Assembly (NCBI GenBank): GCA_000756795.1
Contig: CCSI01000001.1
Coordinates: 124,001 to 188,000 of the forward strand
DNA from: Qipengyuania vulgaris
Lineage (GTDB): Bacteria; Pseudomonadota; Alphaproteobacteria; Sphingomonadales; Sphingomonadaceae
DNA length: 64,000 bases
Direction: 5' to 3'
Below the pieces are notes generated by a model that worked only from the letters and a program-made list of their open reading frames with translations, was not told where the DNA came from and did no database searches. Shown here piece after piece: positions 1 through 64,000 of this stretch. Positions within the stretch are counted from its first letter, which is position 1. Each line of letters starts with the position of its first letter. Position numbers and translations under genes: made by a program.

Positions 1-2
1 AG

Positions 3-467
3 ACCGCCGCGCTCTTCGCCGCCGCCAGCCGCATCGCGGCCGTCGTGGCCGAATGCAGTGACGAGGAGGAACAGGCGCTCGACGAATACGGCCGCAACCT
101 CGGCGTGGCCTTCCAGCTCGTCGACGACGCGCTCGATTACGATTCCAATGCCGCCGAAATGGGCAAGGACCGCGGCGACGACTTCCGCGAGGGCAAGATG
201 ACGCTGCCCGTTATCCTCGCCTATGCGCGCGGAAACGAGGAAGAACGCGAATTCTGGAAGGCCGCGATTGCGGGCTTCCGCACCTCGGACGACGACCTCG
301 AGGAAGCCATCCGCCTTATCGACAGCCACAATGCGGTCGCCGATACCAAGGCCCGCGCACGCCATTTCGCCCAGCGCGCTATCGATGCCCTGTCGATATT
401 CTCTGACGGCAAGGCCCGCCGCGCCATGACTCAGGCCGCACTCTTCGCTGTCTCGCGCGGATACTGA
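3..467 (+). CDS. Polyprenyl synthetase (octaprenyl/nonaprenyl diphosphate synthase type), 3' part
   Basis: The 5' end lies left of the window; the frame is open from the first complete codon to TGA at 465-467. The visible 154 residues contain the second aspartate-rich motif of trans-prenyltransferases (FQLVDDALDY, then KDRGDDFREGKMTLPVI), where the conserved Lys and Asp residues bind diphosphate through Mg2+. The family chains IPP onto an allylic primer to make the ubiquinone side chain. The C-terminus ends normally, so only the N-terminal half is missing, including the first DDxxD. The family call is firm; the chain length cannot be read from this part. Confidence 0.9.
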   Translation, partial: TAALFAAASRIAAVVAECSDEEEQALDEYGRNLGVAFQLVDDALDYDSNAAEMGKDRGDDFREGKMTLPVILAYARGNEEEREFWKAAIAGFRTSDDDLEEAIRLIDSHNAVADTKARARHFAQRAIDALSIFSDGKARRAMTQAALFAVSRGY

Positions 468-500
468 AAAGCCCGACCTGCGCGCGGCAGGCCGGGCTTT
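468..500. terminator. Hairpin terminator between convergent genes
   Basis: An inverted repeat starts directly after the prenyl synthetase stop codon: the arms AAAGCCCG and CGGGCTTT flank an inner ACCTG...CAGG pairing. A-tract and T-tract lie at opposite ends, so it can work in both directions, for the synthetase on the plus strand and the lipoprotein gene on the minus strand. Confidence 0.75.
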
Positions 501-516
501 CCGAAATTGGATCTGA

Positions 517-1323
517 TTACTGGCGGGTGGCCGTCCAGCGCACCACGCTGTCGTCACGTGCGTCTGTCGATACGCCGCTCATCGTGTCGCCGTCGATGGT
601 CAGTTCGGTGACCGAGAGCGTCTCGCCATCGCGTGAGTAGGTCTCGCGATAACCGTTCTCACCCATCCGCTCGACAGCGACCATCATGCCGGAATTGTTT
701 CCTTCGATGGCGACCGGTTCGCCGCCCAGCGTCGCCGTGTAGCTACCGTTGTTTCCGTCGAAGGTGAATTGGTCGCCCTCGACATTGTACATGGCGCGCA
801 GCGCTGCCTCGTCCACGCTATCGGGACCATTGTTCGACCATTGGCCCGAAACCGCGTGCGCACCTTCGGGCGCATCACCCGTGCGGGTGTAGGTTTCGCT
901 GCCGTTGATGGTCTCGTCACCGGTCATGCTGGTGAAGTCGAGTTTCATCGACGTTCCGTCTTCGCTGACGGTCCAGGTCGAGCCACCGGTGTCCTTGCCC
1001 TCGAACTGGTAGGCTGTCTTCACGGTTCGGTCGTCGACCACTTCGATCATGCCTTTGTCCGCGCCGGGGCGGTCGAGGTCCTGCCATTCTCCATCGGCAG
1101 TCATACTGAAGGGCGGGTTGCAACTCTTGCACTCGAACGTGCCGTCGGCGAGCAGGTATTCGCGGTTGTCGTTCTCGAACTCCGCGCTGTCGAGGTCGAT
1201 CATCCAGTTGCCCGAGATATCGCCTGCAGCAGCAGTGGTGGCTTCGGTATCGTCCGCGCTCGAGCAGGCCGCGAGGCCCGCGGTCAGCGTAAAGGCGGCG
1301 AGCGCCGTCATCATCTTTTTCAT
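517..1323 (-). CDS. Predicted lipoprotein of unknown function
   Basis: The 268-residue product starts with a lipoprotein signal peptide: charged MKKMM, a hydrophobic stretch and a lipobox LAAC with Cys20, followed by a low-complexity Ser/Ala/Thr/Asp linker. The mature part is rich in Gly, Asp, Thr and Ser and reads as beta-strands (for example GNWMIDL and TWTVSEDG, then GQWSNNGPD), suggesting two similar beta-sandwich or lipocalin-like halves, each opening with a SGxW motif (about residues 37-41 and 160-164). A CKSC pair sits near residue 65. The start is supported by an AAGGGAGAA ribosome site just upstream. I do not recognise the family; an envelope location is inferred from the lipobox. 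Confidence 0.8.
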   Translation of the reverse strand: MKKMMTALAAFTLTAGLAACSSADDTEATTAAAGDISGNWMIDLDSAEFENDNREYLLADGTFECKSCNPPFSMTADGEWQDLDRPGADKGMIEVVDDRTVKTAYQFEGKDTGGSTWTVSEDGTSMKLDFTSMTGDETINGSETYTRTGDAPEGAHAVSGQWSNNGPDSVDEAALRAMYNVEGDQFTFDGNNGSYTATLGGEPVAIEGNNSGMMVAVERMGENGYRETYSRDGETLSVTELTIDGDTMSGVSTDARDDSVVRWTATRQ

Positions 1324-1507
1324 ATGTTTCTCCCTTGCTTTCGTGCTGTCCCGCCGTGCGCTCTTGCACTGGTCGGCATGCGGACAACCTCACCCCCTCC
1401 ACCCGAATGAAAGAGCAAGGAGCGGGATGGATATATGAAGCGGAGTGTTTCTCCAAATTGCTTGATCCGGGGCTGTCTCGAGCGCGGGTTTGTGCAATGG
1501 GGCTCTC

Positions 1508-3934
1508 GTGTCCAATACGCTTCCCATCCATGCCGTCCTGCCCGAGCTGCTCGCTGCCCTTCGCAGTCGTAGCGGGGCGGTCCTCGTCGCACCTCCCGGT
1601 GCCGGCAAAACCACTGCAGTTGCGCCCGCGCTGCTTGACGAGAGCTGGTGCAGCGGCACGATTATCCTGACCTCGCCCCGCCGCGTCGCGGCGCGCGCAG
1701 CAGCGGAACGGATGGCGCAGATGCTGGGCGAGAAGCCGGGCGAGACGGTCGGCTATGTCACACGCCTCGACAGCAAGCGCGGGGCGAGAACGCGCATCCT
1801 TGTCGTCACCGAGGCGATTTTCGTAAACACCATCCTCGGGGACCCCGAGCTGGCGGGCGTTTCGGCAGTGCTTTTCGACGAAGCGCACGAGCGGCATCTC
1901 GACAGCGACCTCGGCCTTGCGCTGGCGCTGGAGACGCAGGGCGTGCTGCGCGAGGATTTGCGCGTGCTGGTGATGTCGGCAACCATCGACGGCGCGCGCT
2001 TCGCCTCGCTGATGGGCGAGGGGACTCCAGTGGTGGAGAGCGAGGGGCGCGCCTACCCGCTCGACATCCGCTGGCTCGGTTCGTCACCGCAGGTGCGGGT
2101 CGAGGACGCCATGACGGCAGCCATCGCCACCGCGTGGAGAGAGCAGGAGGGCGACATTCTCGCTTTCCTCCCCGGTGTCGGCGAAATCGAGCGCACGCGC
2201 GAGCGGCTGGCGGAGCGTCTGCCGAAAGCGCTCGTGTTGTCCCTCCACGGGCAAGTCCAGCCTGCGGACCAGCGGGCAGCCATCAGGCGCGATGCCGAAG
2301 GGCGCAGGCGTATCGTGCTCGCGACCGCGATTGCGGAGACATCGCTCACTTTGGACGGGGTGTCTGTGGTGGTCGATGCCGGCCTTTCCCGGCGCGCCGA
2401 ATTCGACCGGGGTGCAGGGACCACCCACCTCGTCACGCACCGTGCCAGCCAAGCGGCGGCGGCCCAAAGGGCAGGGCGCGCGGCGCGGCAGGGGCCGGGT
2501 GTGGCCTATCGCCTGTGGGAAGAGGGCGGGCACGCCGGGCGCAAGCGCTTCGACCCTCCCGAAATGGAGACCGCCGACCTTGCGCCACTAGTACTCGACC
2601 TCGCGAAATGGGGGACGAGCGACCCTGCGAGCCTGCAATGGCTCGACACGCCGCCCGAAGCTTCGGTCTCGGCAGCGCGCAAGACCATGCAGGGCCTTGG
2701 CGCGCTTGATGCCGAGGGCCGGATAACGGAGTTTGGCGAGAAACTTGCGACGCTTCCGCTCGACCCGGCCTCGGCTGCAATGGTGCTCTTCGGCGCGGAG
2801 CACGGGCAGGCGCAAACTGCCGCTCGTCTGGCGCTGCTGTTGCAGGAGCGCGGGCTGGGCGGACGAGGCGAGGACCTTGAAAGCCGACTGGCGCGGTGGA
2901 ACAACGACCGCGGAGCCAAGGCAGAAGCAAGCCGTAAGCTGGCCGGACGATGGGCTGCGCAGGCATCGAAGCTGGCCAAAGGAGCGGATGCTGCGGAAAT
3001 TCCACCCGCTGTCCCTCTCGCTGCGGGTCGACCCGACTTCATCGCCAAACGCCGCGATGCGTCGGGGGAGAGCTGGATTTCAGCAGGGGGAAGGGGGTTC
3101 ATGCTCGACCCCGCAAATTCCCTCGCCCGCGCGGACTTCCTTGTCATCGGCGATGCGCAGGGACAGGCGAAGGGCGCGCGCATCACCTCGGCCATCGCGT
3201 TGGATGAACAGGACCTCGAACAATGGCTCGGCGACCGCATCGAGCGGCGCAAGACCTTACGCTGGAAGGGCATTCGCATCGAGGCTCTGGTCGAGCGGCG
3301 GCTGGGCGCGATAACGCTGGCGAGCGGTCCGGACCCGGAACCCGACAGCACCGCGCTTGTGGACATGCTTGTGGACAAGGCTCTGGAAAACCCGGCAAAA
3401 CTGCTCCCGGCCGAGTTGCTGGCGCGGGCAAGCTTTATCGGGCTGGACACATTCACACCCGATAAGCTGGCCGAGAACGCGGAAATGTGGCTCGCGCCCT
3501 TGCTCGAAGGACGGCGCGACCTCGACATTCCCAAGGGCAAGCTGGTCGATGCCTTGCTCGGCGCGCTCGACTGGGGCGATCGTCAGCGGCTCGACAGCGA
3601 GGCGCCGCGCGAATTCACCTCTCCCGCGGGGACCACTCACCGCATCGAGTATACTGGCGACGATGCACCCAGCGTCGAGGTGCGCGTGCAGGCGCTGTTC
3701 GGGCTGGAGCGTCATCCCATGGTCGGCAAGACACCACTCCTGCTCAAGCTCACCAATCCGGCCGGTCGCCCCATCCAGTCGACCCGCGACCTGCCCGGAT
3801 TCTGGCGCGGCAGCTGGGAGGATGTGCGCAAGGACATGAAGGGCCGCTACCCCAAGCACCGCTGGCCCGAGGAACCATGGGCGGAAAAGCCCAGTTTGAA
3901 GACCAAGAACGCCTTCCAAAATTCGGGAGGCTGA
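1508..3934 (+). CDS. hrpB: ATP-dependent RNA helicase HrpB
   Basis: This DEAH-box superfamily 2 helicase has Walker A APPGAGKTT at about residues 28-36, DEAH at about 124-127 and motif III SATID. The helicase C domain carries the GVSVVVDAGLSR and QRAGRAAR motifs, and the C-terminal HrpB domain ends WPEEPWAEKP. Counted from the GTG at 1508 it has 808 residues, normal for HrpB. The frame is also open from a TTG at 1490, but the GTG places the N-terminus (SNTLPIHAVLPEL) where HrpB proteins usually begin. The cellular role of HrpB is poorly known. It is divergent from the upstream lipoprotein gene. Confidence 0.93.
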   Translation: MSNTLPIHAVLPELLAALRSRSGAVLVAPPGAGKTTAVAPALLDESWCSGTIILTSPRRVAARAAAERMAQMLGEKPGETVGYVTRLDSKRGARTRILVVTEAIFVNTILGDPELAGVSAVLFDEAHERHLDSDLGLALALETQGVLREDLRVLVMSATIDGARFASLMGEGTPVVESEGRAYPLDIRWLGSSPQVRVEDAMTAAIATAWREQEGDILAFLPGVGEIERTRERLAERLPKALVLSLHGQVQPADQRAAIRRDAEGRRRIVLATAIAETSLTLDGVSVVVDAGLSRRAEFDRGAGTTHLVTHRASQAAAAQRAGRAARQGPGVAYRLWEEGGHAGRKRFDPPEMETADLAPLVLDLAKWGTSDPASLQWLDTPPEASVSAARKTMQGLGALDAEGRITEFGEKLATLPLDPASAAMVLFGAEHGQAQTAARLALLLQERGLGGRGEDLESRLARWNNDRGAKAEASRKLAGRWAAQASKLAKGADAAEIPPAVPLAAGRPDFIAKRRDASGESWISAGGRGFMLDPANSLARADFLVIGDAQGQAKGARITSAIALDEQDLEQWLGDRIERRKTLRWKGIRIEALVERRLGAITLASGPDPEPDSTALVDMLVDKALENPAKLLPAELLARASFIGLDTFTPDKLAENAEMWLAPLLEGRRDLDIPKGKLVDALLGALDWGDRQRLDSEAPREFTSPAGTTHRIEYTGDDAPSVEVRVQALFGLERHPMVGKTPLLLKLTNPAGRPIQSTRDLPGFWRGSWEDVRKDMKGRYPKHRWPEEPWAEKPSLKTKNAFQNSGG

Positions 3935-3951
3935 ATTAAGGGGCAGCCACT

Positions 3952-4230
3952 ATGGCAGCGAGAATCTATCAGCGACCGCAGAACGCGATGCAATCGGGCA
4001 AGGCTCGTACCGACGAGTGGGTGCTTGAATTCGAACAGTCCGAAGCGCGCCGCGCAGACCCGCTGATGGGCTGGACCGGCAGCGGCGATACGCAAGCGCA
4101 GGTCCAGCTGACCTTCCCGAGCAAGGACGAGGCCAAGGCCTATGCGGAGAAATACGGAATCCCCGCCCGCGTCCACGCCACGCCGCCGCACAGCCTGAAG
4201 CTGCAGGCTTACGCCGACAATTTTCGATAA
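3952..4230 (+). CDS. NADH dehydrogenase accessory subunit, NDUFS4 family (ETC complex I subunit region)
   Basis: The 92-residue protein matches the NDUFS4 (18 kDa) accessory subunit: N-terminal ARIYQRP, QSGKARTDEWVLEFE, then MGWTGSGDT and the central KDEAKAYAEKYGIPA helix. In alphaproteobacteria this subunit is usually encoded apart from the nuo operon, as here. It is expected on the matrix-like (cytoplasmic) arm of complex I near the iron-sulfur subunits. It follows hrpB by 17 bases and could be cotranscribed with it, though the two functions are unrelated. Confidence 0.92.
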   Translation: MAARIYQRPQNAMQSGKARTDEWVLEFEQSEARRADPLMGWTGSGDTQAQVQLTFPSKDEAKAYAEKYGIPARVHATPPHSLKLQAYADNFR

Positions 4231-4253
4231 TATCGCGCCCTCAAACGCCGGGC

Positions 4254-4325
4254 GCGAGCCTCCGGCTCGCTTGGCTTCCTCGCAAAGGCTCGGGCGGGCG
4301 GTCGCCCTTGCGGACCTGCGGTCCG
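4254..4325. repeat. Intergenic palindromic repeat, copy A
   Basis: This is a three-part element. Hairpin 1 (4254-4270, arms GCGAGCC/GGCTCGC) is followed after 20 bases by a core GGGCGGGCGGTCGCCCTTG (4292-4310), which itself folds as GGGC-GGTC-GCCC. Hairpin 2 (4311-4325, arms CGGAC/GTCCG) closes it. The same order of parts, with an identical core but different, still complementary, arms, is found at 29101-29200. It probably belongs to a dispersed extragenic repeat family of this genome and sits just before the SRP RNA gene. Confidence 0.65.
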
Positions 4326-4369
4326 TCGATTTCGCCGGTTGATTTCCGTTTCGACCATCGCCATATGGC

Positions 4370-4461
4370 GCGCCGGGAGTCGGGTGGACGTTTGCGTTCG
4401 CTCACCGGGTCAGGTCCGGAAGGAAGCAGCCCAGGTGAATTGCGGCGGGTCGCTCGGCTCC
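4370..4461 (+). ncRNA. ffs: Bacterial small signal recognition particle RNA (4.5S type)
   Basis: The apical SRP domain IV signature is present: GGGTCAGGTCCGGAAGGAAG, with the GGAA tetraloop at 4418-4421 and the asymmetric loop GCAGCCCAGG following. The outer stem is formed by GCCGGG near 4372 and CTCGGC at 4453-4458, and a T-rich stretch CCTTTATTTTC follows. Exact ends are estimated to within about 5 bases. The RNA pairs with Ffh to target nascent membrane proteins; its receptor FtsY is encoded at 40.4-41.3 kb. A position directly before dnaX is a common bacterial arrangement. Confidence 0.95.
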
Positions 4462-4517
4462 TTTATTTTCCCACACCCTTCATGACATTCGGCGCTTCTG
4501 CGCCTAGCTAAGTGTAC

Positions 4518-6338
4518 ATGGGTGATTCACCGGAAAATATGGACAGCCCCCCGTGGGATACCGAGGTCGAGGACGACGCGCCGAGTGTTGCGGAGCTAGA
4601 GGCGGCAGGACAGAACTCGATGTTCGGCGATGCGCCGGAGCCTGAACCTGCTCCCGCACCAGCACCCGCAGAGCCGCCTGTCGAAAACGCCTCTCCGGCC
4701 ACTGAAGAGCCTGCCGATACCGCACAGCCCTATCGCGTCCTTGCGCGCAAATATCGTCCGCAGACCTTTGCCGAGCTTATCGGGCAGGACGCGATGGTCC
4801 GCACGCTCGCCAATGCCATCGCGCGCGACCGGTTGGCGCATGCCTTCCTGATGACCGGCGTGCGCGGGGTGGGCAAGACCTCGACCGCGCGCCTCATCGC
4901 CAAGGCGCTCAACTGCATCGGGCCGGACGGCGAGGGCGGTCCGACCATCAGCCCCTGCGGCGTGTGCGAACCCTGCCAAGCGATTGCCGAAGGTCGCCAC
5001 ATCGACGTCATCGAGATGGACGCTGCCAGCCACACGGGTGTCGACGACGTGCGCGAGATTATCGAGGCGGTGCGCTATGCTGCCGTCTCGGCGCGCTACA
5101 AGATCTACATCATCGACGAGGTCCACATGCTCTCGCGCAACGCATTCAACGCGCTGCTCAAGACGCTGGAAGAACCGCCCGCGCATGTGAAATTCCTCTT
5201 CGCGACGACCGAGGTCGACAAGCTTCCGGTCACCGTGCTCAGCCGCACGCAGCGCTTCGATTTGCGCCGCATCCCGGTCGAACTGCTCGAAGCGCATTTC
5301 GCCGAGATCTGCCGAAAGGAAGGCGTCGAGGCCGAGGACGAAGCGCTCCACATCGTCGCCAATGCCGCCGAAGGCTCGGTGCGCGATGGTCTGTCCATCC
5401 TCGACCAGGCCATCGCCCATGCCGACATGGACACGGGCGGCAAGGTCACTGCCGAGCGCGTACGCGACATGCTCGGCCTTGCCGACAGGGGCGCGCAGCG
5501 CCGGCTGTTCGCGCATATCCTCGATGGTGATGCCAAATCCGCGCTGGCAGCGGTGGACGACCAGTACGCGCTCGGTGTCGAACCGCTCGCACTGATGCGC
5601 AGCCTGATGGACCTCACCCACCGCATCGCTTTGACACAGGTCTCGGGCGGCGAGGCCGATGCGACGACCGCCGAGGAACGCGGTCAGCTGACTGAATGGG
5701 CCAAGCGCCTCGAAGTCGGTCAGGTCCACCGCTTGTGGCAGCTCCTGCTCAAGGGCCATGAGGAAGTGCGCCACGCGCCCGACCCGCTGGTCTCGGCCCG
5801 CATGGCACTGCTTCGTGTTCTCCACGCTTCGGGAATGCCCGACCCGGGCAAGCTGGCGAAGCAGCTGGAAGAACTGGCCGCGCGCGGTCCTGCACCAGCC
5901 ACAACTGCGGGCGAGGGCGGGGCAGGTGCGCCTACCGCCTCGCTCGACTGGGAGAAGCTGGTCGAGAAAGTCTCTGCTGCCGGAAAGCTGCAGGCCGAAA
6001 GCATCATGCGCCTGCAAATCCGTCCCATCAGCGTGGAGATGGGCAAGCTCGTCTATTCACGCGACAGCAAATACGGCGATGCTATCGAACCGGTGCTGAA
6101 GGACGCGCTCTACGCGGTCACCGAAACCCGCTGGCAGCTGGAAACGGGCGACCCTGCGCTCGCAACGCCCTCGATGGAGGAGCAGCGCGCAGCAAAGGCA
6201 GAAGCGGCCAAGGCGGCGATGCGCGAACATCCCATGGTGAAAGCGGTTGAAGCCGCCTTTCCCGATGCCGAAATGATTGAAGACGGCGCCAATCTCCCCC
6301 CGATGCGGCGCGAGGTTCCCTGGAACCGCAGAGCATAA
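4518..6338 (+). CDS. dnaX: DNA polymerase III subunit gamma/tau
   Basis: Clamp-loader ATPase of 606 residues. An acidic and Pro/Ala-rich N-terminal extension (about 75 residues) precedes the canonical YRVLARKYRPQTFAELIGQ. Walker A GVRGVGKTS lies at about 114-122, and a zinc module uses Cys133, Cys147, Cys150 and Cys153. DEVH is at about 200-203 and the SRC-type sensor is SRTQRFDLRR. The tau-like C-terminal domain begins after about residue 460. The start is uncertain: ATG 4518 is in frame with GTG 4512 and ATG 4539, and none has a strong ribosome site. No obvious A-AAA-AAG slippery site was seen, so a separate gamma form is not supported. Confidence 0.96.
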   Translation: MGDSPENMDSPPWDTEVEDDAPSVAELEAAGQNSMFGDAPEPEPAPAPAPAEPPVENASPATEEPADTAQPYRVLARKYRPQTFAELIGQDAMVRTLANAIARDRLAHAFLMTGVRGVGKTSTARLIAKALNCIGPDGEGGPTISPCGVCEPCQAIAEGRHIDVIEMDAASHTGVDDVREIIEAVRYAAVSARYKIYIIDEVHMLSRNAFNALLKTLEEPPAHVKFLFATTEVDKLPVTVLSRTQRFDLRRIPVELLEAHFAEICRKEGVEAEDEALHIVANAAEGSVRDGLSILDQAIAHADMDTGGKVTAERVRDMLGLADRGAQRRLFAHILDGDAKSALAAVDDQYALGVEPLALMRSLMDLTHRIALTQVSGGEADATTAEERGQLTEWAKRLEVGQVHRLWQLLLKGHEEVRHAPDPLVSARMALLRVLHASGMPDPGKLAKQLEELAARGPAPATTAGEGGAGAPTASLDWEKLVEKVSAAGKLQAESIMRLQIRPISVEMGKLVYSRDSKYGDAIEPVLKDALYAVTETRWQLETGDPALATPSMEEQRAAKAEAAKAAMREHPMVKAVEAAFPDAEMIEDGANLPPMRREVPWNRRA

Positions 6339-6349
6339 GGACGACTGAC

Positions 6350-6691
6350 ATGAAATCGATGGAAGAAATGATTGCCGCAGCGCAGAAGGCTGCCGAGCAG
6401 ATCCAGACCCAGATGAACGATGCGCAGGCCAAGCTCGACACTATCGAGGTCGAGGGCACGGCTGGCGGCGGCCTGGTCAAGGTCCGTGCCACGGCGCGCG
6501 GCCGCATCATCGGCGTCGAAATCGACGAGAGCCTGATGAAGCCGGAAGAAAAGCAGATGGTCGAAGACCTCGTCACCGCCGCCTTCAACGACGCGCGCGA
6601 CAAGGCGGACCGCAAGTCAGCCGAGGAAATGCAAGCCATCCAGGGCGGCATGGGCCTGCCGCCGGGTATGAACATTCCCGGCCTGGGCTAA
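6350..6691 (+). CDS. YbaB/EbfC family nucleoid-associated protein
   Basis: The 113-residue protein has the family pattern: an N-terminal amphipathic helix (SMEEMIAAAQKAAEQIQTQMND), then the beta-rich core IEVEGTAGGGLVKVRATARGRIIGVEID, then a second helix and a Gly/Met/Pro-rich tail. The family forms dimers that bind DNA without strong sequence preference. It lies 11 bases after dnaX behind an AAGGA ribosome site, so the two are almost certainly cotranscribed. The usual third gene of the set, recR, is absent here; lon follows instead. Confidence 0.95.
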   Translation: MKSMEEMIAAAQKAAEQIQTQMNDAQAKLDTIEVEGTAGGGLVKVRATARGRIIGVEIDESLMKPEEKQMVEDLVTAAFNDARDKADRKSAEEMQAIQGGMGLPPGMNIPGLG

Positions 6692-6728
6692 TCCCACCGG
6701 CAATCCCCAAGATATGACGCCTCCTGCG

Positions 6729-6757
6729 TTGCGAAGCGCGGGAGGCGTTCCCATATT
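6729..6757 (+). promoter_or_regulatory. Candidate heat-shock (RpoH-type) promoter of lon
   Basis: GTTG at 6729-6732, an 18-base spacer and CCCATAT at 6751-6757 resemble the RpoH consensus CTTG-N17/18-CCTATNT, with one mismatch per box. It ends 45 bases before the lon start, and lon is a classical RpoH target. It overlaps an inverted repeat (ACGCCTCC...GGAGGCGT, 6718-6750) that could instead terminate the upstream transcript. Confidence 0.35.
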
Positions 6758-6801
6758 CGGTACCAACCACGGCTCTTTAATACGGGCCGCAGATGGACTG
6801 A

Positions 6802-9201
<2,400 letters not shown>

Positions 9202-9216
9202 CAAAAGTTGTGCTGC

Positions 9217-9242
9217 GCCGCAGCGAGATGTCTCGTTGCGGC
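9217..9242 (+). terminator. Hairpin downstream of lon
   Basis: Arms GCCGCAGCGAGA (9217-9228) and TCTCGTTGCGGC (9231-9242) pair over 11-12 positions with one G-T wobble, leaving a tight loop. Only a short T-run (GTTTTG, about 15 bases on) follows, so it is either a weak or Rho-assisted terminator of lon. It separates lon from hup. Confidence 0.5.
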
Positions 9243-9315
9243 ACAGCTACGGCCCGTTTTGTCGTATTATTGCAAATGCAAGCCGAAAAAGCGCCGATTC
9301 GCGCCGATTTTGCCT

Positions 9316-9344
9316 TTGACACGCGCGGGAAAAGTCTCTCAATT
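9316..9344 (+). promoter_or_regulatory. Candidate sigma-70 type promoter of the HU gene
   Basis: TTGACA at 9316-9321 is a perfect -35 box; 17 bases later TCAATT (9339-9344) is a partial -10 match. It lies about 70 bases before the HU start, in an AT-richer stretch than its surroundings. No other convincing promoter is seen in this gap. Confidence 0.4.
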
Positions 9345-9415
9345 CGCTCCCTCTCCGGCTGAAGTGATTCACCGGGTAAAAATTCAAAACCTGATTTGAG
9401 GGGGTTCCCAAAGTA

Positions 9416-9688
9416 ATGAACAAGAACGATCTGATCGGCGCTGTTGCAGAAGCAAGCGGCCTGTCGAAGAGCGACGCATCGAGCGCAGTCGAGGGTGTTT
9501 TCGACGCCATCACCAAGTCGCTCTCGAAGGGTGACGAAGTGCGCCTCGTCGGTTTCGGCACCTTCTCGGTCGCAAAGCGCAAGGCGTCGACCGGTCGCAA
9601 CCCGCGCACCGGCGAACCGATGAACATCCCCGCTTCGAACCAGCCCAAGTTCAAGGCCGGCAAGGGCCTCAAGGACGCCGTCAACTAA
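9416..9688 (+). CDS. HU family DNA-binding protein
   Basis: The 90-residue histone-like protein starts MNKNDLIGAVAEASGLSK and carries the family core VRLVGFGTFSV, then the DNA-binding arm RNPRTGEPMNIPASNQPKF with the conserved Pro at the tip. It bends and compacts DNA as a dimer. A GAGGGGG ribosome site precedes the ATG. It is a single-gene unit: a promoter candidate lies upstream and a strong terminator follows 22 bases after the stop. Confidence 0.97.
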   Translation: MNKNDLIGAVAEASGLSKSDASSAVEGVFDAITKSLSKGDEVRLVGFGTFSVAKRKASTGRNPRTGEPMNIPASNQPKFKAGKGLKDAVN

Positions 9689-9709
9689 GACGCGCCTTTA
9701 CGGGTAAAG

Positions 9710-9746
9710 AAAACGCCGCAGCCTCGACGGGAGGCTGCGGCGTTTT
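9710..9746 (+). terminator. Strong Rho-independent terminator after the HU gene
   Basis: A perfect 16-base-pair stem, AAAACGCCGCAGCCTC with GAGGCTGCGGCGTTTT, has a five-base loop and runs into TTTTTCTTTT. The A-tract before the stem makes it usable from the other strand as well, for the convergent lipoprotein gene. Confidence 0.95.
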
Positions 9747-9767
9747 TCTTTTGCGGGCTCGCCCTAT

Positions 9768-10625
9768 TCAGTCGAACGCAATGAGCGCAGTCGGGGCCTG
9801 TTCGGTCCGCGGGCTGATTTTCCAGACCAGCGCCTGGCCACGGGCATTGGCTTGAGGACCTTCGTCGGTGTTGTTGGCTAGGATGCGGCCATCGGTGACG
9901 ATGGTGAAGGTCCCGTCGGGCAGCGCAATCTTGGGCGCTTCCTCGCCTTCCTTCTTGGCTCCCATTTGCATCAGGCCGGCCATGCCGCCCATCATGCCCT
10001 GCATCGGGTTGTTGCCGCCGGCGCTGGCGAAGCCGGGCGCATCGACCCGCACCTGGCCCTCGTCGCGCAGCACGACGGTCACGAACATGTTCGACATCGG
10101 CATTTTCTCGACCACCGGGAAGGCGAAGTCGTGCGTCATGCGGCCCGAGATGCGGAAGTCGATGTCGAACAGCCCGTCGCCCTTGTAGGTGACTTCTTCC
10201 CAGCCGCGCTGGCGCTGCAGCTTCTCGGCGAGTTCCTGTGCGGCTTCGGGATTCGACGGGTCGATACCGCCGAGCATGGCCTTGGCGGTCTCCGCATCTT
10301 CCTTACGTTTGGCCTCGCGCTTGCTTGCCTCGGCATCCCACTCGGCGCGCTGCTCGTTGACTTCCGCGAGCGTGCATTCGCGCTCCTCGAACTCCTCGTC
10401 CCAGCATTCGGCCTCGAAGGTCTGCTCGCTCTTGCTGCCCATCTCGGCCAGCTTGGTGAGCGCCAGCATCTGGATTTCTCCGTCATAGCTGTAGGAGAAT
10501 GTGCCGTCCTTCATCAGCTGCAGTTCGCTGGTGAAGGCACCGGGCGAAAGCAGGCAGCCGGTCAGCGCCAGCGAACTTGCCGCAGCAAGTGCGACGCCGC
10601 GAAGTCTCGTCGAAATATGTGTCAC
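9768..10625 (-). CDS. Predicted lipoprotein of unknown function
   Basis: The frame is open far upstream into rlmB, but the real start is the GTG at 10625: it follows a GGGGGG ribosome site at good distance and begins a lipoprotein signal peptide (THISTRLRGVALAAASSLALTGC, lipobox LTGC). The 285-residue product has a charged coiled-coil-like middle rich in Glu and Lys with an ECWDEEFEERECTL segment, then a Met/Gly-rich patch (NPMQGMMGGMAGLMQMG). The latter half has short beta-like stretches ending TIVTDGRILANNTDEG. No family is recognised. It is probably anchored in the inner leaflet of the outer membrane. The gene lies 25 bases downstream of rlmB. Confidence 0.8.
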   Translation of the reverse strand: MTHISTRLRGVALAAASSLALTGCLLSPGAFTSELQLMKDGTFSYSYDGEIQMLALTKLAEMGSKSEQTFEAECWDEEFEERECTLAEVNEQRAEWDAEASKREAKRKEDAETAKAMLGGIDPSNPEAAQELAEKLQRQRGWEEVTYKGDGLFDIDFRISGRMTHDFAFPVVEKMPMSNMFVTVVLRDEGQVRVDAPGFASAGGNNPMQGMMGGMAGLMQMGAKKEGEEAPKIALPDGTFTIVTDGRILANNTDEGPQANARGQALVWKISPRTEQAPTALIAFD

Positions 10626-10650
10626 GTCCAAAATCCCCCCTGAAAGGATG

Positions 10651-11442
10651 TTAGTTTCTCGTCGCCGCCGCATAGAGCGCGATGGCTGCCGCGTTGGACA
10701 CGTTGAGGCTTTCGATTTCGTTAGAAATCGGCAATTTCGCCAGCGCGTCGCAATGGCTTTCGATATTGTGCCGCATGCCTTCGCCTTCCGCACCCAGCAC
10801 GATGGCGACGGGGCCGGCGGGAAGGGCTTCGGCAAAAGTGGTTTCCGTGTGGCCGGTGAGACCAATGCGCCAGTAACCCGCCTCGGCCATCTCCTCCATC
10901 GCGCGGGCAAGGTTGACCACGCGAATCCACGGGAGGGTCTCAAGCGCGCCGGAAGCGGATTTGGCAATCACGCCGCCTTCGGGCGGGGCATGGCGGTCCT
11001 GCGTCACGAGCGCAGCAGCGTTGAAAGCCACCGCCGAGCGCATGATGGCGCCGACATTGTGCGGGTCGGTTACCTGGTCGAGCACGACGATAGGCCGCGC
11101 CGGGTCGCCATCGAGCACGTCGGAGAGAAACTGGTCCTCCAGCGCCGCGCATTCGAGCACCAGCCCCTGATGGGGTGCATCCTTGGCGACCAGCCGCGCA
11201 AGGTCCTGCACATCGGCATATTCCACGGGAAAATCGGGCGGCAGCTCGCCGTCGAGCGATGCCACGCCTTCGCGCGTTGCCCACAGCTTGCGGTGCTGGC
11301 GCTCGGGGTTCTTTAGCGCCGCCTCGACCGCGTGGCGGCCCCACAGGCGCACATGGCCCGCGCTTGCCCGGCCACTGCCGCGCCCGCCCTTCATCCTGCC
11401 AGCCCGGCCCCTTAGTGCGCGTTTGCGTTCGCCTTTTGCCAT
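10651..11442 (-). CDS. rlmB: 23S rRNA 2'-O-ribose methyltransferase, TrmH/RlmB (SPOUT) family
   Basis: The 263-residue protein has a short basic N-terminus (Arg/Gly/Lys-rich), then LWGRHAVEAALKNPER of the substrate-binding domain, and the SPOUT knot with the three family motifs: DQVTDPHNVGAIMRSA, VAIVLGAEGEGM, and ESLNVSNAAAIALYA. RlmB methylates G2251 of 23S rRNA; other TrmH members act on tRNA G18, so the exact target is inferred. The ATG at 11442 is chosen because GAGGA lies at proper distance; a longer in-frame reading to 11493 lacks one. The unit is divergent from tRNA-Tyr. Confidence 0.92.
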   Translation of the reverse strand: MAKGERKRALRGRAGRMKGGRGSGRASAGHVRLWGRHAVEAALKNPERQHRKLWATREGVASLDGELPPDFPVEYADVQDLARLVAKDAPHQGLVLECAALEDQFLSDVLDGDPARPIVVLDQVTDPHNVGAIMRSAVAFNAAALVTQDRHAPPEGGVIAKSASGALETLPWIRVVNLARAMEEMAEAGYWRIGLTGHTETTFAEALPAGPVAIVLGAEGEGMRHNIESHCDALAKLPISNEIESLNVSNAAAIALYAAATRN

Positions 11443-11597
11443 TAAATTTGTCCTCAATTCGAGATTGCGTGGCGCTCCTGCCAGCGAGGGCATTGACAGG
11501 CAAGCGCCGCTTCGCCAAAGGGGCGCCTCTCGGCAGGGGATACCAAGCGAATCCCCGCTTCTTTACCCGATAATTCGGGCAAATGGCGAACCGGTGT

Positions 11598-11683
11598 GGA
11601 CAGGTGGCCGAGTGGTTAAAGGCAGCAGACTGTAAATCTGCCCGCGCAAGCGTACGCTGGTTCGAATCCAGCCCTGTCCACCA
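11598..11683 (+). tRNA. tRNA-Tyr (GTA)
   Basis: An 86-base class II tRNA with a long variable arm. The acceptor stem is GGACAGG/CCTGTCC, the anticodon GTA lies at 11632-11634 in the loop CTGTAAA, the T-loop is TTCGAAT and CCA is encoded at the 3' end. It is isolated between rlmB and the KAS III gene. Confidence 0.97.
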
Positions 11684-11752
11684 TTCGCCTCATCCATGAA
11701 TGTGCGGTCCCTTTCGCTTGCTAGGCGACGAGGGCGCGACTAGGCACGGCGC

Positions 11753-12895
11753 ATGACTCACGATGCCCAGCTGACCGGACGCCCGGTCATTTCGTCGACC
11801 GGCCTGTTCACGCCCGAAGAAAGCATTTCGAACGCGGAACTCGTCGAAAGTTTCAATGAATATGTGAAGCGCCACAATGCGGCGAATGCCGATGCCATCG
11901 CCGCAGGCGAGATGGAGCCGCTTGCTGAAAGCTCGGTCGAGTTCATCGAGAAGGCGAGCGGTATCAAGGCGCGCCACGTCATGGCGAAAGAGCCTGTGCT
12001 CGACCCCGATGTGATGGCACCGCGCTGGCCGCAGCGTCCGAATGACGAGATTTCCATCTTGGCCGAAATCGGCGTGAAGGCCGCGCGTCAGGCGCTCGAG
12101 CGGGCAGGGCGCGATGCCAAGGATGTCGACGCGGTACTGTGTGCTGCCTCCAACATGGAGCGGCCCTATCCGGCGATGGCGATCGAGATCCAGCAGGCGC
12201 TGGGTATCGAAGGTTTCGGCTTCGACATGAATGTCGCGTGTTCCTCGGCCACTTTCGGTGTCCAGACTGCCGCCGACTATATCCGCGCAGGTAATGCAAA
12301 GAGCGTGCTCGTCGTCAGCCCCGAAATTACCAGCGGCCACCTGAACTGGCGCGACCGGGACAGCCATTTCATCTTCGGCGACGTCGCAACCGCAGTGCTG
12401 GTCGAGGACGCCGCGGTCGCTCCGGCAGAGCATTGGGACATCATTGGCACCAAGCTGAAGACCGTTTTCTCGAACAACATCCGCAACAATTTCGGCTTCC
12501 TCAACCGCGCCTATCCCGAGGACGCTTGCGGGCCGGACAAGCTGTTCGTCCAGGAAGGCCGCAAGGTCTTCAAGGAAGTCGTGCCCATGGTCGCTCAGAT
12601 GATTGTCGACGAGGCAGAGCGGCTGGACCTCGACCCGCAAGGCCTGCGCCGCTTGTGGCTGCATCAGGCCAATACCGGCATGAACCGCCTGATTGCGCAT
12701 CGCGTGCTCGGTCACGAGGCGAATGAGGACGAGAGCCCGACCGTGCTCGATACCTATGGCAACACCTCGAGCGCGGGCTCGATTATCGCCTTCCACCTCC
12801 ATAGCGAGGATTTGGCGAGCGGCGATACCGGCCTCATCTGCAGCTTCGGTGCAGGCTATTCGGCCGGTACGGTTTTCGTGCGCAAGGTGGCGTGA
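11753..12895 (+). CDS. Beta-ketoacyl-ACP synthase III family protein (long form)
   Basis: A thiolase-fold condensing enzyme of 380 residues with the Cys-His-Asn triad of the FabH family: Cys163 in NVACSSAT, His304 in WLHQAN and Asn337 in YGNTSSAG. The C-terminus has GAGYSAGTVFVRK. It is longer than E. coli FabH (317 residues), with an extended N-terminal part (residues 30-75), a form seen beside typical FabH in many alphaproteobacteria. It joins an acyl-CoA starter to malonyl-ACP or a related donor; the substrate is not readable here. The next genes make phospholipids, which fits a lipid role. Confidence 0.88.
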   Translation: MTHDAQLTGRPVISSTGLFTPEESISNAELVESFNEYVKRHNAANADAIAAGEMEPLAESSVEFIEKASGIKARHVMAKEPVLDPDVMAPRWPQRPNDEISILAEIGVKAARQALERAGRDAKDVDAVLCAASNMERPYPAMAIEIQQALGIEGFGFDMNVACSSATFGVQTAADYIRAGNAKSVLVVSPEITSGHLNWRDRDSHFIFGDVATAVLVEDAAVAPAEHWDIIGTKLKTVFSNNIRNNFGFLNRAYPEDACGPDKLFVQEGRKVFKEVVPMVAQMIVDEAERLDLDPQGLRRLWLHQANTGMNRLIAHRVLGHEANEDESPTVLDTYGNTSSAGSIIAFHLHSEDLASGDTGLICSFGAGYSAGTVFVRKVA

Positions 12896-12936
12896 GCGGC
12901 TTGTGACCGTTCACCCGAGCGCCTAAGCCCGCTGCC

Positions 12937-13686
12937 ATGGCAGGAGACATCCAAGACAATCGCGGGCGCGGCGAAGCGCTCACGAACTTCCCGCGTATCC
13001 ACCCCGAAGGGCGCAAATTCGGGCTTGCCGTACTGGGCCTCTCGCTTGTCACCGCGTGGTTTGCGTGGGAGACGATTGCCTGGCCGCTCTTCTTCCTGTC
13101 GCTGCTGGTATTCGCCTTTTTCCGCGACCCGGAACGCGTCGTGCCGCAGGACGACCGCTTTATCGTCGCGCCTGCCGACGGGCGCGTGGTGCAGATAGCC
13201 GAGGTGGTCCCGCCGCGCGAACTGGTGGTGGACGATGGCAGCGATACAGAAGGTCTTGCGCCCGTGCCGGTGGTCCGCATCTCGATTTATCTCTCGCTGC
13301 TCGACGTGCACATCAACCGCACGCCGATCGGCGGGATGGTTCGCAGGGTCATCTACATCCCCGGCAAGTTCATCAATTCGGACCTCGACAAGGCGAGCGA
13401 GGATAACGAGCGCCAGCACATCCTGATCGAACGTTCGGACGGGCTGAAGGTCGGCATGACCCAGATTGCGGGCCTCGTCGCCCGGCGCATCGTGGCTTTT
13501 GCGAAACCGGGGGACACGCTGGGCGTTGGACAGCGCGTGGGGATGATTCGCTTCGGTAGCCGGGTCGATGTCTACCTGCCTGCCGGGACTGGCTCCTACG
13601 TGATGCTGGGCCAGAAGACCGTAGCGGGCGAAACCGTACTTGCTGCCGTGGGAAGCCAGCCGCTGCTGGAAGGAGTGTCGCAATGA
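12937..13686 (+). CDS. psd: Phosphatidylserine decarboxylase (proenzyme, small type)
   Basis: The 249-residue protein has an N-terminal membrane anchor (LAVLGLSLVTAWFAWETIAWPLFFLSLL split by a tryptophan), then FFRDPERVVPQDDRFIVAPADGRV and the self-cleavage site FGS at Gly207-Ser208, where the pyruvoyl group forms. It converts phosphatidylserine to phosphatidylethanolamine. Its last codons overlap pssA by four bases (ATGA), so substrate maker and user are translationally coupled. Confidence 0.95.
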   Translation: MAGDIQDNRGRGEALTNFPRIHPEGRKFGLAVLGLSLVTAWFAWETIAWPLFFLSLLVFAFFRDPERVVPQDDRFIVAPADGRVVQIAEVVPPRELVVDDGSDTEGLAPVPVVRISIYLSLLDVHINRTPIGGMVRRVIYIPGKFINSDLDKASEDNERQHILIERSDGLKVGMTQIAGLVARRIVAFAKPGDTLGVGQRVGMIRFGSRVDVYLPAGTGSYVMLGQKTVAGETVLAAVGSQPLLEGVSQ

Positions 13687-14525
13687 GCCTGCTGAACGAG
13701 CCGACCCCGCGCGTGGAGGACGAAGAACGTGCGCGCCTCGGGCCCAAGGCCGCGGAAGACGAGAAACCGGTTCTCGGCAGGTCTCGCGGGCTTAGCCTTC
13801 GGGCCATGGCGCCCAATGCGATTACCGCCGCTGCGCTGTGCTCGGGCTTGACCGGCATTCGCTTTGCCATTGGCGAACAATGGGCGGCAGCGGCCGTTGC
13901 GGTTATCGTCGCCGGAATTCTCGACGGGATGGACGGGCGCATCGCGCGCCTGCTCAAGGCCCAGTCGCGGTTCGGGGCCGAGCTCGACAGCCTCGCCGAT
14001 TCATTGAGCTTCGGCACCGCGCCCGCGATCATCATTTACCTCTGGTCGCTTTCGGCAGAGCCGCGCTGGGGCTGGTTCGCCGCGCTCGCGCTTGCAATCT
14101 GCTGTGCCCTACGCCTCGCGCGCTTCAACGCGCAAATCGATACCGAGGACCAGCCGCATAAATCGCTAGGCTTCCTGACGGGTGTTCCGGCTCCGATGGG
14201 GGCGGGGCTCGCCTTCATGCCGTTCTACCTCTGGATGGCGACCGACATCGATCTGTTCCGCGAACCCATCTTTGTGGCGCCCTGGATACTAGCAACTGCA
14301 TTGCTGATGATATCGAGCATGGCGACGCCAAGCTGGACCTCGCTGCGTCCGCGACGGGGTATTCGCTTGTGGGTGCTGGTCTTCGTCGGGCTGTTGTTCG
14401 GCGCGCTGATGCTGGAGCCGTGGTGGACGCTGAGTGTAATCGGTATCGGCTATCTTGCGCTGTTGCCGTTCACGCTGATGCGTTACGCGCGGCTCAAGCG
14501 GCGCGCAGCGTCACCTTCCGAATGA
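13683..14525 (+). CDS. pssA: CDP-diacylglycerol--serine O-phosphatidyltransferase
   Basis: An integral membrane CDP-alcohol phosphatidyltransferase of 280 residues. The diagnostic motif DG-x2-AR-x8-G-x3-D-x3-D is intact in DGMDGRIARLLKAQSRFGAE followed by LDSLAD. Six to eight membrane segments follow. It makes phosphatidylserine from CDP-diacylglycerol and serine; Psd, encoded just upstream, uses the product. The 3' end overlaps the convergent small membrane-protein gene by 32 bases. Confidence 0.95.
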   Translation: MSLLNEPTPRVEDEERARLGPKAAEDEKPVLGRSRGLSLRAMAPNAITAAALCSGLTGIRFAIGEQWAAAAVAVIVAGILDGMDGRIARLLKAQSRFGAELDSLADSLSFGTAPAIIIYLWSLSAEPRWGWFAALALAICCALRLARFNAQIDTEDQPHKSLGFLTGVPAPMGAGLAFMPFYLWMATDIDLFREPIFVAPWILATALLMISSMATPSWTSLRPRRGIRLWVLVFVGLLFGALMLEPWWTLSVIGIGYLALLPFTLMRYARLKRRAASPSE

Positions 14526-14736
14526 CCGGATAGGCGCGCGGCTGGCGACCGAAGCCGTTGCCACTACTTGAAACTACCGACGGCCTCTGGCCGACGCCTG
14601 CCGTCGCATATCCTGCCTTCATCCGCTGCCGGAACAGGTCGAAAGCGGACCACCAACGCAGTCCGCTATCGGCGAGCACGAGAACCGTCGCCACGCTGGC
14701 GAGGGCAAAGGCGGCAATGAGAACAGTTGCGAACAT
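14494..14736 (-). CDS. Small single-pass membrane protein, candidate SOS-controlled gene
   Basis: The 80-residue product begins MFATVLIAAFALASVATVLV, one hydrophobic segment at the very N-terminus, then a basic, disordered-looking tail with QRPSVVSSSGNGFGRQPRAYP. GGAGGAG lies nine bases before ATG 14736; an in-frame ATG nine bases earlier (14745) touches that ribosome site and is less likely. A consensus-like promoter with a LexA-type box lies about 105 bases upstream. No family is recognised. Size and topology are like SOS-induced division inhibitors, for example Caulobacter SidA, but that is inference. It converges with and overlaps pssA. Confidence 0.72.
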   Translation of the reverse strand: MFATVLIAAFALASVATVLVLADSGLRWWSAFDLFRQRMKAGYATAGVGQRPSVVSSSGNGFGRQPRAYPVIRKVTLRAA

Positions 14737-14840
14737 ATCGGCCATCTCCTCCCCGCCTGCCTGTGCACAAAGCTGTTGACAGCCGGGGTAAATTTACGGG
14801 AAAACCCCTAAATCCCGCTGGGCGTTCCAGCGATGAGAAC

Positions 14841-14869
14841 AATGTTCCCGTTTTGTTCTTGGCTGTCAA
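14841..14869 (-). promoter_or_regulatory. Candidate LexA (SOS) box inside a promoter
   Basis: Read on the minus strand: TTGACA (14869-14864), 17 bases, then AACATT (14846-14841). The spacer and -10 region contain GAAC-N7-GAAC (14857-14843), which on the plus strand is GTTC-N7-GTTC, the direct-repeat LexA box of alphaproteobacteria. A LexA dimer here would cover the space between -35 and -10 of the small membrane-protein gene. A single GTTC-N7-GTTC is expected about once or twice by chance in 64 kb, so the placement is the main support. Confidence 0.55.
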
Positions 14870-15090
14870 GCGCTTTTCGCGCCCGGATTCCCTTTTTCTG
14901 CGACGAATTGAGACTGGATTTCTCCGGTAAAGCCCCCTATGTGCGCGCCGTTCGCTACAGAATCGGCCAATTCGGGCCATTTCGAAGGCGGGCAAATCCA
15001 CATGGAAGGCGCTCATACCGGTGCCCGTCGCGGGATACTCCGCACCACGGGTTCCAGCCTTCCAGAGGTACAACCGGAAAGGAAATGACC
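14870..15090 (+). other. Untranslated leader region of rpsB
   Basis: About 220 bases between the candidate SOS promoter and rpsB hold no convincing gene. An in-frame extension of rpsB through this stretch to 14833 exists but lacks family similarity. No promoter for rpsB could be assigned with confidence; TTGACA at 14776 has no matching -10. The stretch may be a leader for S2 autoregulation, which is known in other bacteria but not shown by sequence here. Confidence 0.35.
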
Positions 15091-15840
<750 letters not shown>

Positions 15841-15895
15841 GCCCGTACCCGTTCGGCGGGGGCGCAATGTCCCCGTCACATTTGCGAGATACGCG

Positions 15896-15934
15896 CCGGG
15901 CCGCTGACACCAGCAGGCCCGGTGCCTTCGCACC
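15896..15934 (+). promoter_or_regulatory. Two consecutive hairpins in the rpsB-tsf gap
   Basis: Stem 1 pairs CCGGGCCGCTG (15896-15906) with CAGC-A-GGCCCGG (15911-15922) around an ACAC loop. Stem 2 pairs GGTGC with GCACC (15921-15934) around CTTC. They share two bases and so may exclude each other. No T-run follows, so they could be a processing or attenuation site that sets the tsf to rpsB ratio rather than a full terminator. Confidence 0.4.
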
Positions 15935-15959
15935 AAAACCTCCCAAGAAGGAAATTACC

Positions 15960-16886
15960 ATGGCTGCATTCACTGCTGCTGACGTAAAGGCCCTGCGCGA
16001 GAAGACCGGCGCGGGCATGATGGACGCCAAGAAGGCGCTCGAAGCCGCTGGCGGCGATATCGAAGCCGCTGTCGACGCACTGCGCGCCAAGGGCCTCGCC
16101 ACCGCACAGAAGAAGTCGAGCCGCACCGCGGCTGAAGGCCTCGTCGGCATCGCCGTCGAAGGCACTCGCGGCGTTGCCGTCGAAGTGAACTCGGAAACCG
16201 ACTTCGTCGCGAAGAACGACCAGTTCCAGGACTTCGTCCGCAAGACCACCGAAGTGGCGCTGACCACCGACGGTGACGATGTCGAAACGCTCAAGAACGC
16301 TGCCTACCCCACCGGTGGCACCGTTGCCGAAAAGCTGACCAACAACGTCGCCACCATCGGCGAGAACCAGCAGATCCGCCGCATGAAAACCGTTTCGGTT
16401 TCGAACGGCGTCATCGTGCCCTACATGCACAACGCTGTCGCTCCCGACCTCGGCAAGATCGGCGTGCTGGTTGCCCTCGAAAGCGAAGGCGACAAGGCCA
16501 AGCTGGAAGAACTGGGCAAGAAGCTCGGCATGCACATCGCCGCTGCCTTCCCGCAGGCGCTGACCGCTGACGGTCTCGACGCAGAAGTGATCGAGCGCGA
16601 GCGTGCCATCGCTCAGGAAAAGGCTGCCGAAAGCGGCAAGCCCGAAAACGTCCAGGAAAAGATGGTCGAAGGCGCGGTCAACAAATACGCCAAGGAAAAC
16701 GCGCTGCTCAGCCAGATCTACGTGATCGACAACAAGACGCCGATCGCACAGGTCGTCGAGCAGGCCGGCAAGGACGTCGGCGCCAAGGTCGAACTGGTGG
16801 ACTACGTCCGCTTCCAGCTCGGCGAAGGCATCGAGAAGGAAGAAACCGACTTCGCAGCCGAAGTGGCAGCTGCCGTCGGCGGCTAA
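15960..16886 (+). CDS. tsf: Translation elongation factor Ts
   Basis: The 308-residue protein has the UBA-like N-terminus [25 protein letters not shown], then [28 protein letters not shown] of the core, and the C-terminal module ending [14 protein letters not shown]. It is the nucleotide exchange factor of EF-Tu. The frame is open upstream to 15732, but ATG 15960 has AAGGAAATTACC before it, nearly the same leader as rpsB. A terminator follows. Confidence 0.98.
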
Positions 16887-16914
16887 GCGACACACTCGCT
16901 TCCTACACGAATTG

Positions 16915-16945
16915 GGCCGCCGGGGTGTTCGCCGGCGGCCTTTTT
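16915..16945 (+). terminator. Rho-independent terminator of rpsB-tsf
   Basis: Nine-base arms GGCCGCCGG (16915-16923) and CCGGCGGCC (16932-16940) flank an eight-base loop and are followed by TTTTT. It lies 28 bases after the tsf stop codon. Confidence 0.92.
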
Positions 16946-17021
16946 CGTGCGTGACTGGAATGCGTCGACCTTTGAGCCAACGCTCGCAATGCAAAGAAGA
17001 GGGGCTCTAGACTTTACCAAG

Positions 17022-17954
17022 TCAAAACCTTCGCATGAAGCCGACGCGTGTCTGGAAGTATCTGTAGTCGCCACCTACTGAGGCGTTGTCCCCGGGCGCA
17101 TTGGTGTAGGTCAGGTCCCCAAGAAACTGCCAGTTCTCGTCATTTTTCGGACTGCGGACGCGCAGGTTAAGGAAATCGGAGCGGCGCCAATCCGTGTCCG
17201 CGTCCCGCTGGCCGCCGATTCCAGCCGCGCCGACGAGTTCCCAACCATTCACGAACCGCCGCATCTGCATCACAGGCAGGACCTGTGCGTACCAGCGCGG
17301 CGAATAGTAGTCGAATTCGTTCGGATCGCTCGAATGGAAATACCGGGTGCGCAACTGGCCGCTTAGGCCGATATCTTCCTTGATGACATGAACGTAGTTT
17401 GCCCTTGCGTGCAGGCGGACATTCTCGCCGGTGAACTCCTGAACTCCGCCAAGCACGGTGAAAACATTCCTGTCGTCGGCCGGGATGTCGAGGGCGGCCC
17501 CGAGGAACGTCGAATAGATCCCCTCATCGAGCCCTCTCGGCGTGGTTACAATGTCACGCTCTACAAAAGCTTCCTTGCGCCAGACCGAGTTGTCATGGAC
17601 CGATGCGGATCCGATGATGGTGTCGCCATCCGTACCGACAAGCGCCGACCAGTTCCAGTCACCTGTCACGTCTTCTGCGCGCAGGAAAATGCGCTCACGT
17701 TCGCGAACGCCGGTATCAGATGGATTGTACCATGCCTTTTCCAGCCTGATGCCGTAGCGGCGTTCTTCACTACGGTTGTCGAAGTCCAGGTCGAGCGCAC
17801 CGCGTACTATCTCGGTATCGTCACTGTCGCTCGAATAGAAAATTTCGGCCCCGGCAGCAGGCGCAGATTCGAGATCCTGCGCAAATGCGACCTGGGGCGA
17901 TATGACCAGCAAAGCCATCACGGCTGAACCGATGCGGGCGGATTTCAATTCCAT
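17022..17954 (-). CDS. Predicted outer-membrane beta-barrel protein of an exopolysaccharide-type locus
   Basis: The 310-residue protein has a signal peptide (MELKSARIGSAVMALLVISPQVAFA) and then alternating polar/hydrophobic strands with many Tyr, Trp and Arg, ending in Phe (VGFMRRF), the signature of an outer-membrane barrel. Strand-like motifs include FYSSDSDDTEIVRGALD and YYSPRWYAQVLPVMQM. It overlaps the end of the glycosyltransferase gene by ten bases. Size and context recall the barrel of PgaA or YaiO-family proteins, but there is no TPR region as in PgaA. Function as an export pore is inferred from the partner gene. Confidence 0.7.
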   Translation of the reverse strand: MELKSARIGSAVMALLVISPQVAFAQDLESAPAAGAEIFYSSDSDDTEIVRGALDLDFDNRSEERRYGIRLEKAWYNPSDTGVRERERIFLRAEDVTGDWNWSALVGTDGDTIIGSASVHDNSVWRKEAFVERDIVTTPRGLDEGIYSTFLGAALDIPADDRNVFTVLGGVQEFTGENVRLHARANYVHVIKEDIGLSGQLRTRYFHSSDPNEFDYYSPRWYAQVLPVMQMRRFVNGWELVGAAGIGGQRDADTDWRRSDFLNLRVRSPKNDENWQFLGDLTYTNAPGDNASVGGDYRYFQTRVGFMRRF

Positions 17955-19339
17955 TGTTTCTTGCCTCCGAAGAGTTCGGCGAAATAGCCCCAGACCGAGA
18001 CCGGCTGCATCAGCAGCGGATAGATGAAAGCGTAGAGCAGGAAGCCGACTCCGCTACGCTTCATGTCCACATCCATGCGTTTGAGCATGCGGGTCTGGAT
18101 TCGATAGATGACGAGATTCCAAAGTGCCGCCAGAGGCAGCACGAGAAGAGTGATCGGTCCCGCAAGCCAGAATATCCCGAGGAAAGCGAGTATCAGGCCG
18201 GGTAGAAATGCGAATGTGAAAGTCAGGTCGATGCTGACGAACAGCAGGTTCCACCAGATGAACATGGTGCGCATCCTTGGCATCGACAGGAGCGACTTGT
18301 GGATCGACAGCGCTTCGATCATCCCGCGCGCCCAGCGCTTGCGCTGCTTGGCCAGGCCTTTGAAAGTTTCGGGCGCGTGGGTCCAGGCAATCGCATCTTC
18401 GGCGTGACGCACCACCAGGCCTTTACGCAATAGCGACCAGGTAAGGACAATATCCTCGCCTACGGTGTCCGGCCAGCCGCCCGCATCGATCACTGCTTGC
18501 TTGCGGTAAATCGAAAAGGCGCCTTGGGCCACCAGCGTGCCGTAATACATCCCCTGCATGCGCTTTACCGCCGCTATGCCGTGAAAATAATCCCATTGCT
18601 GCGCGCGGGTGATCCAGCTCTCGTCGTAATTCGACACGAAAACCGCCCCTGCAACCGCGACGGTATCGGGCGGGCTGGCGGTCAGGTGTTCGACCAGGCT
18701 CACGATGCAACCCCGTTCCAGACGAGTGTCGGCATCGATCGTGATCAACAGGTCGTGACTGGCAAGTTCGAGGCCATGATTGAGTACCCGTGCTTTCCCG
18801 CGGTTCTCCGCCTCTCGTATCAACCGAAGGGTCTTGTTGGGGAGGGCTGCGAATATTGCTTCGCAATCTCGCACGCGTTCCGGTGTTTCGTCAGTCGAGC
18901 CATCATCCATCACCAGAATTTCGAGCTCACCCGGGTATTCCAGCGTTGAAATGCTGCGCAGCGTATCGCCGATAAGTTCCTCTTCTTGATATGCCGCGAC
19001 AAGAATTGAAATCGACGGCCAGTGCTTTGGCGTCTCGCGACGGGATTCCGGTCGCAAGACAAGGCTGATGAGCAGGAATGCATTCATGAAGCCCGGAACG
19101 TAAGCGATGAATGTCAGAACGAAGAGGGCAACTATCGGATGCGCGAGGTCGCCCAGATCGCTCAGCCACGGCAGGGACATCCAGATGCTGAAGAGTACCC
19201 ATGCCAGCGCGAAAATAATGGCGACCATGAAGCGACCGCGAACCTTCCGGCGGCGCTTGTCCCAATAATCATCGCTGCGCACGACATGGGGCGGCGAGTT
19301 GCTAAGTGCTTGTGCCACGGAATACGACCCTTGCGTCAC
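17945..19339 (-). CDS. Processive family 2 glycosyltransferase (PgaC/BcsA-like)
   Basis: The 464-residue membrane enzyme has two N-terminal membrane segments, a GT-A domain and three to four C-terminal segments. Processive GT2 motifs are all visible: DDGST, DADTR (DxD), VGEDIVLTW (ED) and QRKRWARG (QxxRW). The nearest well-known type is PgaC, which polymerises beta-1,6-GlcNAc; cellulose or hyaluronan synthases share these motifs, so the sugar is open. GTG 19339 has no clear ribosome site; the GTG at 19318 (AQALSNSPP) behind AAGGG is an alternative. It is followed by the barrel gene with a ten-base overlap. Confidence 0.85.
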   Translation of the reverse strand: MTQGSYSVAQALSNSPPHVVRSDDYWDKRRRKVRGRFMVAIIFALAWVLFSIWMSLPWLSDLGDLAHPIVALFVLTFIAYVPGFMNAFLLISLVLRPESRRETPKHWPSISILVAAYQEEELIGDTLRSISTLEYPGELEILVMDDGSTDETPERVRDCEAIFAALPNKTLRLIREAENRGKARVLNHGLELASHDLLITIDADTRLERGCIVSLVEHLTASPPDTVAVAGAVFVSNYDESWITRAQQWDYFHGIAAVKRMQGMYYGTLVAQGAFSIYRKQAVIDAGGWPDTVGEDIVLTWSLLRKGLVVRHAEDAIAWTHAPETFKGLAKQRKRWARGMIEALSIHKSLLSMPRMRTMFIWWNLLFVSIDLTFTFAFLPGLILAFLGIFWLAGPITLLVLPLAALWNLVIYRIQTRMLKRMDVDMKRSGVGFLLYAFIYPLLMQPVSVWGYFAELFGGKKQWN

Positions 19340-19487
19340 TTTTAATGAGATTGTCCGGCTTGCGGAGTGAGCAGCAAGCCGCCGAGGAAGCGAATAAACC
19401 TGATCTTAAAACTGATGCCTTACTCCGTGCGCAAGCAGCAGGAGATTGGCGATGCAGGACGTTCTGCTCGACCGGTTCATTGACGGA

Positions 19488-19805
19488 CTAATTGTCATCG
19501 GAATTTTTGCCGGGAAGGTTGCGATCGCTTACGTCGGCTTTTGAGCCTCCAGCGTTGGCGGGTGGCACGACAGCTTTTGCTCGCGCTTCAATGCTCTCTA
19601 CTACGCCCTTCAAATTAGGGGGCTCGGCAAGCCGTTCATTCTTTCGAGCGTCATCGATCGTGCTCCACGCAGCCCAAACCAGTCCCAACGCGCCCAAGGA
19701 GGCCAATCCGGCAAGTCCGAAAACCCCAAATGGACGACTGTTGCGGTAGCGATAGGCACCGCCCTCCGCATCACTCGGACGACTTTCCAGCTGATTTTGC
19801 GACAT
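19488..19805 (-). CDS. Small single-pass membrane protein upstream of the glycosyltransferase
   Basis: The 105-residue product (start ATG 19805, SQNQLESRPSDAEGG) has one hydrophobic segment, FGVFGLAGLASLGALGLVWA, and a mostly polar tail with KGVVESIEARAKAVVPPANA. The frame extends to 19856 without a ribosome site. It could be a PgaD-like helper of the synthase encoded 150 bases downstream on the same strand, but PgaD has two membrane segments, so this is weak. GC content here is lower than in neighbouring housekeeping genes. Confidence 0.6.
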   Translation of the reverse strand: MSQNQLESRPSDAEGGAYRYRNSRPFGVFGLAGLASLGALGLVWAAWSTIDDARKNERLAEPPNLKGVVESIEARAKAVVPPANAGGSKADVSDRNLPGKNSDDN

Positions 19806-20032
19806 GAGAACGCGACCCTGAACAATTCTTGCCTTTTGGCGGATTGGGGTCATCAACGCACGAGCTGCGCATTTTCATCCAACGAAACAAAAAAAGTGTT
19901 CGAAGCGTCTCTTCGTGGCACATCGCCAACGATTCCCGGAACCGGATTACGCGCATTGATGAGGCTAGCCCCTAGCGCGCCTTATCCTTCGCCGCTAAGG
20001 ACCCCCAAACCCCATAAATAGAGTTGCCCCGC

Positions 20033-20758
20033 ATGACCCTCCCCAAGATGAACCGCGTCCTCCTGAAACTGTCGGGCGAGGTGCTCATGGGTGGCCAGCA
20101 GTTCGGCATCGACCCTGCCTTCGTGCTGGAACTCGCCAAGGAAGTGAAGGCGGCCAAGGACACGGGGCTTCAGATCTGCCTCGTCATTGGCGGCGGCAAT
20201 ATCTTTCGCGGTATGGCGGGCGCGGCGCAGGGCATGGACCGGGCGCAGGCCGATTACATGGGCATGCTCGCCACGGTGATGAACGCGCTGGCGATGCAGA
20301 GTGCGCTCGAACAGCTGGGCGTCGAAACGCGCGTGCAGAGCGCGGTGCAGATGGACCAGGTGTGCGAGCCGGTCATCCGCCGCCGCGCCGAACGCCACCT
20401 CGAAAAAGGGCGCATCGTGATTTTCGCCGCCGGCGTGGGCGCACCCTATTTCACCACCGACAGCGGCGCTGCCCTGCGCGCTGCGGAAATGAAGTGCGAC
20501 GCGCTTCTGAAGGGAACTAGCGTCGATGGCATTTACGACAGCGACCCGAAGAAGAACGCTGATGCGAAGCGTTATGAAACCGTGAGTTACTCCAAGGTGC
20601 TCGCGGACGATTTGAAGGTCATGGACGCCAGCGCCGTCGCGCTGTGCCGCGACAATGAAATCCCCATCGTGGTGTTCTCCATCCGCGAGAAGGGCAATGT
20701 CGTGAAGGTCCTTTCGGGCGAGGGCACGCAGACCATCGTCACCGACCACACCGCATAA
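20033..20758 (+). CDS. pyrH: UMP kinase
   Basis: An amino-acid-kinase fold protein of 241 residues: [14 protein letters not shown] at the N-terminus, [10 protein letters not shown], the [17 protein letters not shown] helix, [20 protein letters not shown] and the C-terminal [12 protein letters not shown]. It phosphorylates UMP to UDP with ATP. ATG 20033 is preferred to TTG 20024 by family length. It starts the cluster pyrH-frr-uppS-cdsA-dxr-rseP-bamA-skp-fabZ. Confidence 0.97.
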
Positions 20759-20790
20759 ACCGAACGAAGAAGACAGGACGAGGAAGCCAC

Positions 20791-21348
20791 ATGGCCAAGT
20801 ACGACAAAGCCGATATCGAACGCCGCATGAAGGGCGCCGTTGAAAGCCTGAAGGGCGACCTTTCGGGCCTGCGCACCGGCCGCGCCAACACCAGCCTGCT
20901 CGATCCCGTGGTGGTCGAGGTCTACGGCTCGATGATGCCGCTGAACCAGGTCGCCACCGTCTCGGCCCCCGAGCCGCGCATGCTGAGCGTGCAGGTCTGG
21001 GACAAGGCGAATGTTACGGCTGTCGAAAAGGGCATTGCCAAGGCCAATCTCGGCCTCAACCCGATGATCGACGGCCAGAACGTGCGCCTGCCGATGCCCG
21101 ATCTGACCGAGGAACGCCGCAAGGACCTTGCCAAGGTTGCGGGCGAATATGGCGAGAAGGCGAAGATCGCCATCCGCAACGTGCGCCGTGACGGCATGGA
21201 AGCGCTCAAGGAAGACGAGAAGAAAAAGGAAATCTCCGAGGACGAGCAGAAGCGCTGCGAAGGCGACGTCCAGAAGCTGACCGACAATTATGTCTCCGAA
21301 ACCGATGATGCGGTGGCGAAGAAGCAGCAGGAAATCATGAGCCAGTAA
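20791..21348 (+). CDS. frr: Ribosome recycling factor
   Basis: The 185-residue protein has the tRNA-like three-helix bundle pattern: [63 protein letters not shown] and a charged third helix. With EF-G it splits the post-termination ribosome. It lies 32 bases after pyrH with a GGACGAGGAAG ribosome site. Confidence 0.98.
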
Positions 21349-21373
21349 GCGGCTTTTGAAGGGCCGCACCGGC

Positions 21374-22057
21374 ATGAGCGAGAAAACCCAGGAAGCCCGC
21401 CACGTCGCCATCATCATGGATGGCAACGGGCGCTGGGCAAAGCGCAAGCACCTGCCCCGCGTGATGGGGCACAGGAAGGGCGTGGAGGCCGTGCGCGAAC
21501 TGGTGCGCAGCCTCAAGGATACGCCCGTCGAGTGCCTGACGCTCTACGCCTTCAGTAGCGAGAACTGGAAGCGACCCGAGGACGAGGTCGACGATCTGAT
21601 GAATTTGATGCGCAAGTTCATCAAATCCGACCTGCCCGAATTCATCGCCAACGACGTGCGGCTAAAGATAATCGGTGACTGGCAATCGCTTGCGCCCGAT
21701 ATCGTCGAAATGCTCGAGGATGCGCTGGCCAAGACCGCGCATGGCTCGCGCACGCTGGCAGTCGCCCTCAATTACGGTGGGCAGGCGGAAATCGCGCAGG
21801 CGGCGGCAAAGGCTGCGGCGGCAGGCGAGGTGACCGAGCGCAGCATTGCCGCCAATCTCTACACCGCCGATTTGCCGCCCTTGGACCTGCTCATCCGCAC
21901 CAGCGGCGAAGTGCGCCTGTCCAATTTCCTCTTGTGGCAGGCGGCCTATGCGGAGATGATTTTCACCGAGGTACTGTGGCCCGACTTCACGCCGGAGCAT
22001 TTCCACAATGCGCTGGACCAGTTCGCGGGCAGGGAGAGACGGTTTGGCGGAAGGTGA
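21374..22057 (+). CDS. uppS: Undecaprenyl diphosphate synthase (cis-prenyltransferase)
   Basis: The 227-residue protein has the catalytic MDGNGRWAK, the SSENWKRP motif, the FIANDVRLKIIGD stretch and the C-terminal signature LLIRTSGEVRLSNFLLWQAAYAE. It adds IPP units in cis to make the C55 lipid carrier for peptidoglycan and surface glycans. ATG 21374 is chosen; the frame is open to TTG 21356. The end overlaps cdsA. Confidence 0.97.
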   Translation: MSEKTQEARHVAIIMDGNGRWAKRKHLPRVMGHRKGVEAVRELVRSLKDTPVECLTLYAFSSENWKRPEDEVDDLMNLMRKFIKSDLPEFIANDVRLKIIGDWQSLAPDIVEMLEDALAKTAHGSRTLAVALNYGGQAEIAQAAAKAAAAGEVTERSIAANLYTADLPPLDLLIRTSGEVRLSNFLLWQAAYAEMIFTEVLWPDFTPEHFHNALDQFAGRERRFGGR

Positions 22058-22757
22058 GAGCGTAGCGGTGCCGCTGGCGACCAAGGCTTCGGACCTGCCG
22101 ATGCGAGTGCTGTCGGCGGCTGTCATGATGGCAATCGCGATTGCGGCTGTCGTTGCGGGCGACCCGTGGCTCGACGGCTTCATTGCGTTTGTAGCGCTGG
22201 CGACCTTCGTCGAATTCGTGCGGCTCGTGCTGAAGGCGACGGCGAAGCTGCTATTCCGCATCCTCTCCATTCTGCTGGGCGCGGTTTATGTCGGGCTCGC
22301 CGGATATGTCCTAGCGCAATTGCCCGTGCCGATGATTATCGGCGTCATCGGCTCGGTCATCTTTGTCGACAGCTTTGCCTATGCGTTCGGGCGCACGCTT
22401 GGCGGTCCCAAGATCGCGCCCAAGATAAGTCCTTCCAAGACCTGGGCAGGCCTGCTCGGCGGCGTGGTGGGCGCGAGCGTTTGGCTCGGCATCTTCGTCT
22501 ATGTCGCGGCGCGGCAGGTGAGCGGGGCGAGCACCATGGGCTTCGAGGCGGGCGAAGTCGGCACGTTGGTGCTCATGGGCGCGGCGATTGCCGTGGCGGC
22601 GCAGAGCGGCGACTTCTTCGAAAGCTGGCTCAAGCGCAAGGCGGGCGTGAAGGACAGCTCGAACCTCATCCCCGGCCATGGCGGCTTTTTCGACCGCACC
22701 GATGGCATCATCCCGGTCGTGCTGCTGGCGGGCCTGTTTCTCAACGCAATGCGATGA
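22044..22757 (+). CDS. cdsA: Phosphatidate cytidylyltransferase (CDP-diacylglycerol synthase)
   Basis: This is a multi-pass membrane enzyme of about 237 residues. The C-terminal CDP-DAG synthase signature is present: SWLKRKAGVKDSSNLIPGHG followed by GFFDRTDG. It supplies CDP-diacylglycerol to PssA and PgsA, both encoded in this window. The start is uncertain: TTG 22044 has GGGAGAG six bases upstream and overlaps uppS; GTG 22068 is possible. The stop overlaps dxr as ATGA. Confidence 0.93.
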   Translation: MAEGESVAVPLATKASDLPMRVLSAAVMMAIAIAAVVAGDPWLDGFIAFVALATFVEFVRLVLKATAKLLFRILSILLGAVYVGLAGYVLAQLPVPMIIGVIGSVIFVDSFAYAFGRTLGGPKIAPKISPSKTWAGLLGGVVGASVWLGIFVYVAARQVSGASTMGFEAGEVGTLVLMGAAIAVAAQSGDFFESWLKRKAGVKDSSNLIPGHGGFFDRTDGIIPVVLLAGLFLNAMR

Positions 22758-23905
22758 CACGCTCGATTACCATCCTTGGTGCGACGGGTTCGGTGGGTGC
22801 ATCGACGCTCGACCTCGTGCGGCGCAATCCGGAAGCCTGGCGGGTCGAGGCGCTGACCGCGCATTCCAACGTCTCCGACCTTGCCGCGCTGGCGAAGGAA
22901 TTCGGCGCACGGCAGGCCGTGATTGCCGACGAGGCGCGCTATGTCGAGTTGAAGGACGCGCTTGCTGGCTCGAATGTCGAGGCTGCTGCCGGACGCGCCG
23001 CCCTGTGCGAAGCTGCTGCGCGGCCTGCGGATATCGTCATGGCGGCCATCGTCGGATGTGCGGGCCTCGGGCCGGTCATGGCGGCCATCGAGCAGGGCCG
23101 AACGGTCGCGCTCGCCAACAAGGAAGCGCTGGTTTCTGCCGGCGAAGTGATGACCGCCGCAGTCGAGAAGCACGGCGCGACGCTGCTCCCCGTCGACAGC
23201 GAGCATAATGCTATCTTCCAGTGTCTGCAGGGCGGACGGCTGGACGAGGTGCGCACCATCACGCTCACCGCCAGCGGGGGGCCGCTGCGGCTGGTGGAAA
23301 ACCTCGATGCGGTCACGCCTGAACAGGCCATCGCGCATCCCAACTGGGACATGGGCGCGAAAATCAGCGTCGACAGCGCGACCATGTTCAACAAGGGCCT
23401 CGAACTCATCGAGGCGCATCACCTATTCCCCGTCGGCCTCGACAAGATACGCATCGTGGTCCACCCGCAGAGCGTCATCCACTCGATGGTCGAATACCGC
23501 GACGGCTCGACGCTGGCGCAGCTTGGCCCTTCCGACATGCGCGTGCCGATTGCATCATGCCTTGCGTACCCTGACCGGATGGACACCCCGATGGACCCGC
23601 TCGACCTAGCCGCCATCGGCGAACTCAGTTTCTTCCAGCCCGACGAAACCCGCTTTCCCGCGACCCGGCTTGCGCGCCAAGCGGCAGAGGCGGGCGGGGC
23701 GGCTCCGGCCACGCTCAATGCGGCCAACGAGATCGCTGTAGCCGCATTCCTCGCCGGTAAGATTAAGTTCAGCCGTATTGCGCTATTGGTGGAGCAGGTA
23801 CTGAATGCCGGAAACCTGCCCCAAGCGCCGCAATCGCTCGACGATGTCCTCGTAATCGACGAGGCTGCGCGCAAGCTGGCGACGGCGCATATGGAGACTG
23901 CCTGA
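22754..23905 (+). CDS. dxr: 1-deoxy-D-xylulose-5-phosphate reductoisomerase
   Basis: The 383-residue enzyme has the NADPH-binding ILGATGSVGASTLDLV, the metal-site region LLPVDSEHNAIFQ and the flexible-loop region LTASGGPLR, then PNWDMGAKISVDSATMFNKG (catalytic) and a complete C-terminal helical domain. It performs the second step of the MEP isoprenoid pathway, feeding UppS and the polyprenyl synthetase. A long in-frame opening upstream through cdsA is a shadow; the ATGA overlap marks the real start. Confidence 0.97.
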   Translation: MTRSITILGATGSVGASTLDLVRRNPEAWRVEALTAHSNVSDLAALAKEFGARQAVIADEARYVELKDALAGSNVEAAAGRAALCEAAARPADIVMAAIVGCAGLGPVMAAIEQGRTVALANKEALVSAGEVMTAAVEKHGATLLPVDSEHNAIFQCLQGGRLDEVRTITLTASGGPLRLVENLDAVTPEQAIAHPNWDMGAKISVDSATMFNKGLELIEAHHLFPVGLDKIRIVVHPQSVIHSMVEYRDGSTLAQLGPSDMRVPIASCLAYPDRMDTPMDPLDLAAIGELSFFQPDETRFPATRLARQAAEAGGAAPATLNAANEIAVAAFLAGKIKFSRIALLVEQVLNAGNLPQAPQSLDDVLVIDEAARKLATAHMETA

Positions 23906-23906
23906 G

Positions 23907-25040
23907 TTGGACGGTTCGATCCCCTTCTGGATGTATATTGTCGGTTTCCCGCTTCTGCTGGGGCCGCTGGTGACGCTGCATGAACTTGGCCATTACCTCG
24001 TCGGACGGATGTTCGGCGTGAAGGCAGAGGCTTTCTCGGTCGGCTTCGGGAAGGAGCTGTTCGGTTACACCGACAAGCGCGGCACCCGCTGGAAACTCTC
24101 GGCCCTGCCATTGGGCGGATACGTCCAGTTCAAGGGCGACATGGACCCCGCCAGTATCCCGCATCCCGATGAAATCGAGAAAGCCAGCGCAGAGGAGTGT
24201 GACGGCAGCTTCCACCACGCCTCCTTGTGGAAACGGGCGCTTATCGTCTTTGCGGGTCCTGCGGCCAATATCCTGATTACCCTGGCGATATTTGCCAGCT
24301 TCTTCGCGCTTTATGGCAAGCCGGTCGCCGCTGACCCCGCCGAAACCAACGTCATCCAGCGCTTTGCCGAGCAATCGGCTGCGCGCGATGCCGGACTGGA
24401 GGAAGGCGACCGCATCATTGCCATCGACGGCGAACAGGTAGTCGAATTCCAGGACATCCAGGAGAATGTCCTGATGTACCCTGGCAAGACCGTCCAGATT
24501 GATGTCGAGCGCGATGGCGACAGGCTCAGCCTGCCGGTCACGATTGCCGACATCACCGAGACCGACCGGCACGGCAACGAGCAGCGCATCGGCCGCCTGG
24601 GGTTCTATTCGGGCGATATGACTTTCCAGCCGGCCGGCATTGCGGAATCGGTTGGCCTCGCGGTCACCCAGACCGGCAAGCTGGTCGACATGATGGTGAC
24701 CGGCATCAAGCAAATCATCGTCGGCGACCGTTCGGTGAAGGAGCTGGGCGGACCGGTCACCATCGGCAAGTTTGCGGGTGAACAGCTCAATGCCGGACCG
24801 CTCGCTTTCATAAACTTTGCCGCGCTCATCTCGCTTAACTTGGCATTCATTAACCTCCTGCCAATCCCGGCGCTGGACGGCGGGCACCTGGCTTTCTACG
24901 CGGCAGAAGCAGTCCGCCGGAAGCCGCTGGGGCCCAAGTCCACGGAGGTGGCCTACAGGGCCGGTGTGGCGCTCGTGCTCGCACTGATGGTTTTCGTCAC
25001 CTTCATCGATATCGCCAAGCTCCCGTTCTTCGGGAATTAG
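23907..25040 (+). CDS. rseP: Site-2 protease RseP family zinc metalloprotease
   Basis: An intramembrane protease of 377 residues. The zinc site HELGH is in the first membrane segment (residues 26-30), a single PDZ domain lies at about 130-220, and the C-terminal membrane segment has INLLPIPALDGGHL with the third zinc ligand Asp. The family cuts anti-sigma factors and signal-peptide remnants inside the membrane. The start is the TTG at 23907, one base after the dxr stop; the first ATG (23931) would remove part of the membrane segment. It is followed by bamA, the common order. Confidence 0.92.
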   Translation: MDGSIPFWMYIVGFPLLLGPLVTLHELGHYLVGRMFGVKAEAFSVGFGKELFGYTDKRGTRWKLSALPLGGYVQFKGDMDPASIPHPDEIEKASAEECDGSFHHASLWKRALIVFAGPAANILITLAIFASFFALYGKPVAADPAETNVIQRFAEQSAARDAGLEEGDRIIAIDGEQVVEFQDIQENVLMYPGKTVQIDVERDGDRLSLPVTIADITETDRHGNEQRIGRLGFYSGDMTFQPAGIAESVGLAVTQTGKLVDMMVTGIKQIIVGDRSVKELGGPVTIGKFAGEQLNAGPLAFINFAALISLNLAFINLLPIPALDGGHLAFYAAEAVRRKPLGPKSTEVAYRAGVALVLALMVFVTFIDIAKLPFFGN

Positions 25041-25148
25041 GCGGGGACAGGCCATGTCGTAGCCGCCTCTGGCGGTCTCACACGGCTTGAAAGAGGAGCG
25101 TGCATCGGGCAGGGGGCCAATCGGCCGTCTGCGCGTGGCAGGCGAAAC

Positions 25149-27929
25149 ATGATTTCAAGGACGGGAACTCCCTTGTCGATGACTGGATTTGCGACTTCCG
25201 CGAGCGATATGAACACGCGGACCAATCGGCTTATGGCCACCTTGCTGGCAGGTACGGTGATGGGCGGCATGCCCGCTGCCGTTCTTGCTCAGGAGGTTGA
25301 CGAGACCACCGCCGAGGCGGCGCAGCCCGCCGCCCAGCAGCCCGACATCGTCCGCACCATCGCCGTCGCCGGAGCCCAGCGCCTCGAGCCGCAGACGATC
25401 CTCTCCTATATCCGCCTGCGTCCGGGCGACACTTACACGCAGGCCGTGGGTGACCAGGTCCTGAAAGACCTCTACGCGACCGAGCTGTTCTCCAACGTCA
25501 GCGTGCGCAACGATGCGGGCAATGTGGTCATCACGATCACCGAAAACCCGGTCATCAACCGCATCATCCTGGAGGGCAACAGCCGGATCAAGAATGACAA
25601 GATCATTCCCGAAATCCGCCTCGCCCCGCGCCAGATTTTCACCCGTTCCAAGGTCCGCGCAGACGTCGCGCGCATCATCGAGCTTTACAAGCGCCAGGGC
25701 CGCTTTGCCGCCACGGTCGAGCCGCAGATGGTGCAGCTCAGCCAGAACCGCGTCGATATCGTCTTCGAAATCGATGAAGGGCCCAAGTCCAAGGTCCGCC
25801 AGATCAACATCATCGGCAACGAGCAGTTCTCCGATGGCGAGTTGAAGGGCGAAATGGTCACCAAGGAAACCGGCGGCCTGCTGTCGTTCCTGAGCTCGAA
25901 CACCAGCTACGACCCCGACCGTCTTGCTTTCGACCAGCAGAACCTGCGCACCTTCTACCTGACCGAAGGCTATGCCGATTTCCGCGTCGTTTCCGCGGTG
26001 GCCGAGCTTACGCCCGACAAGGAAGACTTCATCATCACCTATGTGGTGGAAGAGGGCGAGCGCTACAAATTCGGCGACATCAAGGTCGACAGCCAGCTGC
26101 GCGATTTCGATGGCGATGCCATGGCCAGCCGCCTGTCGATGCAGACCGGCGATTTCTACAACGCCAAGACGGTTGAAGACACGGTCGAGCAGATGACCGA
26201 CCTTGCCGGCACTTACGGCTATGCCTTTGCGGACATCCGCCCGGACTTCAATCGCAATCCCGAAGACCTGACGATGGACGTCACCTTCGTGCTGCGCGAG
26301 GCACCGCGCGTCTATGTCGAGCGCATCGACGTGAACGGCAACACGCTGACGCAGGACAAGGTCGTGCGCCGCGAATTCCGCGTGTCCGAAGGTGACGCTT
26401 TCAACAGCCTCGCGATCAAGCGCTCCGAAGCGCGCATCAAGTCGCTTGGATATTTCCAGGAAAACTTCGAGATAAACCAGGTCGAAGGAAGCGCTGCCGA
26501 CCGCGTGGTGCTCGAAGCCAATATCGAAGAGCAGCCCACCGGCGAATTGCAGCTGTCGGCCGGTTTCTCCAGTCTCGAGCGCTTTATCCTTGCTGGCTCG
26601 ATCCGCCAGAAGAACTTCCGCGGTCGCGGCCAGACTATCGGCCTCAGCGTCAACTACTCGGGCTACTCGAAATCGGCGCAGGTGAGCTTTGCCGAGCCGT
26701 ACCTGTTCGACCGCAACATCTCGATGGGCGTCGACGTCTATCACCGCGAACTCGACAACGACTTCTTCAACCGCGGTATCTCGACCTACGAACAGGCGAC
26801 CACCGGCCTTTCGATGCGCGCCGGCGTCCCCTTGAGCGAATACATGTCGCTCATCGGCAGCTACACGCTCAACCGCGAGGATGTCTCGGTGGCGGGTAAC
26901 CAGCTCGTCGATACCGATGGCGATGGCGTCGCCGAATGCGTGAGCTCGCGCTTTATCTGCGAAGCGATCGGCAAGCGTACGGCATCGATTCTCGGCATGA
27001 CGTTGAGCCACGACACGCTCAACAACCGCTTCCGCCCGTCGAGCGGCTCGACCATCTCGTTGACCGGCGAATTCGCCGGGCTCGGTGGCAACGTCAAATA
27101 CCTGCGCATGCGTTCGCGCATGGCCCAGTATTTCGATCTCGGCAGCGGCCTCATCTTCTCGCTGAACGCGGAAGGCGGCTGGATCCACGCGCTCAAGGAC
27201 AATCCGACGCCGGGCTTCGACGACGTTCGCCTGACCGACCGTTTCTTCCTTGGCGAACCGCAGTTCCGCGGCTTCGATATCCGCGGCGTGGGCCCGCGCA
27301 TCATCACGCTGCCCTATCTCGACGACGATAACGACCCGAGCACGCCGCGCGTTTTGCAGCCGCTCGAAGAATTCATCGAGGGCCGCGAAGACCAGCGCTA
27401 TGCCGACGCGCTTGGTGGCCGCGCATATTATCTCGGCCGTGCGGAGCTCGAAATCCCGCTCGGCTCGGGCGCGCGCGAAATGGGCCTGCGCCCGTCCATC
27501 TGGGCAGACGTCGGTTCGCTTTTCGCTCTCGACAAGCCCATCTTGCGCGACAATCCGAACGGCGTGCAATCGACCAATGCCGATGGCGACCTGCTGTATG
27601 TCGAATTGCTGTACAATGATGACGGTACGCCGCTCATCAACGACAACGGCACGCCCGATAACGACGCCGATGACTTCCAGTCCTTCGACGCTCTCAGCGT
27701 CAATTCGGTCGACGCCCTCGGGAATGCGACCAGCCCGGTCATTCCCACCGGCACATATTTCCGTGAAATCCTTTATGGCGACAGCATCAAGCCGCGCGTG
27801 ACCGTCGGTATCGGCGTGAACTGGAACTCGCCCTTCGGTCCGTTCAGGATCGATCTATCCCACGCGCTTATCAAGCAGGAAGGTGACGACACCAAGACCC
27901 TGTCCTTCAACGTAGGAACGCAATTCTAA
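25149..27929 (+). CDS. bamA: Outer membrane protein assembly factor BamA
   Basis: The 926-residue Omp85 protein has a long signal region, five POTRA domains (about residues 65-430, starting IVRTIAVAGAQRLEP) and a 16-strand barrel with the VRGF-like motif FRGFDIRG and a final Phe (VGTQF). It folds proteins into the outer membrane. It is about 100 residues longer than usual. The extra residues are acidic loops: DTDGDG at 588-593 next to Cys597/Cys604, and a stretch around 810-850 with NDDGTP and DNDADD, all predicted outside the cell. Several in-frame ATGs near the start leave the N-terminus uncertain. The stop overlaps the skp start (TAATG). Confidence 0.95.
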   Translation: MISRTGTPLSMTGFATSASDMNTRTNRLMATLLAGTVMGGMPAAVLAQEVDETTAEAAQPAAQQPDIVRTIAVAGAQRLEPQTILSYIRLRPGDTYTQAVGDQVLKDLYATELFSNVSVRNDAGNVVITITENPVINRIILEGNSRIKNDKIIPEIRLAPRQIFTRSKVRADVARIIELYKRQGRFAATVEPQMVQLSQNRVDIVFEIDEGPKSKVRQINIIGNEQFSDGELKGEMVTKETGGLLSFLSSNTSYDPDRLAFDQQNLRTFYLTEGYADFRVVSAVAELTPDKEDFIITYVVEEGERYKFGDIKVDSQLRDFDGDAMASRLSMQTGDFYNAKTVEDTVEQMTDLAGTYGYAFADIRPDFNRNPEDLTMDVTFVLREAPRVYVERIDVNGNTLTQDKVVRREFRVSEGDAFNSLAIKRSEARIKSLGYFQENFEINQVEGSAADRVVLEANIEEQPTGELQLSAGFSSLERFILAGSIRQKNFRGRGQTIGLSVNYSGYSKSAQVSFAEPYLFDRNISMGVDVYHRELDNDFFNRGISTYEQATTGLSMRAGVPLSEYMSLIGSYTLNREDVSVAGNQLVDTDGDGVAECVSSRFICEAIGKRTASILGMTLSHDTLNNRFRPSSGSTISLTGEFAGLGGNVKYLRMRSRMAQYFDLGSGLIFSLNAEGGWIHALKDNPTPGFDDVRLTDRFFLGEPQFRGFDIRGVGPRIITLPYLDDDNDPSTPRVLQPLEEFIEGREDQRYADALGGRAYYLGRAELEIPLGSGAREMGLRPSIWADVGSLFALDKPILRDNPNGVQSTNADGDLLYVELLYNDDGTPLINDNGTPDNDADDFQSFDALSVNSVDALGNATSPVIPTGTYFREILYGDSIKPRVTVGIGVNWNSPFGPFRIDLSHALIKQEGDDTKTLSFNVGTQF

Positions 27930-28612
27930 TGAAACTGATTACCAAGACCATTGCCGCCGCGACTCTCGCAGGCGCAGCAGTCGCCGCCACTCCCGCCGCC
28001 GCTCAGGTGAGCGGAAACATCGCCGTGGTGAACCCGCCCGCGACCATCGCCGGCAGCTCGGCACTCGGCGCGGCCTACGGCCAGGTCAACACGACCTATG
28101 CTTCGCAGATCACCCAGATCCAGCAGAAGCAGCAGCAGGCGCAGACCCTGCTCCAGCAGCTCGACACCAACAATGACGGCAACCTCGACCAGGCCGAACA
28201 GCAGGCGGCGCAGAATGCACCGCAGGCGCAGCAGCTCCAGACGCTCGAGCGTGAAATCGGCCAGCTGTCGAACCAAATCGACCTTGCCCGCATCTATGCG
28301 GTCGAGCAGATCCTCCAGCAGTATGGCGCGGCACTGCAGACCGTCACCACCGCCGACAATATCCAGGTCGTCCTCTCGCCCGATTCGGTGACCTGGTCGA
28401 ACCCGGCAGCGAACATCAACCAGAAGGTCGTCGCAGCGCTCAACGCCCGCGTGCCTTCGGTGCAGATCACTCCGCCGCAGGGCTACCAGCCGAGCCAGCA
28501 AGCCGTTGCCGTCTTCCAGCAGGTCCAGCAGATCTACATGATCGCCACGGCTCGCCAACAGCAGGCTGCGCAGCAGGCACAGCAGCCCGCACCGGCAAAC
28601 AACGGCCGCTAA
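27929..28612 (+). CDS. OmpH/Skp-family periplasmic chaperone with an EF-hand-like loop
   Basis: The 227-residue protein has a signal peptide (cleavage after ATPAAA), the family opening IAVVNPPATIAGS, then Gln/Ala-rich coiled-coil arms and a C-terminal ALNARVPSVQITPP segment. Skp trimers carry unfolded outer-membrane proteins to BamA. Unusually, DTNNDGNLDQAE (residues 79-90) in the arm has all the ligand positions of an EF-hand calcium loop (D-x-N-x-D-G-x-L-x-x-x-E). Skp of E. coli has no such loop. A low-complexity Gln/Ala tail ends the protein. It is translationally coupled to bamA. Confidence 0.88.
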   Translation: MKLITKTIAAATLAGAAVAATPAAAQVSGNIAVVNPPATIAGSSALGAAYGQVNTTYASQITQIQQKQQQAQTLLQQLDTNNDGNLDQAEQQAAQNAPQAQQLQTLEREIGQLSNQIDLARIYAVEQILQQYGAALQTVTTADNIQVVLSPDSVTWSNPAANINQKVVAALNARVPSVQITPPQGYQPSQQAVAVFQQVQQIYMIATARQQQAAQQAQQPAPANNGR

Positions 28613-28633
28613 GACCATAAGGAGCGCAGGGGA

Positions 28634-29089
28634 ATGAGCGATACCGGTTTCGACGTCGTCGAGGTGCTGAAGCGCCTTCCGCACCGCTATCCCCTGCTGC
28701 TTGTCGACCGCGTGGCCGAACTCGTCCCCGACGAGCGTATCCATGCGGTCAAGGCCGTCAGCTTCAACGAAGACTTCTTCCAGGGGCATTTCCCCGGTGC
28801 GCCGATCATGCCCGGCGTGCTCCAGATCGAGGCGCTGGCACAGGCCGCCGGTGTGCTCGCGGTGGAAAGCTTGGGCCTCGCCGGTTCGGGCAAGCTCGTC
28901 TATTTCATGGCCATCGAGAACGCGAAGTTCCGCGCTCCGGTGACGCCCGGCGTGCTGCTCGACCTCAAGGCCAGCTTCGTCCAGAAACGCGCCCGCGTCT
29001 GCAAGTTTGCAGGCGAGGCCAGCGTGGATGGCAAGGTGACCTGCGAAGTCAGCTTCACAGCGATGATCGCCGACGGTCCTTCGGACTGA
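28634..29089 (+). CDS. fabZ: 3-hydroxyacyl-ACP dehydratase FabZ
   Basis: The 151-residue hot-dog-fold enzyme has the catalytic His52 in [11 protein letters not shown] and Glu66 in [12 protein letters not shown]. It dehydrates 3-hydroxyacyl-ACP in fatty-acid elongation. It follows skp by 21 bases. In LPS-making bacteria lpxD lies between skp and fabZ and lpxA/lpxB follow; all three are absent here, which fits a sphingomonad without lipid A. Confidence 0.97.
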
Positions 29090-29100
29090 TTCTTGCTTTT

Positions 29101-29200
29101 CGAACCCGCCTCCGCGGGTTCGTCCTCGGCGCTATTCCTTCGCTACGCTACGGGCGCCTGCGGGCGGGCGGTCGCCCTTGCCGGGCCTCCGCCGGCCCGG
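29101..29200. repeat. Intergenic palindromic repeat, copy B
   Basis: It has the same modular order as the copy at 4254-4325. Hairpin 1 (29101-29122, arms CGAACCCGC/GCGGGTTCG, loop CTCC) is followed after 38 bases by the identical core GGGCGGGCGGTCGCCCTTG (29162-29180) and hairpin 2 (29181-29200, arms CCGGGCC/GGCCCGG). The arms differ from copy A but remain complementary. Further small stems (GCGCC...GGCGC, GGAGCG...CGCTCC) fill the gap up to 29270. It lies between fabZ and rpmE and could act as a terminator. Confidence 0.65.
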
Positions 29201-29309
29201 TTCTTGGTCACGGCAGTCAAAGGCCGACCGGCCGTCGCGCCTTTTGGCGCGAAGCCAAGGAGCGCGGAGGCGCTCCGCCCGGCGTCTGAGGGCGCAAACA
29301 AATAACGGA

Positions 29310-29341
29310 AATCGGACTTGCCTTTTCAGGCAATTCCGATT
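29310..29341 (+). promoter_or_regulatory. Leader hairpin upstream of rpmE
   Basis: AATCGGA (29310-29316) pairs with TCCGATT (29335-29341), then after one mismatch TTGCC pairs with GGCAA around a TTTTCA loop. The structure lies 68 bases before the L31 start in an AT-richer stretch. It has no T-run, so it may be a regulatory leader rather than a terminator; L31 autoregulation is known in E. coli, but the link here is inference. Confidence 0.4.
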
Positions 29342-29409
29342 ACCCGCGCGCCTTCTCCACAAACAGCTGGACCGGTCGGAACCGCTCCGAAGCTAAAAGG
29401 ACGTATATC

Positions 29410-29634
29410 ATGAAGGCCGAAGGTCACCCCGATTACCACATGATCACGGTCAAGATGACCGATGGCACCGAATTCCAGACGCGCTCGACCTGGGGCAGCG
29501 AAGGCGACACGCTGACGCTCGAAATCGACCCCACCAGCCACCCGGCTTGGACCGGCGGCAAGCAGCAGCTTCAGGAAGGCGGCCGCGTTGCAGCCTTCAA
29601 CAAGCGCTTCGGCGGTCTTACGCTCAAGAAATAA
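29410..29634 (+). CDS. rpmE: 50S ribosomal protein L31
   Basis: The 74-residue protein is L31: [24 protein letters not shown], then [14 protein letters not shown]. It has no CxxC pair and so belongs to the zinc-free form. L31 bridges the subunits at the central protuberance. It has its own leader with a hairpin and its own terminator, so it is probably monocistronic. Confidence 0.97.
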
Positions 29635-29656
29635 GCTTCTTCAGCGACAAGAATTC

Positions 29657-29685
29657 AAAGGGCGGTCCTGCGGGGCCGCCCTTTT
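29657..29685 (+). terminator. Rho-independent terminator of rpmE
   Basis: Nine-base arms AAAGGGCGG (29657-29665) and CCGCCCTTT (29676-29684) have further pairing inside the loop and are followed by TTTTCGTTT. It lies 22 bases after the rpmE stop and can also serve the convergent GFA gene. Confidence 0.92.
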
Positions 29686-29695
29686 CGTTTGCGCG

Positions 29696-30118
29696 TCAGT
29701 GCTTGGTTGGCTCGAAGCGCAGCACGCCAGCATAGGCGTAGTCATTGCCGTCTGCTGGATGGCTTTGCCCGTCGAACACCGGCACTTCGGGCAGGTCGTA
29801 AATCGAGATGCCGTCCACGCAGGCGAGGTTGACCCCGTAATGGTCGGGTTCGGAGCGCAACTGGTGGAAAGTGTGGATGCCGCATTTGGAGCAGAAGCGG
29901 TGCTTCGCCTGCCCGCTGCCGAAGGTGTAGAGCGTCAGCGCATCCTCGCCCCGGGTGATTTCCAGCGAGGCCATCGGGACATCAAGCATCACCACGCCCT
30001 TCATCGCGCAGATGGTGCAATTGCAGCGGCGGATGACGGCATTCTCGGGCACGGTGAAGCGGAACCGCACCGTCCCGCAATGGCAGCCGCCTTCATGCGT
30101 TTCGCCCGCTGAAATCAC
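29696..30118 (-). CDS. GFA family protein (Mss4-like zinc fold)
   Basis: The 140-residue protein has the zinc-binding layout of GFA proteins: GGCHCGTVRF, CNCTICAMKG and RFCSKCGIHTFH. The family is named after glutathione-dependent formaldehyde-activating enzyme, but most members have unknown substrates. The GTG at 30118 overlaps the stop of the upstream oxygenase gene (GTGA), so the pair is translationally coupled; the frame continues upstream inside that gene without meaning. Confidence 0.85.
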   Translation of the reverse strand: MISAGETHEGGCHCGTVRFRFTVPENAVIRRCNCTICAMKGVVMLDVPMASLEITRGEDALTLYTFGSGQAKHRFCSKCGIHTFHQLRSEPDHYGVNLACVDGISIYDLPEVPVFDGQSHPADGNDYAYAGVLRFEPTKH

Positions 30119-30750
30119 CAGCCCCACTCCTTTTCGCGATACCATTTGGTGATGACGTATTTGACGCCCTTGCGCACCTTCATGCCGTGGTGGATCGTAT
30201 TCGGGTTCTCGCGCCCGTCGCTCCGCATGTTGTTCCAGCACACCAGCTTGCCCGTCTCGGGCTGGAACGTCTTGCCCACCGCCTTGAACCGGGTCGCGCC
30301 GCCTGCTTCGACTTCGTTGAGATAGACCATGAAGGTCCATGTCCGCTGACCCGCGACCGAGCAGTACTTGTCCCAGTCCTGACCGCCACGGTTGAAATAG
30401 TCGCAATGCGGTTTGAACTCCTGCCCCACATCGTAGCGCTGGCCCTGCAGTGGCTCGCCGTGTTTCGGGTCAATTCCGTTCAATCCAGCAAGCAGCGCTT
30501 CCAGTTCTCGAACGGCGGGTTCGTCAGCCTCGAGGTCGCAGGTCTCGCTGGTGCGGAAATAATGGTCGTCACCCGCGTCGGCGAGCGTGGAGGGGCGGCG
30601 GTCCTTCTCGATGAGCTCGACCAGCCGCGCGCATAAATCGGCGCTGGCGAAATTCTTCAGCTGGAACACCTCGGCCTTGGGCGTCGGCAGTCGTTGCACG
30701 CCGGGGCGCGACAGCAGCAGTGCGGCAGAGGATTCGCCCGGTGCATTCAT
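30115..30750 (-). CDS. Prolyl 4-hydroxylase-type 2OG-Fe(II) dioxygenase
   Basis: The 211-residue protein has the double-stranded beta-helix of P4H enzymes: iron ligands His115 and Asp117 (KPHCDYF) and His187 (TIHHG), and the 2-oxoglutarate Lys197 in GVKYVITKWY. The segment TWTFMVYLNEVEAGGATRF is typical. It hydroxylates a protein or small-molecule substrate using O2 and 2-oxoglutarate; the substrate is unknown. ATG 30750 is the likely start; the frame is open to 30786. The gene is coupled by a four-base overlap to the GFA gene. Confidence 0.88.
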   Translation of the reverse strand: MNAPGESSAALLLSRPGVQRLPTPKAEVFQLKNFASADLCARLVELIEKDRRPSTLADAGDDHYFRTSETCDLEADEPAVRELEALLAGLNGIDPKHGEPLQGQRYDVGQEFKPHCDYFNRGGQDWDKYCSVAGQRTWTFMVYLNEVEAGGATRFKAVGKTFQPETGKLVCWNNMRSDGRENPNTIHHGMKVRKGVKYVITKWYREKEWGW

Positions 30751-30944
30751 CGCCGCGCACGATAGACGCCGCGCGCGCGCTCGCAACCCGCGAAAGAATA
30801 TTACGCAAATGTCATGCGCTGCGCTTTTTCACTTCCCATTTCGAAGAGTGTGTGCAACAGGCGCTCGCCGTTGCGCAATGCGGGTTGACGGCCCGTATCT
30901 CGCGTATATGTGCCGCCTTCCCGGCAGCGTTCCGGGGGCATGTG

Positions 30945-31021
30945 GCGATCGTAGCTCAGTTGGTTAGAGCGCCGGTTTGTGGTACCGGAGGTCGCGGGTT
31001 CGAACCCCGTCGATCGCCCCA
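30945..31021 (+). tRNA. tRNA-His (GTG)
   Basis: Acceptor stem GCGATCG/CGATCGC, with T8 at 30952. The anticodon GTG lies at 30979-30981 in a CCGGT/ACCGG stem, and the T-loop is TTCGAAC. The extra G-1 expected for tRNA-His is the G at 30944, opposite C73 (31018). CCA is encoded. It stands alone between the oxygenase gene and leucine dehydrogenase. Confidence 0.97.
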
Positions 31022-31077
31022 TTTTCTCCCTTCGCACCGGGTTTAGAGAGACACCTATTCCAAGGGGCGAGAGGCCG

Positions 31078-32142
31078 ATGACAGCGTTCTGGACCGAAGC
31101 GGATTACGACGACCACGAGAAGGTTCAGGTCGTACGCGACCGCAAGAGCGGCCTCACCGCGATTATCGCGCTCCATTCCACACATCTCGGCCCCGGCGCG
31201 GGCGGTACGCGCTTCTGGCACTATGCCGAGCCTGCAGCCGCCATGCGCGATGCGCTGCGCCTGTCGCGCGGCATGAGCTACAAGAACGCCATGGCGGGCC
31301 TCCCCATGGGCGGCGGCAAGGCGGTCATCCTGGCCGACGAGACCAAGACCAAGACGCCTGAAATGCTCGCAGCCTTCGCCGATGCGGTCGAAGCGCTTGG
31401 CGGGCAGTATGTGACGGCCGAAGACGTCGGCATTTCGGAAGCCGACATGGCTGCCGTCGCCGAGCGCACGCAGTACGTCTCAGGCCTCCCGGTCAGCGGC
31501 GAAGACGCAGCGGGCGGCGATCCGGGTCCGTTTACCGCGCTCGGCATCTTCCTCGGCATCAAGGCCGCGGTGAAGCACAAGCTCGGCAAGGACAGCATGG
31601 AAGGCGTCCATGTCGCCATCCAGGGCACGGGCAGTGTCGGCGGCGGTGTCGCACGCCTCCTCGCCAAGGAGGGCGCCAAGTTGACCCTGTCGGACATCCA
31701 CATGGACCGCTGCGAGGCACTTGCGAACGAACTCGGCGCCGAATGCGTCGCACCCGACGCGATCATGTCGGTGCCGTGCGATGTCTTCAGCCCCAATGCA
31801 CTGGGCGCGATCCTCGACGATGACGGCATCGGCCGTCTCGATTGCAAGGTCGTCGCTGGCGGCGCCAACAACCAGCTCAAGCGTCCCGAGCATGGTCCCA
31901 TGCTGGCCAAGCGCGGCATCCTTTACGCGCCCGACTATGTCATCAACGCCGGCGGCATCATCTCGGTGACGCTCGAATACCTCTGCCGCAACGACGAAGC
32001 GCCCTGCGACATCAACGAGGTGCGCAAGCGCATCGCGCTCATCCCGGGCCGTCTCGAGCAGATCTGGCAGAAGAGCGACGAGACCGGCGTCTCGCCCGAC
32101 CAGGTCGCCGACAAGATGGCGCAGGAGCTCATCGGGCGCTAA
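31078..32142 (+). CDS. Leucine/valine/phenylalanine dehydrogenase family enzyme
   Basis: The 354-residue enzyme of the Glu/Leu/Phe/Val dehydrogenase family has the substrate-site region GPGAGGTRFW and catalytic MGGGKAVI lysine, VTAEDVGI and the NAD-binding IQGTGSVGGGVARLL. It deaminates a branched-chain or aromatic amino acid reversibly to the keto acid with NAD. The exact amino acid cannot be set. The start ATG 31078 has GGGGCGAGAGG before it; an open frame upstream runs through the tRNA and is a shadow. Confidence 0.93.
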   Translation: MTAFWTEADYDDHEKVQVVRDRKSGLTAIIALHSTHLGPGAGGTRFWHYAEPAAAMRDALRLSRGMSYKNAMAGLPMGGGKAVILADETKTKTPEMLAAFADAVEALGGQYVTAEDVGISEADMAAVAERTQYVSGLPVSGEDAAGGDPGPFTALGIFLGIKAAVKHKLGKDSMEGVHVAIQGTGSVGGGVARLLAKEGAKLTLSDIHMDRCEALANELGAECVAPDAIMSVPCDVFSPNALGAILDDDGIGRLDCKVVAGGANNQLKRPEHGPMLAKRGILYAPDYVINAGGIISVTLEYLCRNDEAPCDINEVRKRIALIPGRLEQIWQKSDETGVSPDQVADKMAQELIGR

Positions 32143-32196
32143 TCCGCCTTGCGAGCAGGGGCGGGGGCTGCAATAGGCTGACCTACGGCTTTCACC

Positions 32197-32919
32197 ATGC
32201 ACGGCTTCGCTAATCCCAAACGGTTTCTCGCACTGGCGAGCTGGCTCACGCCGCTCCTGCTGGCGAGCGGACTTGTGCTGACGGCGGCTGCGCTTTTCTG
32301 GGGATTCTCGCAAGTTCCCCCCGACCGGCTGATGGGCGAGACGGTGCGAATCCTCTTCATCCATGTGCCGACCGCGTGGCTCGGCATGGGCGGCTGGACC
32401 GCGATTGCAGTGTCAAGCCTCGTATTCCTCGTCTGGCGCCATCCGCTGGCAGCCATCGCTGCGCGCGGTGCGGCTGTGCCGGGGCTGGTCTTCACGCTGA
32501 TTTGCCTCGCCACCGGCTCCATCTGGGGCCGCCCGACATGGGGCACGTGGTGGGTGTGGGACGGTCGGCTGACCTCGATGCTGGTCCTCGCCTTTCTCTA
32601 TGTCGCCTATATCGCGCTCGCCCAGTCGGCAGAGCGCGAGGGCGTCTCGGCGCGCATCCCGGCCATTTTCGGGCTGCTCGGCGCGGTAAACATTCCCATC
32701 ATCAATCGCAGCGTGGTGTGGTGGAACTCGCTCCACCAGCCGCCCAGCATAACCATGGGCAAGAGTTCGATCGACGGTGAATTCCTTGCGCCCCTCATGG
32801 TCGCGGTCATTGGCTTCTCTCTTATCTTCGGCGGTGTGGTGCTGGCGCGGATGCGCGCGCTGCTCGCTGATATACAGGCCGAAGCGCGCCTGCGCCGCCG
32901 TGCGATGGAGGCCGACTGA
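32197..32919 (+). CDS. ccmC: Heme exporter / heme handling protein CcmC
   Basis: Six-pass membrane protein of 240 residues with the tryptophan-rich periplasmic motif WGRPTWGTWWVWDGRLTS and conserved periplasmic histidines. It brings heme to CcmE in system I cytochrome c maturation. It is the first gene of ccmC-D-E-F-G-H-I, all overlapping by one to four bases. ccmA and ccmB, which encode the ABC part, are not in this window. Confidence 0.95.
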   Translation: MHGFANPKRFLALASWLTPLLLASGLVLTAAALFWGFSQVPPDRLMGETVRILFIHVPTAWLGMGGWTAIAVSSLVFLVWRHPLAAIAARGAAVPGLVFTLICLATGSIWGRPTWGTWWVWDGRLTSMLVLAFLYVAYIALAQSAEREGVSARIPAIFGLLGAVNIPIINRSVVWWNSLHQPPSITMGKSSIDGEFLAPLMVAVIGFSLIFGGVVLARMRALLADIQAEARLRRRAMEAD

Positions 32920-33059
32920 TGCGTGAAGCACTTGACCAGTGGGACTTCGTTTATGCCGCCTATGCTCTGGGCGTGGGCGGTACGCTGGCAATGATGGCGT
33001 GGAGCTGGCTGGCCATGAAACGTGCCGAGGCCCGGCGCGAGAAAGCGCGCCAGCGATGA
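32919..33059 (+). CDS. ccmD: Heme exporter protein CcmD
   Basis: A 46-residue single-pass protein, DFVYAAYALGVGGTLAMMAW followed by a basic tail AMKRAEARREKARQR, matches CcmD by size, topology and place. It stabilises the CcmC-CcmE complex. The start overlaps the ccmC stop (TGATG) and the stop overlaps the ccmE start (ATGA). Confidence 0.9.
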   Translation: MREALDQWDFVYAAYALGVGGTLAMMAWSWLAMKRAEARREKARQR

Positions 33060-33517
33060 AAGCCAAGCACCAGCGGCTCGTCCTCGTAGTCCTTGCCCTC
33101 GTTGCGCTGATCGGCGCGGCCCTCTTGGCGATTTACGCGCTGCGCAATCAGGCAAGCTATTTCTACCTGCCCGAGCAGATGGCCGAGAACCCGCCCGAAG
33201 TAGGGCAGGCCGTGCGCCTCGGCGGGATGGTCGCGCCCGGTTCGCTCGAGACGCAGGCCGACGGCATTACCGTGACCTTCACCGTCACCGGTCGCGAACA
33301 ATCCGCTGTCCCGGTGCGCTATGCGGGTATCCTGCCGGACCTCTTCGTCGAAGGCTCGGGAGTGGTGGCCGAAGGGCGGCTGGCTGCGGACGGTACCTTC
33401 GTCGCCGACAACCTCCTCGCCAAGCATGACGAGAACTACGTGCCGCGCGAACTGGAAGGCATGAGCGAACACCAGGCCGCCGAGATGGCGGAAGAGACCA
33501 CGGTCGGACTAGAATGA
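33056..33517 (+). CDS. ccmE: Periplasmic heme chaperone CcmE
   Basis: The 153-residue protein has one N-terminal membrane anchor, an OB-fold with RLGGMVAPGSL and FVEGSGVVAEGRL, and the heme-binding His in LLAKHDENYVP. It carries heme covalently from CcmC to CcmF. It overlaps ccmD and ccmF by four bases each. Confidence 0.96.
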   Translation: MKAKHQRLVLVVLALVALIGAALLAIYALRNQASYFYLPEQMAENPPEVGQAVRLGGMVAPGSLETQADGITVTFTVTGREQSAVPVRYAGILPDLFVEGSGVVAEGRLAADGTFVADNLLAKHDENYVPRELEGMSEHQAAEMAEETTVGLE

Positions 33518-35466
33518 TTGCAGAAATCGGTCTTGCGGCGCTTTGGCTCGCAGCCGCGCTCGCGGTCTTGCAGCTGCTCGGCGGTGTGTTGGCGCTGCGT
33601 GGCGGGACGACCAGCGATATAGCAGCCCTGACGCGGCCCGCAGCCATCCTGCAGGGCGGACTCGTGGCGGTGTCCTTCGCCGCGCTACTCTACGTCTTCG
33701 CGATTACCGACCTGTCGGTGAAGCTTGTCGCGATGAATTCGCACACGCTGAAGCCGCTGATTTTCAAGCTCTCGGGTGCATGGGGCAACCATGAAGGCTC
33801 GATGCTGCTGTGGGTCACGGTCATGGCGCTCGCAGGCGCACTGATTGCCGGTATCGAACGCCGTCTGCCTGAAAAGACCATGCAGGCGACGCTCGCCGCG
33901 CAAGGCTTCGTCGCGCTCGGCTTCTACGCCTTCCTACTCTTGAGTTCGAACCCGTTCGAGCGTCTCGCCCAGCCTGCAGCCGAAGGCCTCGGCCTCAACC
34001 CGCTGCTGCAAGATATTGGCCTCGCGCTGCATCCCCCGACGCTCTATTTCGGTTATGTCGGGCTGTCGGTGGCATTCAGCTTCGCTGTCGGCGCGCTAGT
34101 AACAAAGCAGGTCACGCCCGCTTTCGCCCGCGCGATGCGACCGTGGATCCTCGGCGCTTGGGTGTTCCTCACCCTCGGTATCACAGCGGGCAGTTACTGG
34201 GCCTATTATGAACTTGGCTGGGGCGGCTACTGGTTCTGGGACCCGGTGGAAAATGCCAGCCTTATGCCGTGGCTCGCCGCGACGGCGCTGCTGCATTCGG
34301 CTAGCGTGCTGGCCAGCCGCGATGCCTTGCGTGTGTGGACCATAATGCTCGGCGTGGTGGCCTTTTCCATGTCGATGCTCGGCACCTTCCTCGTGCGCTC
34401 GGGTATCCTCACCAGCGTTCACGCCTTCGCCGTCGACCCCGAACGGGGCAGCTTCATCCTGTTCCTGCTGGCGCTCTACATCGGCGGGGCGTTGCTGCTC
34501 TTCGCGCTGCGTGCGGGCGCGATTTCCGAAGGCGAGCGCTTCTCGGTCGCCAGCCGTGAGGGAGCGCTGGTGGTCAACAATGTCATGCTGAGCGCCATCC
34601 TCGCGGTGGTGCTGCTCGGCACTCTCTATCCGCTGCTGACCGAAGCCTTCGACGTGCGCGTCTCGGTCGGGCCGCCTTACTTCAATCCGGTGGGCGCGGT
34701 TTTCACCTTCCCGATGCTGGCTGTCATGGCCGTCGGACCACTGCTGCGTTGGCGAAAGGACGGGTTCGGGCGGATCACGAAAGAACTCGCACTTGTCGGA
34801 GCCGTCTTGCTGAGCGGCCCCATCCTCTTCGCGCTGCTGTTCGGAATGGCAATCTTGCCGCTGCTCGGCCTTTCATTCGCCATCGCGCTGGCCGTGGCGA
34901 GCTTCCTTCCACTGAAGGGCCGCAAGCTGCGCCGTGTGCCCGTCGAGACATGGGGCATGGTCATCGCGCATTTCGGCATCGCCGTCGCTCTGTTCGGCAT
35001 GGCGAGCGAAAGCGCCTTTTCGACTGAGAAACTGGCGGCGCTGGAGGAAGGCGGCACGACCCAGGTCGGCCCCTGGAGTGTCCAGCTGCAGAAAGTCGAG
35101 CCGGTGGCGGGTCCCAACTGGACCGCACTCGCCGGACGCATGACCGCCACCTACCGCGATGGCGAGCCTGTCGAAATCGCGCCCCAGTCGCGCAATTTCT
35201 GGGCCCCGCCGCAGCAGACCACCGAAAGCGTGCTGGTCACCCGCTGGAATGGCCAGCTTTATGCGGTCATGGGGAGCGATGCCAATGACGGACGGTGGCA
35301 GCTGCGCCTCTGGTGGAAGCCCTTCGTGACGCTCATCTGGTACGGCGGCCTGCTGATTGCGCTGGGCGGCGTGCTCGCACTGGTCGGCAGGGTGCAAAAG
35401 GACCTCAAGCGGCGTTACGTCACGCGCCGGGCTGCCGAGCGTCGCGTGGATATGGAGAACGGCTGA
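33514..35466 (+). CDS. ccmF: Cytochrome c heme lyase subunit CcmF
   Basis: The 650-residue multi-pass protein has the WWD-type heme-binding motif GWGGYWFWDPVENASLMPWL and the flanking ALHPPTLYFGYVG. It attaches heme to apocytochrome c with CcmH/CcmI. The length is normal. It overlaps ccmE (ATGA) and ccmG (TGATG). Confidence 0.97.
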   Translation: MIAEIGLAALWLAAALAVLQLLGGVLALRGGTTSDIAALTRPAAILQGGLVAVSFAALLYVFAITDLSVKLVAMNSHTLKPLIFKLSGAWGNHEGSMLLWVTVMALAGALIAGIERRLPEKTMQATLAAQGFVALGFYAFLLLSSNPFERLAQPAAEGLGLNPLLQDIGLALHPPTLYFGYVGLSVAFSFAVGALVTKQVTPAFARAMRPWILGAWVFLTLGITAGSYWAYYELGWGGYWFWDPVENASLMPWLAATALLHSASVLASRDALRVWTIMLGVVAFSMSMLGTFLVRSGILTSVHAFAVDPERGSFILFLLALYIGGALLLFALRAGAISEGERFSVASREGALVVNNVMLSAILAVVLLGTLYPLLTEAFDVRVSVGPPYFNPVGAVFTFPMLAVMAVGPLLRWRKDGFGRITKELALVGAVLLSGPILFALLFGMAILPLLGLSFAIALAVASFLPLKGRKLRRVPVETWGMVIAHFGIAVALFGMASESAFSTEKLAALEEGGTTQVGPWSVQLQKVEPVAGPNWTALAGRMTATYRDGEPVEIAPQSRNFWAPPQQTTESVLVTRWNGQLYAVMGSDANDGRWQLRLWWKPFVTLIWYGGLLIALGGVLALVGRVQKDLKRRYVTRRAAERRVDMENG

Positions 35467-35993
35467 TGAGCTGGCGTTTGTGGCTCCCCTTCATGGTATT
35501 TTTCGGTTTTCTTGGCCTGGCCGCCTATCAGCTCAGCCAGCCTAAGGACGATGAAATCCGCAGCGCGATGGTGGGCAAGGAACTGCCCTATTTCACGCTA
35601 CCGCCTGCCAGCCTGGACCTGCCGGGAGTGGACAGCAGGTATTTTGCCGACGGCAAGCCCAAGCTGCTCAATATCTGGGCGAGTTGGTGCCTGCCTTGCA
35701 TTGCGGAGGCTCCGCAGCTGGAGCAGCTGAAGGAAGAGGGCGCGGAAATCGTCGGCGTGGCTATTCGCGACAAGCCGACCGACGTGATGCGCTTCCTCTC
35801 GCAGCACGGCAATCCCTACACCCGTATCGGGCGCGACGATTTGTCCGAAGTGCAGCTCGGCATTGGTTCATCTGGCGTGCCGGAAACCTTCGTCATCGAT
35901 GGCAATGGCATCATCACCTATCAGCACATTGGCGACATTCGCCCCGAGAACGTGCCGGTCCTGCTCGAAGAACTGCGGAAAGCGGGGCAGTGA
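35466..35993 (+). CDS. ccmG: Thiol:disulfide interchange protein CcmG (DsbE)
   Basis: A membrane-anchored periplasmic thioredoxin-fold protein of 175 residues with the WCLPC active site, the GVAIRDKP loop and the cis-Pro region SSGVPETFVIDG. It reduces the CxxCH cysteines of apocytochrome c. ATG 35466 overlaps the ccmF stop. Confidence 0.95.
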   Translation: MSWRLWLPFMVFFGFLGLAAYQLSQPKDDEIRSAMVGKELPYFTLPPASLDLPGVDSRYFADGKPKLLNIWASWCLPCIAEAPQLEQLKEEGAEIVGVAIRDKPTDVMRFLSQHGNPYTRIGRDDLSEVQLGIGSSGVPETFVIDGNGIITYQHIGDIRPENVPVLLEELRKAGQ

Positions 35994-36394
35994 AGGCGTT
36001 TTTTATCCTGCTTGCGACAATTGTCGCATTTCCGCTCGCCGCGCAGGATGGCGCGCCGCCAGCGCCCTTCGCCTATCGACAGCTGGACAATCCGGCGCAG
36101 GAAGCCGCGGCGCAGGAGCTGATGGAAACGCTGCGCTGCCTCAAGTGCCAGTCGCAATCCATCGCCGATAGCGATGCCGCGATGGCAGGCGACATGCGGC
36201 ATCAGGTCCGCATCCGCATTGCAGCTGGCGACAGCCCCGATGAAGTCCGCGACTGGCTGATCGAGCGTTATGGCGATTACGTGAGCTACGAGCCGGTCAT
36301 GAGCGCAACGACCTGGCCGCTGTTCGCCATTCCGGTGCTGTTGGTACTGGTTGCTGGCTTGCTCTTCGCGCGCCGTTTCCGGAGGCGCGCGTGA
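35990..36394 (+). CDS. ccmH: Cytochrome c-type biogenesis protein CcmH (N-terminal, CcmL-type)
   Basis: The 134-residue protein has a signal peptide, the LRCLKCQSQSIADSDA motif with the redox CxxC, WLIERYGDYVSYEP, and a C-terminal membrane anchor. It acts with CcmG on apocytochrome c thiols. It starts with GTG at 35990, overlapping the ccmG stop, and ends overlapping the next GTG. Confidence 0.95.
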   Translation: MKAFFILLATIVAFPLAAQDGAPPAPFAYRQLDNPAQEAAAQELMETLRCLKCQSQSIADSDAAMAGDMRHQVRIRIAAGDSPDEVRDWLIERYGDYVSYEPVMSATTWPLFAIPVLLVLVAGLLFARRFRRRA

Positions 36395-37032
36395 GCTGGC
36401 TTCCGGTCATCCTGCTGGCGGCGCTGACCTTTGCCGTCGCCGTGTTCCTTATCAAGGTCAGGAAAGCTGGCTGGACCTTGCTTGCTGCCACGCTCCTGTT
36501 CGGCCTGACGGGCTATGCGCTACAGGGTTCGCCCGGACAGCCCGCCGCTCCCGGCGCGGCATCGCAACAAGAGGCAGTCGATGGCGAGCTTCTCGTCACC
36601 GCGCGCCGCGAATATTTCACCGAGCCACAGCTTCCCTCGCGCTGGATAATAACCGGCGATGGCTTTGCGCGGCGCGGTGATTTTTCGCAAGCCGCTGCCT
36701 TCTATCGCAATGCGACTGAGGAAAACCCGCGAGACCTCGAAGCCTGGCTCGCGCTGGGTATTGCCCTCGTCGAACATGCCGAAGGCAACCTGACACCCGC
36801 AGCGCTATACGCATTCGAGCGTGCCCAGCAGATTGACGGCACGAATGGCGGAGCTCGATATTTCCTTGGCATGTCCTGGCTTCGGGCAGGGCAGGCCGGA
36901 CGCACTGCACAATTGTGGCGCGAAGCGCTCGCCAACGCGCCAGAGGGTGCCGAATGGCGCGAGTCGCTGGCGTTGAGGCTGATGCGCCTCGAACGATTGC
37001 TCGAAGCATCCTCCTCGCAAAGCGCACAATAG
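36391..37032 (+). CDS. TPR protein of cytochrome c maturation (CcmI-like)
   Basis: The 213-residue protein has two N-terminal membrane segments and a periplasmic TPR region (GDGFARRGDFSQAAAFYRNA, then ALGIALVEHAEG and YFLGMSWLRAGQAGRTAQLW). It fits the C-terminal CcmI/NrfG role of presenting apocytochrome c to CcmFH. It is the last gene of the ccm operon and starts with GTG overlapping ccmH. Confidence 0.85.
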   Translation: MSWLPVILLAALTFAVAVFLIKVRKAGWTLLAATLLFGLTGYALQGSPGQPAAPGAASQQEAVDGELLVTARREYFTEPQLPSRWIITGDGFARRGDFSQAAAFYRNATEENPRDLEAWLALGIALVEHAEGNLTPAALYAFERAQQIDGTNGGARYFLGMSWLRAGQAGRTAQLWREALANAPEGAEWRESLALRLMRLERLLEASSSQSAQ

Positions 37033-37153
37033 CGGGCTTTCGCGCCGCATATTGCTACGCCTGTCCCATGGTGCTAAGCGCCGCCACCTTGCAAGGGGGC
37101 AAGCCGCCTCGCAGACAAGGTTTTGACCCCATGCGTCAGGTAACAGCCCACAT

Positions 37154-39091
37154 ATGACCGAGGCCACCGCGCCGACTTCGCCAGCCTCCGGTGGCGGCGA
37201 GAACGCCAGTGGTGCAAGCCACGGCGGCTCCAAGGCTGCGCTTGCCGTGGGCGCAATCGGCATCGTCTTCGGCGATATCGGCACCAGCCCGCTCTACGCC
37301 TTCCGCGAGACTTTCGCCGGCGCGGCCAACATCGCCATCGACCGCATGCATGTGCTGGGCGTCGTCAGCCTGATTTTCTGGTCGATGCTGATCGTGGTGG
37401 CGTTGCAATATGTCACCATCCTTATGCGCGCAGACAACAAGGGGCAGGGCGGCAGCCTTGCGCTCATCGCGCTCATCAGCCGCCATATCGGGCAGACCAA
37501 ATACGCATGGCTGGTCGTCCTGCTGGGCGTGTTCGCAACCTCGCTGTTCTACGGCGACAGCATGATTACGCCCGCGATCTCGGTCCTTTCGGCGGTCGAG
37601 GGGCTGACAGTGGTTGACGAGGGCTTGTCTTCCTACGTCATTCCGATCGCGCTGGTGCTGCTGGTGTGCCTCTTCGTGCTGCAGCAACGCGGCACGGCGA
37701 AGGTCGGCGCGCTGTTTGCGCCGGTGATGATCGTCTGGTTCCTCACGCTGGCGGGGCTGGGCCTCAACCAGATTATCCAGAACCCCGATATCCTCTGGGC
37801 GCTCAATCCCTATTACGCGGTGATGTTTTTCGTCACCGACGGTTTCATCGCCTTCCTTGCGATGGGCGCGGTGGTGCTGGCGGTGACCGGATCGGAAGCG
37901 CTCTATTCGGACATGGGCCATTTCGGGCGCGGCCCGATGCGGCTTTCTTGGTTCGGCTTCGTCATGCCGTGCCTGCTGCTCAACTATTTCGGGCAGGGCG
38001 CGATGATTGCAGGCCTCCCCCCCGAGCAAGCCGCCGACGTCGTGCGCAATCCCTTTTTCCTGCTGGCGAGCGAGGAATTCCGCCTGCCGCTGGTCATCCT
38101 CGCCACCGTGGCGACATTCATTGCCAGCCAGGCCGTCATTTCGGGCGCCTTCAGCATCACCCACCAGGCCATGCAGCTGGGCTTCATGCCGCGCATGACG
38201 ATCCGCCACACCAGCGAAACCGAAGCGGGCCAGATCTACATCCCGGTCATCAACTGGGCGCTGATGGTGGCGGTTATAATCCTCGTGCTGACCTTCCAGA
38301 GCTCGTCCAACCTCGCCGCCGCCTACGGTATCGCGGTTACGGGCGCAGTCACCATCGACACGCTGCTGATGGGCGTGTTGTTCGTGGGCGTGTGGAAGTG
38401 GAAATGGTGGTATGCCGCGCCGGTCGTCATCTTCTTCCTGATTATCGACGGGGCCTATTTCGCGGCGAACCTGTTCAAGGTGCCCGACGGCGGCTGGTTC
38501 CCGCTGGTGGTGGGCCTCATCGCCTTCACATTGCTCACCACTTGGGCGCGCGGCCGCAAGCTGATGCGCGAACGCATGCACGAAACCGCGCTGCCTATCG
38601 AAATCTTCGCCAAGAGCGCCAAGAACTCCGCCACCCGCGTGCCCGGCACCGCCATTTTCATGGCCAGCCAGACCGCGGGCGTGCCATCAGCTCTGCTGCA
38701 CAACATCAAGCACAACAAGGTGCTTCACGAGCGGGTCATCATCCTTACCGTGCTGATTGCCGATGCGCCCTATGTCGACGCTGACGAGCGCTGCGAAATC
38801 CACGACCTCGGCGACGGTTTCTACCGCGCCGTGCTGCACTATGGCTTCATGCAAGAGACCAACGTGCCACAGGGTTTGAAGGAAATGGAACGCTGCGGCG
38901 GCGAGTTCGACATGATGCACACCAGCTTCTTCCTCAGCCGCCAGACGCTGCTGCCCAGCGACAAACCCGGCATGCCCATCTGGCGCGAGAAGATTTTCGC
39001 ATGGATGCTGAGGAACGCGGCGACGGCGATGGACTTCTTCCGCCTGCCGACAAACCGCGTGGTCGAGCTGGGGAGCCAGGTAGAGATTTAG
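37154..39091 (+). CDS. kup: Low-affinity potassium transporter Kup
   Basis: The 645-residue KUP-family protein has 12 predicted membrane segments and a C-terminal cytoplasmic domain. The N-terminal signature [17 protein letters not shown] and the [10 protein letters not shown] loop are present. It takes up K+ with H+. It is preceded by a 121-base gap holding only a small CTTGC/GCAAG stem. Confidence 0.97.
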
Positions 39092-39144
39092 GCTGCCGTC
39101 CAACCGGCTTGACCTGTTTGTCCGGCCAGCATTAGCTCGCCCTC

Positions 39145-39663
39145 ATGAGCGCAATTTCAATCACCGCCGTGGCCTCCGATGATGTGTCGGGGCTGGCCTC
39201 CATCAGTCGTAAGACTTTTGAGCAGACATTCGCAGACAAGAACGATCCAGCGGATTTCGATGCCTATCTCGAAACCGCGTTCTCTCACGAGCAGCTATCG
39301 AGCGAACTGGGCAATTCCGGGTCGGCATTCTTCTTTGCGCGCATCAACGGACAAGTCTGCGGCTATCTCAAGGTCAACACGGGGCAAGCGCAGACCGAGG
39401 CGGTGGAAGGAAAGACCCTCGAGATAGAGCGCATTTACGTCGATGCTGATTTCCAGGGCTCTGGCGTGGGAAAAGCCCTCTTCCAGCAGGCCCTGAAACA
39501 AGCAGAAGCCATGGGGGCGGATGCGGTGTGGCTCGGCGTGTGGGAAGAGAATGCGAAGGCTATCGAGTTCTATAGGAAGCAGGGATTTGAACCCTTCGGA
39601 GAGCATAGCTTCGTGATTGGCAAAGACGTCCAGCGCGATATTCTGATGCGTCTCGAAGTGTGA
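39145..39663 (+). CDS. GNAT family N-acetyltransferase
   Basis: The 172-residue protein has the GNAT acetyl-CoA motif DFQGSGVGKALFQQALKQAEAMG and the following ADAVWLGVWEENAKAIEFYRKQGFE, typical of small-molecule or peptide acetyltransferases (RimI/PhnO-like). The substrate is unknown. The codon use is somewhat more AT-rich than that of its neighbours. Confidence 0.9.
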   Translation: MSAISITAVASDDVSGLASISRKTFEQTFADKNDPADFDAYLETAFSHEQLSSELGNSGSAFFFARINGQVCGYLKVNTGQAQTEAVEGKTLEIERIYVDADFQGSGVGKALFQQALKQAEAMGADAVWLGVWEENAKAIEFYRKQGFEPFGEHSFVIGKDVQRDILMRLEV

Positions 39664-39710
39664 TGGGATGCGTCCTTCAGCTCCCAATTGGCACGTTCAG
39701 GCTTCTGCTC

Positions 39711-40361
39711 TCACCCCGTAGGCGGTTCATCCTTCAGCACCTCGTCCGTGTCCTCCAGCGAAAGGCCGTGCTTGAGCAGCATGGGGATCTGGCTGAAGGT
39801 GAAGAGGAAGGTCAGCGGCAGGAACACCCATAGTTTCGCCCAGAGCCAGCTTTCGAAGCTCATGGTGCGCACCAGCACCTCGTTGAGGCCCGCCAGCGCG
39901 ACGAAGAAGAAGCCCCAGTTGCGTGAGAGCTTGAGCCAGCCTTCGTGGGTCACGCCCTCGAAGGCCGCTTCCAGCAGCACTTGCAGCCATGCCCGCCCGC
40001 GCAGCCAGCCGATGATGAGGACCGCGCCGAACAGCAGGTAAATCGCGGTCGGCTTGAACTGGATGAAACGCTCGTCGCGCAGCCAGATGGTGAGCGCTCC
40101 GAAGCCGACGATGAGCGTGGTGGAAAGGATCAGCATCGGGCTGACCTTACCGAACTTCCACTTGCTGAAGACCAGCGCGACGACGGCGGCGACCATGAAG
40201 GCGATCGTGCCGTAGATGACTGCGGCAATCTCGCCGAAGGTCGAATCCGCGGGCGGCTGGTAGAATTTGTAAACCCCGAGGAACACGAGCAGCGGGCCAT
40301 AATCGACCAGCGTATGGAGCCAGCCGGTGGGTTTCTTCTCGGCAGGTTTGGTCTCGCTCAT
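39711..40361 (-). CDS. yciB: Inner membrane-spanning protein YciB (septation protein A family)
   Basis: The 216-residue protein has five to six membrane segments and the family stretches DYGPLLVFLGVYKFY, KPTAIYLLFGAVLIIGW and LSRNWGFFFVALAGLNEVL. YciB influences envelope synthesis and cell division; the mechanism is not settled. ATG 40361 overlaps the ftsY stop by one base, so it is the last gene of the dapF-mtaB-ftsY-yciB operon. Confidence 0.92.
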   Translation of the reverse strand: MSETKPAEKKPTGWLHTLVDYGPLLVFLGVYKFYQPPADSTFGEIAAVIYGTIAFMVAAVVALVFSKWKFGKVSPMLILSTTLIVGFGALTIWLRDERFIQFKPTAIYLLFGAVLIIGWLRGRAWLQVLLEAAFEGVTHEGWLKLSRNWGFFFVALAGLNEVLVRTMSFESWLWAKLWVFLPLTFLFTFSQIPMLLKHGLSLEDTDEVLKDEPPTG

Positions 40362-41284
40362 CACGCAATCCCCGCAATCACGCGCGCGACCAGGTCGGGG
40401 TCGAAGGGGCGCAGGTCGTCGATTTTCTCGCCCACGCCGATGGCATGGATGGGAAGGCCGTATTTCTCCGCCGCCTGCACCAGCACGCCGCCGCGCGCGG
40501 TACCGTCGAGCTTGGTCATGACGAGGCCGGTGACGCCCGCGACTTCCTTGAACACGTCGATCTGGCTGAGCGCATTCTGGCCGTTGGTCGCATCGAGCAC
40601 GAGCACGACGTCATGCGGCGCTTCGGGGTTGAGCCGGCCAAGGACCTTCCTGATTTTCGCCAGCTCGTCCATCAACTCGCGCTTGTTCTGGAGGCGGCCT
40701 GCGGTGTCCACGATCAGCACGTCGGTGCCGATTTCGGTGCCCTTCTTGACCGCGTCGAACACGATGCTCGCCGGGTCGCCGCCCTCGGGACCACGCACGA
40801 TGGGCACGCCCACACGGTCGGCCCAGGTCTGGAGCTGGCCGATAGCGGCAGCGCGGAAAGTATCTCCTGCCGCCAGCATCACGTTGTAATCGTCTTCCAC
40901 AAAGAGATGCGCCAGCTTGGCGATGGTCGTGGTCTTGCCGCTGCCGTTCACGCCGATGACCAGCAGCACCTGCGGGCGCGGGAAGGCAGTGATTTCGAGC
41001 GGCTTGGCGACGGGGCGCAGGATGGCGGCGATTTCGTCGGCCACCGCCTGCTTCAGCTCGTCGGCGCTGATTTCGAGGCCGAAGCGCTTTTCCTTCAGGC
41101 TCTCGCGAATGCGCGCAGCCGCCGCCGGACCGAGGTCCGACATGATCAGCGCATCCTCGACATCGTCGAGCGTCGCATCGTCGAGCTTGGCCTTGGTGAC
41201 CGCCTCGGTGAGGTTTTCGGTGAGGCGCTCGGAGGTTTTCTTGAAGCCGCCGAACAGGCGCTCGGTCCAGCTGGGTTTGCTCAT
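40361..41284 (-). CDS. ftsY: Signal recognition particle receptor FtsY
   Basis: The 307-residue SRP GTPase has the N-domain helices, the G1 motif GVNGSGKTTTIAKLA, DTFRAAAIGQLQTW, the DTAGR motif, TKLDGTARGG and GVGEKIDDLRPFD at the C-terminus. The long acidic A-domain of E. coli FtsY is absent, as is usual in alphaproteobacteria. Its RNA partner ffs lies at 4.4 kb. The start overlaps the mtaB stop (ATGA). Confidence 0.97.
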   Translation of the reverse strand: MSKPSWTERLFGGFKKTSERLTENLTEAVTKAKLDDATLDDVEDALIMSDLGPAAAARIRESLKEKRFGLEISADELKQAVADEIAAILRPVAKPLEITAFPRPQVLLVIGVNGSGKTTTIAKLAHLFVEDDYNVMLAAGDTFRAAAIGQLQTWADRVGVPIVRGPEGGDPASIVFDAVKKGTEIGTDVLIVDTAGRLQNKRELMDELAKIRKVLGRLNPEAPHDVVLVLDATNGQNALSQIDVFKEVAGVTGLVMTKLDGTARGGVLVQAAEKYGLPIHAIGVGEKIDDLRPFDPDLVARVIAGIA

Positions 41285-42468
41285 GACAGGAGATTGTCCT
41301 CGAGTGTCGTGGGCGTCACGGAGACGATGGAGCCGCGCTTTGTGCCGGTGGGCAATTTCACGCGGGCGAATTGGGGTGAATAGCCGGTCCCGTCGGCTTC
41401 GGCGAGGACGCTGTGCGGCTTATCGACGAGCGTAGCCAGCCATTCTGCACGCACCTTCGCGACCTCTGCGCGCAATTCGGCGGCGCGGCGCTTGATGGTC
41501 GCGCGCTCGACCTGCGGCATCCGCGCGGCGGGCGTGCCGGGCCGCGGCGAATAGGGGAAGATGTGGCCGTGGACGATGGCCAGCTCGCGGATGATGGAGA
41601 GGTTGGCCGCGTGGTGTTCCTCGGTTTCGGTCGGGAAACCGGCAATGAGGTCCGCGCCAACGGCGACGTCTGGACGGCGCTGTTTGAGGCGCGCAACGAG
41701 GTCCACTGCATCGGCGCGGCTGTGGCGCCGCTTCATGCGCTTGAGGATGAGGTCGTGCCCGTGCTGCAGAGAGAGGTGGATATGCGGCATGACGCGCGGT
41801 TCTGCGGCGAAAAGCTCGAACAATTCCTCGTCCACCTCGATGCCGTCGATCGACGACATGCGGATGCGGCTGAGGGCGGGGAAGGCGTCCAGCACCGCGC
41901 GGACCAGTGCGCCCAGTTTCGGGCTGCCGGGCAAATCGTGGCCCCATGAGGTGACGTCCACGCCGGTCAGCACGACCTCCGCCGCGCCAGCATCGAGATG
42001 CGCCTCAACTTCGCGCAGCACCTCTGCAACGGTAAGCGAACGGCTTTCTCCGCGCCCGTGCGGGATGACACAGAAGGTGCAGGCATGGTCGCAGCCGTTC
42101 TGCACGGCGACGAAGGCGCGGGTGTGAAGCGCAGGCACGGGCGACGCGCTAGCGGGCACGTTCCATGCGCGTGGGTCCAGCTTGGCCGTGTTGGCAATCA
42201 GGCCGTCGACCTCGGGCATGGCGGCGAGCTGTTCGCGCTCGATGTCGGCGGCGCAGCCCGTCACCAGCAAGCGGGCGTCGGGGTTGGCTTTCCGAGCCTT
42301 GCGGATGGCCTGCCGTGTCTGGCGCACCGCCTCGCTCGTCACCGCGCAGCTGTTGACGACGACAAGGTTGTCCTCGCCCGCCAGCATGGCGCGAATGCGC
42401 TCGCTCTCCGAGATATTGAGGCGGCAACCGAGCGAGACGACCTCTGGCGCTTTGACGGGCGCATTCAC
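41281..42468 (-). CDS. mtaB: tRNA t6A37 methylthiotransferase MtaB
   Basis: The 395-residue radical-SAM enzyme has the N-terminal UPF0004 domain with SLGCRLN, NSCAVT and VTGCAA, the radical-SAM cluster motif CDHACTFCVIPHGRG, and a C-terminal TRAM-like domain. It converts t6A to ms2t6A in tRNA. The start is the GTG at 42468, overlapping the dapF stop; a longer frame reading into dapF is spurious. Confidence 0.95.
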   Translation of the reverse strand: MNAPVKAPEVVSLGCRLNISESERIRAMLAGEDNLVVVNSCAVTSEAVRQTRQAIRKARKANPDARLLVTGCAADIEREQLAAMPEVDGLIANTAKLDPRAWNVPASASPVPALHTRAFVAVQNGCDHACTFCVIPHGRGESRSLTVAEVLREVEAHLDAGAAEVVLTGVDVTSWGHDLPGSPKLGALVRAVLDAFPALSRIRMSSIDGIEVDEELFELFAAEPRVMPHIHLSLQHGHDLILKRMKRRHSRADAVDLVARLKQRRPDVAVGADLIAGFPTETEEHHAANLSIIRELAIVHGHIFPYSPRPGTPAARMPQVERATIKRRAAELRAEVAKVRAEWLATLVDKPHSVLAEADGTGYSPQFARVKLPTGTKRGSIVSVTPTTLEDNLLS

Positions 42469-43274
42469 GCGAAGTGGTCCCATTCGAAGCTGCCGCGGAA
42501 GCTCTCTGTGGCAGGGCCGGTCATGCGGATGGAGCCGCCCGGTTGCCACGCAATTTCAAGCTCGCCGCCGGGCAGGGCGACGGTGACAGGACTGTCGACC
42601 AGCTTGCGGCGGATGGCGTGTACGGCAGTGGCGCAGGCGCCGGTCCCGCAGGCACGAGTGAGACCTGCCCCACGCTCCCATACGCGCAGGCGAATGCGAC
42701 CGCGGCTTTCGATGGTGGCGACGTTCACGTTTACACGCTCGGGGAAGAGCGGGTCGTTCTCGATTTCGGGGCCGAGGCGGTCGAGCGGGACTGCATCGCA
42801 ATCATCCACGAAGAAAATCACATGCGGATTGCCGACATTCACCGCGCCGGGATCAGCCAGCATTTCCCAGCTGACCGGCATGGCGAGCGTGTCCATCGGA
42901 TATTCGAGCGGGATGGCGTTCCAGTCAAAGCGCGGCTCGCCCATGTCGACGCTCGCGCCGCCCTCGGTCGGACTGGCGACCAGCAGACCGCCCGAAGTCT
43001 CGATCCGTGCCTCGCTGCCGTGGAGCAGCGCCACCGCGCGCGTCGCATTCCCGCAGGCACCGACTTCGCCGCCGTCGTGATTGTAGATGCGCATGCGGAA
43101 ATCGGCATTATCGCTCGGCTCCAGCACGATGAGCTGGTCGCAACCTATCCCTGTGTTCCGGTCCGCTATCGCCGCCGCACGCACCTTTTCCAGCGCGGGC
43201 AAATCCTGCGCGCGCGCGTCCAGCACGACGAAGTCGTTGCCGAGACCGTGCATCTTGGTGAAGGAAACGCGCAT
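42465..43274 (-). CDS. dapF: Diaminopimelate epimerase
   Basis: The 269-residue enzyme has both catalytic cysteines: GACGNATRAVA and RACGTGACATAV. The N-terminus is FTKMHGLGNDFVVLD. It converts LL- to meso-diaminopimelate for lysine and peptidoglycan. It is the first gene of the dapF-mtaB-ftsY-yciB operon, a common alphaproteobacterial order. Confidence 0.97.
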   Translation of the reverse strand: MRVSFTKMHGLGNDFVVLDARAQDLPALEKVRAAAIADRNTGIGCDQLIVLEPSDNADFRMRIYNHDGGEVGACGNATRAVALLHGSEARIETSGGLLVASPTEGGASVDMGEPRFDWNAIPLEYPMDTLAMPVSWEMLADPGAVNVGNPHVIFFVDDCDAVPLDRLGPEIENDPLFPERVNVNVATIESRGRIRLRVWERGAGLTRACGTGACATAVHAIRRKLVDSPVTVALPGGELEIAWQPGGSIRMTGPATESFRGSFEWDHFA

Positions 43275-43316
43275 TGTGTCCGCGCATCTAGGGTGCGCGA
43301 GGGCAAGCGTCCAGTG

Positions 43317-45059
43317 TCAGACCGCGCGGCTGCCGCTGTCTTTCTTGCGCGAGGTGTCATTGTCGGCCTCGCCGATCACTTCGGCGATATCGCCCTCGCT
43401 GACCGTCGCCAGCCTGCCCTTGGTCTGGAGCCGTTCGAGAACCTTGTCCGCAGGCTCGGGGCGGCCATAGTGATAGCCCTGGCCCTTCATCCGGCCCCAC
43501 TTTTTGAGCGCGGCAAGGATGTCCTCGTCCTCGATACCTTCGGCGGTAATGGGCATCTTCAACCCGTCGCTCATCGAGACGATGGCCTCGACCAGCTTGC
43601 TGTTCTGTTCCTCGCCCTTCAACTCGCTGATGAAGCTACGGTCGATCTTGAGGCGGTCGAACGGCAGGCTCTTCAATTGCGAGAGGCTGGCATAACCGGT
43701 CCCGAAATCATCGAGGCTGACCTTCACGCCCTGGTTGCGCAGCGAGGTAATCATCGAGCGCACCATGCCGATATTCTCGTGCAGGCAGGTCTCGGTAATC
43801 TCGATTTCGAGGCGATGCGCGGGGAAGCTGTGCTTGACCAGCATCTTGAGGATTTTCTGCGCGAACCACGGGTCGCGCATTTGCACGGGCGAGATATTGA
43901 CCGAAAGGGTAATGCCCGAATCCCATTCCTTCGCATCGGCAAAGGCCTGCTCGATAAGCCGCTCGGACATGTCGGCGATAACACCGATTTCCTCGGCAAT
44001 CGGGATGAAGATGTCCGGGCCAACGAGGCCCATCTCGGGCGAATTCCAGCGCGCGAGCATTTCGAATCCGACCAGTTCGCCGCTGTCGAGGTCGATCTGC
44101 TGCTCGTAATAGGGGACGAATTCGCCCTTCTCGATACCGCGGCGGATGCCCGCCTCGAGTTCGTTGCGGAAGCGGAGCTCGTTCTCCATCGGCGCTTCGA
44201 ACCAGTAAAAACGGTTCTTGCCCTGCTTCTTGGCGTGATACATGGCGATATCCGCCTTGTGCATCAGGTCGCTTGCCGGATTGTCGGGGCAGGCACCGCC
44301 CAGGTCATTCGAATTCGACATGCCGACCGACACGGTGATGTCGATCGAATTGCCGTCATGCGGAACGGGCTTGGCGACCTGTTCTATAATGCGTGTCGCA
44401 ACCATCTCGACCCGGTCTGCGGCGTGCATGGCATAGGGAAGCGCGCATACGAACTCGTCACCGCCGAGGCGGGCCAGCACAGCGCCTTCGGGCAGTTGGT
44501 TGGTGACCCGGCGCGAAATTTCCTTGAGCACGCTGTCGCCCGCGGCATGGCCGTTGAGATCGTTGACCTGCTTGAAATTGTCGAGATCGATGGCGATGAC
44601 CGCGACCGCGCTCTCGGTGCCGATGCGCTCTTCCATCATGCGGGTGAGGCGTTCTGCAAAGCTGCGGCGGTTGAGCGAGCCCGTGAGATCGTCGAGGTCG
44701 GCGAGGCGGCGCGCTTCTTTTTCCGATTCCTTGTGCGCATCGAGTTGGCCGTTCAAGGCCTTGTAGCGGTGCCAGCCGAGCAGGATGAGCGCGATGTTCA
44801 GCAGCAGCGCGTTGGCGAGGATCACATCAGGCCCTTCGGCAAGGCCGCGCCAGGCGCGCATGATGGTGGGCATGACCGTGCCAGCCGTGCCAACGAACAG
44901 GACGATGGCAGCAAACGCGATGCCAAGCGTCATCAGGTCATGCTTGCGATACGCGAAAAGAACGCCGCTCTTGCGAACGTCTCTGTCGTGTTCTGGCGCT
45001 GGCTCTAGAGGCAAGGAATCCCCCCGGGAATCTTTCACGTCGTCCTCGGATATCCTCAC
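43317..45059 (-). CDS. GGDEF-EAL domain protein (cyclic-di-GMP synthesis/degradation)
   Basis: The 580-residue protein has two N-terminal membrane segments (about residues 43-97), a short coiled-coil, a GGDEF domain with an intact GGDEF motif at 199-203 and an EAL domain. The EAL motif reads EML (333-335), but the metal-binding Glu is kept, and NISP, EITET, DDFGTGYASL, KIDRSF and GQGYHYGRP are present, so both activities are plausible. No PAS or sensor domain is seen apart from the membrane part. GTG 45059 lacks a ribosome site; GTG 45038 behind GAGGAC may be the real start. Confidence 0.93.
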   Translation of the reverse strand: MRISEDDVKDSRGDSLPLEPAPEHDRDVRKSGVLFAYRKHDLMTLGIAFAAIVLFVGTAGTVMPTIMRAWRGLAEGPDVILANALLLNIALILLGWHRYKALNGQLDAHKESEKEARRLADLDDLTGSLNRRSFAERLTRMMEERIGTESAVAVIAIDLDNFKQVNDLNGHAAGDSVLKEISRRVTNQLPEGAVLARLGGDEFVCALPYAMHAADRVEMVATRIIEQVAKPVPHDGNSIDITVSVGMSNSNDLGGACPDNPASDLMHKADIAMYHAKKQGKNRFYWFEAPMENELRFRNELEAGIRRGIEKGEFVPYYEQQIDLDSGELVGFEMLARWNSPEMGLVGPDIFIPIAEEIGVIADMSERLIEQAFADAKEWDSGITLSVNISPVQMRDPWFAQKILKMLVKHSFPAHRLEIEITETCLHENIGMVRSMITSLRNQGVKVSLDDFGTGYASLSQLKSLPFDRLKIDRSFISELKGEEQNSKLVEAIVSMSDGLKMPITAEGIEDEDILAALKKWGRMKGQGYHYGRPEPADKVLERLQTKGRLATVSEGDIAEVIGEADNDTSRKKDSGSRAV

Positions 45060-45063
45060 AAGG

Positions 45064-45078
45064 CTAAAAACCCGTTAA
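45064..45078 (-). promoter_or_regulatory. Near-consensus CtrA-type site at the GGDEF-EAL gene
   Basis: On the minus strand the sequence reads TTAA-CGGGTTT-TTAG, one mismatch from the CtrA motif TTAA-N7-TTAA, ending five bases before the GTG at 45059. An overlap with the start region would suit repression. The match is imperfect and may be chance. Confidence 0.3.
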
Positions 45079-45169
45079 TCCGGCAATTATGCTGCCCGGC
45101 TCTGGTCAGGCGCTAAGGCGATCGCTAACCAGCGCCGCAGGACACGAAACCCCTAGGAGATATGCGCCC

Positions 45170-45580
45170 ATGGCTCGTTACTGGCTGATGAAATCGGAAC
45201 CCTTTAAATATAGCTGGGATGATCTCGTCGCCGAAAAGGAAGGAACCTGGGACGGGGTGCGCAACCATCGGGCCAAGAACAACCTGGCCGCAATGGAGGT
45301 TGGCGACCAGGCGTTTTTCTATCACTCGCGCGAAGGGCTGGAGATTGTCGGCATCTGCGAAGTTAGCGTGGCGGGCATCACCGACCCGACCGATCCGGAA
45401 GGCAAGTGGGCAGCGGTCAAGGTCGTGCCGAAAACCAAGCTTCCTTCACCGGTGTCGCTCAAGCAAATCAAGGCGGAACCTCAGCTGGCAGATTGCGAGC
45501 TGGTAAAGCTATCGCGCCTGTCGGTGGCCGAAATCAAACCGGAGGAATGGTCCATCATTCTCGAGATGGCGGGCATCTGA
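45170..45580 (+). CDS. EVE domain protein
   Basis: The 136-residue protein is a single EVE (PUA-like) domain: YWLMKSEPFKYSWDDLV, TWDGVRNHRAKNNL, FFYHSREGLEIVGI and the ending EEWSIILEMAGI. EVE domains bind modified bases in nucleic acid; stand-alone bacterial members have unknown targets. ATG 45170 follows AGGAGA at ten bases. Confidence 0.93.
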   Translation: MARYWLMKSEPFKYSWDDLVAEKEGTWDGVRNHRAKNNLAAMEVGDQAFFYHSREGLEIVGICEVSVAGITDPTDPEGKWAAVKVVPKTKLPSPVSLKQIKAEPQLADCELVKLSRLSVAEIKPEEWSIILEMAGI

Positions 45581-45594
45581 CGCGGCGAACCGAA

Positions 45595-45658
45595 GGAACG
45601 GGCGCAGGCTCTCGGATGTTCGGTAAGGGAGATTAAACCCAACCGAACGGAGAGCCTG
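45595..45658 (+). promoter_or_regulatory. EcfG-like promoter overlapping a long inverted repeat before the SDR gene
   Basis: GGAAC (45595-45599), 17 bases and TGTT (45617-45620) are one base from the EcfG general-stress consensus GGAAC-N17-CGTT. Overlapping this is an inverted repeat: CAGGCTCTC (45605-45613) with GAGAGCCTG (45650-45658), and inside it GTTCGGT (45618-45624) with ACCGAAC (45642-45648). The right arm contains the ribosome site GGAGAG and ends one base before the ATG. It may act as an RNA hairpin hiding the ribosome site (if transcription starts upstream) or as a DNA operator. Confidence 0.5.
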
Positions 45659-46408
45659 ATGGCCCGATTTACCGACAAGCGTTTCCTCATTACCGGCGGC
45701 ACCAGCGGTTTCGGGTTAGAGGCTGCCAAGATGATTGTGGCCGAGGGCGGCCATATCGCGGTCACCGGAATGAGCGAGAACCATCTGGACGAGGCGCGCA
45801 AGGCTTTGCCGGATGATGCACTGGTCCTGAAAAACGACGCTTCCGACCCGGAAGCCGCAAAGCAACTCGCCATGAGCGTGCGCGACAAGTTCGATGCGCT
45901 CGACGGCCTGTGGCTCAATGCAGGCTATGGCAAGTTCGGACCGAACGACGAAAACGACGCCGAATTCTTCGACAAGATGATGAATACCAACGTGCGCGGC
46001 CCGGTCCTGCAGATGGCCGAGTTGATGGCCGATATCGCCGATGGAGGTGCGGTCCTGCTGACCTCTTCGGTCGCGCCTTATCTCGGGCAAGCCCAGGGTG
46101 CAGTCTATGCTGCGACCAAGGCCGCTTGCCTCGCGCTAGCCCGCAGCTGGTCGAGCGCGCTGGCGGACCGGAAGATACGCGTCAATTCGGTCGCGCCCGG
46201 ACCCATCGACACCAATTTCATGAGCGGCATGGGCCTCTCCGATGAACAAAAGGAGCAGTTCATGGAGCAAATCCAGCAGCAGGTCCCGCTCGGTCGCTTC
46301 GGCGAATCTCGCGAGGTGGCAGAGGTCGCGCTGTTCCTCCTCTCGGAGCAGGCAAGTTACGTCACCGGCAGCGAATATTTCGTCGATGGCGGGATGACCA
46401 AGCGCTGA
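45659..46408 (+). CDS. SDR family oxidoreductase
   Basis: Classical short-chain dehydrogenase of 249 residues: the nucleotide motif TGGTSGFGLEA, NAGYG, catalytic Ser in LLTSSVAP, YAATKAA (Tyr-x3-Lys) and the C-terminal VTGSEYFVDGGMTKR. The substrate is unknown. An inverted repeat covering its ribosome site precedes it, and an EcfG-like promoter may drive it. Confidence 0.92.
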   Translation: MARFTDKRFLITGGTSGFGLEAAKMIVAEGGHIAVTGMSENHLDEARKALPDDALVLKNDASDPEAAKQLAMSVRDKFDALDGLWLNAGYGKFGPNDENDAEFFDKMMNTNVRGPVLQMAELMADIADGGAVLLTSSVAPYLGQAQGAVYAATKAACLALARSWSSALADRKIRVNSVAPGPIDTNFMSGMGLSDEQKEQFMEQIQQQVPLGRFGESREVAEVALFLLSEQASYVTGSEYFVDGGMTKR

Positions 46409-46450
46409 CGCAACCGGTCGCGCGCTCCTCTCGGATTGCCGCAACAGGTC

Positions 46451-46476
46451 GGAACGCGTCCGCCGGTTTGCCCGTT
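46451..46476 (+). promoter_or_regulatory. EcfG general-stress promoter of the CsbD gene
   Basis: GGAAC (46451-46455), a 17-base spacer and CGTT (46473-46476) match the alphaproteobacterial EcfG consensus exactly. It ends 56 bases before the ATG of a CsbD-like gene, a family typically under general-stress control. Confidence 0.75.
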
Positions 46477-46532
46477 ATCTCCTTGTAAGCGCGCCGCTTT
46501 TCTGGCGCAACCAAATCCAAAGGAGAGGCCCC

Positions 46533-46703
46533 ATGGGCGAACTGACAGAGAAGATCAAAGGCAACACCAACGAAGCCATCGGCAATCTGAAGCAGCAGTC
46601 GGGCGATCCCGAAACGCGCGCCGAAGGCCGCCAGCAGGAACAGAAGGGCGAAGCCCAGCAGTTCAAGGGCGAAGTAGAAGGCGAATTCGGCAACGACATC
46701 TAA
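46533..46703 (+). CDS. CsbD family stress protein
   Basis: The 56-residue hydrophilic protein (GELTEKIKGNTNEAIGNLKQ, then Gln/Glu/Gly-rich repeats with KGEAQQFKGEVEGEFG) has the composition and layout of CsbD proteins, small stress proteins of unknown mechanism. An AGGAGAGG ribosome site precedes the ATG and a perfect EcfG promoter lies upstream. Confidence 0.9.
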   Translation: MGELTEKIKGNTNEAIGNLKQQSGDPETRAEGRQQEQKGEAQQFKGEVEGEFGNDI

Positions 46704-46733
46704 CGCCGGACGCCAAGCTGAATTACAGCGAGG

Positions 46734-46766
46734 AAGGGCCGTTTCCTAACCGGGAGGCGGCCCTTT
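46734..46766. terminator. Bidirectional terminator between CsbD and the TPP enzyme gene
   Basis: Arms AAGGGCCG (46734-46741) and CGGCCCTT (46758-46765) are followed by a T-run on the plus strand and preceded by AAGG, giving Ts on the minus strand too. It serves both convergent genes. Confidence 0.7.
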
Positions 46767-46774
46767 CGCTTGTA

Positions 46775-48445
46775 TTACTTGTTGCGCAACCCGCTGACCG
46801 TCGCGCCGCTGGCTGCGAGTTGTTCGATGTCGATGTGGCAATGGATGAGGCGGAGGCCTCCGCGACCTTCGGCAGCCACCAGCGCATCCTTGAATTCCTG
46901 CGTGGTCTTTGCAGTTGCCGACCAGCCGCCATAGGCGCTCGCCAGCGCGGCGAAGTCGGGATTGGCAAGACGTGTGCCGCTGATGCGGTCTTCGCCGGGG
47001 AACTCGCGTTCCTGGTGCATGCGGATGGTGCCATAGGCCGAATTGTCGACCACGATGACGATAAGATTGGCATCGTGCTGGACCGCGGTCGCCAATTCCT
47101 GTCCGTTCATCATGAAATCGCCGTCGCCCGCCACGGCAACGACCATGCGCTGCGGGAAGCGGAGCGCGGCGGCGACTGCTGCGGGAACGCCGTAACCCAT
47201 CGCGCCGCAGGTGGGTGCGAGCTGGGTCGGGAAGCCTTCGTAGCGCCAGTAGCGGTGCCACCAGCCAGCGAAATTGCCTGCGCCGTTACAGATGATGGTG
47301 TCGGCGGGCAGCGTGTCGCGCATGAACTGGACGCACTGGCCCATGTCGAGATCGAACTGCGGGGCGGGGTGGGCGGTGGCCCAGTCTTCCCAATCGGCAT
47401 GCGCCTCGGCCCCGGCATCGAAATCGATCGTGTCGCCATTGTCCCACAGCGCCGCGCTCTCGGCGAATTCGTCCATCTCGGCGCAGATGGCGAGGTCGGC
47501 GGGGTAGACGCTGTTGAGCTCGTTCGGGTCGGGATGGACGTGGATGAGCTTGCGCTCGCTATCGACCAGCGGCGGGACAGTGTAGCCGTCGGTGGTGGCC
47601 TCGCCCAGCCGCGCGCCGACTGCCAGCACGAGGTCGGCACTCTTCACCCGCTCGACCAGCTTGGGGTTAGGGCCATAGCCGAGGTTGCCTGCATAGACGC
47701 GGCTCGAAGGCGAAATCGCGTCCTGCCTGCGGAAGGCAGTCGCCACGGGAATGCCGAGGCGCTCGGCGAAGAGCTGGAAGTGCTCGCGCGCCTTGGCGTT
47801 CCAGCCCGCGCCGCCGATGACCGCGACGGGCGAGGCCGCGTCGGCAATCAGCGCCATCATCGCCTGCATAGCATCGGGGCAGGGGGCCTGTGCGGGCCGT
47901 TCTACGCGCTTGCGGGGCGCGGCATCGGTGTCGCGGCTTAGCATGTCTTCCGGCAGCGCGAGCACGACCGGGCCGGGCCGGCCGGAAATCGCGGTGGCAA
48001 AGGCGCGGGCGACATATTCGGGAATGCGGTTTGCCGAATCGATGCGCGCGGCCCATTTGGCGATAGGGCCGAAGAAGGCGGCGAAATCGACCTCCTGAAA
48101 ACCCTCTCGGTCGCGCATCTCGCTGTCGACATCGCCGACGAACATGATCATCGGCTGCGAATCCTGCATCGCAACGTGGATGCCGATGCTGGCGTTGGTT
48201 GCACCAGGGCCGCGGGTGACGAAGGCCACGCCGGGACGCTGGGTCATCGCGCCATCTGCGCAGGCCATCATCGCGACCCCGCCTTCCTGGCGGCATGTGA
48301 CGAGGTCGATCTGGTCCTGCTGCCCCAACGCATCGAGCACCTGGAGGAAGCTTTCGCCCGGTACGGTGAAAATGCGCTCGCAGCCCTGCTCAATGAGGCA
48401 GTCGACGAGCAGCTTGGCGGCGGCGGGAGTGGGTCGCGTGGTCAT
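46775..48445 (-). CDS. Thiamine-diphosphate-dependent enzyme, acetolactate synthase-like
   Basis: The 556-residue protein has the three-domain ThDP layout of the AHAS/POX family: N-terminal PYR domain with the catalytic Glu in CRQEGGVAMMA, central FAD/ADP-type domain, and C-terminal PP domain with GDGDFMMNGQELATAVQHD. Real IlvB normally sits beside ilvH; no small subunit lies here, so a function in valine synthesis is doubtful. It may be an acetolactate synthase-like carboligase or decarboxylase. The divergent 150-base gap to the next gene carries a CtrA-type site. Confidence 0.85.
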   Translation of the reverse strand: MTTRPTPAAAKLLVDCLIEQGCERIFTVPGESFLQVLDALGQQDQIDLVTCRQEGGVAMMACADGAMTQRPGVAFVTRGPGATNASIGIHVAMQDSQPMIMFVGDVDSEMRDREGFQEVDFAAFFGPIAKWAARIDSANRIPEYVARAFATAISGRPGPVVLALPEDMLSRDTDAAPRKRVERPAQAPCPDAMQAMMALIADAASPVAVIGGAGWNAKAREHFQLFAERLGIPVATAFRRQDAISPSSRVYAGNLGYGPNPKLVERVKSADLVLAVGARLGEATTDGYTVPPLVDSERKLIHVHPDPNELNSVYPADLAICAEMDEFAESAALWDNGDTIDFDAGAEAHADWEDWATAHPAPQFDLDMGQCVQFMRDTLPADTIICNGAGNFAGWWHRYWRYEGFPTQLAPTCGAMGYGVPAAVAAALRFPQRMVVAVAGDGDFMMNGQELATAVQHDANLIVIVVDNSAYGTIRMHQEREFPGEDRISGTRLANPDFAALASAYGGWSATAKTTQEFKDALVAAEGRGGLRLIHCHIDIEQLAASGATVSGLRNK

Positions 48446-48570
48446 GGGGCAGGCGGTTAGCGGGGCGGGAGCGCTCGTGCAATCGAATGCGAACCGGTTC
48501 CCACTTATCCCCGAGCCTGATTGGAGCTGTCTCGAATTGATACGCCTTTGTTTTGCGGGGAAACCAATAG

Positions 48571-48585
48571 TTAAAAAACCGTTAA
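48571..48585 (+). promoter_or_regulatory. Perfect TTAA-N7-TTAA (CtrA-type) site
   Basis: TTAA (48571-48574), AAAACCG, TTAA (48582-48585) match the CtrA core motif exactly. It ends nine bases before the ATG of a small membrane-protein gene, in the divergent gap to the TPP enzyme gene. In a GC-rich genome such a site is rare. The same stretch can also be read as an EcfG-like GGAAA-N16-CGTT. Confidence 0.45.
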
Positions 48586-48594
48586 GAGGGCATC

Positions 48595-48789
48595 ATGAGA
48601 CGCGCCCTAGTACTCTCGAACGAAGCCGCCCGACACTGGATGCGGGCCAGCTTGCCGCAACGCCGCCGGATGTTTGCCGACGTCCCGCAAGGCGCCGTGA
48701 CCGACTGGAAGGTCACCGCCAACGACGTGCGCGGTGTCGCTACGACCTATTTCGCGACCGTCGCAGCCGTCCTCGCCTTCATCATTTAA
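48595..48789 (+). CDS. Small tail-anchored membrane protein of unknown function
   Basis: The 64-residue protein has a basic N-terminal half (MRRALVLSNEAARHW, RASLPQRRRMF) and a C-terminal hydrophobic segment VATTYFATVAAVLAFII with nothing after it, as in tail-anchored proteins. A GAGGG ribosome site precedes the ATG. It ends three bases before the convergent MFS gene. No family is recognised. A CtrA-type motif lies just upstream. Confidence 0.6.
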   Translation: MRRALVLSNEAARHWMRASLPQRRRMFADVPQGAVTDWKVTANDVRGVATTYFATVAAVLAFII

Positions 48790-48792
48790 GGA

Positions 48793-50127
48793 TTACGCTA
48801 CTGCCGCAGCGCGCTCTGCCTCGAGCAGCCTGCGGCCGAGCCATGCCGATACAAGGCACATGGCTGCGCTGATCAGCACCTGTTCGACAATCGGCACGCC
48901 AGCCGCGCTCATCGCCATTGCAGCCAGCGAGCCCAGCACCATTGCACCGGAATTGACGATATTGTTTGCCGCAATCGTGCGCGAGGCCTTGTGCGATTCC
49001 ACCCGCGTGGTGAGGAAAGCGTAGAGCGGCACCACGAACATGCCTCCCGCGACCGCGATACCGAGCAGGCACAACAGTATGACGCTGGCAAGCGGCCATG
49101 CGAGGAAGCCCGTGACGTCGAGCAACTCGGCAGGCTTGTCGCTCGCCCAGACCTTGCACACGGCATAAAAGGCGATGACGAACGCGCCCATCGCCAGCAC
49201 CGATTGCGGGGCATAGCGCGCCGAGACCTTACCCTTGAGCAGCGCCCCCACCGCGACAGAACCGATGGCGACCCCGACCGAGAAGACCACGAGGAAGATG
49301 CTCGCCACTTCCTTGCTCGCCATGATGACGTTCTTGGCCAGTGGCGGGAACTGGATGAACAGCACCGCGCCGATGGTCCAGAAGAAGCTGATGGCGAGGA
49401 TGGCGTAGAAGACCTCGCGATTATGCGTGGTCTCGCGCACCAGGTTCACCGAGGCGCGCAGGATGTGCCAGTCGAGCTTTTCGAGCTCGCCCTGCGCAGG
49501 CGCATCGGGCACTTGCCGCGCGACGAGATAGCCGACGATCGAGGTGAGGATGATGCCGACCGCCGCCGCCTCGACCGGAATCCAGCCGGCGAGAATCGTC
49601 CCGGCGAGGATGGCGATATAGGTCCCGGCCTCGACCAGTCCGGTACCCGCCAGAACCTCTTCCTTGCGCAAGTGCTGCGGCAGGATGGCGTATTTGATGG
49701 GGCCGAGGAAGGTCGACTGGATGCCGGTCATGAACAGCGCCAGCAGCATCAGCAGGATAGGGAAGGTGGTCTCGATACCGAACAGGTTCACCGGCATCTC
49801 GTACCCGCGCCATGCGAGGTAGAGGCCGGTCGCGCCAATCACCATCAGCAGTATTTCGAAGGCCTTCACCTTGCGGATGATGGCGGCCTTGTCGCGCATG
49901 TCCGCCAACTGTCCCGCTAACGCCGACAGCACGAAGAAGGGCAGGATGAAAAGCCCCGACGCTATTGCCGAGAACATCCCTTCCGCCTCTTCCGAGTTGT
50001 AGATCTGGTAGACCACGAAGAGCACCATCGCGGTCTTGTAGAGATTGTCGTTGAAGGCGTTGAACAGCTGCGTGACGAACAGCGGCAGGAACCGCCTGGT
50101 GCGCAGCAAATGCGTGCTAGTGAACAT
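48793..50127 (-). CDS. MFS transporter, LplT (lysophospholipid)-like
   Basis: The 444-residue 12-segment transporter has the LplT-type N-terminus RFLPLFVTQLFNAFNDNLYK and the loop LAGQLADMRDKAAIIRKVK. LplT flips lysophospholipids inwards for re-acylation; in many proteobacteria it is fused to or next to the acyltransferase Aas, which is not seen here. The start ATG 50127 follows GGGGG; a longer frame to 50286 overlaps the pgsA promoter region. It is divergent from pgsA. Confidence 0.88.
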   Translation of the reverse strand: MFTSTHLLRTRRFLPLFVTQLFNAFNDNLYKTAMVLFVVYQIYNSEEAEGMFSAIASGLFILPFFVLSALAGQLADMRDKAAIIRKVKAFEILLMVIGATGLYLAWRGYEMPVNLFGIETTFPILLMLLALFMTGIQSTFLGPIKYAILPQHLRKEEVLAGTGLVEAGTYIAILAGTILAGWIPVEAAAVGIILTSIVGYLVARQVPDAPAQGELEKLDWHILRASVNLVRETTHNREVFYAILAISFFWTIGAVLFIQFPPLAKNVIMASKEVASIFLVVFSVGVAIGSVAVGALLKGKVSARYAPQSVLAMGAFVIAFYAVCKVWASDKPAELLDVTGFLAWPLASVILLCLLGIAVAGGMFVVPLYAFLTTRVESHKASRTIAANNIVNSGAMVLGSLAAMAMSAAGVPIVEQVLISAAMCLVSAWLGRRLLEAERAAAVA

Positions 50128-50248
50128 GGACCCCCGATTACGAAACCTTCCGTAAGGAAAGCATTGGTAGAGACATCGAAGCGGCGGACAACCCCGCTTG
50201 CCATCTTTTGCGGCAGGACGAATGTCGTTAGGGAGCCAATCTAGAGAG

Positions 50249-50842
50249 ATGCTGAACCTGCCCAACATCCTGACGCTGTCGCGCATCGTGTCGATTCCCC
50301 TGCTGGCCTTCTTGCTGTGGTGGCCGGGCTGGGAGGCGGGCTATCTTATGGCCTTCGCGCTTTATTGCGCCATGGGGATTACCGATTATTTCGACGGCTA
50401 TCTCGCGCGCACCAGTGGGACAGTTTCGAAGCTCGGTATCTTCCTGGACCCCATAGCCGACAAGATCATGGTCGCTGCGGTCATCCTCGTGCTGGCCGCG
50501 CAAGGCGTGCTGCGCGGCCCTTACGTGGGCGATGCACATGTGATCGCCGGACTGATTATCCTCGTGCGCGAGATTGCCGTATCGGGCCTGCGCGAATTCC
50601 TCGGCGGATTGCAGGTGTCCGTACCTGTCAGCCGGTTGGCGAAATGGAAGACCACCTTCCAGTTGCTCGCGCTTGGGTCATTAATCCTCGGGCAGGGTTT
50701 GCCCGACTGGAATGTGATGGTCGGCGCGGTCGAGGCGAATGTCCCGCACACGGTCGGATTGATAACGCTCTGGGCAGCTGCCGTAATGACTGTGATTACC
50801 GGCTGGGACTACTTGCGGGTCGGCTTGAAACATATGGATTAA
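50249..50842 (+). CDS. pgsA: CDP-diacylglycerol--glycerol-3-phosphate 3-phosphatidyltransferase
   Basis: The 197-residue membrane enzyme has the CDP-alcohol phosphotransferase motif DGYLARTSGTVSKLGIFLD followed by PIAD, and starts LNLPNILTLSRIVSIP, typical of PgsA. It makes phosphatidylglycerol phosphate from CDP-diacylglycerol. ATG 50249 follows GGGAGCC...AGAGAG; the longer frame to 50198 is unsupported. Confidence 0.95.
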   Translation: MLNLPNILTLSRIVSIPLLAFLLWWPGWEAGYLMAFALYCAMGITDYFDGYLARTSGTVSKLGIFLDPIADKIMVAAVILVLAAQGVLRGPYVGDAHVIAGLIILVREIAVSGLREFLGGLQVSVPVSRLAKWKTTFQLLALGSLILGQGLPDWNVMVGAVEANVPHTVGLITLWAAAVMTVITGWDYLRVGLKHMD

Positions 50843-50885
50843 GGCGCGCTGCCTTAATTAATCGACGAAGCGAGGCAACCGCACG

Positions 50886-50903
50886 ATGCAACGCGTGTTG
50901 CAT
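50886..50903 (+). promoter_or_regulatory. Palindromic operator-like sequence
   Basis: ATGCAAC (50886-50892) and GTTGCAT (50897-50903) form a seven-base inverted repeat around GCGT, 42 bases before the small membrane-protein gene at 50945. Size and spacing suit a dimeric repressor. No specific regulator is suggested. Confidence 0.35.
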
Positions 50904-50944
50904 GGTAAACCTTTTCTCAACCATTCGCGTTTAGACAGTAAGTC

Positions 50945-51205
50945 ATGAGCGCAACCCTTCATATGCTTCTCGGCCTGCTCCTTAAGTTCGGAGCAGTGGC
51001 CATGGTGTTCAACGAGGTACGAGGCCTGATCCTCGCTGCCCCGGTGCTCTATGGCATGTGGGCATCCGGCGGGACCGGCATGGCAATTTACCTCGGCGTT
51101 TGTGCCCTCGGAGGCATCGCCCTTAGCGTCATCGTCCCGCTTTTCGCTTACAAGAAGCTGGACAAATACGTGAAGTCCAAGAAGCCTGTCGAACAGCCCG
51201 CCTAA
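50945..51205 (+). CDS. Small integral membrane protein of unknown function
   Basis: The 86-residue protein has three hydrophobic stretches (LLGLLLKFGAVAMVF, LILAAPVLYGMWASGG, IYLGVCALGGIALSVIVPLFAY) and a basic C-terminus YKKLDKYVKSKKPVEQPA. The stop overlaps the end of oxyR (convergent) by four bases. No family is recognised. Confidence 0.75.
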   Translation: MSATLHMLLGLLLKFGAVAMVFNEVRGLILAAPVLYGMWASGGTGMAIYLGVCALGGIALSVIVPLFAYKKLDKYVKSKKPVEQPA

Positions 51206-52098
51206 CCGGCGCGCAATTCCTCTGCCAACAATTCGAAATCGTCCCGGCGCGGTGAATTCTTGCGCCAGATGAGAGCGATCTCGCGGCTGGCCTGCTTCGA
51301 CTTCAGCGGGCGGGCGACAACTTCGGTGCCCTTCAGGATGTCGGCCTTGACGGCCATTTCGGGCAGCATGGTCAGGCCAAGACCATTTTCGACCATCTGC
51401 ACAAGCGTGTGCAGGCTGGTGCCAATCATGGTGGTCGATCCGCGCAATTCAGGTCGATTGCACGCCGCCAGCGCATGGTCCTTCAGGCAATGTCCGTCTT
51501 CCAGCAGCAGGAGGCGTCCGTCGTCGATCATGTCGGCGCTTACAGTTTCCGGGGGATCGCGCGGGTCATCCTTGGGAAAGGCGACGTAAAGCGGGTCGTC
51601 TGAAATATGCGCTTTTTCCACCTCGCCAGTGGCGAAGGGCAGGGCAAGCAAAACGCAATCGACGCGCCCGTGTTGCAGCGATTCAACTGCATCGTGGCTC
51701 GTCTCTTCGCGCAGGAAGAGTTCGAGGTCGGGACGCTCCTTACGCAGGCGCGGCAGGAAGCGCGGAAGCATGAAAGGTGCGATAGTGGGGATGACACTCA
51801 TCCGTAACTGCCCGGCCAGCGGCTTGCCCGCCGCCTGGACTAGATCCGCCAGTTCCTCTGTTTCGCGCAGGACGCGATGCGCCTTCTCGACCACCTGATT
51901 GCCGAGGGTGGTGAAGCGCACAACCCTTCTACTGCGCTCGACCAGTGTCACGCCCAGCAGCGATTCCAGCTCGCGAATGCCTGCCGACAGCGTCGATTGT
52001 GACACGAAGCTGGCATCGGCAGCGCGGCCGAAATGGCCGTGCTCGTGCAGCGCGACGAGATATTGCAGCTGCTTGAGGGTAGGGAGGTAAGTGCTCAC
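51202..52098 (-). CDS. oxyR: Hydrogen peroxide-sensing regulator OxyR (LysR family)
   Basis: LysR-type regulator of 298 residues with the N-terminal helix-turn-helix (HFGRAADASFVSQSTLSAGI) and the redox pair Cys204/Cys213 in HCLKDHALAAC, spaced as Cys199/Cys208 in E. coli OxyR. Peroxide forms the disulfide and activates transcription. The start is a GTG overlapping the rnd stop (GTGA), so oxyR is the second gene of an rnd-oxyR unit; no catalase or peroxiredoxin gene is adjacent. Confidence 0.95.
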   Translation of the reverse strand: MSTYLPTLKQLQYLVALHEHGHFGRAADASFVSQSTLSAGIRELESLLGVTLVERSRRVVRFTTLGNQVVEKAHRVLRETEELADLVQAAGKPLAGQLRMSVIPTIAPFMLPRFLPRLRKERPDLELFLREETSHDAVESLQHGRVDCVLLALPFATGEVEKAHISDDPLYVAFPKDDPRDPPETVSADMIDDGRLLLLEDGHCLKDHALAACNRPELRGSTTMIGTSLHTLVQMVENGLGLTMLPEMAVKADILKGTEVVARPLKSKQASREIALIWRKNSPRRDDFELLAEELRAG

Positions 52099-53321
52099 CC
52101 GGCCTCCGCTCCCGTAATCACTTCGTCCTGTGCTGCCGCCATCATCCCTGCGTGAACATCATCGACGTGGGTCATCAGCAGTTTGCCGTCCTTGACCGCA
52201 AAGGCGAGGCGGCCTTCGACGAGTTCGAGCGCGTCCTTGCCGAACACTTCGTAACGCCAGCCCTGCAGGATGGGCAACTTGCGCACGCCTGCAGCGAGCG
52301 CCTCCATCTCGTCCGCGCGCGTGAGCAGACGCGAGGCGACATCGATTTCGCGGGCGCGAATCTTGAGCAGCAATTTGAGGAGGTCCGCCACCAACGCGCC
52401 TTCCTTGCCCAGTGGCGCACCGCGCTTGGGCTTTTCGGGCATTTCGTCCTTTGGAAGCGGCTCGGCCTTGTCGAGCACCTTCATCAGCCGCTTGCCGATG
52501 TCGTTGTCCTTCCACGCATTGGACAGCCCGCGAACCTTGGTGAGGTCGGCCTGTTTCTTGGGTGGATGGCTGGCGATATCGGCCAGCGTCTCGTCGCGCA
52601 TTATGCGGCCGCGCGGGATGTTCTTGTGCTGCGCCTCGCTCTCGCGCCATGCGGCGAGACCCTTGAGACGGCCCAGCACGGCGGGATTGCGCCCGGGCGA
52701 GCGGATACGCTTCCACGCAAGCTCCGCGTCATTGGCATAGTTCGCCGGATCGGCGAGCTTTTCCATTTCCGCATCGAGCCAGCCGCCGCGGCCGGTCTTG
52801 ATGAGCTTGTCGAGGATTTTCGGGAAAATCTTCGACAGATGCGTCACGTCGCCGATGGCATATTCGATCTGCCGGTCGGTCAGCGGACGGCGGCTCCAAT
52901 CGGTGAAGCGCGCACCCTTGTCGATGGTGAAGCCAAGCCAGCTGTCGACGAGATTGGCATAGCCGATCTGCTCGTTCTGGCTGATGGCCATCATCGCGAT
53001 TTGCGTGTCGAAGATGGGATGCGGCGTCTTGCCGGTGAAATTGTAGACAATCTCGACATCCTGTCCGCCTGCATGGAAGACCTTGAGGACTTCCTCATTG
53101 TCGCACAGCAGGTCCCACAGGGGCTGGAGGTCTATTCCGTCGGCCAGCGGGTCGATGGCGGCTGCCTCTTCCTCATTCGCAATCTGCACCAGGCACAGCT
53201 CGGGCCAATAGGTGTTCTCGCGCATGAATTCGGTGTCGACGGTGACGAAGTCGCTCTTCGCCAGGCGCTCGCAAAGCTCTGCGAGGGTGTCGGTATCGGT
53301 AATCAGTTCATGTATTTTCAT
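52095..53321 (-). CDS. rnd: Ribonuclease D
   Basis: The 408-residue 3'-5' exonuclease has the DEDD motifs: VTVDTEF, the Asp in FHAGGQDVEIV, and YAIGDVTHL. Two HRDC domains follow (about 210-290 and 310-385). It trims tRNA and other stable RNAs. ATG 53321 is chosen by family N-terminus; the frame is open to 53381. It is coupled to oxyR by a four-base overlap. Confidence 0.95.
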   Translation of the reverse strand: MKIHELITDTDTLAELCERLAKSDFVTVDTEFMRENTYWPELCLVQIANEEEAAAIDPLADGIDLQPLWDLLCDNEEVLKVFHAGGQDVEIVYNFTGKTPHPIFDTQIAMMAISQNEQIGYANLVDSWLGFTIDKGARFTDWSRRPLTDRQIEYAIGDVTHLSKIFPKILDKLIKTGRGGWLDAEMEKLADPANYANDAELAWKRIRSPGRNPAVLGRLKGLAAWRESEAQHKNIPRGRIMRDETLADIASHPPKKQADLTKVRGLSNAWKDNDIGKRLMKVLDKAEPLPKDEMPEKPKRGAPLGKEGALVADLLKLLLKIRAREIDVASRLLTRADEMEALAAGVRKLPILQGWRYEVFGKDALELVEGRLAFAVKDGKLLMTHVDDVHAGMMAAAQDEVITGAEAG

Positions 53322-53480
53322 CGTATCATTTCTGTCGTTCGAGCGGAGTACCGCTCCCGCACCAATGGCAAGCCTTGACAAAAACCCGCCGGTGCCCTGT
53401 TAGCGCGCGCGATTCCAAGTTAAGGAGCCGCGACGCTCGCGCCCTTAGCGCCATACATCCCAAATTGGAAAGATTTCCAG

Positions 53481-55298
53481 ATGCACGCCTATCGTACCCA
53501 CACCTGCGCACAGCTGACCAAGGACAATGTCGGCGACACCGTTCGCCTGTCGGGCTGGGTGCACAACAAGCGCGACCACGGCGGCGTTCTCTTCGTCGAC
53601 CTGCGCGATCACTACGGCATCACGCAGATTGTCGCCGATAGCGATAGTCCCGCGCTGCCGGTGCTCGAAAAGATGAAGCTGGAATCGGTTGTCACCATCG
53701 ACGGCACGGTGAAGGCGCGTGACGAAGTGGCAGTGAACAAAAACCTGCCGACCGGCGAAATCGAAGTCTTCGCCCGCGAAATCACAGTGCAGAGCCGTGC
53801 GGACGACCTGCCGCTCATCGTCAACCAGGCCGAGGATTATCCCGAAGAAACGCGTCTCAAGTACCGTTTTGTCGACCTGCGCCGCGAGCGCGTCCACAAG
53901 AACATCATGCTGCGCAACCAGGTCATCACCAGCCTGCGCCGCCGCATGACCGACCAGGGCTTCAGCGAATTCCAGACGCCCATCCTCGGTGCATCTTCGC
54001 CCGAAGGCGCGCGCGATTATCTCGTGCCTAGCCGCCTTCACCCGGGCCGTTTCTACGCGCTCCCGCAGGCGCCGCAGATGTTTAAGCAGCTGCTGATGGT
54101 CGCCGGTTTCGACCGATACTTCCAGATTGCCCCCTGCTTCCGCGACGAAGACCTGCGCGCCGACCGCAGCCCTGAGTTCTACCAGCTCGACTTCGAAATG
54201 AGCTTCGTGACGCAGGAAGATGTCTTTCAGGCCATCGAACCCGTCCTCGCGGGAGTGTTCGAGGAATTCGCGAACGGCAAGACGGTAACGCCGGCCGGTG
54301 AATTCCCGCGCATCCCCTATGCCGAAGCGATGCTCAAATACGGCTCGGACAAGCCCGACCTGCGCAACCCGCTGATCATTTCGGACGTCACCTCGCACTT
54401 CGAAAAGTCGGGCTTTGGCCTGTTCGAGAAAATCGTCGGCACCGGCGGCAAGGTCCGCGTCGTCCCGGCTCCCAACACGCATGAGAAGAGCCGCAAGTTC
54501 TTCGACGAGATGAACGACTGGGCGCGCAAGGAAGGCTTCGCAGGCCTTGGCTACGTCACCCGCAAGGGCGGCGAGTTCGGCGGTCCGATCGCCAAGAACC
54601 ACGGCACCGAAGGCATGGAAAAGCTCTATGCCGAACTGGGTCTTGGCGAAAACGACGGCCTCTTCTTTGCCGCGGGCAAGGAAAAGGACGCGGCCAAGCT
54701 GGCCGGCGCCGCGCGCACCCGCGTCGGCGAACTGCTCGAGCTCATCGAAGAGAACTGCTTCAAGTTCTGCTGGATCGTCGACTTCCCGATGTTCGAGTAT
54801 GACGAGGAATTGAAGAAGGTCGACTTCAGCCACAACCCCTTCTCGATGCCGCAGGGCGAGATGGAAGCGCTGGAAACCAAGGACCCGCTCGATATTCTCG
54901 CATGGCAGTACGACATCGTCTGCAACGGCTACGAGCTGTCCTCGGGCGCAATCCGTAACCACCGCCCGGACATCATGTACAAGGCCTTCGAAATCGCCGG
55001 CTACACGCAGACCGATGTGGACGAGAACTTCAGCGGCATGATCGAGGCCTTCAAGCTCGGCGCACCGCCGCATGGCGGCTCGGCCCCGGGTATCGACCGC
55101 ATCGTGATGCTGCTAGCCGACGAGCCGAACATCCGCGAAGTGATCGCTTTCCCGCTCAACCAGAAGGCGCAGGATTTGATGATGGGCGCCCCGTCGCTCG
55201 TCTCCCCGCGCCAGCTGCGCGATGTGCACATCCGCACCATCGACGCGCCCAAGCCCGAAGGGGCAGAGGCAACGCGGGTCGACCGGTCAGGCGACTGA
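53481..55298 (+). CDS. aspS: Aspartyl-tRNA synthetase (aspartate--tRNA(Asp/Asn) ligase)
   Basis: The 605-residue class II enzyme has the N-terminal OB anticodon domain ([20 protein letters not shown]), motif 1 region, motif 2 ([20 protein letters not shown]), the bacterial GAD insertion at about 290-420 and motif 3 [16 protein letters not shown]. Many alphaproteobacteria use a non-discriminating form that also charges tRNA-Asn; that cannot be read here. A terminator follows. Confidence 0.97.
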
Positions 55299-55302
55299 CA
55301 CG

Positions 55303-55337
55303 AAAAAGGGCGCGGAAACTGAATTCCGCGCCCTCTT
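55303..55337. terminator. Terminator between aspS and the convergent stress gene
   Basis: Eleven-base arms AGGGCGCGGAA (55307-55317) and TTCCGCGCCCT (55324-55334) flank a six-base loop, with an A5 run before and CTTT after. It lies about ten bases from the aspS stop and is bidirectional. Confidence 0.88.
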
Positions 55338-55358
55338 TGCGTACGACTACTCGCTTGT

Positions 55359-55790
55359 TCAGTCGTACTGTTGCTCGATCATGTCGCCGAAGCGTTCGCC
55401 TTCGCAGATTTCGTTATAGGCCTGCTCGACCACGGCGCGTTCCTGGGCTTCGAGCTGGTTGCTCTCGAGCGCTTGCTGGAACTTGCCCTTGATGTAGTCT
55501 TCGCCTTCTTCGACGCGTTCGGCAGCGGCTTCGTCGTCGCTCTCGAACGCGCTGGAGATGCTCTGCCACATCTGGTGGGCTTCGCCGGTCAGCGTGCCCT
55601 TGGTGACGAGTTCGTCGCCCTGGCGTTCAAGTTCTGCGTTCATCTGGCGCAGCGTGTTCTCGCGCTGGCTCGCACGCTGCTGGAGCGCCTGCTTCAGCTG
55701 GGGGCTGTCCGCCTTGTCGCATGCCTGGCGATAGCCCTCGACCGAATCAAAAGTGGTGTCGGTAAGGCTCTTAAATACTGTGGTAGCCAT
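55359..55790 (-). CDS. Four-helix-bundle stress protein, PA2169/DUF2383 family
   Basis: The 143-residue protein is all helical: LTDTTFDSVEGYRQACDKAD, QALQQRASQRENTLRQMNAEL, GEAHQMWQSISSAF and a C-terminal ERVEEGEDYIKGKFQQAL segment, matching the PA2169-type ferritin-like bundle. The family is linked to stress responses, without a proven activity. An EcfG-like promoter lies 40-64 bases upstream. Confidence 0.85.
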   Translation of the reverse strand: MATTVFKSLTDTTFDSVEGYRQACDKADSPQLKQALQQRASQRENTLRQMNAELERQGDELVTKGTLTGEAHQMWQSISSAFESDDEAAAERVEEGEDYIKGKFQQALESNQLEAQERAVVEQAYNEICEGERFGDMIEQQYD

Positions 55791-55829
55791 GATAATTGCT
55801 TCCCTTTTTCAAAATGTTGACACCCGAAT

Positions 55830-55854
55830 AACGGGTGAGGAAGCAGCTGGGTCC
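55830..55854 (-). promoter_or_regulatory. Candidate EcfG promoter of the DUF2383 gene
   Basis: On the minus strand GGACC (55854-55850), 16 bases and CGTT (55833-55830) differ from the EcfG consensus by one base. A hairpin CACCCG/CGGGTG overlaps the -10 box. The gene family is typical of the general stress response. Confidence 0.45.
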
Positions 55855-55901
55855 GGAACTGCCCGCACCCAGCACTCGCTCTGGCGCAACGCCGGTTTCG
55901 A

Positions 55902-57872
55902 TTAGCTATCGGCCTCTGTGAAAACATACTCGTGCTGCGCATCCATCAGGATGAGCACGCGCTTGCCGTCGCGCTCCCCGACAATCAGCGGCATGCCGAA
56001 CATGCCCGGCGTGGTCATGATGAGTGAATGGGTGCCGTCGTCATTGGCCTTGGTGCCGATCATCGAGCGGCCCGAGGTCACTACGCCCCAAGTCGTTTCC
56101 CCATCGCGCTCGATGAGAAGCGGGCCGAGGTCTGCATTGACATAGCGCGGGGCGAGGGCGTCGAGCACCGCCGCATCGCCGCGCTCGACGATATCCTCGC
56201 GGCCCTTGGCGCGGGCTTCCGCACCCAGTTTCACCGAAGCTTCGAGGTTTTCTTCCGCTTCCTCGTCGCCGTCATAAAGCACTTCGAGGAGCTTGCGCTG
56301 GAACAGGCCGAGGAGGCCCTGTCCGGTGTCCGAATTGGTCAGCAGCACCGCCGCTACGCCGTCTTCGGGAATGAACCAGAAGTTGCTCTTGTAGCCGAGG
56401 AGGCTGCCGCCGTGGAAATAGATGTTCTTGCCCATGCTGGCGCTTTCCATCAGCCCCATGCCGTACCAGCTCTCGTTGCCGATTGGCACGTAGCGCTGGC
56501 GGCGCTTCAGCAGGTTCTCGGCGGAGACGAGGTCGGTCCCGTCGGCAAGCGTTCCTTCACGGAGTTCGTTCAAGGCATAGAGCGCCATGTCATGCGCGGT
56601 CGACCACACCCCGCCTGCGGGGCGGTAGGGATAGACCATGTTGTTCCAGTCCATCGGCGCAAGTTCGACCGGCCCGGCATAGCCGCGCGCATGCGGCCGC
56701 GCCCAGTTTTCGGCCATGGCCTCGGAAAAATCGAAGGTAGTGTGGATCATGTCGAGCGGGTCGAAGATGCGTTCGTCCATCGCCCTGTCGAAGGCCGCGC
56801 CCACTTCCATGTCGGGATAGACGAGGTGGCCGCCGATGTATCCAGCCGCACTCGCCATGAGGTTGTTGTACTGGAACACCTCGCCGAAACCGCTGGTCGG
56901 CTCGGTCGCGGCCAATTGTACGAAGGTATCGCTCGCAGGTGTTTCGGTGCTGGTGTTGAACACCCACTGCATGTCCTTGCGCGGCAGGCCGGTGCAAGCG
57001 CAGATGAGATGCTCGACCAGCACGCTGTCGGTCGTCTCCGCGCTGCCGAGGCGGAATTCGGGATAAAGCTCGGTGACCTTCTGGTCCCACTTCAGCTTGC
57101 CCTCGTCGGCGAGGGTGGAGAGCAGCAGCGTGGCCATCCCCTTGGTGTTGGAGGCGACCATGAAGCTGGTGTCCTCGTCCACCTTATCGGTGCCGCCGAG
57201 TTCGGTCGTGCCGAGGCCGCCTTCCCAGATAATCTTTTCACCCTGCACCAGCGCAAGGCCGACGCCGGGGATTTCCAGCCCTTCCATCGCGCGCTCAACG
57301 AAGCCGGTAATCTCCGCGATGCGGGCGGGGGTGAGTTCCTTTGCCTCGCGCCCCGCGAAGGTCTCGCGCTCGAAATCGGTGGGTTTGAGCGAGCCGAAGG
57401 CCTGCCCCAATTGCGCCCCGCGCTTGGCGATGGTCGCCATTGCGCCACGGATGAGAACGACTGTGTATTGGTCGCCCTTCTTGAGCGCGATGCCCTGCAG
57501 GACCAGCTTTTCTGCGGGTGAAGTTTCGTAATTGCTGACGGTGATACTGTCCCACCCGTCACGCGCGGGCGGCTCCTGCGAAATCGACACCTCGCGGTCG
57601 AAGCCGGGGGAGAATTTTTTCCACGCCGCCGCCACTGCATCGGCGCCAGTTTCAGCATCCGTGACGCCGACAATCGCCGCCGTGGCATCACCCTCGGGCG
57701 CAGTGAATACCAGCATGCCGTCGCGCGTTTCGCTCGCCCAGCCGGGAACGGGAACGATGGACGCGCCAGTGCCGGTTTCGACGGCTTCGGGGGGCGCATC
57801 TTCCTGCGCCAGCAGCGGCAATGGCGATGCGGTCAGCAGGAGGGCGGAAATCGCGCAGGCAAGCTTTTTCAT
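55902..57872 (-). CDS. Secreted serine hydrolase, class C beta-lactamase/DD-peptidase fold
   Basis: The 656-residue protein has a signal peptide (MKKLACAISALLLTASPLPLLA), an N-terminal domain of about 170 residues without clear family, then a beta-lactamase-fold domain with Ser241-x-x-Lys244 (SNTK), YNN (Tyr-x-Asn) and HGGSLLGYKS in place of KTG. A C-terminal extension of about 150 residues ends in beta-strands. Such proteins act as peptidases or esterases; a resistance role is not implied. Start ATG 57872 follows AGAGGA. Confidence 0.88.
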   Translation of the reverse strand: MKKLACAISALLLTASPLPLLAQEDAPPEAVETGTGASIVPVPGWASETRDGMLVFTAPEGDATAAIVGVTDAETGADAVAAAWKKFSPGFDREVSISQEPPARDGWDSITVSNYETSPAEKLVLQGIALKKGDQYTVVLIRGAMATIAKRGAQLGQAFGSLKPTDFERETFAGREAKELTPARIAEITGFVERAMEGLEIPGVGLALVQGEKIIWEGGLGTTELGGTDKVDEDTSFMVASNTKGMATLLLSTLADEGKLKWDQKVTELYPEFRLGSAETTDSVLVEHLICACTGLPRKDMQWVFNTSTETPASDTFVQLAATEPTSGFGEVFQYNNLMASAAGYIGGHLVYPDMEVGAAFDRAMDERIFDPLDMIHTTFDFSEAMAENWARPHARGYAGPVELAPMDWNNMVYPYRPAGGVWSTAHDMALYALNELREGTLADGTDLVSAENLLKRRQRYVPIGNESWYGMGLMESASMGKNIYFHGGSLLGYKSNFWFIPEDGVAAVLLTNSDTGQGLLGLFQRKLLEVLYDGDEEAEENLEASVKLGAEARAKGREDIVERGDAAVLDALAPRYVNADLGPLLIERDGETTWGVVTSGRSMIGTKANDDGTHSLIMTTPGMFGMPLIVGERDGKRVLILMDAQHEYVFTEADS

Positions 57873-58025
57873 GTGGGGTCCTCTCATCCCTTTGATGCGT
57901 CGATAGTAATGACGCTACGTTACAGGTCAATTTCGCCGCGATGTCGCCAGCCCCTTGCGCTTGGCCCTTGCCTTGATTAGGGCGAGACCCAATTTGATAA
58001 CCCCCAAGATTGAGAGGGAATATAA

Positions 58026-58262
58026 ATGAGCGATACTGCCGACCGCGTGCAGAAGATTGTCGTCGAGCATCTCGGCGTCGAAGCAGACAAGGTCACCCAG
58101 GAAGCCAGCTTCATCGACGACCTCGGCGCTGACAGCCTCGACATCGTCGAGCTGGTCATGGCCTTCGAAGAAGAATTCGGCGTGGAAATCCCCGACGATG
58201 CGGCTGAGAAGATCACCACCGTCGGCGACGCGACCAAGTACATCGAAGAGCACAAGGGCTAA
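58026..58262 (+). CDS. acpP: Acyl carrier protein
   Basis: The 78-residue acidic protein has the phosphopantetheine site Ser37 in [11 protein letters not shown]. It carries growing acyl chains for FabF, FabZ and the KAS III enzyme. GAGAGGGA precedes the ATG. It forms the standard acpP-fabF pair, separated by hairpins. Confidence 0.98.
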
Positions 58263-58281
58263 GCCTTACATGCTTTTTGCA

Positions 58282-58345
58282 CCCGCGTGATGCGCGGGAC
58301 CGGACAGGCCCGACCCTGATGATGGGCCGGGCCTGTTGTCTTTTT
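58282..58345 (+). terminator. Tandem hairpins with T-run between acpP and fabF
   Basis: Hairpin 1 pairs CCCGCG with CGCGGG (58282-58298). Hairpin 2 pairs ACAGGCCCG (58304-58312) with CGGGCCTGT (58328-58336) and is followed by TGTCTTTTT. It lies 13 bases before fabF, so it probably ends part of the transcripts and makes acpP more abundant than fabF. Confidence 0.75.
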
Positions 58346-58358
58346 ATCGGAGAATTTC

Positions 58359-59618
58359 ATGCGTCGTGTGGTCGTTACCGGACTTGGCCTCGTCACCCCG
58401 CTGGGAGGCGACGTCGAAACCACCTGGTCAAACCTTATCGCCGGCAAGAGCGGGGCGGGGCAGATCACCCGTTTCGACACCACCGGCCAGAAGGCGACCA
58501 TCGCCTGTGAGGTGAAGCCCAAAGACCACGAATTCGGTTTCGACCCCGACAAGCGCGTCGACCACAAGGTCCAGCGCCAGGTCGACCCGTTCATCGTCTA
58601 CGGCATCGATGCCGCCGGACAGGCGCTGGAAGACGCAGGTCTCACAGAGATGGACGACGCGACCAAGGAACGCGCCGGTGTCTCCATCGGCTCCGGCATC
58701 GGCGGCCTGCCGGGCATCGAGAGCGAATCGCTCGTGCTGGCGGAACGCGGCCCGGGCCGTGTCAGCCCGCACTTCGTCCACGGACGCCTCATCAACCTCA
58801 TCAGCGGCCAGGTCTCCATCAAATACGGCCTGATGGGCCCGAACCATGCCGTGGTGACCGCATGCTCGACCGGCGCGCACTCGATTGGCGATGCGGCGCG
58901 TATGATTGCATTGGACGATGCCGACATCATGCTGGCTGGCGGTGCGGAAAGCACCATCAACCCGCTCGGCGTCGCTGGCTTCGCGCAGGCACGCGCGCTC
59001 AACATGAGCATGAACGACCGCCCCGAGGAAGCAAGCCGCCCCTACGACAAGAACCGTGACGGCTTCGTCATGGGCGAAGGCGCCGGCGTGGTGGTGCTGG
59101 AAGAATACGAGCACGCCAAGGCGCGCGGCGCGACCATCTACGCCGAAGTCGTCGGCTATGGCCTGTCGGGCGATGCCTATCACGTCACCGCTCCGCATCC
59201 CGAAGGCAAGGGTGCGGAACTGGCGATGAAGATGGCGCTGAAGAAGTCGGGCCTCGAGCCCTGCGATATCGACTACGTCAACGCGCACGGCACCTCGACC
59301 ATGGCCGATACCATCGAACTGGGCGCAGTGAAGCGCGTGCTGGGCGATGACCTTTGCGGCGCTTCGATGAGCAGCACCAAGTCCGCCATCGGTCACCTCC
59401 TCGGCGGCGCAGGCGCGGTGGAAGCCATCTTCTGCATCCTCGCCATCCGCGACCAGGTCGTGCCCCCGACGCTCAACCTGCACGACCCGGATGAGGGCAC
59501 CGAAGGCGTCGACCTCGTGCCGCTGACCGCGAAAAAGCGCGAAGTGAAGGCGGCGCTGAACAACAGCTTCGGCTTCGGCGGCACCAACGCCTCGCTCATC
59601 GTCAAGAAGGTCGACTAA
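58359..59618 (+). CDS. fabF: Beta-ketoacyl-ACP synthase II
   Basis: The 419-residue thiolase-fold condensing enzyme has Cys169 in VTACSTGAHS, His310 in NAHGTST and His346 in IGHLLGGAGA, and starts RRVVVTGLGLVTPLG. It elongates acyl-ACP with malonyl-ACP. It is followed one base later by mltG. Confidence 0.97.
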   Translation: MRRVVVTGLGLVTPLGGDVETTWSNLIAGKSGAGQITRFDTTGQKATIACEVKPKDHEFGFDPDKRVDHKVQRQVDPFIVYGIDAAGQALEDAGLTEMDDATKERAGVSIGSGIGGLPGIESESLVLAERGPGRVSPHFVHGRLINLISGQVSIKYGLMGPNHAVVTACSTGAHSIGDAARMIALDDADIMLAGGAESTINPLGVAGFAQARALNMSMNDRPEEASRPYDKNRDGFVMGEGAGVVVLEEYEHAKARGATIYAEVVGYGLSGDAYHVTAPHPEGKGAELAMKMALKKSGLEPCDIDYVNAHGTSTMADTIELGAVKRVLGDDLCGASMSSTKSAIGHLLGGAGAVEAIFCILAIRDQVVPPTLNLHDPDEGTEGVDLVPLTAKKREVKAALNNSFGFGGTNASLIVKKVD

Positions 59619-59619
59619 G

Positions 59620-60588
59620 GTGAAAAAACTCGCCCTCTTGCTGGGGGCAGTGGTCCTCGTCGCCGTGGCGGGCCTCGCGTGGTTCGCCAGCGGTTGGTAC
59701 GGCTCGGCCGATGTCGAGGAAGACACCACCTTCATCGTCCCGCAGGGCGCAACGCTAACAGCCGTGGCACGGCAGCTGGCCGACGAAGGGTTGATTGGCT
59801 CGTCCGATGCCTTCCTGCTGCGCGCCAAGGTCCTTGGCTCGAGCGACCCGATACAGGCGGGCGAGTTCATGCTGCCTGCCAACGCCAGCCCGGCGCAAAT
59901 CCTCGACACATTCCAAAATGGGCAGGTGATCCGCCGCTTCGTGACCGTCCCAGAAGGTCTGCCGTCCATCCTTGTCTACGAGCGATTGATGGCCGAGGAC
60001 CTGCTGACAGGGTCGATCGAAGTGCCCGAAGAAGGCTCGGTGCTGCCAGACACTTACGATTTCGAACGTGGGGAGAGCCGGGCAGCGGTGTTGGCGCGAA
60101 TGCAGGCAGCGATGGACAGCTACCTTGCCGAGGTCTGGGAAAAGCGCACCGATAAGTCCGTGGTCGATTCGCCTGAAGAAGCGCTCATCCTCGCCTCTAT
60201 CGTCGAGAAGGAAACCGCGCAGGCCGAAGAGCGCCCGATGGTGGCCGGGGTCATGTCGAACCGCGTGCGCATCGGCATGATGCTGGGCGCCGATGCGACG
60301 ACCATCTATCCGATTACCAAGGGCAAGCCCTTGGGCCGCCGAATCCGCGTGTCGGAACTGCGCAGCAAGAACCCTTACAACACCCGCGCAGTCGCCGGCC
60401 TGCCGCCGGGCCCGATTACCAATCCGGGCCGTGAGAGCATCGCCGCGGTGCTCGATCCGGCTGAGACCAATGCGCTCTACTATGTCGCCGACGGCAGCGG
60501 CGGGCATGTCTTTGCCGAGACGCTGGAAGAGCATAACCGCAACGCCGCCGCATGGCGCAAGCTGCGCCGCGAACGTGGGGAAATGTGA
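59620..60588 (+). CDS. mltG: Endolytic murein transglycosylase MltG
   Basis: The 322-residue protein has one N-terminal membrane anchor, a LysM-like region, and the YceG core with the catalytic Glu in LILASIVEKETAQAEERPMV, then ADATTIYPI, NTRAVAGLPPGPITNPG and the ending YYVADGSGGHVFAETLEEHN. It cuts nascent glycan strands. The start is a GTG two bases after the fabF stop. Confidence 0.96.
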   Translation: MKKLALLLGAVVLVAVAGLAWFASGWYGSADVEEDTTFIVPQGATLTAVARQLADEGLIGSSDAFLLRAKVLGSSDPIQAGEFMLPANASPAQILDTFQNGQVIRRFVTVPEGLPSILVYERLMAEDLLTGSIEVPEEGSVLPDTYDFERGESRAAVLARMQAAMDSYLAEVWEKRTDKSVVDSPEEALILASIVEKETAQAEERPMVAGVMSNRVRIGMMLGADATTIYPITKGKPLGRRIRVSELRSKNPYNTRAVAGLPPGPITNPGRESIAAVLDPAETNALYYVADGSGGHVFAETLEEHNRNAAAWRKLRRERGEM

Positions 60589-61115
60589 GCGATGGTGTGA
60601 CCGGCGAGGGCGCACCTCTCATCCTGACGGCGGAACTCCCGCCCGAACTGCATCGCCGCTATACCGACTTGCGCACGCAGCATTTCCCGCCCGAGCGCAA
60701 TTATCTCAAGGCGCATGTCACGCTCTTCCACGCCATCCCCGCGCAATGCGAGGACGAGCTGCGCCGCTATCTCGCGCGGCTGGCGGGCGAAGTTCCGCCA
60801 ATTGAGGGGCGGGTCGAGGGCCTGATGTCCTTGGGCGGCGGCACTGCCATAAAGCTGTCGAGTCCCGACCTCCTCGCCCTGCGCGATGAAATTGCAGAGC
60901 ATTTTCGCGGCATGCTGACCGCCCAGGACCAGCACCGGCCGCGCCTCCATGTGACCATCCAGAACAAGGTCACCTCGAAGGAAGCCAAGGCGCTTCAGGC
61001 CGAACTTTCCGGCCTCATCGAGCCGCGCGATTTCGCCTTTCCCGGCCTCGCGCTGCATGCCTATCGCGGTGGTCCGTGGGAATTCCTGCGCCGCTTTGCA
61101 TTTAGGGGCAAATGA
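60585..61115 (+). CDS. 2'-5' RNA ligase / 2H phosphoesterase family protein
   Basis: The 176-residue protein has the two H-x-T motifs of the 2H superfamily: KAHVTLFHAIP and RLHVTIQNKV. The GTG start overlaps the mltG stop (GTGA). Family members hydrolyse cyclic phosphodiesters or 2'-5' bonds in RNA; the substrate here is unknown. It is the last gene before tRNA-Met. Confidence 0.88.
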   Translation: MSDGVTGEGAPLILTAELPPELHRRYTDLRTQHFPPERNYLKAHVTLFHAIPAQCEDELRRYLARLAGEVPPIEGRVEGLMSLGGGTAIKLSSPDLLALRDEIAEHFRGMLTAQDQHRPRLHVTIQNKVTSKEAKALQAELSGLIEPRDFAFPGLALHAYRGGPWEFLRRFAFRGK

Positions 61116-61193
61116 GTGTTGACCGCATGGTCTTCCCGCCCTAAATGCGCCGCCTGCCGAGCGGGCCTATGGGCCCGCCGCAAGGCCTTTCGG

Positions 61194-61270
61194 GGCGGAG
61201 TAGCTCAGGTGGTTAGAGCAGCGGAATCATAATCCGCGTGTCGGGGGTTCGAGTCCCTCCTCCGCTACCA
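61194..61270 (+). tRNA. tRNA-Met (CAT), elongator type
   Basis: A 77-base tRNA with acceptor GGCGGAG/CTCCGCT (G-T at position 1), anticodon CAT at 61228-61230 between GCGGA and TCCGC, T-loop TTCGAGT and encoded CCA. CAT also occurs in initiator Met and in tRNA-Ile2. The first pair and D-arm do not look like an initiator, and the body matches alphaproteobacterial elongator tRNA-Met. A hairpin GCGGGCC/GGCCCGC lies just upstream at 61161-61178. The region downstream looks foreign. Confidence 0.92.
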
Positions 61271-61590
61271 AAAACCATAGTCTTTTGAACAACTTAGAAA
61301 ACATGGTGGTTGGGCGTCATTGGGCGTTTGTTGCAATCGTGTTCGGCATGTTTCCGAGCTGTTCCGCGCTCTCCCCGCGTGTCCGTGCAACATAGGCGCG
61401 ACACGGTTTGCGCTCCTAAGCCGCGAGGGGGACTAATTGAATGATAAGTGGTTCGACATCGCAGGGACCATATCGCTCCTGCCAATTTGCCAGCTTGGTT
61501 TCCACACATTCACCCGGGCACATGAGGACAGTGGTTCGCCTGTCAACCGAGGCTGTTTGATTCTCCAACCTAAAGAGGCGCGGCTCAAGT
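61271..61590. other. Stretch without a convincing gene next to tRNA-Met
   Basis: About 320 bases with lower GC directly follow the tRNA CCA. A 61-codon plus-strand frame starts at TTG 61437 behind GAGGGGG, and a 77-codon minus frame covers 61416-61649; neither has recognisable content or overlaps well with neighbours. A tRNA 3' end followed by unlike DNA is typical of an island attachment site, but no second copy of the tRNA end lies in the window. Confidence 0.4.
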
Positions 61591-61797
61591 CTATGCATTT
61601 GCAATCTCGGGCTTGCGGATGATGACGAGGAGGATGTTAGCTTGTTCATCTAGGGCACCGTGCTCAGCTTCATAAGCCGCGATGGCCTCATCTTCGGTTT
61701 GGTCCAAGTGCTGGATAATTTGCACGTAAGGCTTGAAGCCGGCATGGTCTGCCACCTCCAAAACCTTCACCCGCTGAACTAGTCCCGTCCGAGCCAT
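61591..61797 (-). CDS. Small hypothetical protein of the tRNA-Met-adjacent operon
   Basis: The 68-residue protein (VQRVKVLEVADHAGFKPYVQ, then DQTEDEAIAAYEAEHG and LLVIIRKPEIANA) has a strong GGAGGT ribosome site at 61803-61808, inside the preceding gene, which it overlaps by 19 bases. It looks like a compact alpha/beta fold. No family is recognised. Confidence 0.65.
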   Translation of the reverse strand: MARTGLVQRVKVLEVADHAGFKPYVQIIQHLDQTEDEAIAAYEAEHGALDEQANILLVIIRKPEIANA

Positions 61798-61982
61798 TCT
61801 CTCACCTCCGGCGAAAAGTCTTCCAAATCCACTGCGTCAAATTCCGGCTCAACGTAGCAGTCAGCCTCCAGCCGCTCTTCCTCCGTTAGCTGGATGCCGA
61901 GCCACTGTTTCAAATGCCGATGCATCTGCGGTTGCGGCGCTGAACGCTCCAAAGCTGTCAGCCTTTTGTCGAGATAACCCAC
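61779..61982 (-). CDS. Small acidic hypothetical protein
   Basis: The 67-residue protein begins GTG: GYLDKRLTALERSAPQPQMH, then QWLGIQLTEEERLEADCYVE and an acidic FDAVDLEDFSPEVREWLGRD. It starts four bases after the stop of the 52-codon gene and overlaps the next gene, in a tight minus-strand series. The N-terminus reads as a short coiled-coil. No family is recognised. Confidence 0.65.
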   Translation of the reverse strand: MGYLDKRLTALERSAPQPQMHRHLKQWLGIQLTEEERLEADCYVEPEFDAVDLEDFSPEVREWLGRD

Positions 61983-61985
61983 GTT

Positions 61986-62144
61986 CTAATTCCTAGGCAG
62001 GTTTTGCAGGAAGCGTTGCAAGGTGGGATTGACGGGCAGTGCGTCGCGCAGGGTCTTGCCAGCGAGGTTGTCGAGCAGGTCGCCGACATTCAGGGACCCG
62101 CGCCCCTTATCCAAGGCCCCCACTCTTCGCATGAGTGCGCTCAT
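61986..62144 (-). CDS. 52-residue hypothetical protein in the island operon
   Basis: ATG 62144 overlaps the stop of the DUF5681-type gene (ATGA) and the frame ends TAG at 61986-61988, three bases before the next gene. The product reads SALMRRVGALDKGRGSLNVG, DLLDNLAGKTLRDALPVNPT and LQRFLQNLPRN, mostly helical. Start/stop overlaps on both sides support it as a real gene. Function is unknown. Confidence 0.6.
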   Translation of the reverse strand: MSALMRRVGALDKGRGSLNVGDLLDNLAGKTLRDALPVNPTLQRFLQNLPRN

Positions 62145-62560
62145 CTTGCATTCTCCAGTGTAGCAATTCGGTTTTCGAGGTCGCAGGTTTCCACCAAGAC
62201 CTTGTGCGCAGTCAGCAGTGACATGACACGACCCGCTTCATCGGGTGTGACTTCCCCAGCCGCCACCGCTGCCAAAAGGGCAGATGATGCAGCAACCGCG
62301 TCCTCCGCCGTCCGGATAGCTGGCAGTTCAAATGCCACAGGGGAATCCTTGCGAGCAGGAGCAATACGATCAAGGCAAAGCCGGAGAGCTTGCGTGTCGC
62401 CTTCCAGAGCCTTGTCGATTGCCTTGCGAGTCAGAGCCTCGTGCTCCCCTTCCAGAAGCGCTTCGATTGCCAGTGTTGTGCGATTGCGTGCACCGGGAGT
62501 CCGACCGCCAAAACCGTTACCGGGCGCGAACTTGCCATCGCTCTTTCGACCATTTGCCAT
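62141..62560 (-). CDS. DUF5681-type protein of mobile elements
   Basis: The 139-residue protein starts ANGRKSDGKFAPGNGFGGRT, then PGARNRTTLAIEALLEGEHE and LTRKAIDKALEGDTQALRLCL, DRIAPARKDSPV. The K-F-x-P-G-N-x-G-G-R-x-x-G-x-R-N pattern with the following helices is the DUF5681 signature, frequent in alphaproteobacterial prophages and islands. A C-terminal helical part (DEAGRVMSLLTAHKVLVETC) follows. ATG 62560 overlaps the upstream stop (TGATG). It is probably DNA-binding, by analogy only. Confidence 0.75.
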   Translation of the reverse strand: MANGRKSDGKFAPGNGFGGRTPGARNRTTLAIEALLEGEHEALTRKAIDKALEGDTQALRLCLDRIAPARKDSPVAFELPAIRTAEDAVAASSALLAAVAAGEVTPDEAGRVMSLLTAHKVLVETCDLENRIATLENAR

Positions 62561-62841
62561 CACTGCACCGTGAAGCCGGGAGGAAGACACGGACCGCCCT
62601 GCATCGGATTGCGCAGCCCAGCCGATTGCGGGTTACCGAGGACAGGCGCGTCATAATAGCCGGGGAAGACCGCGTGCAGATGGTCGCCTTCCGATAGCAG
62701 TTGGGCATTCGGATAGCTTCTCGCCACTTCGGCTTGCAGCCAGCGCATCGACTTGCCCGAAGGCGGGGTTAGGTCGCCACGAGCCGCCGCACGCAAGCAG
62801 TGAAGCGGATTGGGATTTAGACCCTTGCTGGCCTCGGTCAT
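62560..62841 (-). CDS. Hypothetical protein, first gene of the island operon
   Basis: The 93-residue protein starts TEASKGLNPNPLHCLRAAAR behind AGAGGGG at good distance, and ends with a Gly/Pro-rich tail NPMQGGPCLPPGFTVQ. The middle (MRWLQAEVARSYPNAQLLSE) looks helical. The frame is open to 62952 without a ribosome site. The stop overlaps the DUF5681-type start. No family is recognised. Confidence 0.65.
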   Translation of the reverse strand: MTEASKGLNPNPLHCLRAAARGDLTPPSGKSMRWLQAEVARSYPNAQLLSEGDHLHAVFPGYYDAPVLGNPQSAGLRNPMQGGPCLPPGFTVQ

Positions 62842-62974
62842 TTTGCAGCCCCTCTGTCTCGCGACGATGGATTTTGAGAAACTCAAATATGACGCTTGAG
62901 TATCACAGATTTCGGCGAAAGTCAATGCGATGAGAAGCCTTCCCCGACTCACTTGTTCCTGTCATGTTCTCGCC

Positions 62975-63202
62975 ATGAGCTCCAAGCGCCTCAACAGCCT
63001 CGCAGACTACGCCCGCCACAAATACAAGCTGAGGGTGGACTGCGCGTGTGGGCGTGTCGTCATGCTAGACCCGCACGACTTGCTGGCAGTCATCCTTGCA
63101 CGAGGTTGGAATGCTTATAGCATGGAGGGAATTGGCATGCGGCTGAAGTGTCAGCGTTGCGGAAAGCGGCCTACCCGTATCGGGCCGGGGTTAGGCAGTT
63201 AG
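62975..63202 (+). CDS. Small zinc-ribbon-like protein
   Basis: The 75-residue basic protein has two cysteine pairs, VDCACGRVVMLD and LKCQRCGKRPTRIGPG, spaced as in a zinc ribbon, with SSKRLNSLADYARHKYKL at the N-terminus. Similar small proteins are common in sphingomonads, function unknown. ATG 62975 gives the natural N-terminus; the frame is open to 62930. It is divergent from the island operon and ends overlapping the next convergent gene. Confidence 0.7.
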   Translation: MSSKRLNSLADYARHKYKLRVDCACGRVVMLDPHDLLAVILARGWNAYSMEGIGMRLKCQRCGKRPTRIGPGLGS

Positions 63203-64000
63203 CGCGCGAAAGGATCGCTCGACTGAACGCCAGCGCTGCCCACACAGCTCTTGAGTTCGCGAACCGCTCTTCGTGACCCCTTCAAGGGGAAGACATCAAT
63301 CACTTCGCCATTCATGGAAAAGAAAATGAGCTCCTCGTTAGCCAAATCTTTTTCTAGGTCTTTCCATTCAAGGAAGGCTGTCAACGTCGTCATGCCACCT
63401 TCATGGACCATGCCGCCAAAGTCCCTTGTCCCCCAGCCATCGTCCACTTTCTCTCCCGTCATGAAGGCAAGATCAATCTTGTAGTCGGTATCATTCTTGA
63501 CTGCTTGGAAGCGCTGATTGTGAAATGCCAAATAAGAACTTCCGTCTATTCGCAGGCCCGCCCCCACCCAAGAGTAATTATTCGCTTCACCTTCGGAAAA
63601 AAATTCTGCGATCATGTAGCAGCCATCGCGGTCGTCAAAATTGCGCACTTTCCATGTGCCCTGTTCCCAATTGAAGACATCCACGAGCCGTGCTGGTCGA
63701 TTGGCGCTGACAATCGAGCTGGATGAGGACGTTGTCTCAGAATTGTCGAGATCGAATATTTCGAATGAGATGCCGCTCTGTGAAGGATCGGCGGTGTTGA
63801 TCCACGCAATTTCTTCGGGAGGGGCCGACGTCGCAAAAATAACTGCTCGCTCAGGCAGGTTGAGAAGGGTCAGATACCGCCCAACCCTCGCATTCCCTAC
63901 CCCTTTTTCAATTTGCCTTCCGCCCGACAGGACATAACTCGCGTGAAAACCGACAGATGCGGTCGTCGCGATATAGCGGGTCTGCCCGGCAACCCAGATA
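63199..64000 (-). CDS. ClpP/crotonase-like secreted protein, 5' part outside the window
   Basis: The frame is open from the right edge to TAA at 63199-63201 with no in-frame start between 63685 and 64000, so the gene is cut by the window. The visible N-terminal stretch (VAGQTRYIATTASVGFHASY, then GNARVGRYLTLLNLPE and FATSAPPEEIAWINTADPSQ) matches the ClpP/crotonase-like periplasmic proteins of the COG3904 type, which have a Gly-rich alpha/beta core. The rest (DVFNWEQGTWKVRNFDDRDG onward) is a second beta-rich domain. The catalytic Ser region lies beyond the edge. Confidence 0.6.
   Translation of the reverse strand, partial: IWVAGQTRYIATTASVGFHASYVLSGGRQIEKGVGNARVGRYLTLLNLPERAVIFATSAPPEEIAWINTADPSQSGISFEIFDLDNSETTSSSSSIVSANRPARLVDVFNWEQGTWKVRNFDDRDGCYMIAEFFSEGEANNYSWVGAGLRIDGSSYLAFHNQRFQAVKNDTDYKIDLAFMTGEKVDDGWGTRDFGGMVHEGGMTTLTAFLEWKDLEKDLANEELIFFSMNGEVIDVFPLKGSRRAVRELKSCVGSAGVQSSDPFAR

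Follow-up and report, generated by a model that had tools for sequence, protein, structure and literature searches.

A small membrane protein gene of Qipengyuania vulgaris, located between pssA and rpsB on the minus strand, is very probably under LexA/SOS control, as judged from a promoter box that recurs in the gene's relatives. The putative switch has been kept in almost every relative examined while the protein behind it changes fast. An initial annotation, made from this stretch of DNA alone, had proposed an SOS-controlled, single-pass membrane protein resembling the division inhibitor SidA; its observation is confirmed, and is stronger than its author could have known from the sequence at hand, and its interpretation is supported. 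The gene is a strong candidate for a DNA-damage division checkpoint in a large and ecologically important family, and it offers a means of testing whether unrelated small membrane proteins have been recruited repeatedly to the same division target in the response to DNA damage.

Promoter and conservation of the locus

In the window, by which we mean the whole stretch of 64,000 nucleotides that was analyzed, the small gene occupies 14494..14736 on the minus strand (80 aa plus a stop codon). It converges on pssA (13683..14525, plus strand), which was recognized from its translation and which we take to encode CDP-diacylglycerol-serine O-phosphatidyltransferase; the two genes share an antiparallel 3' overlap of 32 nt (14494..14525), an arrangement common in relatives. 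On the other side, divergent from the small gene, lies rpsB (15085..15840, plus strand), likewise recognized from its translation and presumably encoding ribosomal protein S2. This gene served as the anchor for genome comparison. Anchor queries started at its second ATG, at 15091, and the query from the window was 100% identical to RpsB of Qipengyuania polymorpha. From its named relatives, we take the family of the window to be Sphingomonadaceae in the GTDB sense.

The product was initially given 80 residues. An in-frame ATG at 14745 would lengthen the open reading frame (ORF) to 83 aa, but the 80-aa start at 14736 appears to be the better choice: relatives align there, and a putative ribosome binding site, GGAGGAG (14746..14752, minus strand), fits it at a normal spacing. 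Beyond a 5' leader of 107 nt (14737..14843, minus strand) stands the box, GAACAAAACGGGAAC, at 14844..14858 on the minus strand (GTTCCCGTTTTGTTC on the plus strand). It has the form GAAC-N7-GAAC, or GTTC-N7-GTTC on the plus strand, just as first described. A -35 element, TTGACA, at 14869-14864 on the minus strand, stands 5 nt ahead of the box and points to the small gene.

The window holds two matches to GTTC-N7-GTTC where 1.86 are expected, in line with the earlier estimate of one or two per 64 kb, and the genome holds 63, compared with 67 for a reversed control pattern. Since the bare motif is not enriched genomewide, it proves nothing alone, and the argument had to rest on conservation. The box is lifted above chance by that conservation together with the spacing pattern of the -35 element. 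The combined pattern TTGAC-N4-8-GAAC-N7-GAAC occurs at two places in the genome, ahead of the small gene and ahead of uvrA, and its reversed control occurs at none. TTGAC lies no more than 20 nt ahead of the box at 108 of 114 loci (window included); at five control offsets, 0 to 2 of 114 have it. When the intergenic regions of 75 loci, selected by spacing, were aligned, the -35 and the box were more conserved than the stretches adjoining them, and further conserved islands fell on a leader motif and on the stretch adjoining rpsB. We consider the -35 of the small gene convincing. The initial annotation had placed the box inside the spacer between a -35 and a -10; TTGACA bears out the first of these elements, whereas no consensus -10 was seen at this promoter and a sigma-70 scan of both strands of 14450-15100 found no promoter. 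Filling the promoter spacer, the box probably overlaps the -10.

The genome's own recA (TIGR02012) and lexA (TIGR00498), both identified above cut-off, were the promoters at which a clearly different motif would have counted against the proposal; both are preceded by the same GTTC-N7-GTTC. The motif also stands ahead of uvrA, a uvrD/pcrA helicase gene, and rmuC, whose proteins are cut by stretch ends and fall below the full-length family cut-offs, as well as ahead of radA and the genes for two radical-SAM proteins (family matches over cut-off) and for an MmcB-like protein. An ImuA-like ORF with a box was right by eye, yet no family matched it. Among 46 stretches inspected, many boxes lay inside or beside ORFs without an evident repair role and were not promoter-like.

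The comparison covered 130 rpsB-anchored family genomes, made up of 30 automatically obtained loci and 100 picked by hand from the listed 196 rpsB matches. In 112 of 128 genomes (own included; loci L175 and L183 are absent from this count and included in the census of 130), GAAC-N7-GAAC was present in the 700 nt upstream of rpsB. Among the same 128, other spacers (3 to 6 and 8 to 12 nt) were present in 2 to 12 genomes, and the reversed motif in 5. A full box with a small ORF upstream of rpsB was found in 115 of the 130 (own included): 114 by the census and one more, G078, with its box 1173 nt away and its ORF read from L032. In four genomes the small ORF was kept with one half-site decayed, and in 11 neither box nor ORF lay directly upstream of rpsB. 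For nine of those 11, the pattern TTGAC-N4-8-GAAC-N7-GAAC located a similar small hydrophobic ORF farther off, seven times at 1.5-7 kb from rpsB, once 161 kb away, and once on another contig. These relocated genes carry the box, which indicates that it travels with the small gene and not with rpsB. The same search did not find the gene in G050 and G185, and it gave nothing in G040, a genome outside the 130; overall, the small gene is present in 128 of 131 genomes.

Among the 80 loci from named genomes, the box lay within 700 nt in 74 and was accompanied by a matching ORF in all 80. The retention of the box in close relatives, on which the initial annotation had staked its reading, is thus borne out by both sets of genomes. 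In genomes of the same order outside the family, the box was found upstream of rpsB in none of 16, three of which offered less than 1500 nt of upstream sequence (733, 429, and 1128 nt).

The census rule for the ORF, a start 25-200 nt after the box start, 50-150 aa, and a hydrophobic N-terminal part, recovered an ORF at 114 of 114 loci versus 1.1 in shuffles, and did so on the opposite strand at 107; this loose rule alone is therefore not specific, and its opposite-strand matches are probably pssA. A strict rule, which demanded an ATG and a strongly hydrophobic segment among the first residues, recovered an ORF at 110 of 114 loci; shuffles gave 0.05 and the opposite strand 8.

In 116 of 128 members, the small gene extends 17-137 nt into pssA, or into psd where pssA was not detected. 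At three loci (L140, L142, and L143) psd itself is the neighbor, with no pssA detected in between, and it lies 14-16 nt from the end of the small gene; both the gene and its Ala-Ala ending persist there.

The protein and its C-terminal end

Purifying selection acts on the small ORF in relatives. With the pssA overlap excluded, dN/dS ranged from 0.09 to 0.62 in all 33 pairs that gave a finite ratio, out of 35 pairs at 50% identity or more that share genomes with one another. Changes at codon positions 1, 2, and 3 numbered 636, 463, and 1016 in the 35 pairs, favoring third positions. Divergence is nevertheless fast, with a mean column identity of 25% among 60 members and lengths of 50 to 111 aa (median, 83; 128 members). 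Of the 119 proteins then known, 60 formed sub-type A1, which contains the window protein and those of Qipengyuania and similar genomes, and 24 formed sub-type A2; the two are related (hhalign probability 86, E 5e-6, 40 columns over the helix). A third set, A3, consists of the window and 34 of the 80 named loci and was picked for an AD motif, so that its invariant A-D columns are partly due to the selection of loci.

Position, box, and ORF shape together recover 128 of 130 genomes, as opposed to eight true members by a single-sequence protein search. That search gave matches in 10 of 199 genomes, eight of them real by box and ORF (own included), and we conclude that the family has diverged beyond the reach of ordinary homology search. 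The two other matches, L036 and L038, were rejected as members by the same check. A search of 190 genomes of the class with the A1 profile gave 12 matches, of which two were family members and 10 were weak matches to other genomes (E 3e-4 to 7e-3); the latter were taken as chance, eight having no box and two having a box downstream of the match. Of the three family genomes in its set, the profile failed to detect G091, which has a box (L195), and absence of the gene outside the family therefore cannot be read from that search.

A single N-terminal hydrophobic segment was present in 128 of 128 members, starting at a median residue of 4, and a second segment was present in none, in agreement with the one membrane segment first reported. 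The tail that follows is rich in Ala, Arg, and Pro, with a mean net charge of +6.6 (128 members). By the positive-inside rule, the more positive flank of a membrane helix is cytoplasmic. Net charge was higher after the helix than before it in 92 of 128 members, from which an N-out, C-in topology with a cytoplasmic basic tail is predicted for most of them; the simple charge rule fails for an inside tail in the 14 members where the charge was lower and is undecided in the 22 where it was equal. Conservation within A1 falls on a LADSxxRxxxA motif after the helix and on the C terminus.

The absence of a known family, also noted initially, holds at the level of Pfam and NCBIfam, in which the window protein had no match at cut-off. 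Scans of relatives produced no family shared by two or more members (Pfam for 60 A1 members, NCBIfam for 24 A2 members, and PHROGs for 35 A3 members). Weak matches of the window protein to DUF3774, NPDC1, and SSADH were put down to chance, as were those of relatives (Bestrophin-like at E 5e-4, phage infection protein at E 0.001, an unnamed PHROG at 0.008, and others), since none was common to more than one member.

The last two residues are Ala-Ala in 116 of 128 members, the window protein included, versus 5 of 78 ordinary ORFs of the window genome. Part of this signal could be forced by pssA codons, given the 3' overlap with pssA in 116 of the 128 members (a different set of 116, of which 105 end in Ala-Ala). 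Among the 12 members with no detected overlap, a small set, 11 also end in Ala-Ala, which favors selection acting on the protein; one of these 11, L152, lies too near a stretch end for an overlap to be excluded. One Caulobacter paper describes a C-terminal pair of alanines as a common degron for ClpXP (PMC11034885). The genome's own tmRNA tag, ANDNEALALAA, ends in LAA. Taken together, the Ala-Ala end, the Caulobacter degron, and the tmRNA tag make rapid turnover of the small protein by ClpXP a reasonable inference.

Proposed function and rival readings

In the model that we propose, DNA damage would lead RecA to trigger self-cleavage of LexA, freeing the promoter box. The freed promoter would yield a small protein that crosses the inner membrane once, probably with the N terminus on the outside and the basic, Ala/Arg/Pro-rich tail inside. 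The membrane helix would then most likely dock on the late division machinery (FtsW/FtsI/FtsN) and delay septation until LexA returns, whereupon ClpXP would remove the protein by way of its C-terminal Ala-Ala and division would resume. LexA-type control, coding status, the single membrane segment, and the conserved Ala-Ala end are supported by the sequence comparisons above, and we infer the topology, ClpXP turnover, and division target. Division inhibition is the likeliest of the functions considered, but in our judgment about as likely as not: any SOS membrane protein would look alike, and the division role accordingly rests on analogy.

The analogy is with several described systems. Late division is blocked by small single-pass SOS proteins in Caulobacter, Bacillus, and Staphylococcus (PMC4211646, PMC13396833, PMC6851548). 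SidA of Caulobacter crescentus is, like the protein predicted here, a LexA-controlled small inner-membrane protein of an alphaproteobacterium (PMC4211646); SidA, however, has 29 residues, compared with 80 aa in the window and 50-111 in the 128 members, and the long basic tail and Ala-Ala end set the sphingomonad protein apart by description. DidA, also of Caulobacter, is similar in size (71 aa) and has a single predicted transmembrane helix, but it is induced independently of SOS by DriD (PMC4211646), whereas the LexA box here predicts SOS control. SosA of Staphylococcus aureus (77 aa; its juxtamembrane stretch is conserved, and its turnover requires the C terminus [PMC6851548]) and YneA of Bacillus subtilis, whose helix binds FtsW (PMC13396833), are likewise SOS induced with one membrane segment. 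Their C-terminal part is extracellular, with LysM in YneA, whereas the tail here is predicted to lie inside, which counts against the division reading; by description, they also differ in that CtpA is implicated in their turnover, in contrast to the ClpXP-type Ala-Ala end here. A Pfam scan of 60 A1 members, taken to an E value of 0.1, brought up no LysM, a feature of YneA and ChiZ. The small protein is assigned to none of SidA, DidA, SosA, YneA, or SulA, and likeness to them is by analogy at best.

SulA of Escherichia coli is also an SOS-induced division inhibitor removed by proteolysis (PMC13396833), but it acts directly on FtsZ and belongs to a separate family. The window protein and 59 relatives had no match to SulA (PF03846). 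Moreover, SulA was found over cut-off in none of 99 family genomes, with one match just below it (22.4 versus 23.1 bits, in G081), and a division brake of another kind would therefore be expected.

In the open-licence literature on LexA/SOS in sphingomonads or on small membrane division inhibitors, no title or abstract opening among the matches listed concerned this gene, although it may be covered in subscription papers or in regulon databases. Among the open-licence matches listed, we also found no paper on how sphingomonads halt division upon DNA damage. The nearest data come from SOS induction in anoxic Sphingopyxis, in which lexA and recA were up; the small gene is not named in the available part of that paper (PMC6472365).

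Instead of inhibiting division, the SOS-induced membrane protein might serve the envelope or phospholipid synthesis, or anchor a repair or regulatory factor by its basic tail. We regard such a role as possible but on the unlikely side. LexA control and membrane anchoring leave the target unspecified, and the 3' overlap with pssA persists in 116 of 128 members, including five of the nine relocated genes. The small single-pass SOS proteins named in the cited papers, however, are division inhibitors. In addition, three relocated genes (L213, L214, and L221) have no pssA in the flanks fetched, and L140, L142, and L143 have psd as neighbor in its place; with no pssA detected nearby in these six genomes, a pssA-specific role is unlikely.

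TisB-type toxins are small membrane proteins that depolarize the membrane and bring about dormancy during SOS. A toxin of this type would likewise be small, hydrophobic, and LexA controlled, and would suit a leader of about 100 nt (median of 101 nt from box end to start codon at 114 loci). We nonetheless find this reading improbable. No toxin family appeared among the Pfam matches of the 60 A1 members, A1 conservation falls after the helix and on the C terminus, and a leader hairpin is not established. In the hairpin test, 70.6% of cells were paired versus 68.1% in shuffles; the covariation score of 0.140 was matched by 1 of 500 shuffles, and sliding by one column scored 0.154. RNAalifold predicted no pair in the leaders, and Rfam gave no match in 14300-15300 at E up to 1.

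The position of the small gene between rpsB and pssA, overlapping the latter, would also be compatible with a box that serves rpsB, or with an SOS transcript that is antisense to pssA, the ORF being incidental. This is very unlikely and has been largely refuted: the nine genomes with relocated genes have the box with the small gene and no full box upstream of rpsB, three of those nine genes have no pssA nearby, the -35 aims at the small gene at 108 of 114 loci, and dN/dS is below 1. That the box is a chance match, as the 1.86 occurrences expected in the window would allow, is next to impossible given its retention upstream of rpsB in 112 of 128 genomes, compared with 2 to 12 for other spacers.

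Leader motifs and other boxes in the genome

A second conserved element lies in the leader of the proposed division inhibitor. The motif TTWTCCACA occurred in 42 of 113 leaders of 30-160 nt, where dinucleotide shuffles gave 0.29 (at most 3 in 100), and in 21 of 80 leaders from named genomes, where they gave 0.11, counts whose independence the shuffles overstate because the loci are related by descent; 71 of the 113 leaders lack it. Across the box, in a control stretch toward rpsB, the motif was found in 1 of 100. The DnaA box is TTATCCACA. In the clearest loci, again chosen by spacing, the leader consensus contains three DnaA-box-like 9-mers standing 11-12 nt apart, and an alignment designated A4 comprises 32 of 36 motif-bearing leaders. 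The window copy (14772-14805, minus strand) holds decayed remains of this array. A replication origin at the DnaA-like motifs was considered and rejected, as there was no clear skew switch within the window.

Tentatively, the small protein may be a family-wide checkpoint protein controlled by LexA at its promoter and by DnaA at its leader array, and cleared by ClpXP by way of its Ala-Ala end; we think this combined scheme unlikely as a whole. If true, a single small gene would link DNA damage to replication initiation and to division, and a dual-regulated checkpoint protein would have a topology opposite to that of YneA and SosA.

The second box of the window, GTTCCTGTCATGTTC at 62955-62969 on the plus strand, lies 5 nt ahead of the ATG of a 75-aa ORF (62975-63202, plus strand) that has zinc-ribbon-like cysteines and a weak, sub-threshold match to a phage zinc-binding protein. 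A near-identical copy of this box-plus-ORF unit is found elsewhere in the genome (L013), as is a similar one (L004). In another stretch (L078), the box GTTCCCGTAATGTTC at 1026-1040 lies 37 nt ahead of a 131-aa ORF that is glyoxalase-like by eye and is a candidate for an unusual LexA target. A further box, GTTCTCATCTTGTTC (L080, 1040-1054), lies 28 nt ahead of a 329-aa ORF with a weak, sub-threshold winged-helix match, and the neighbor of that ORF on the opposite strand is obgE-like by eye.
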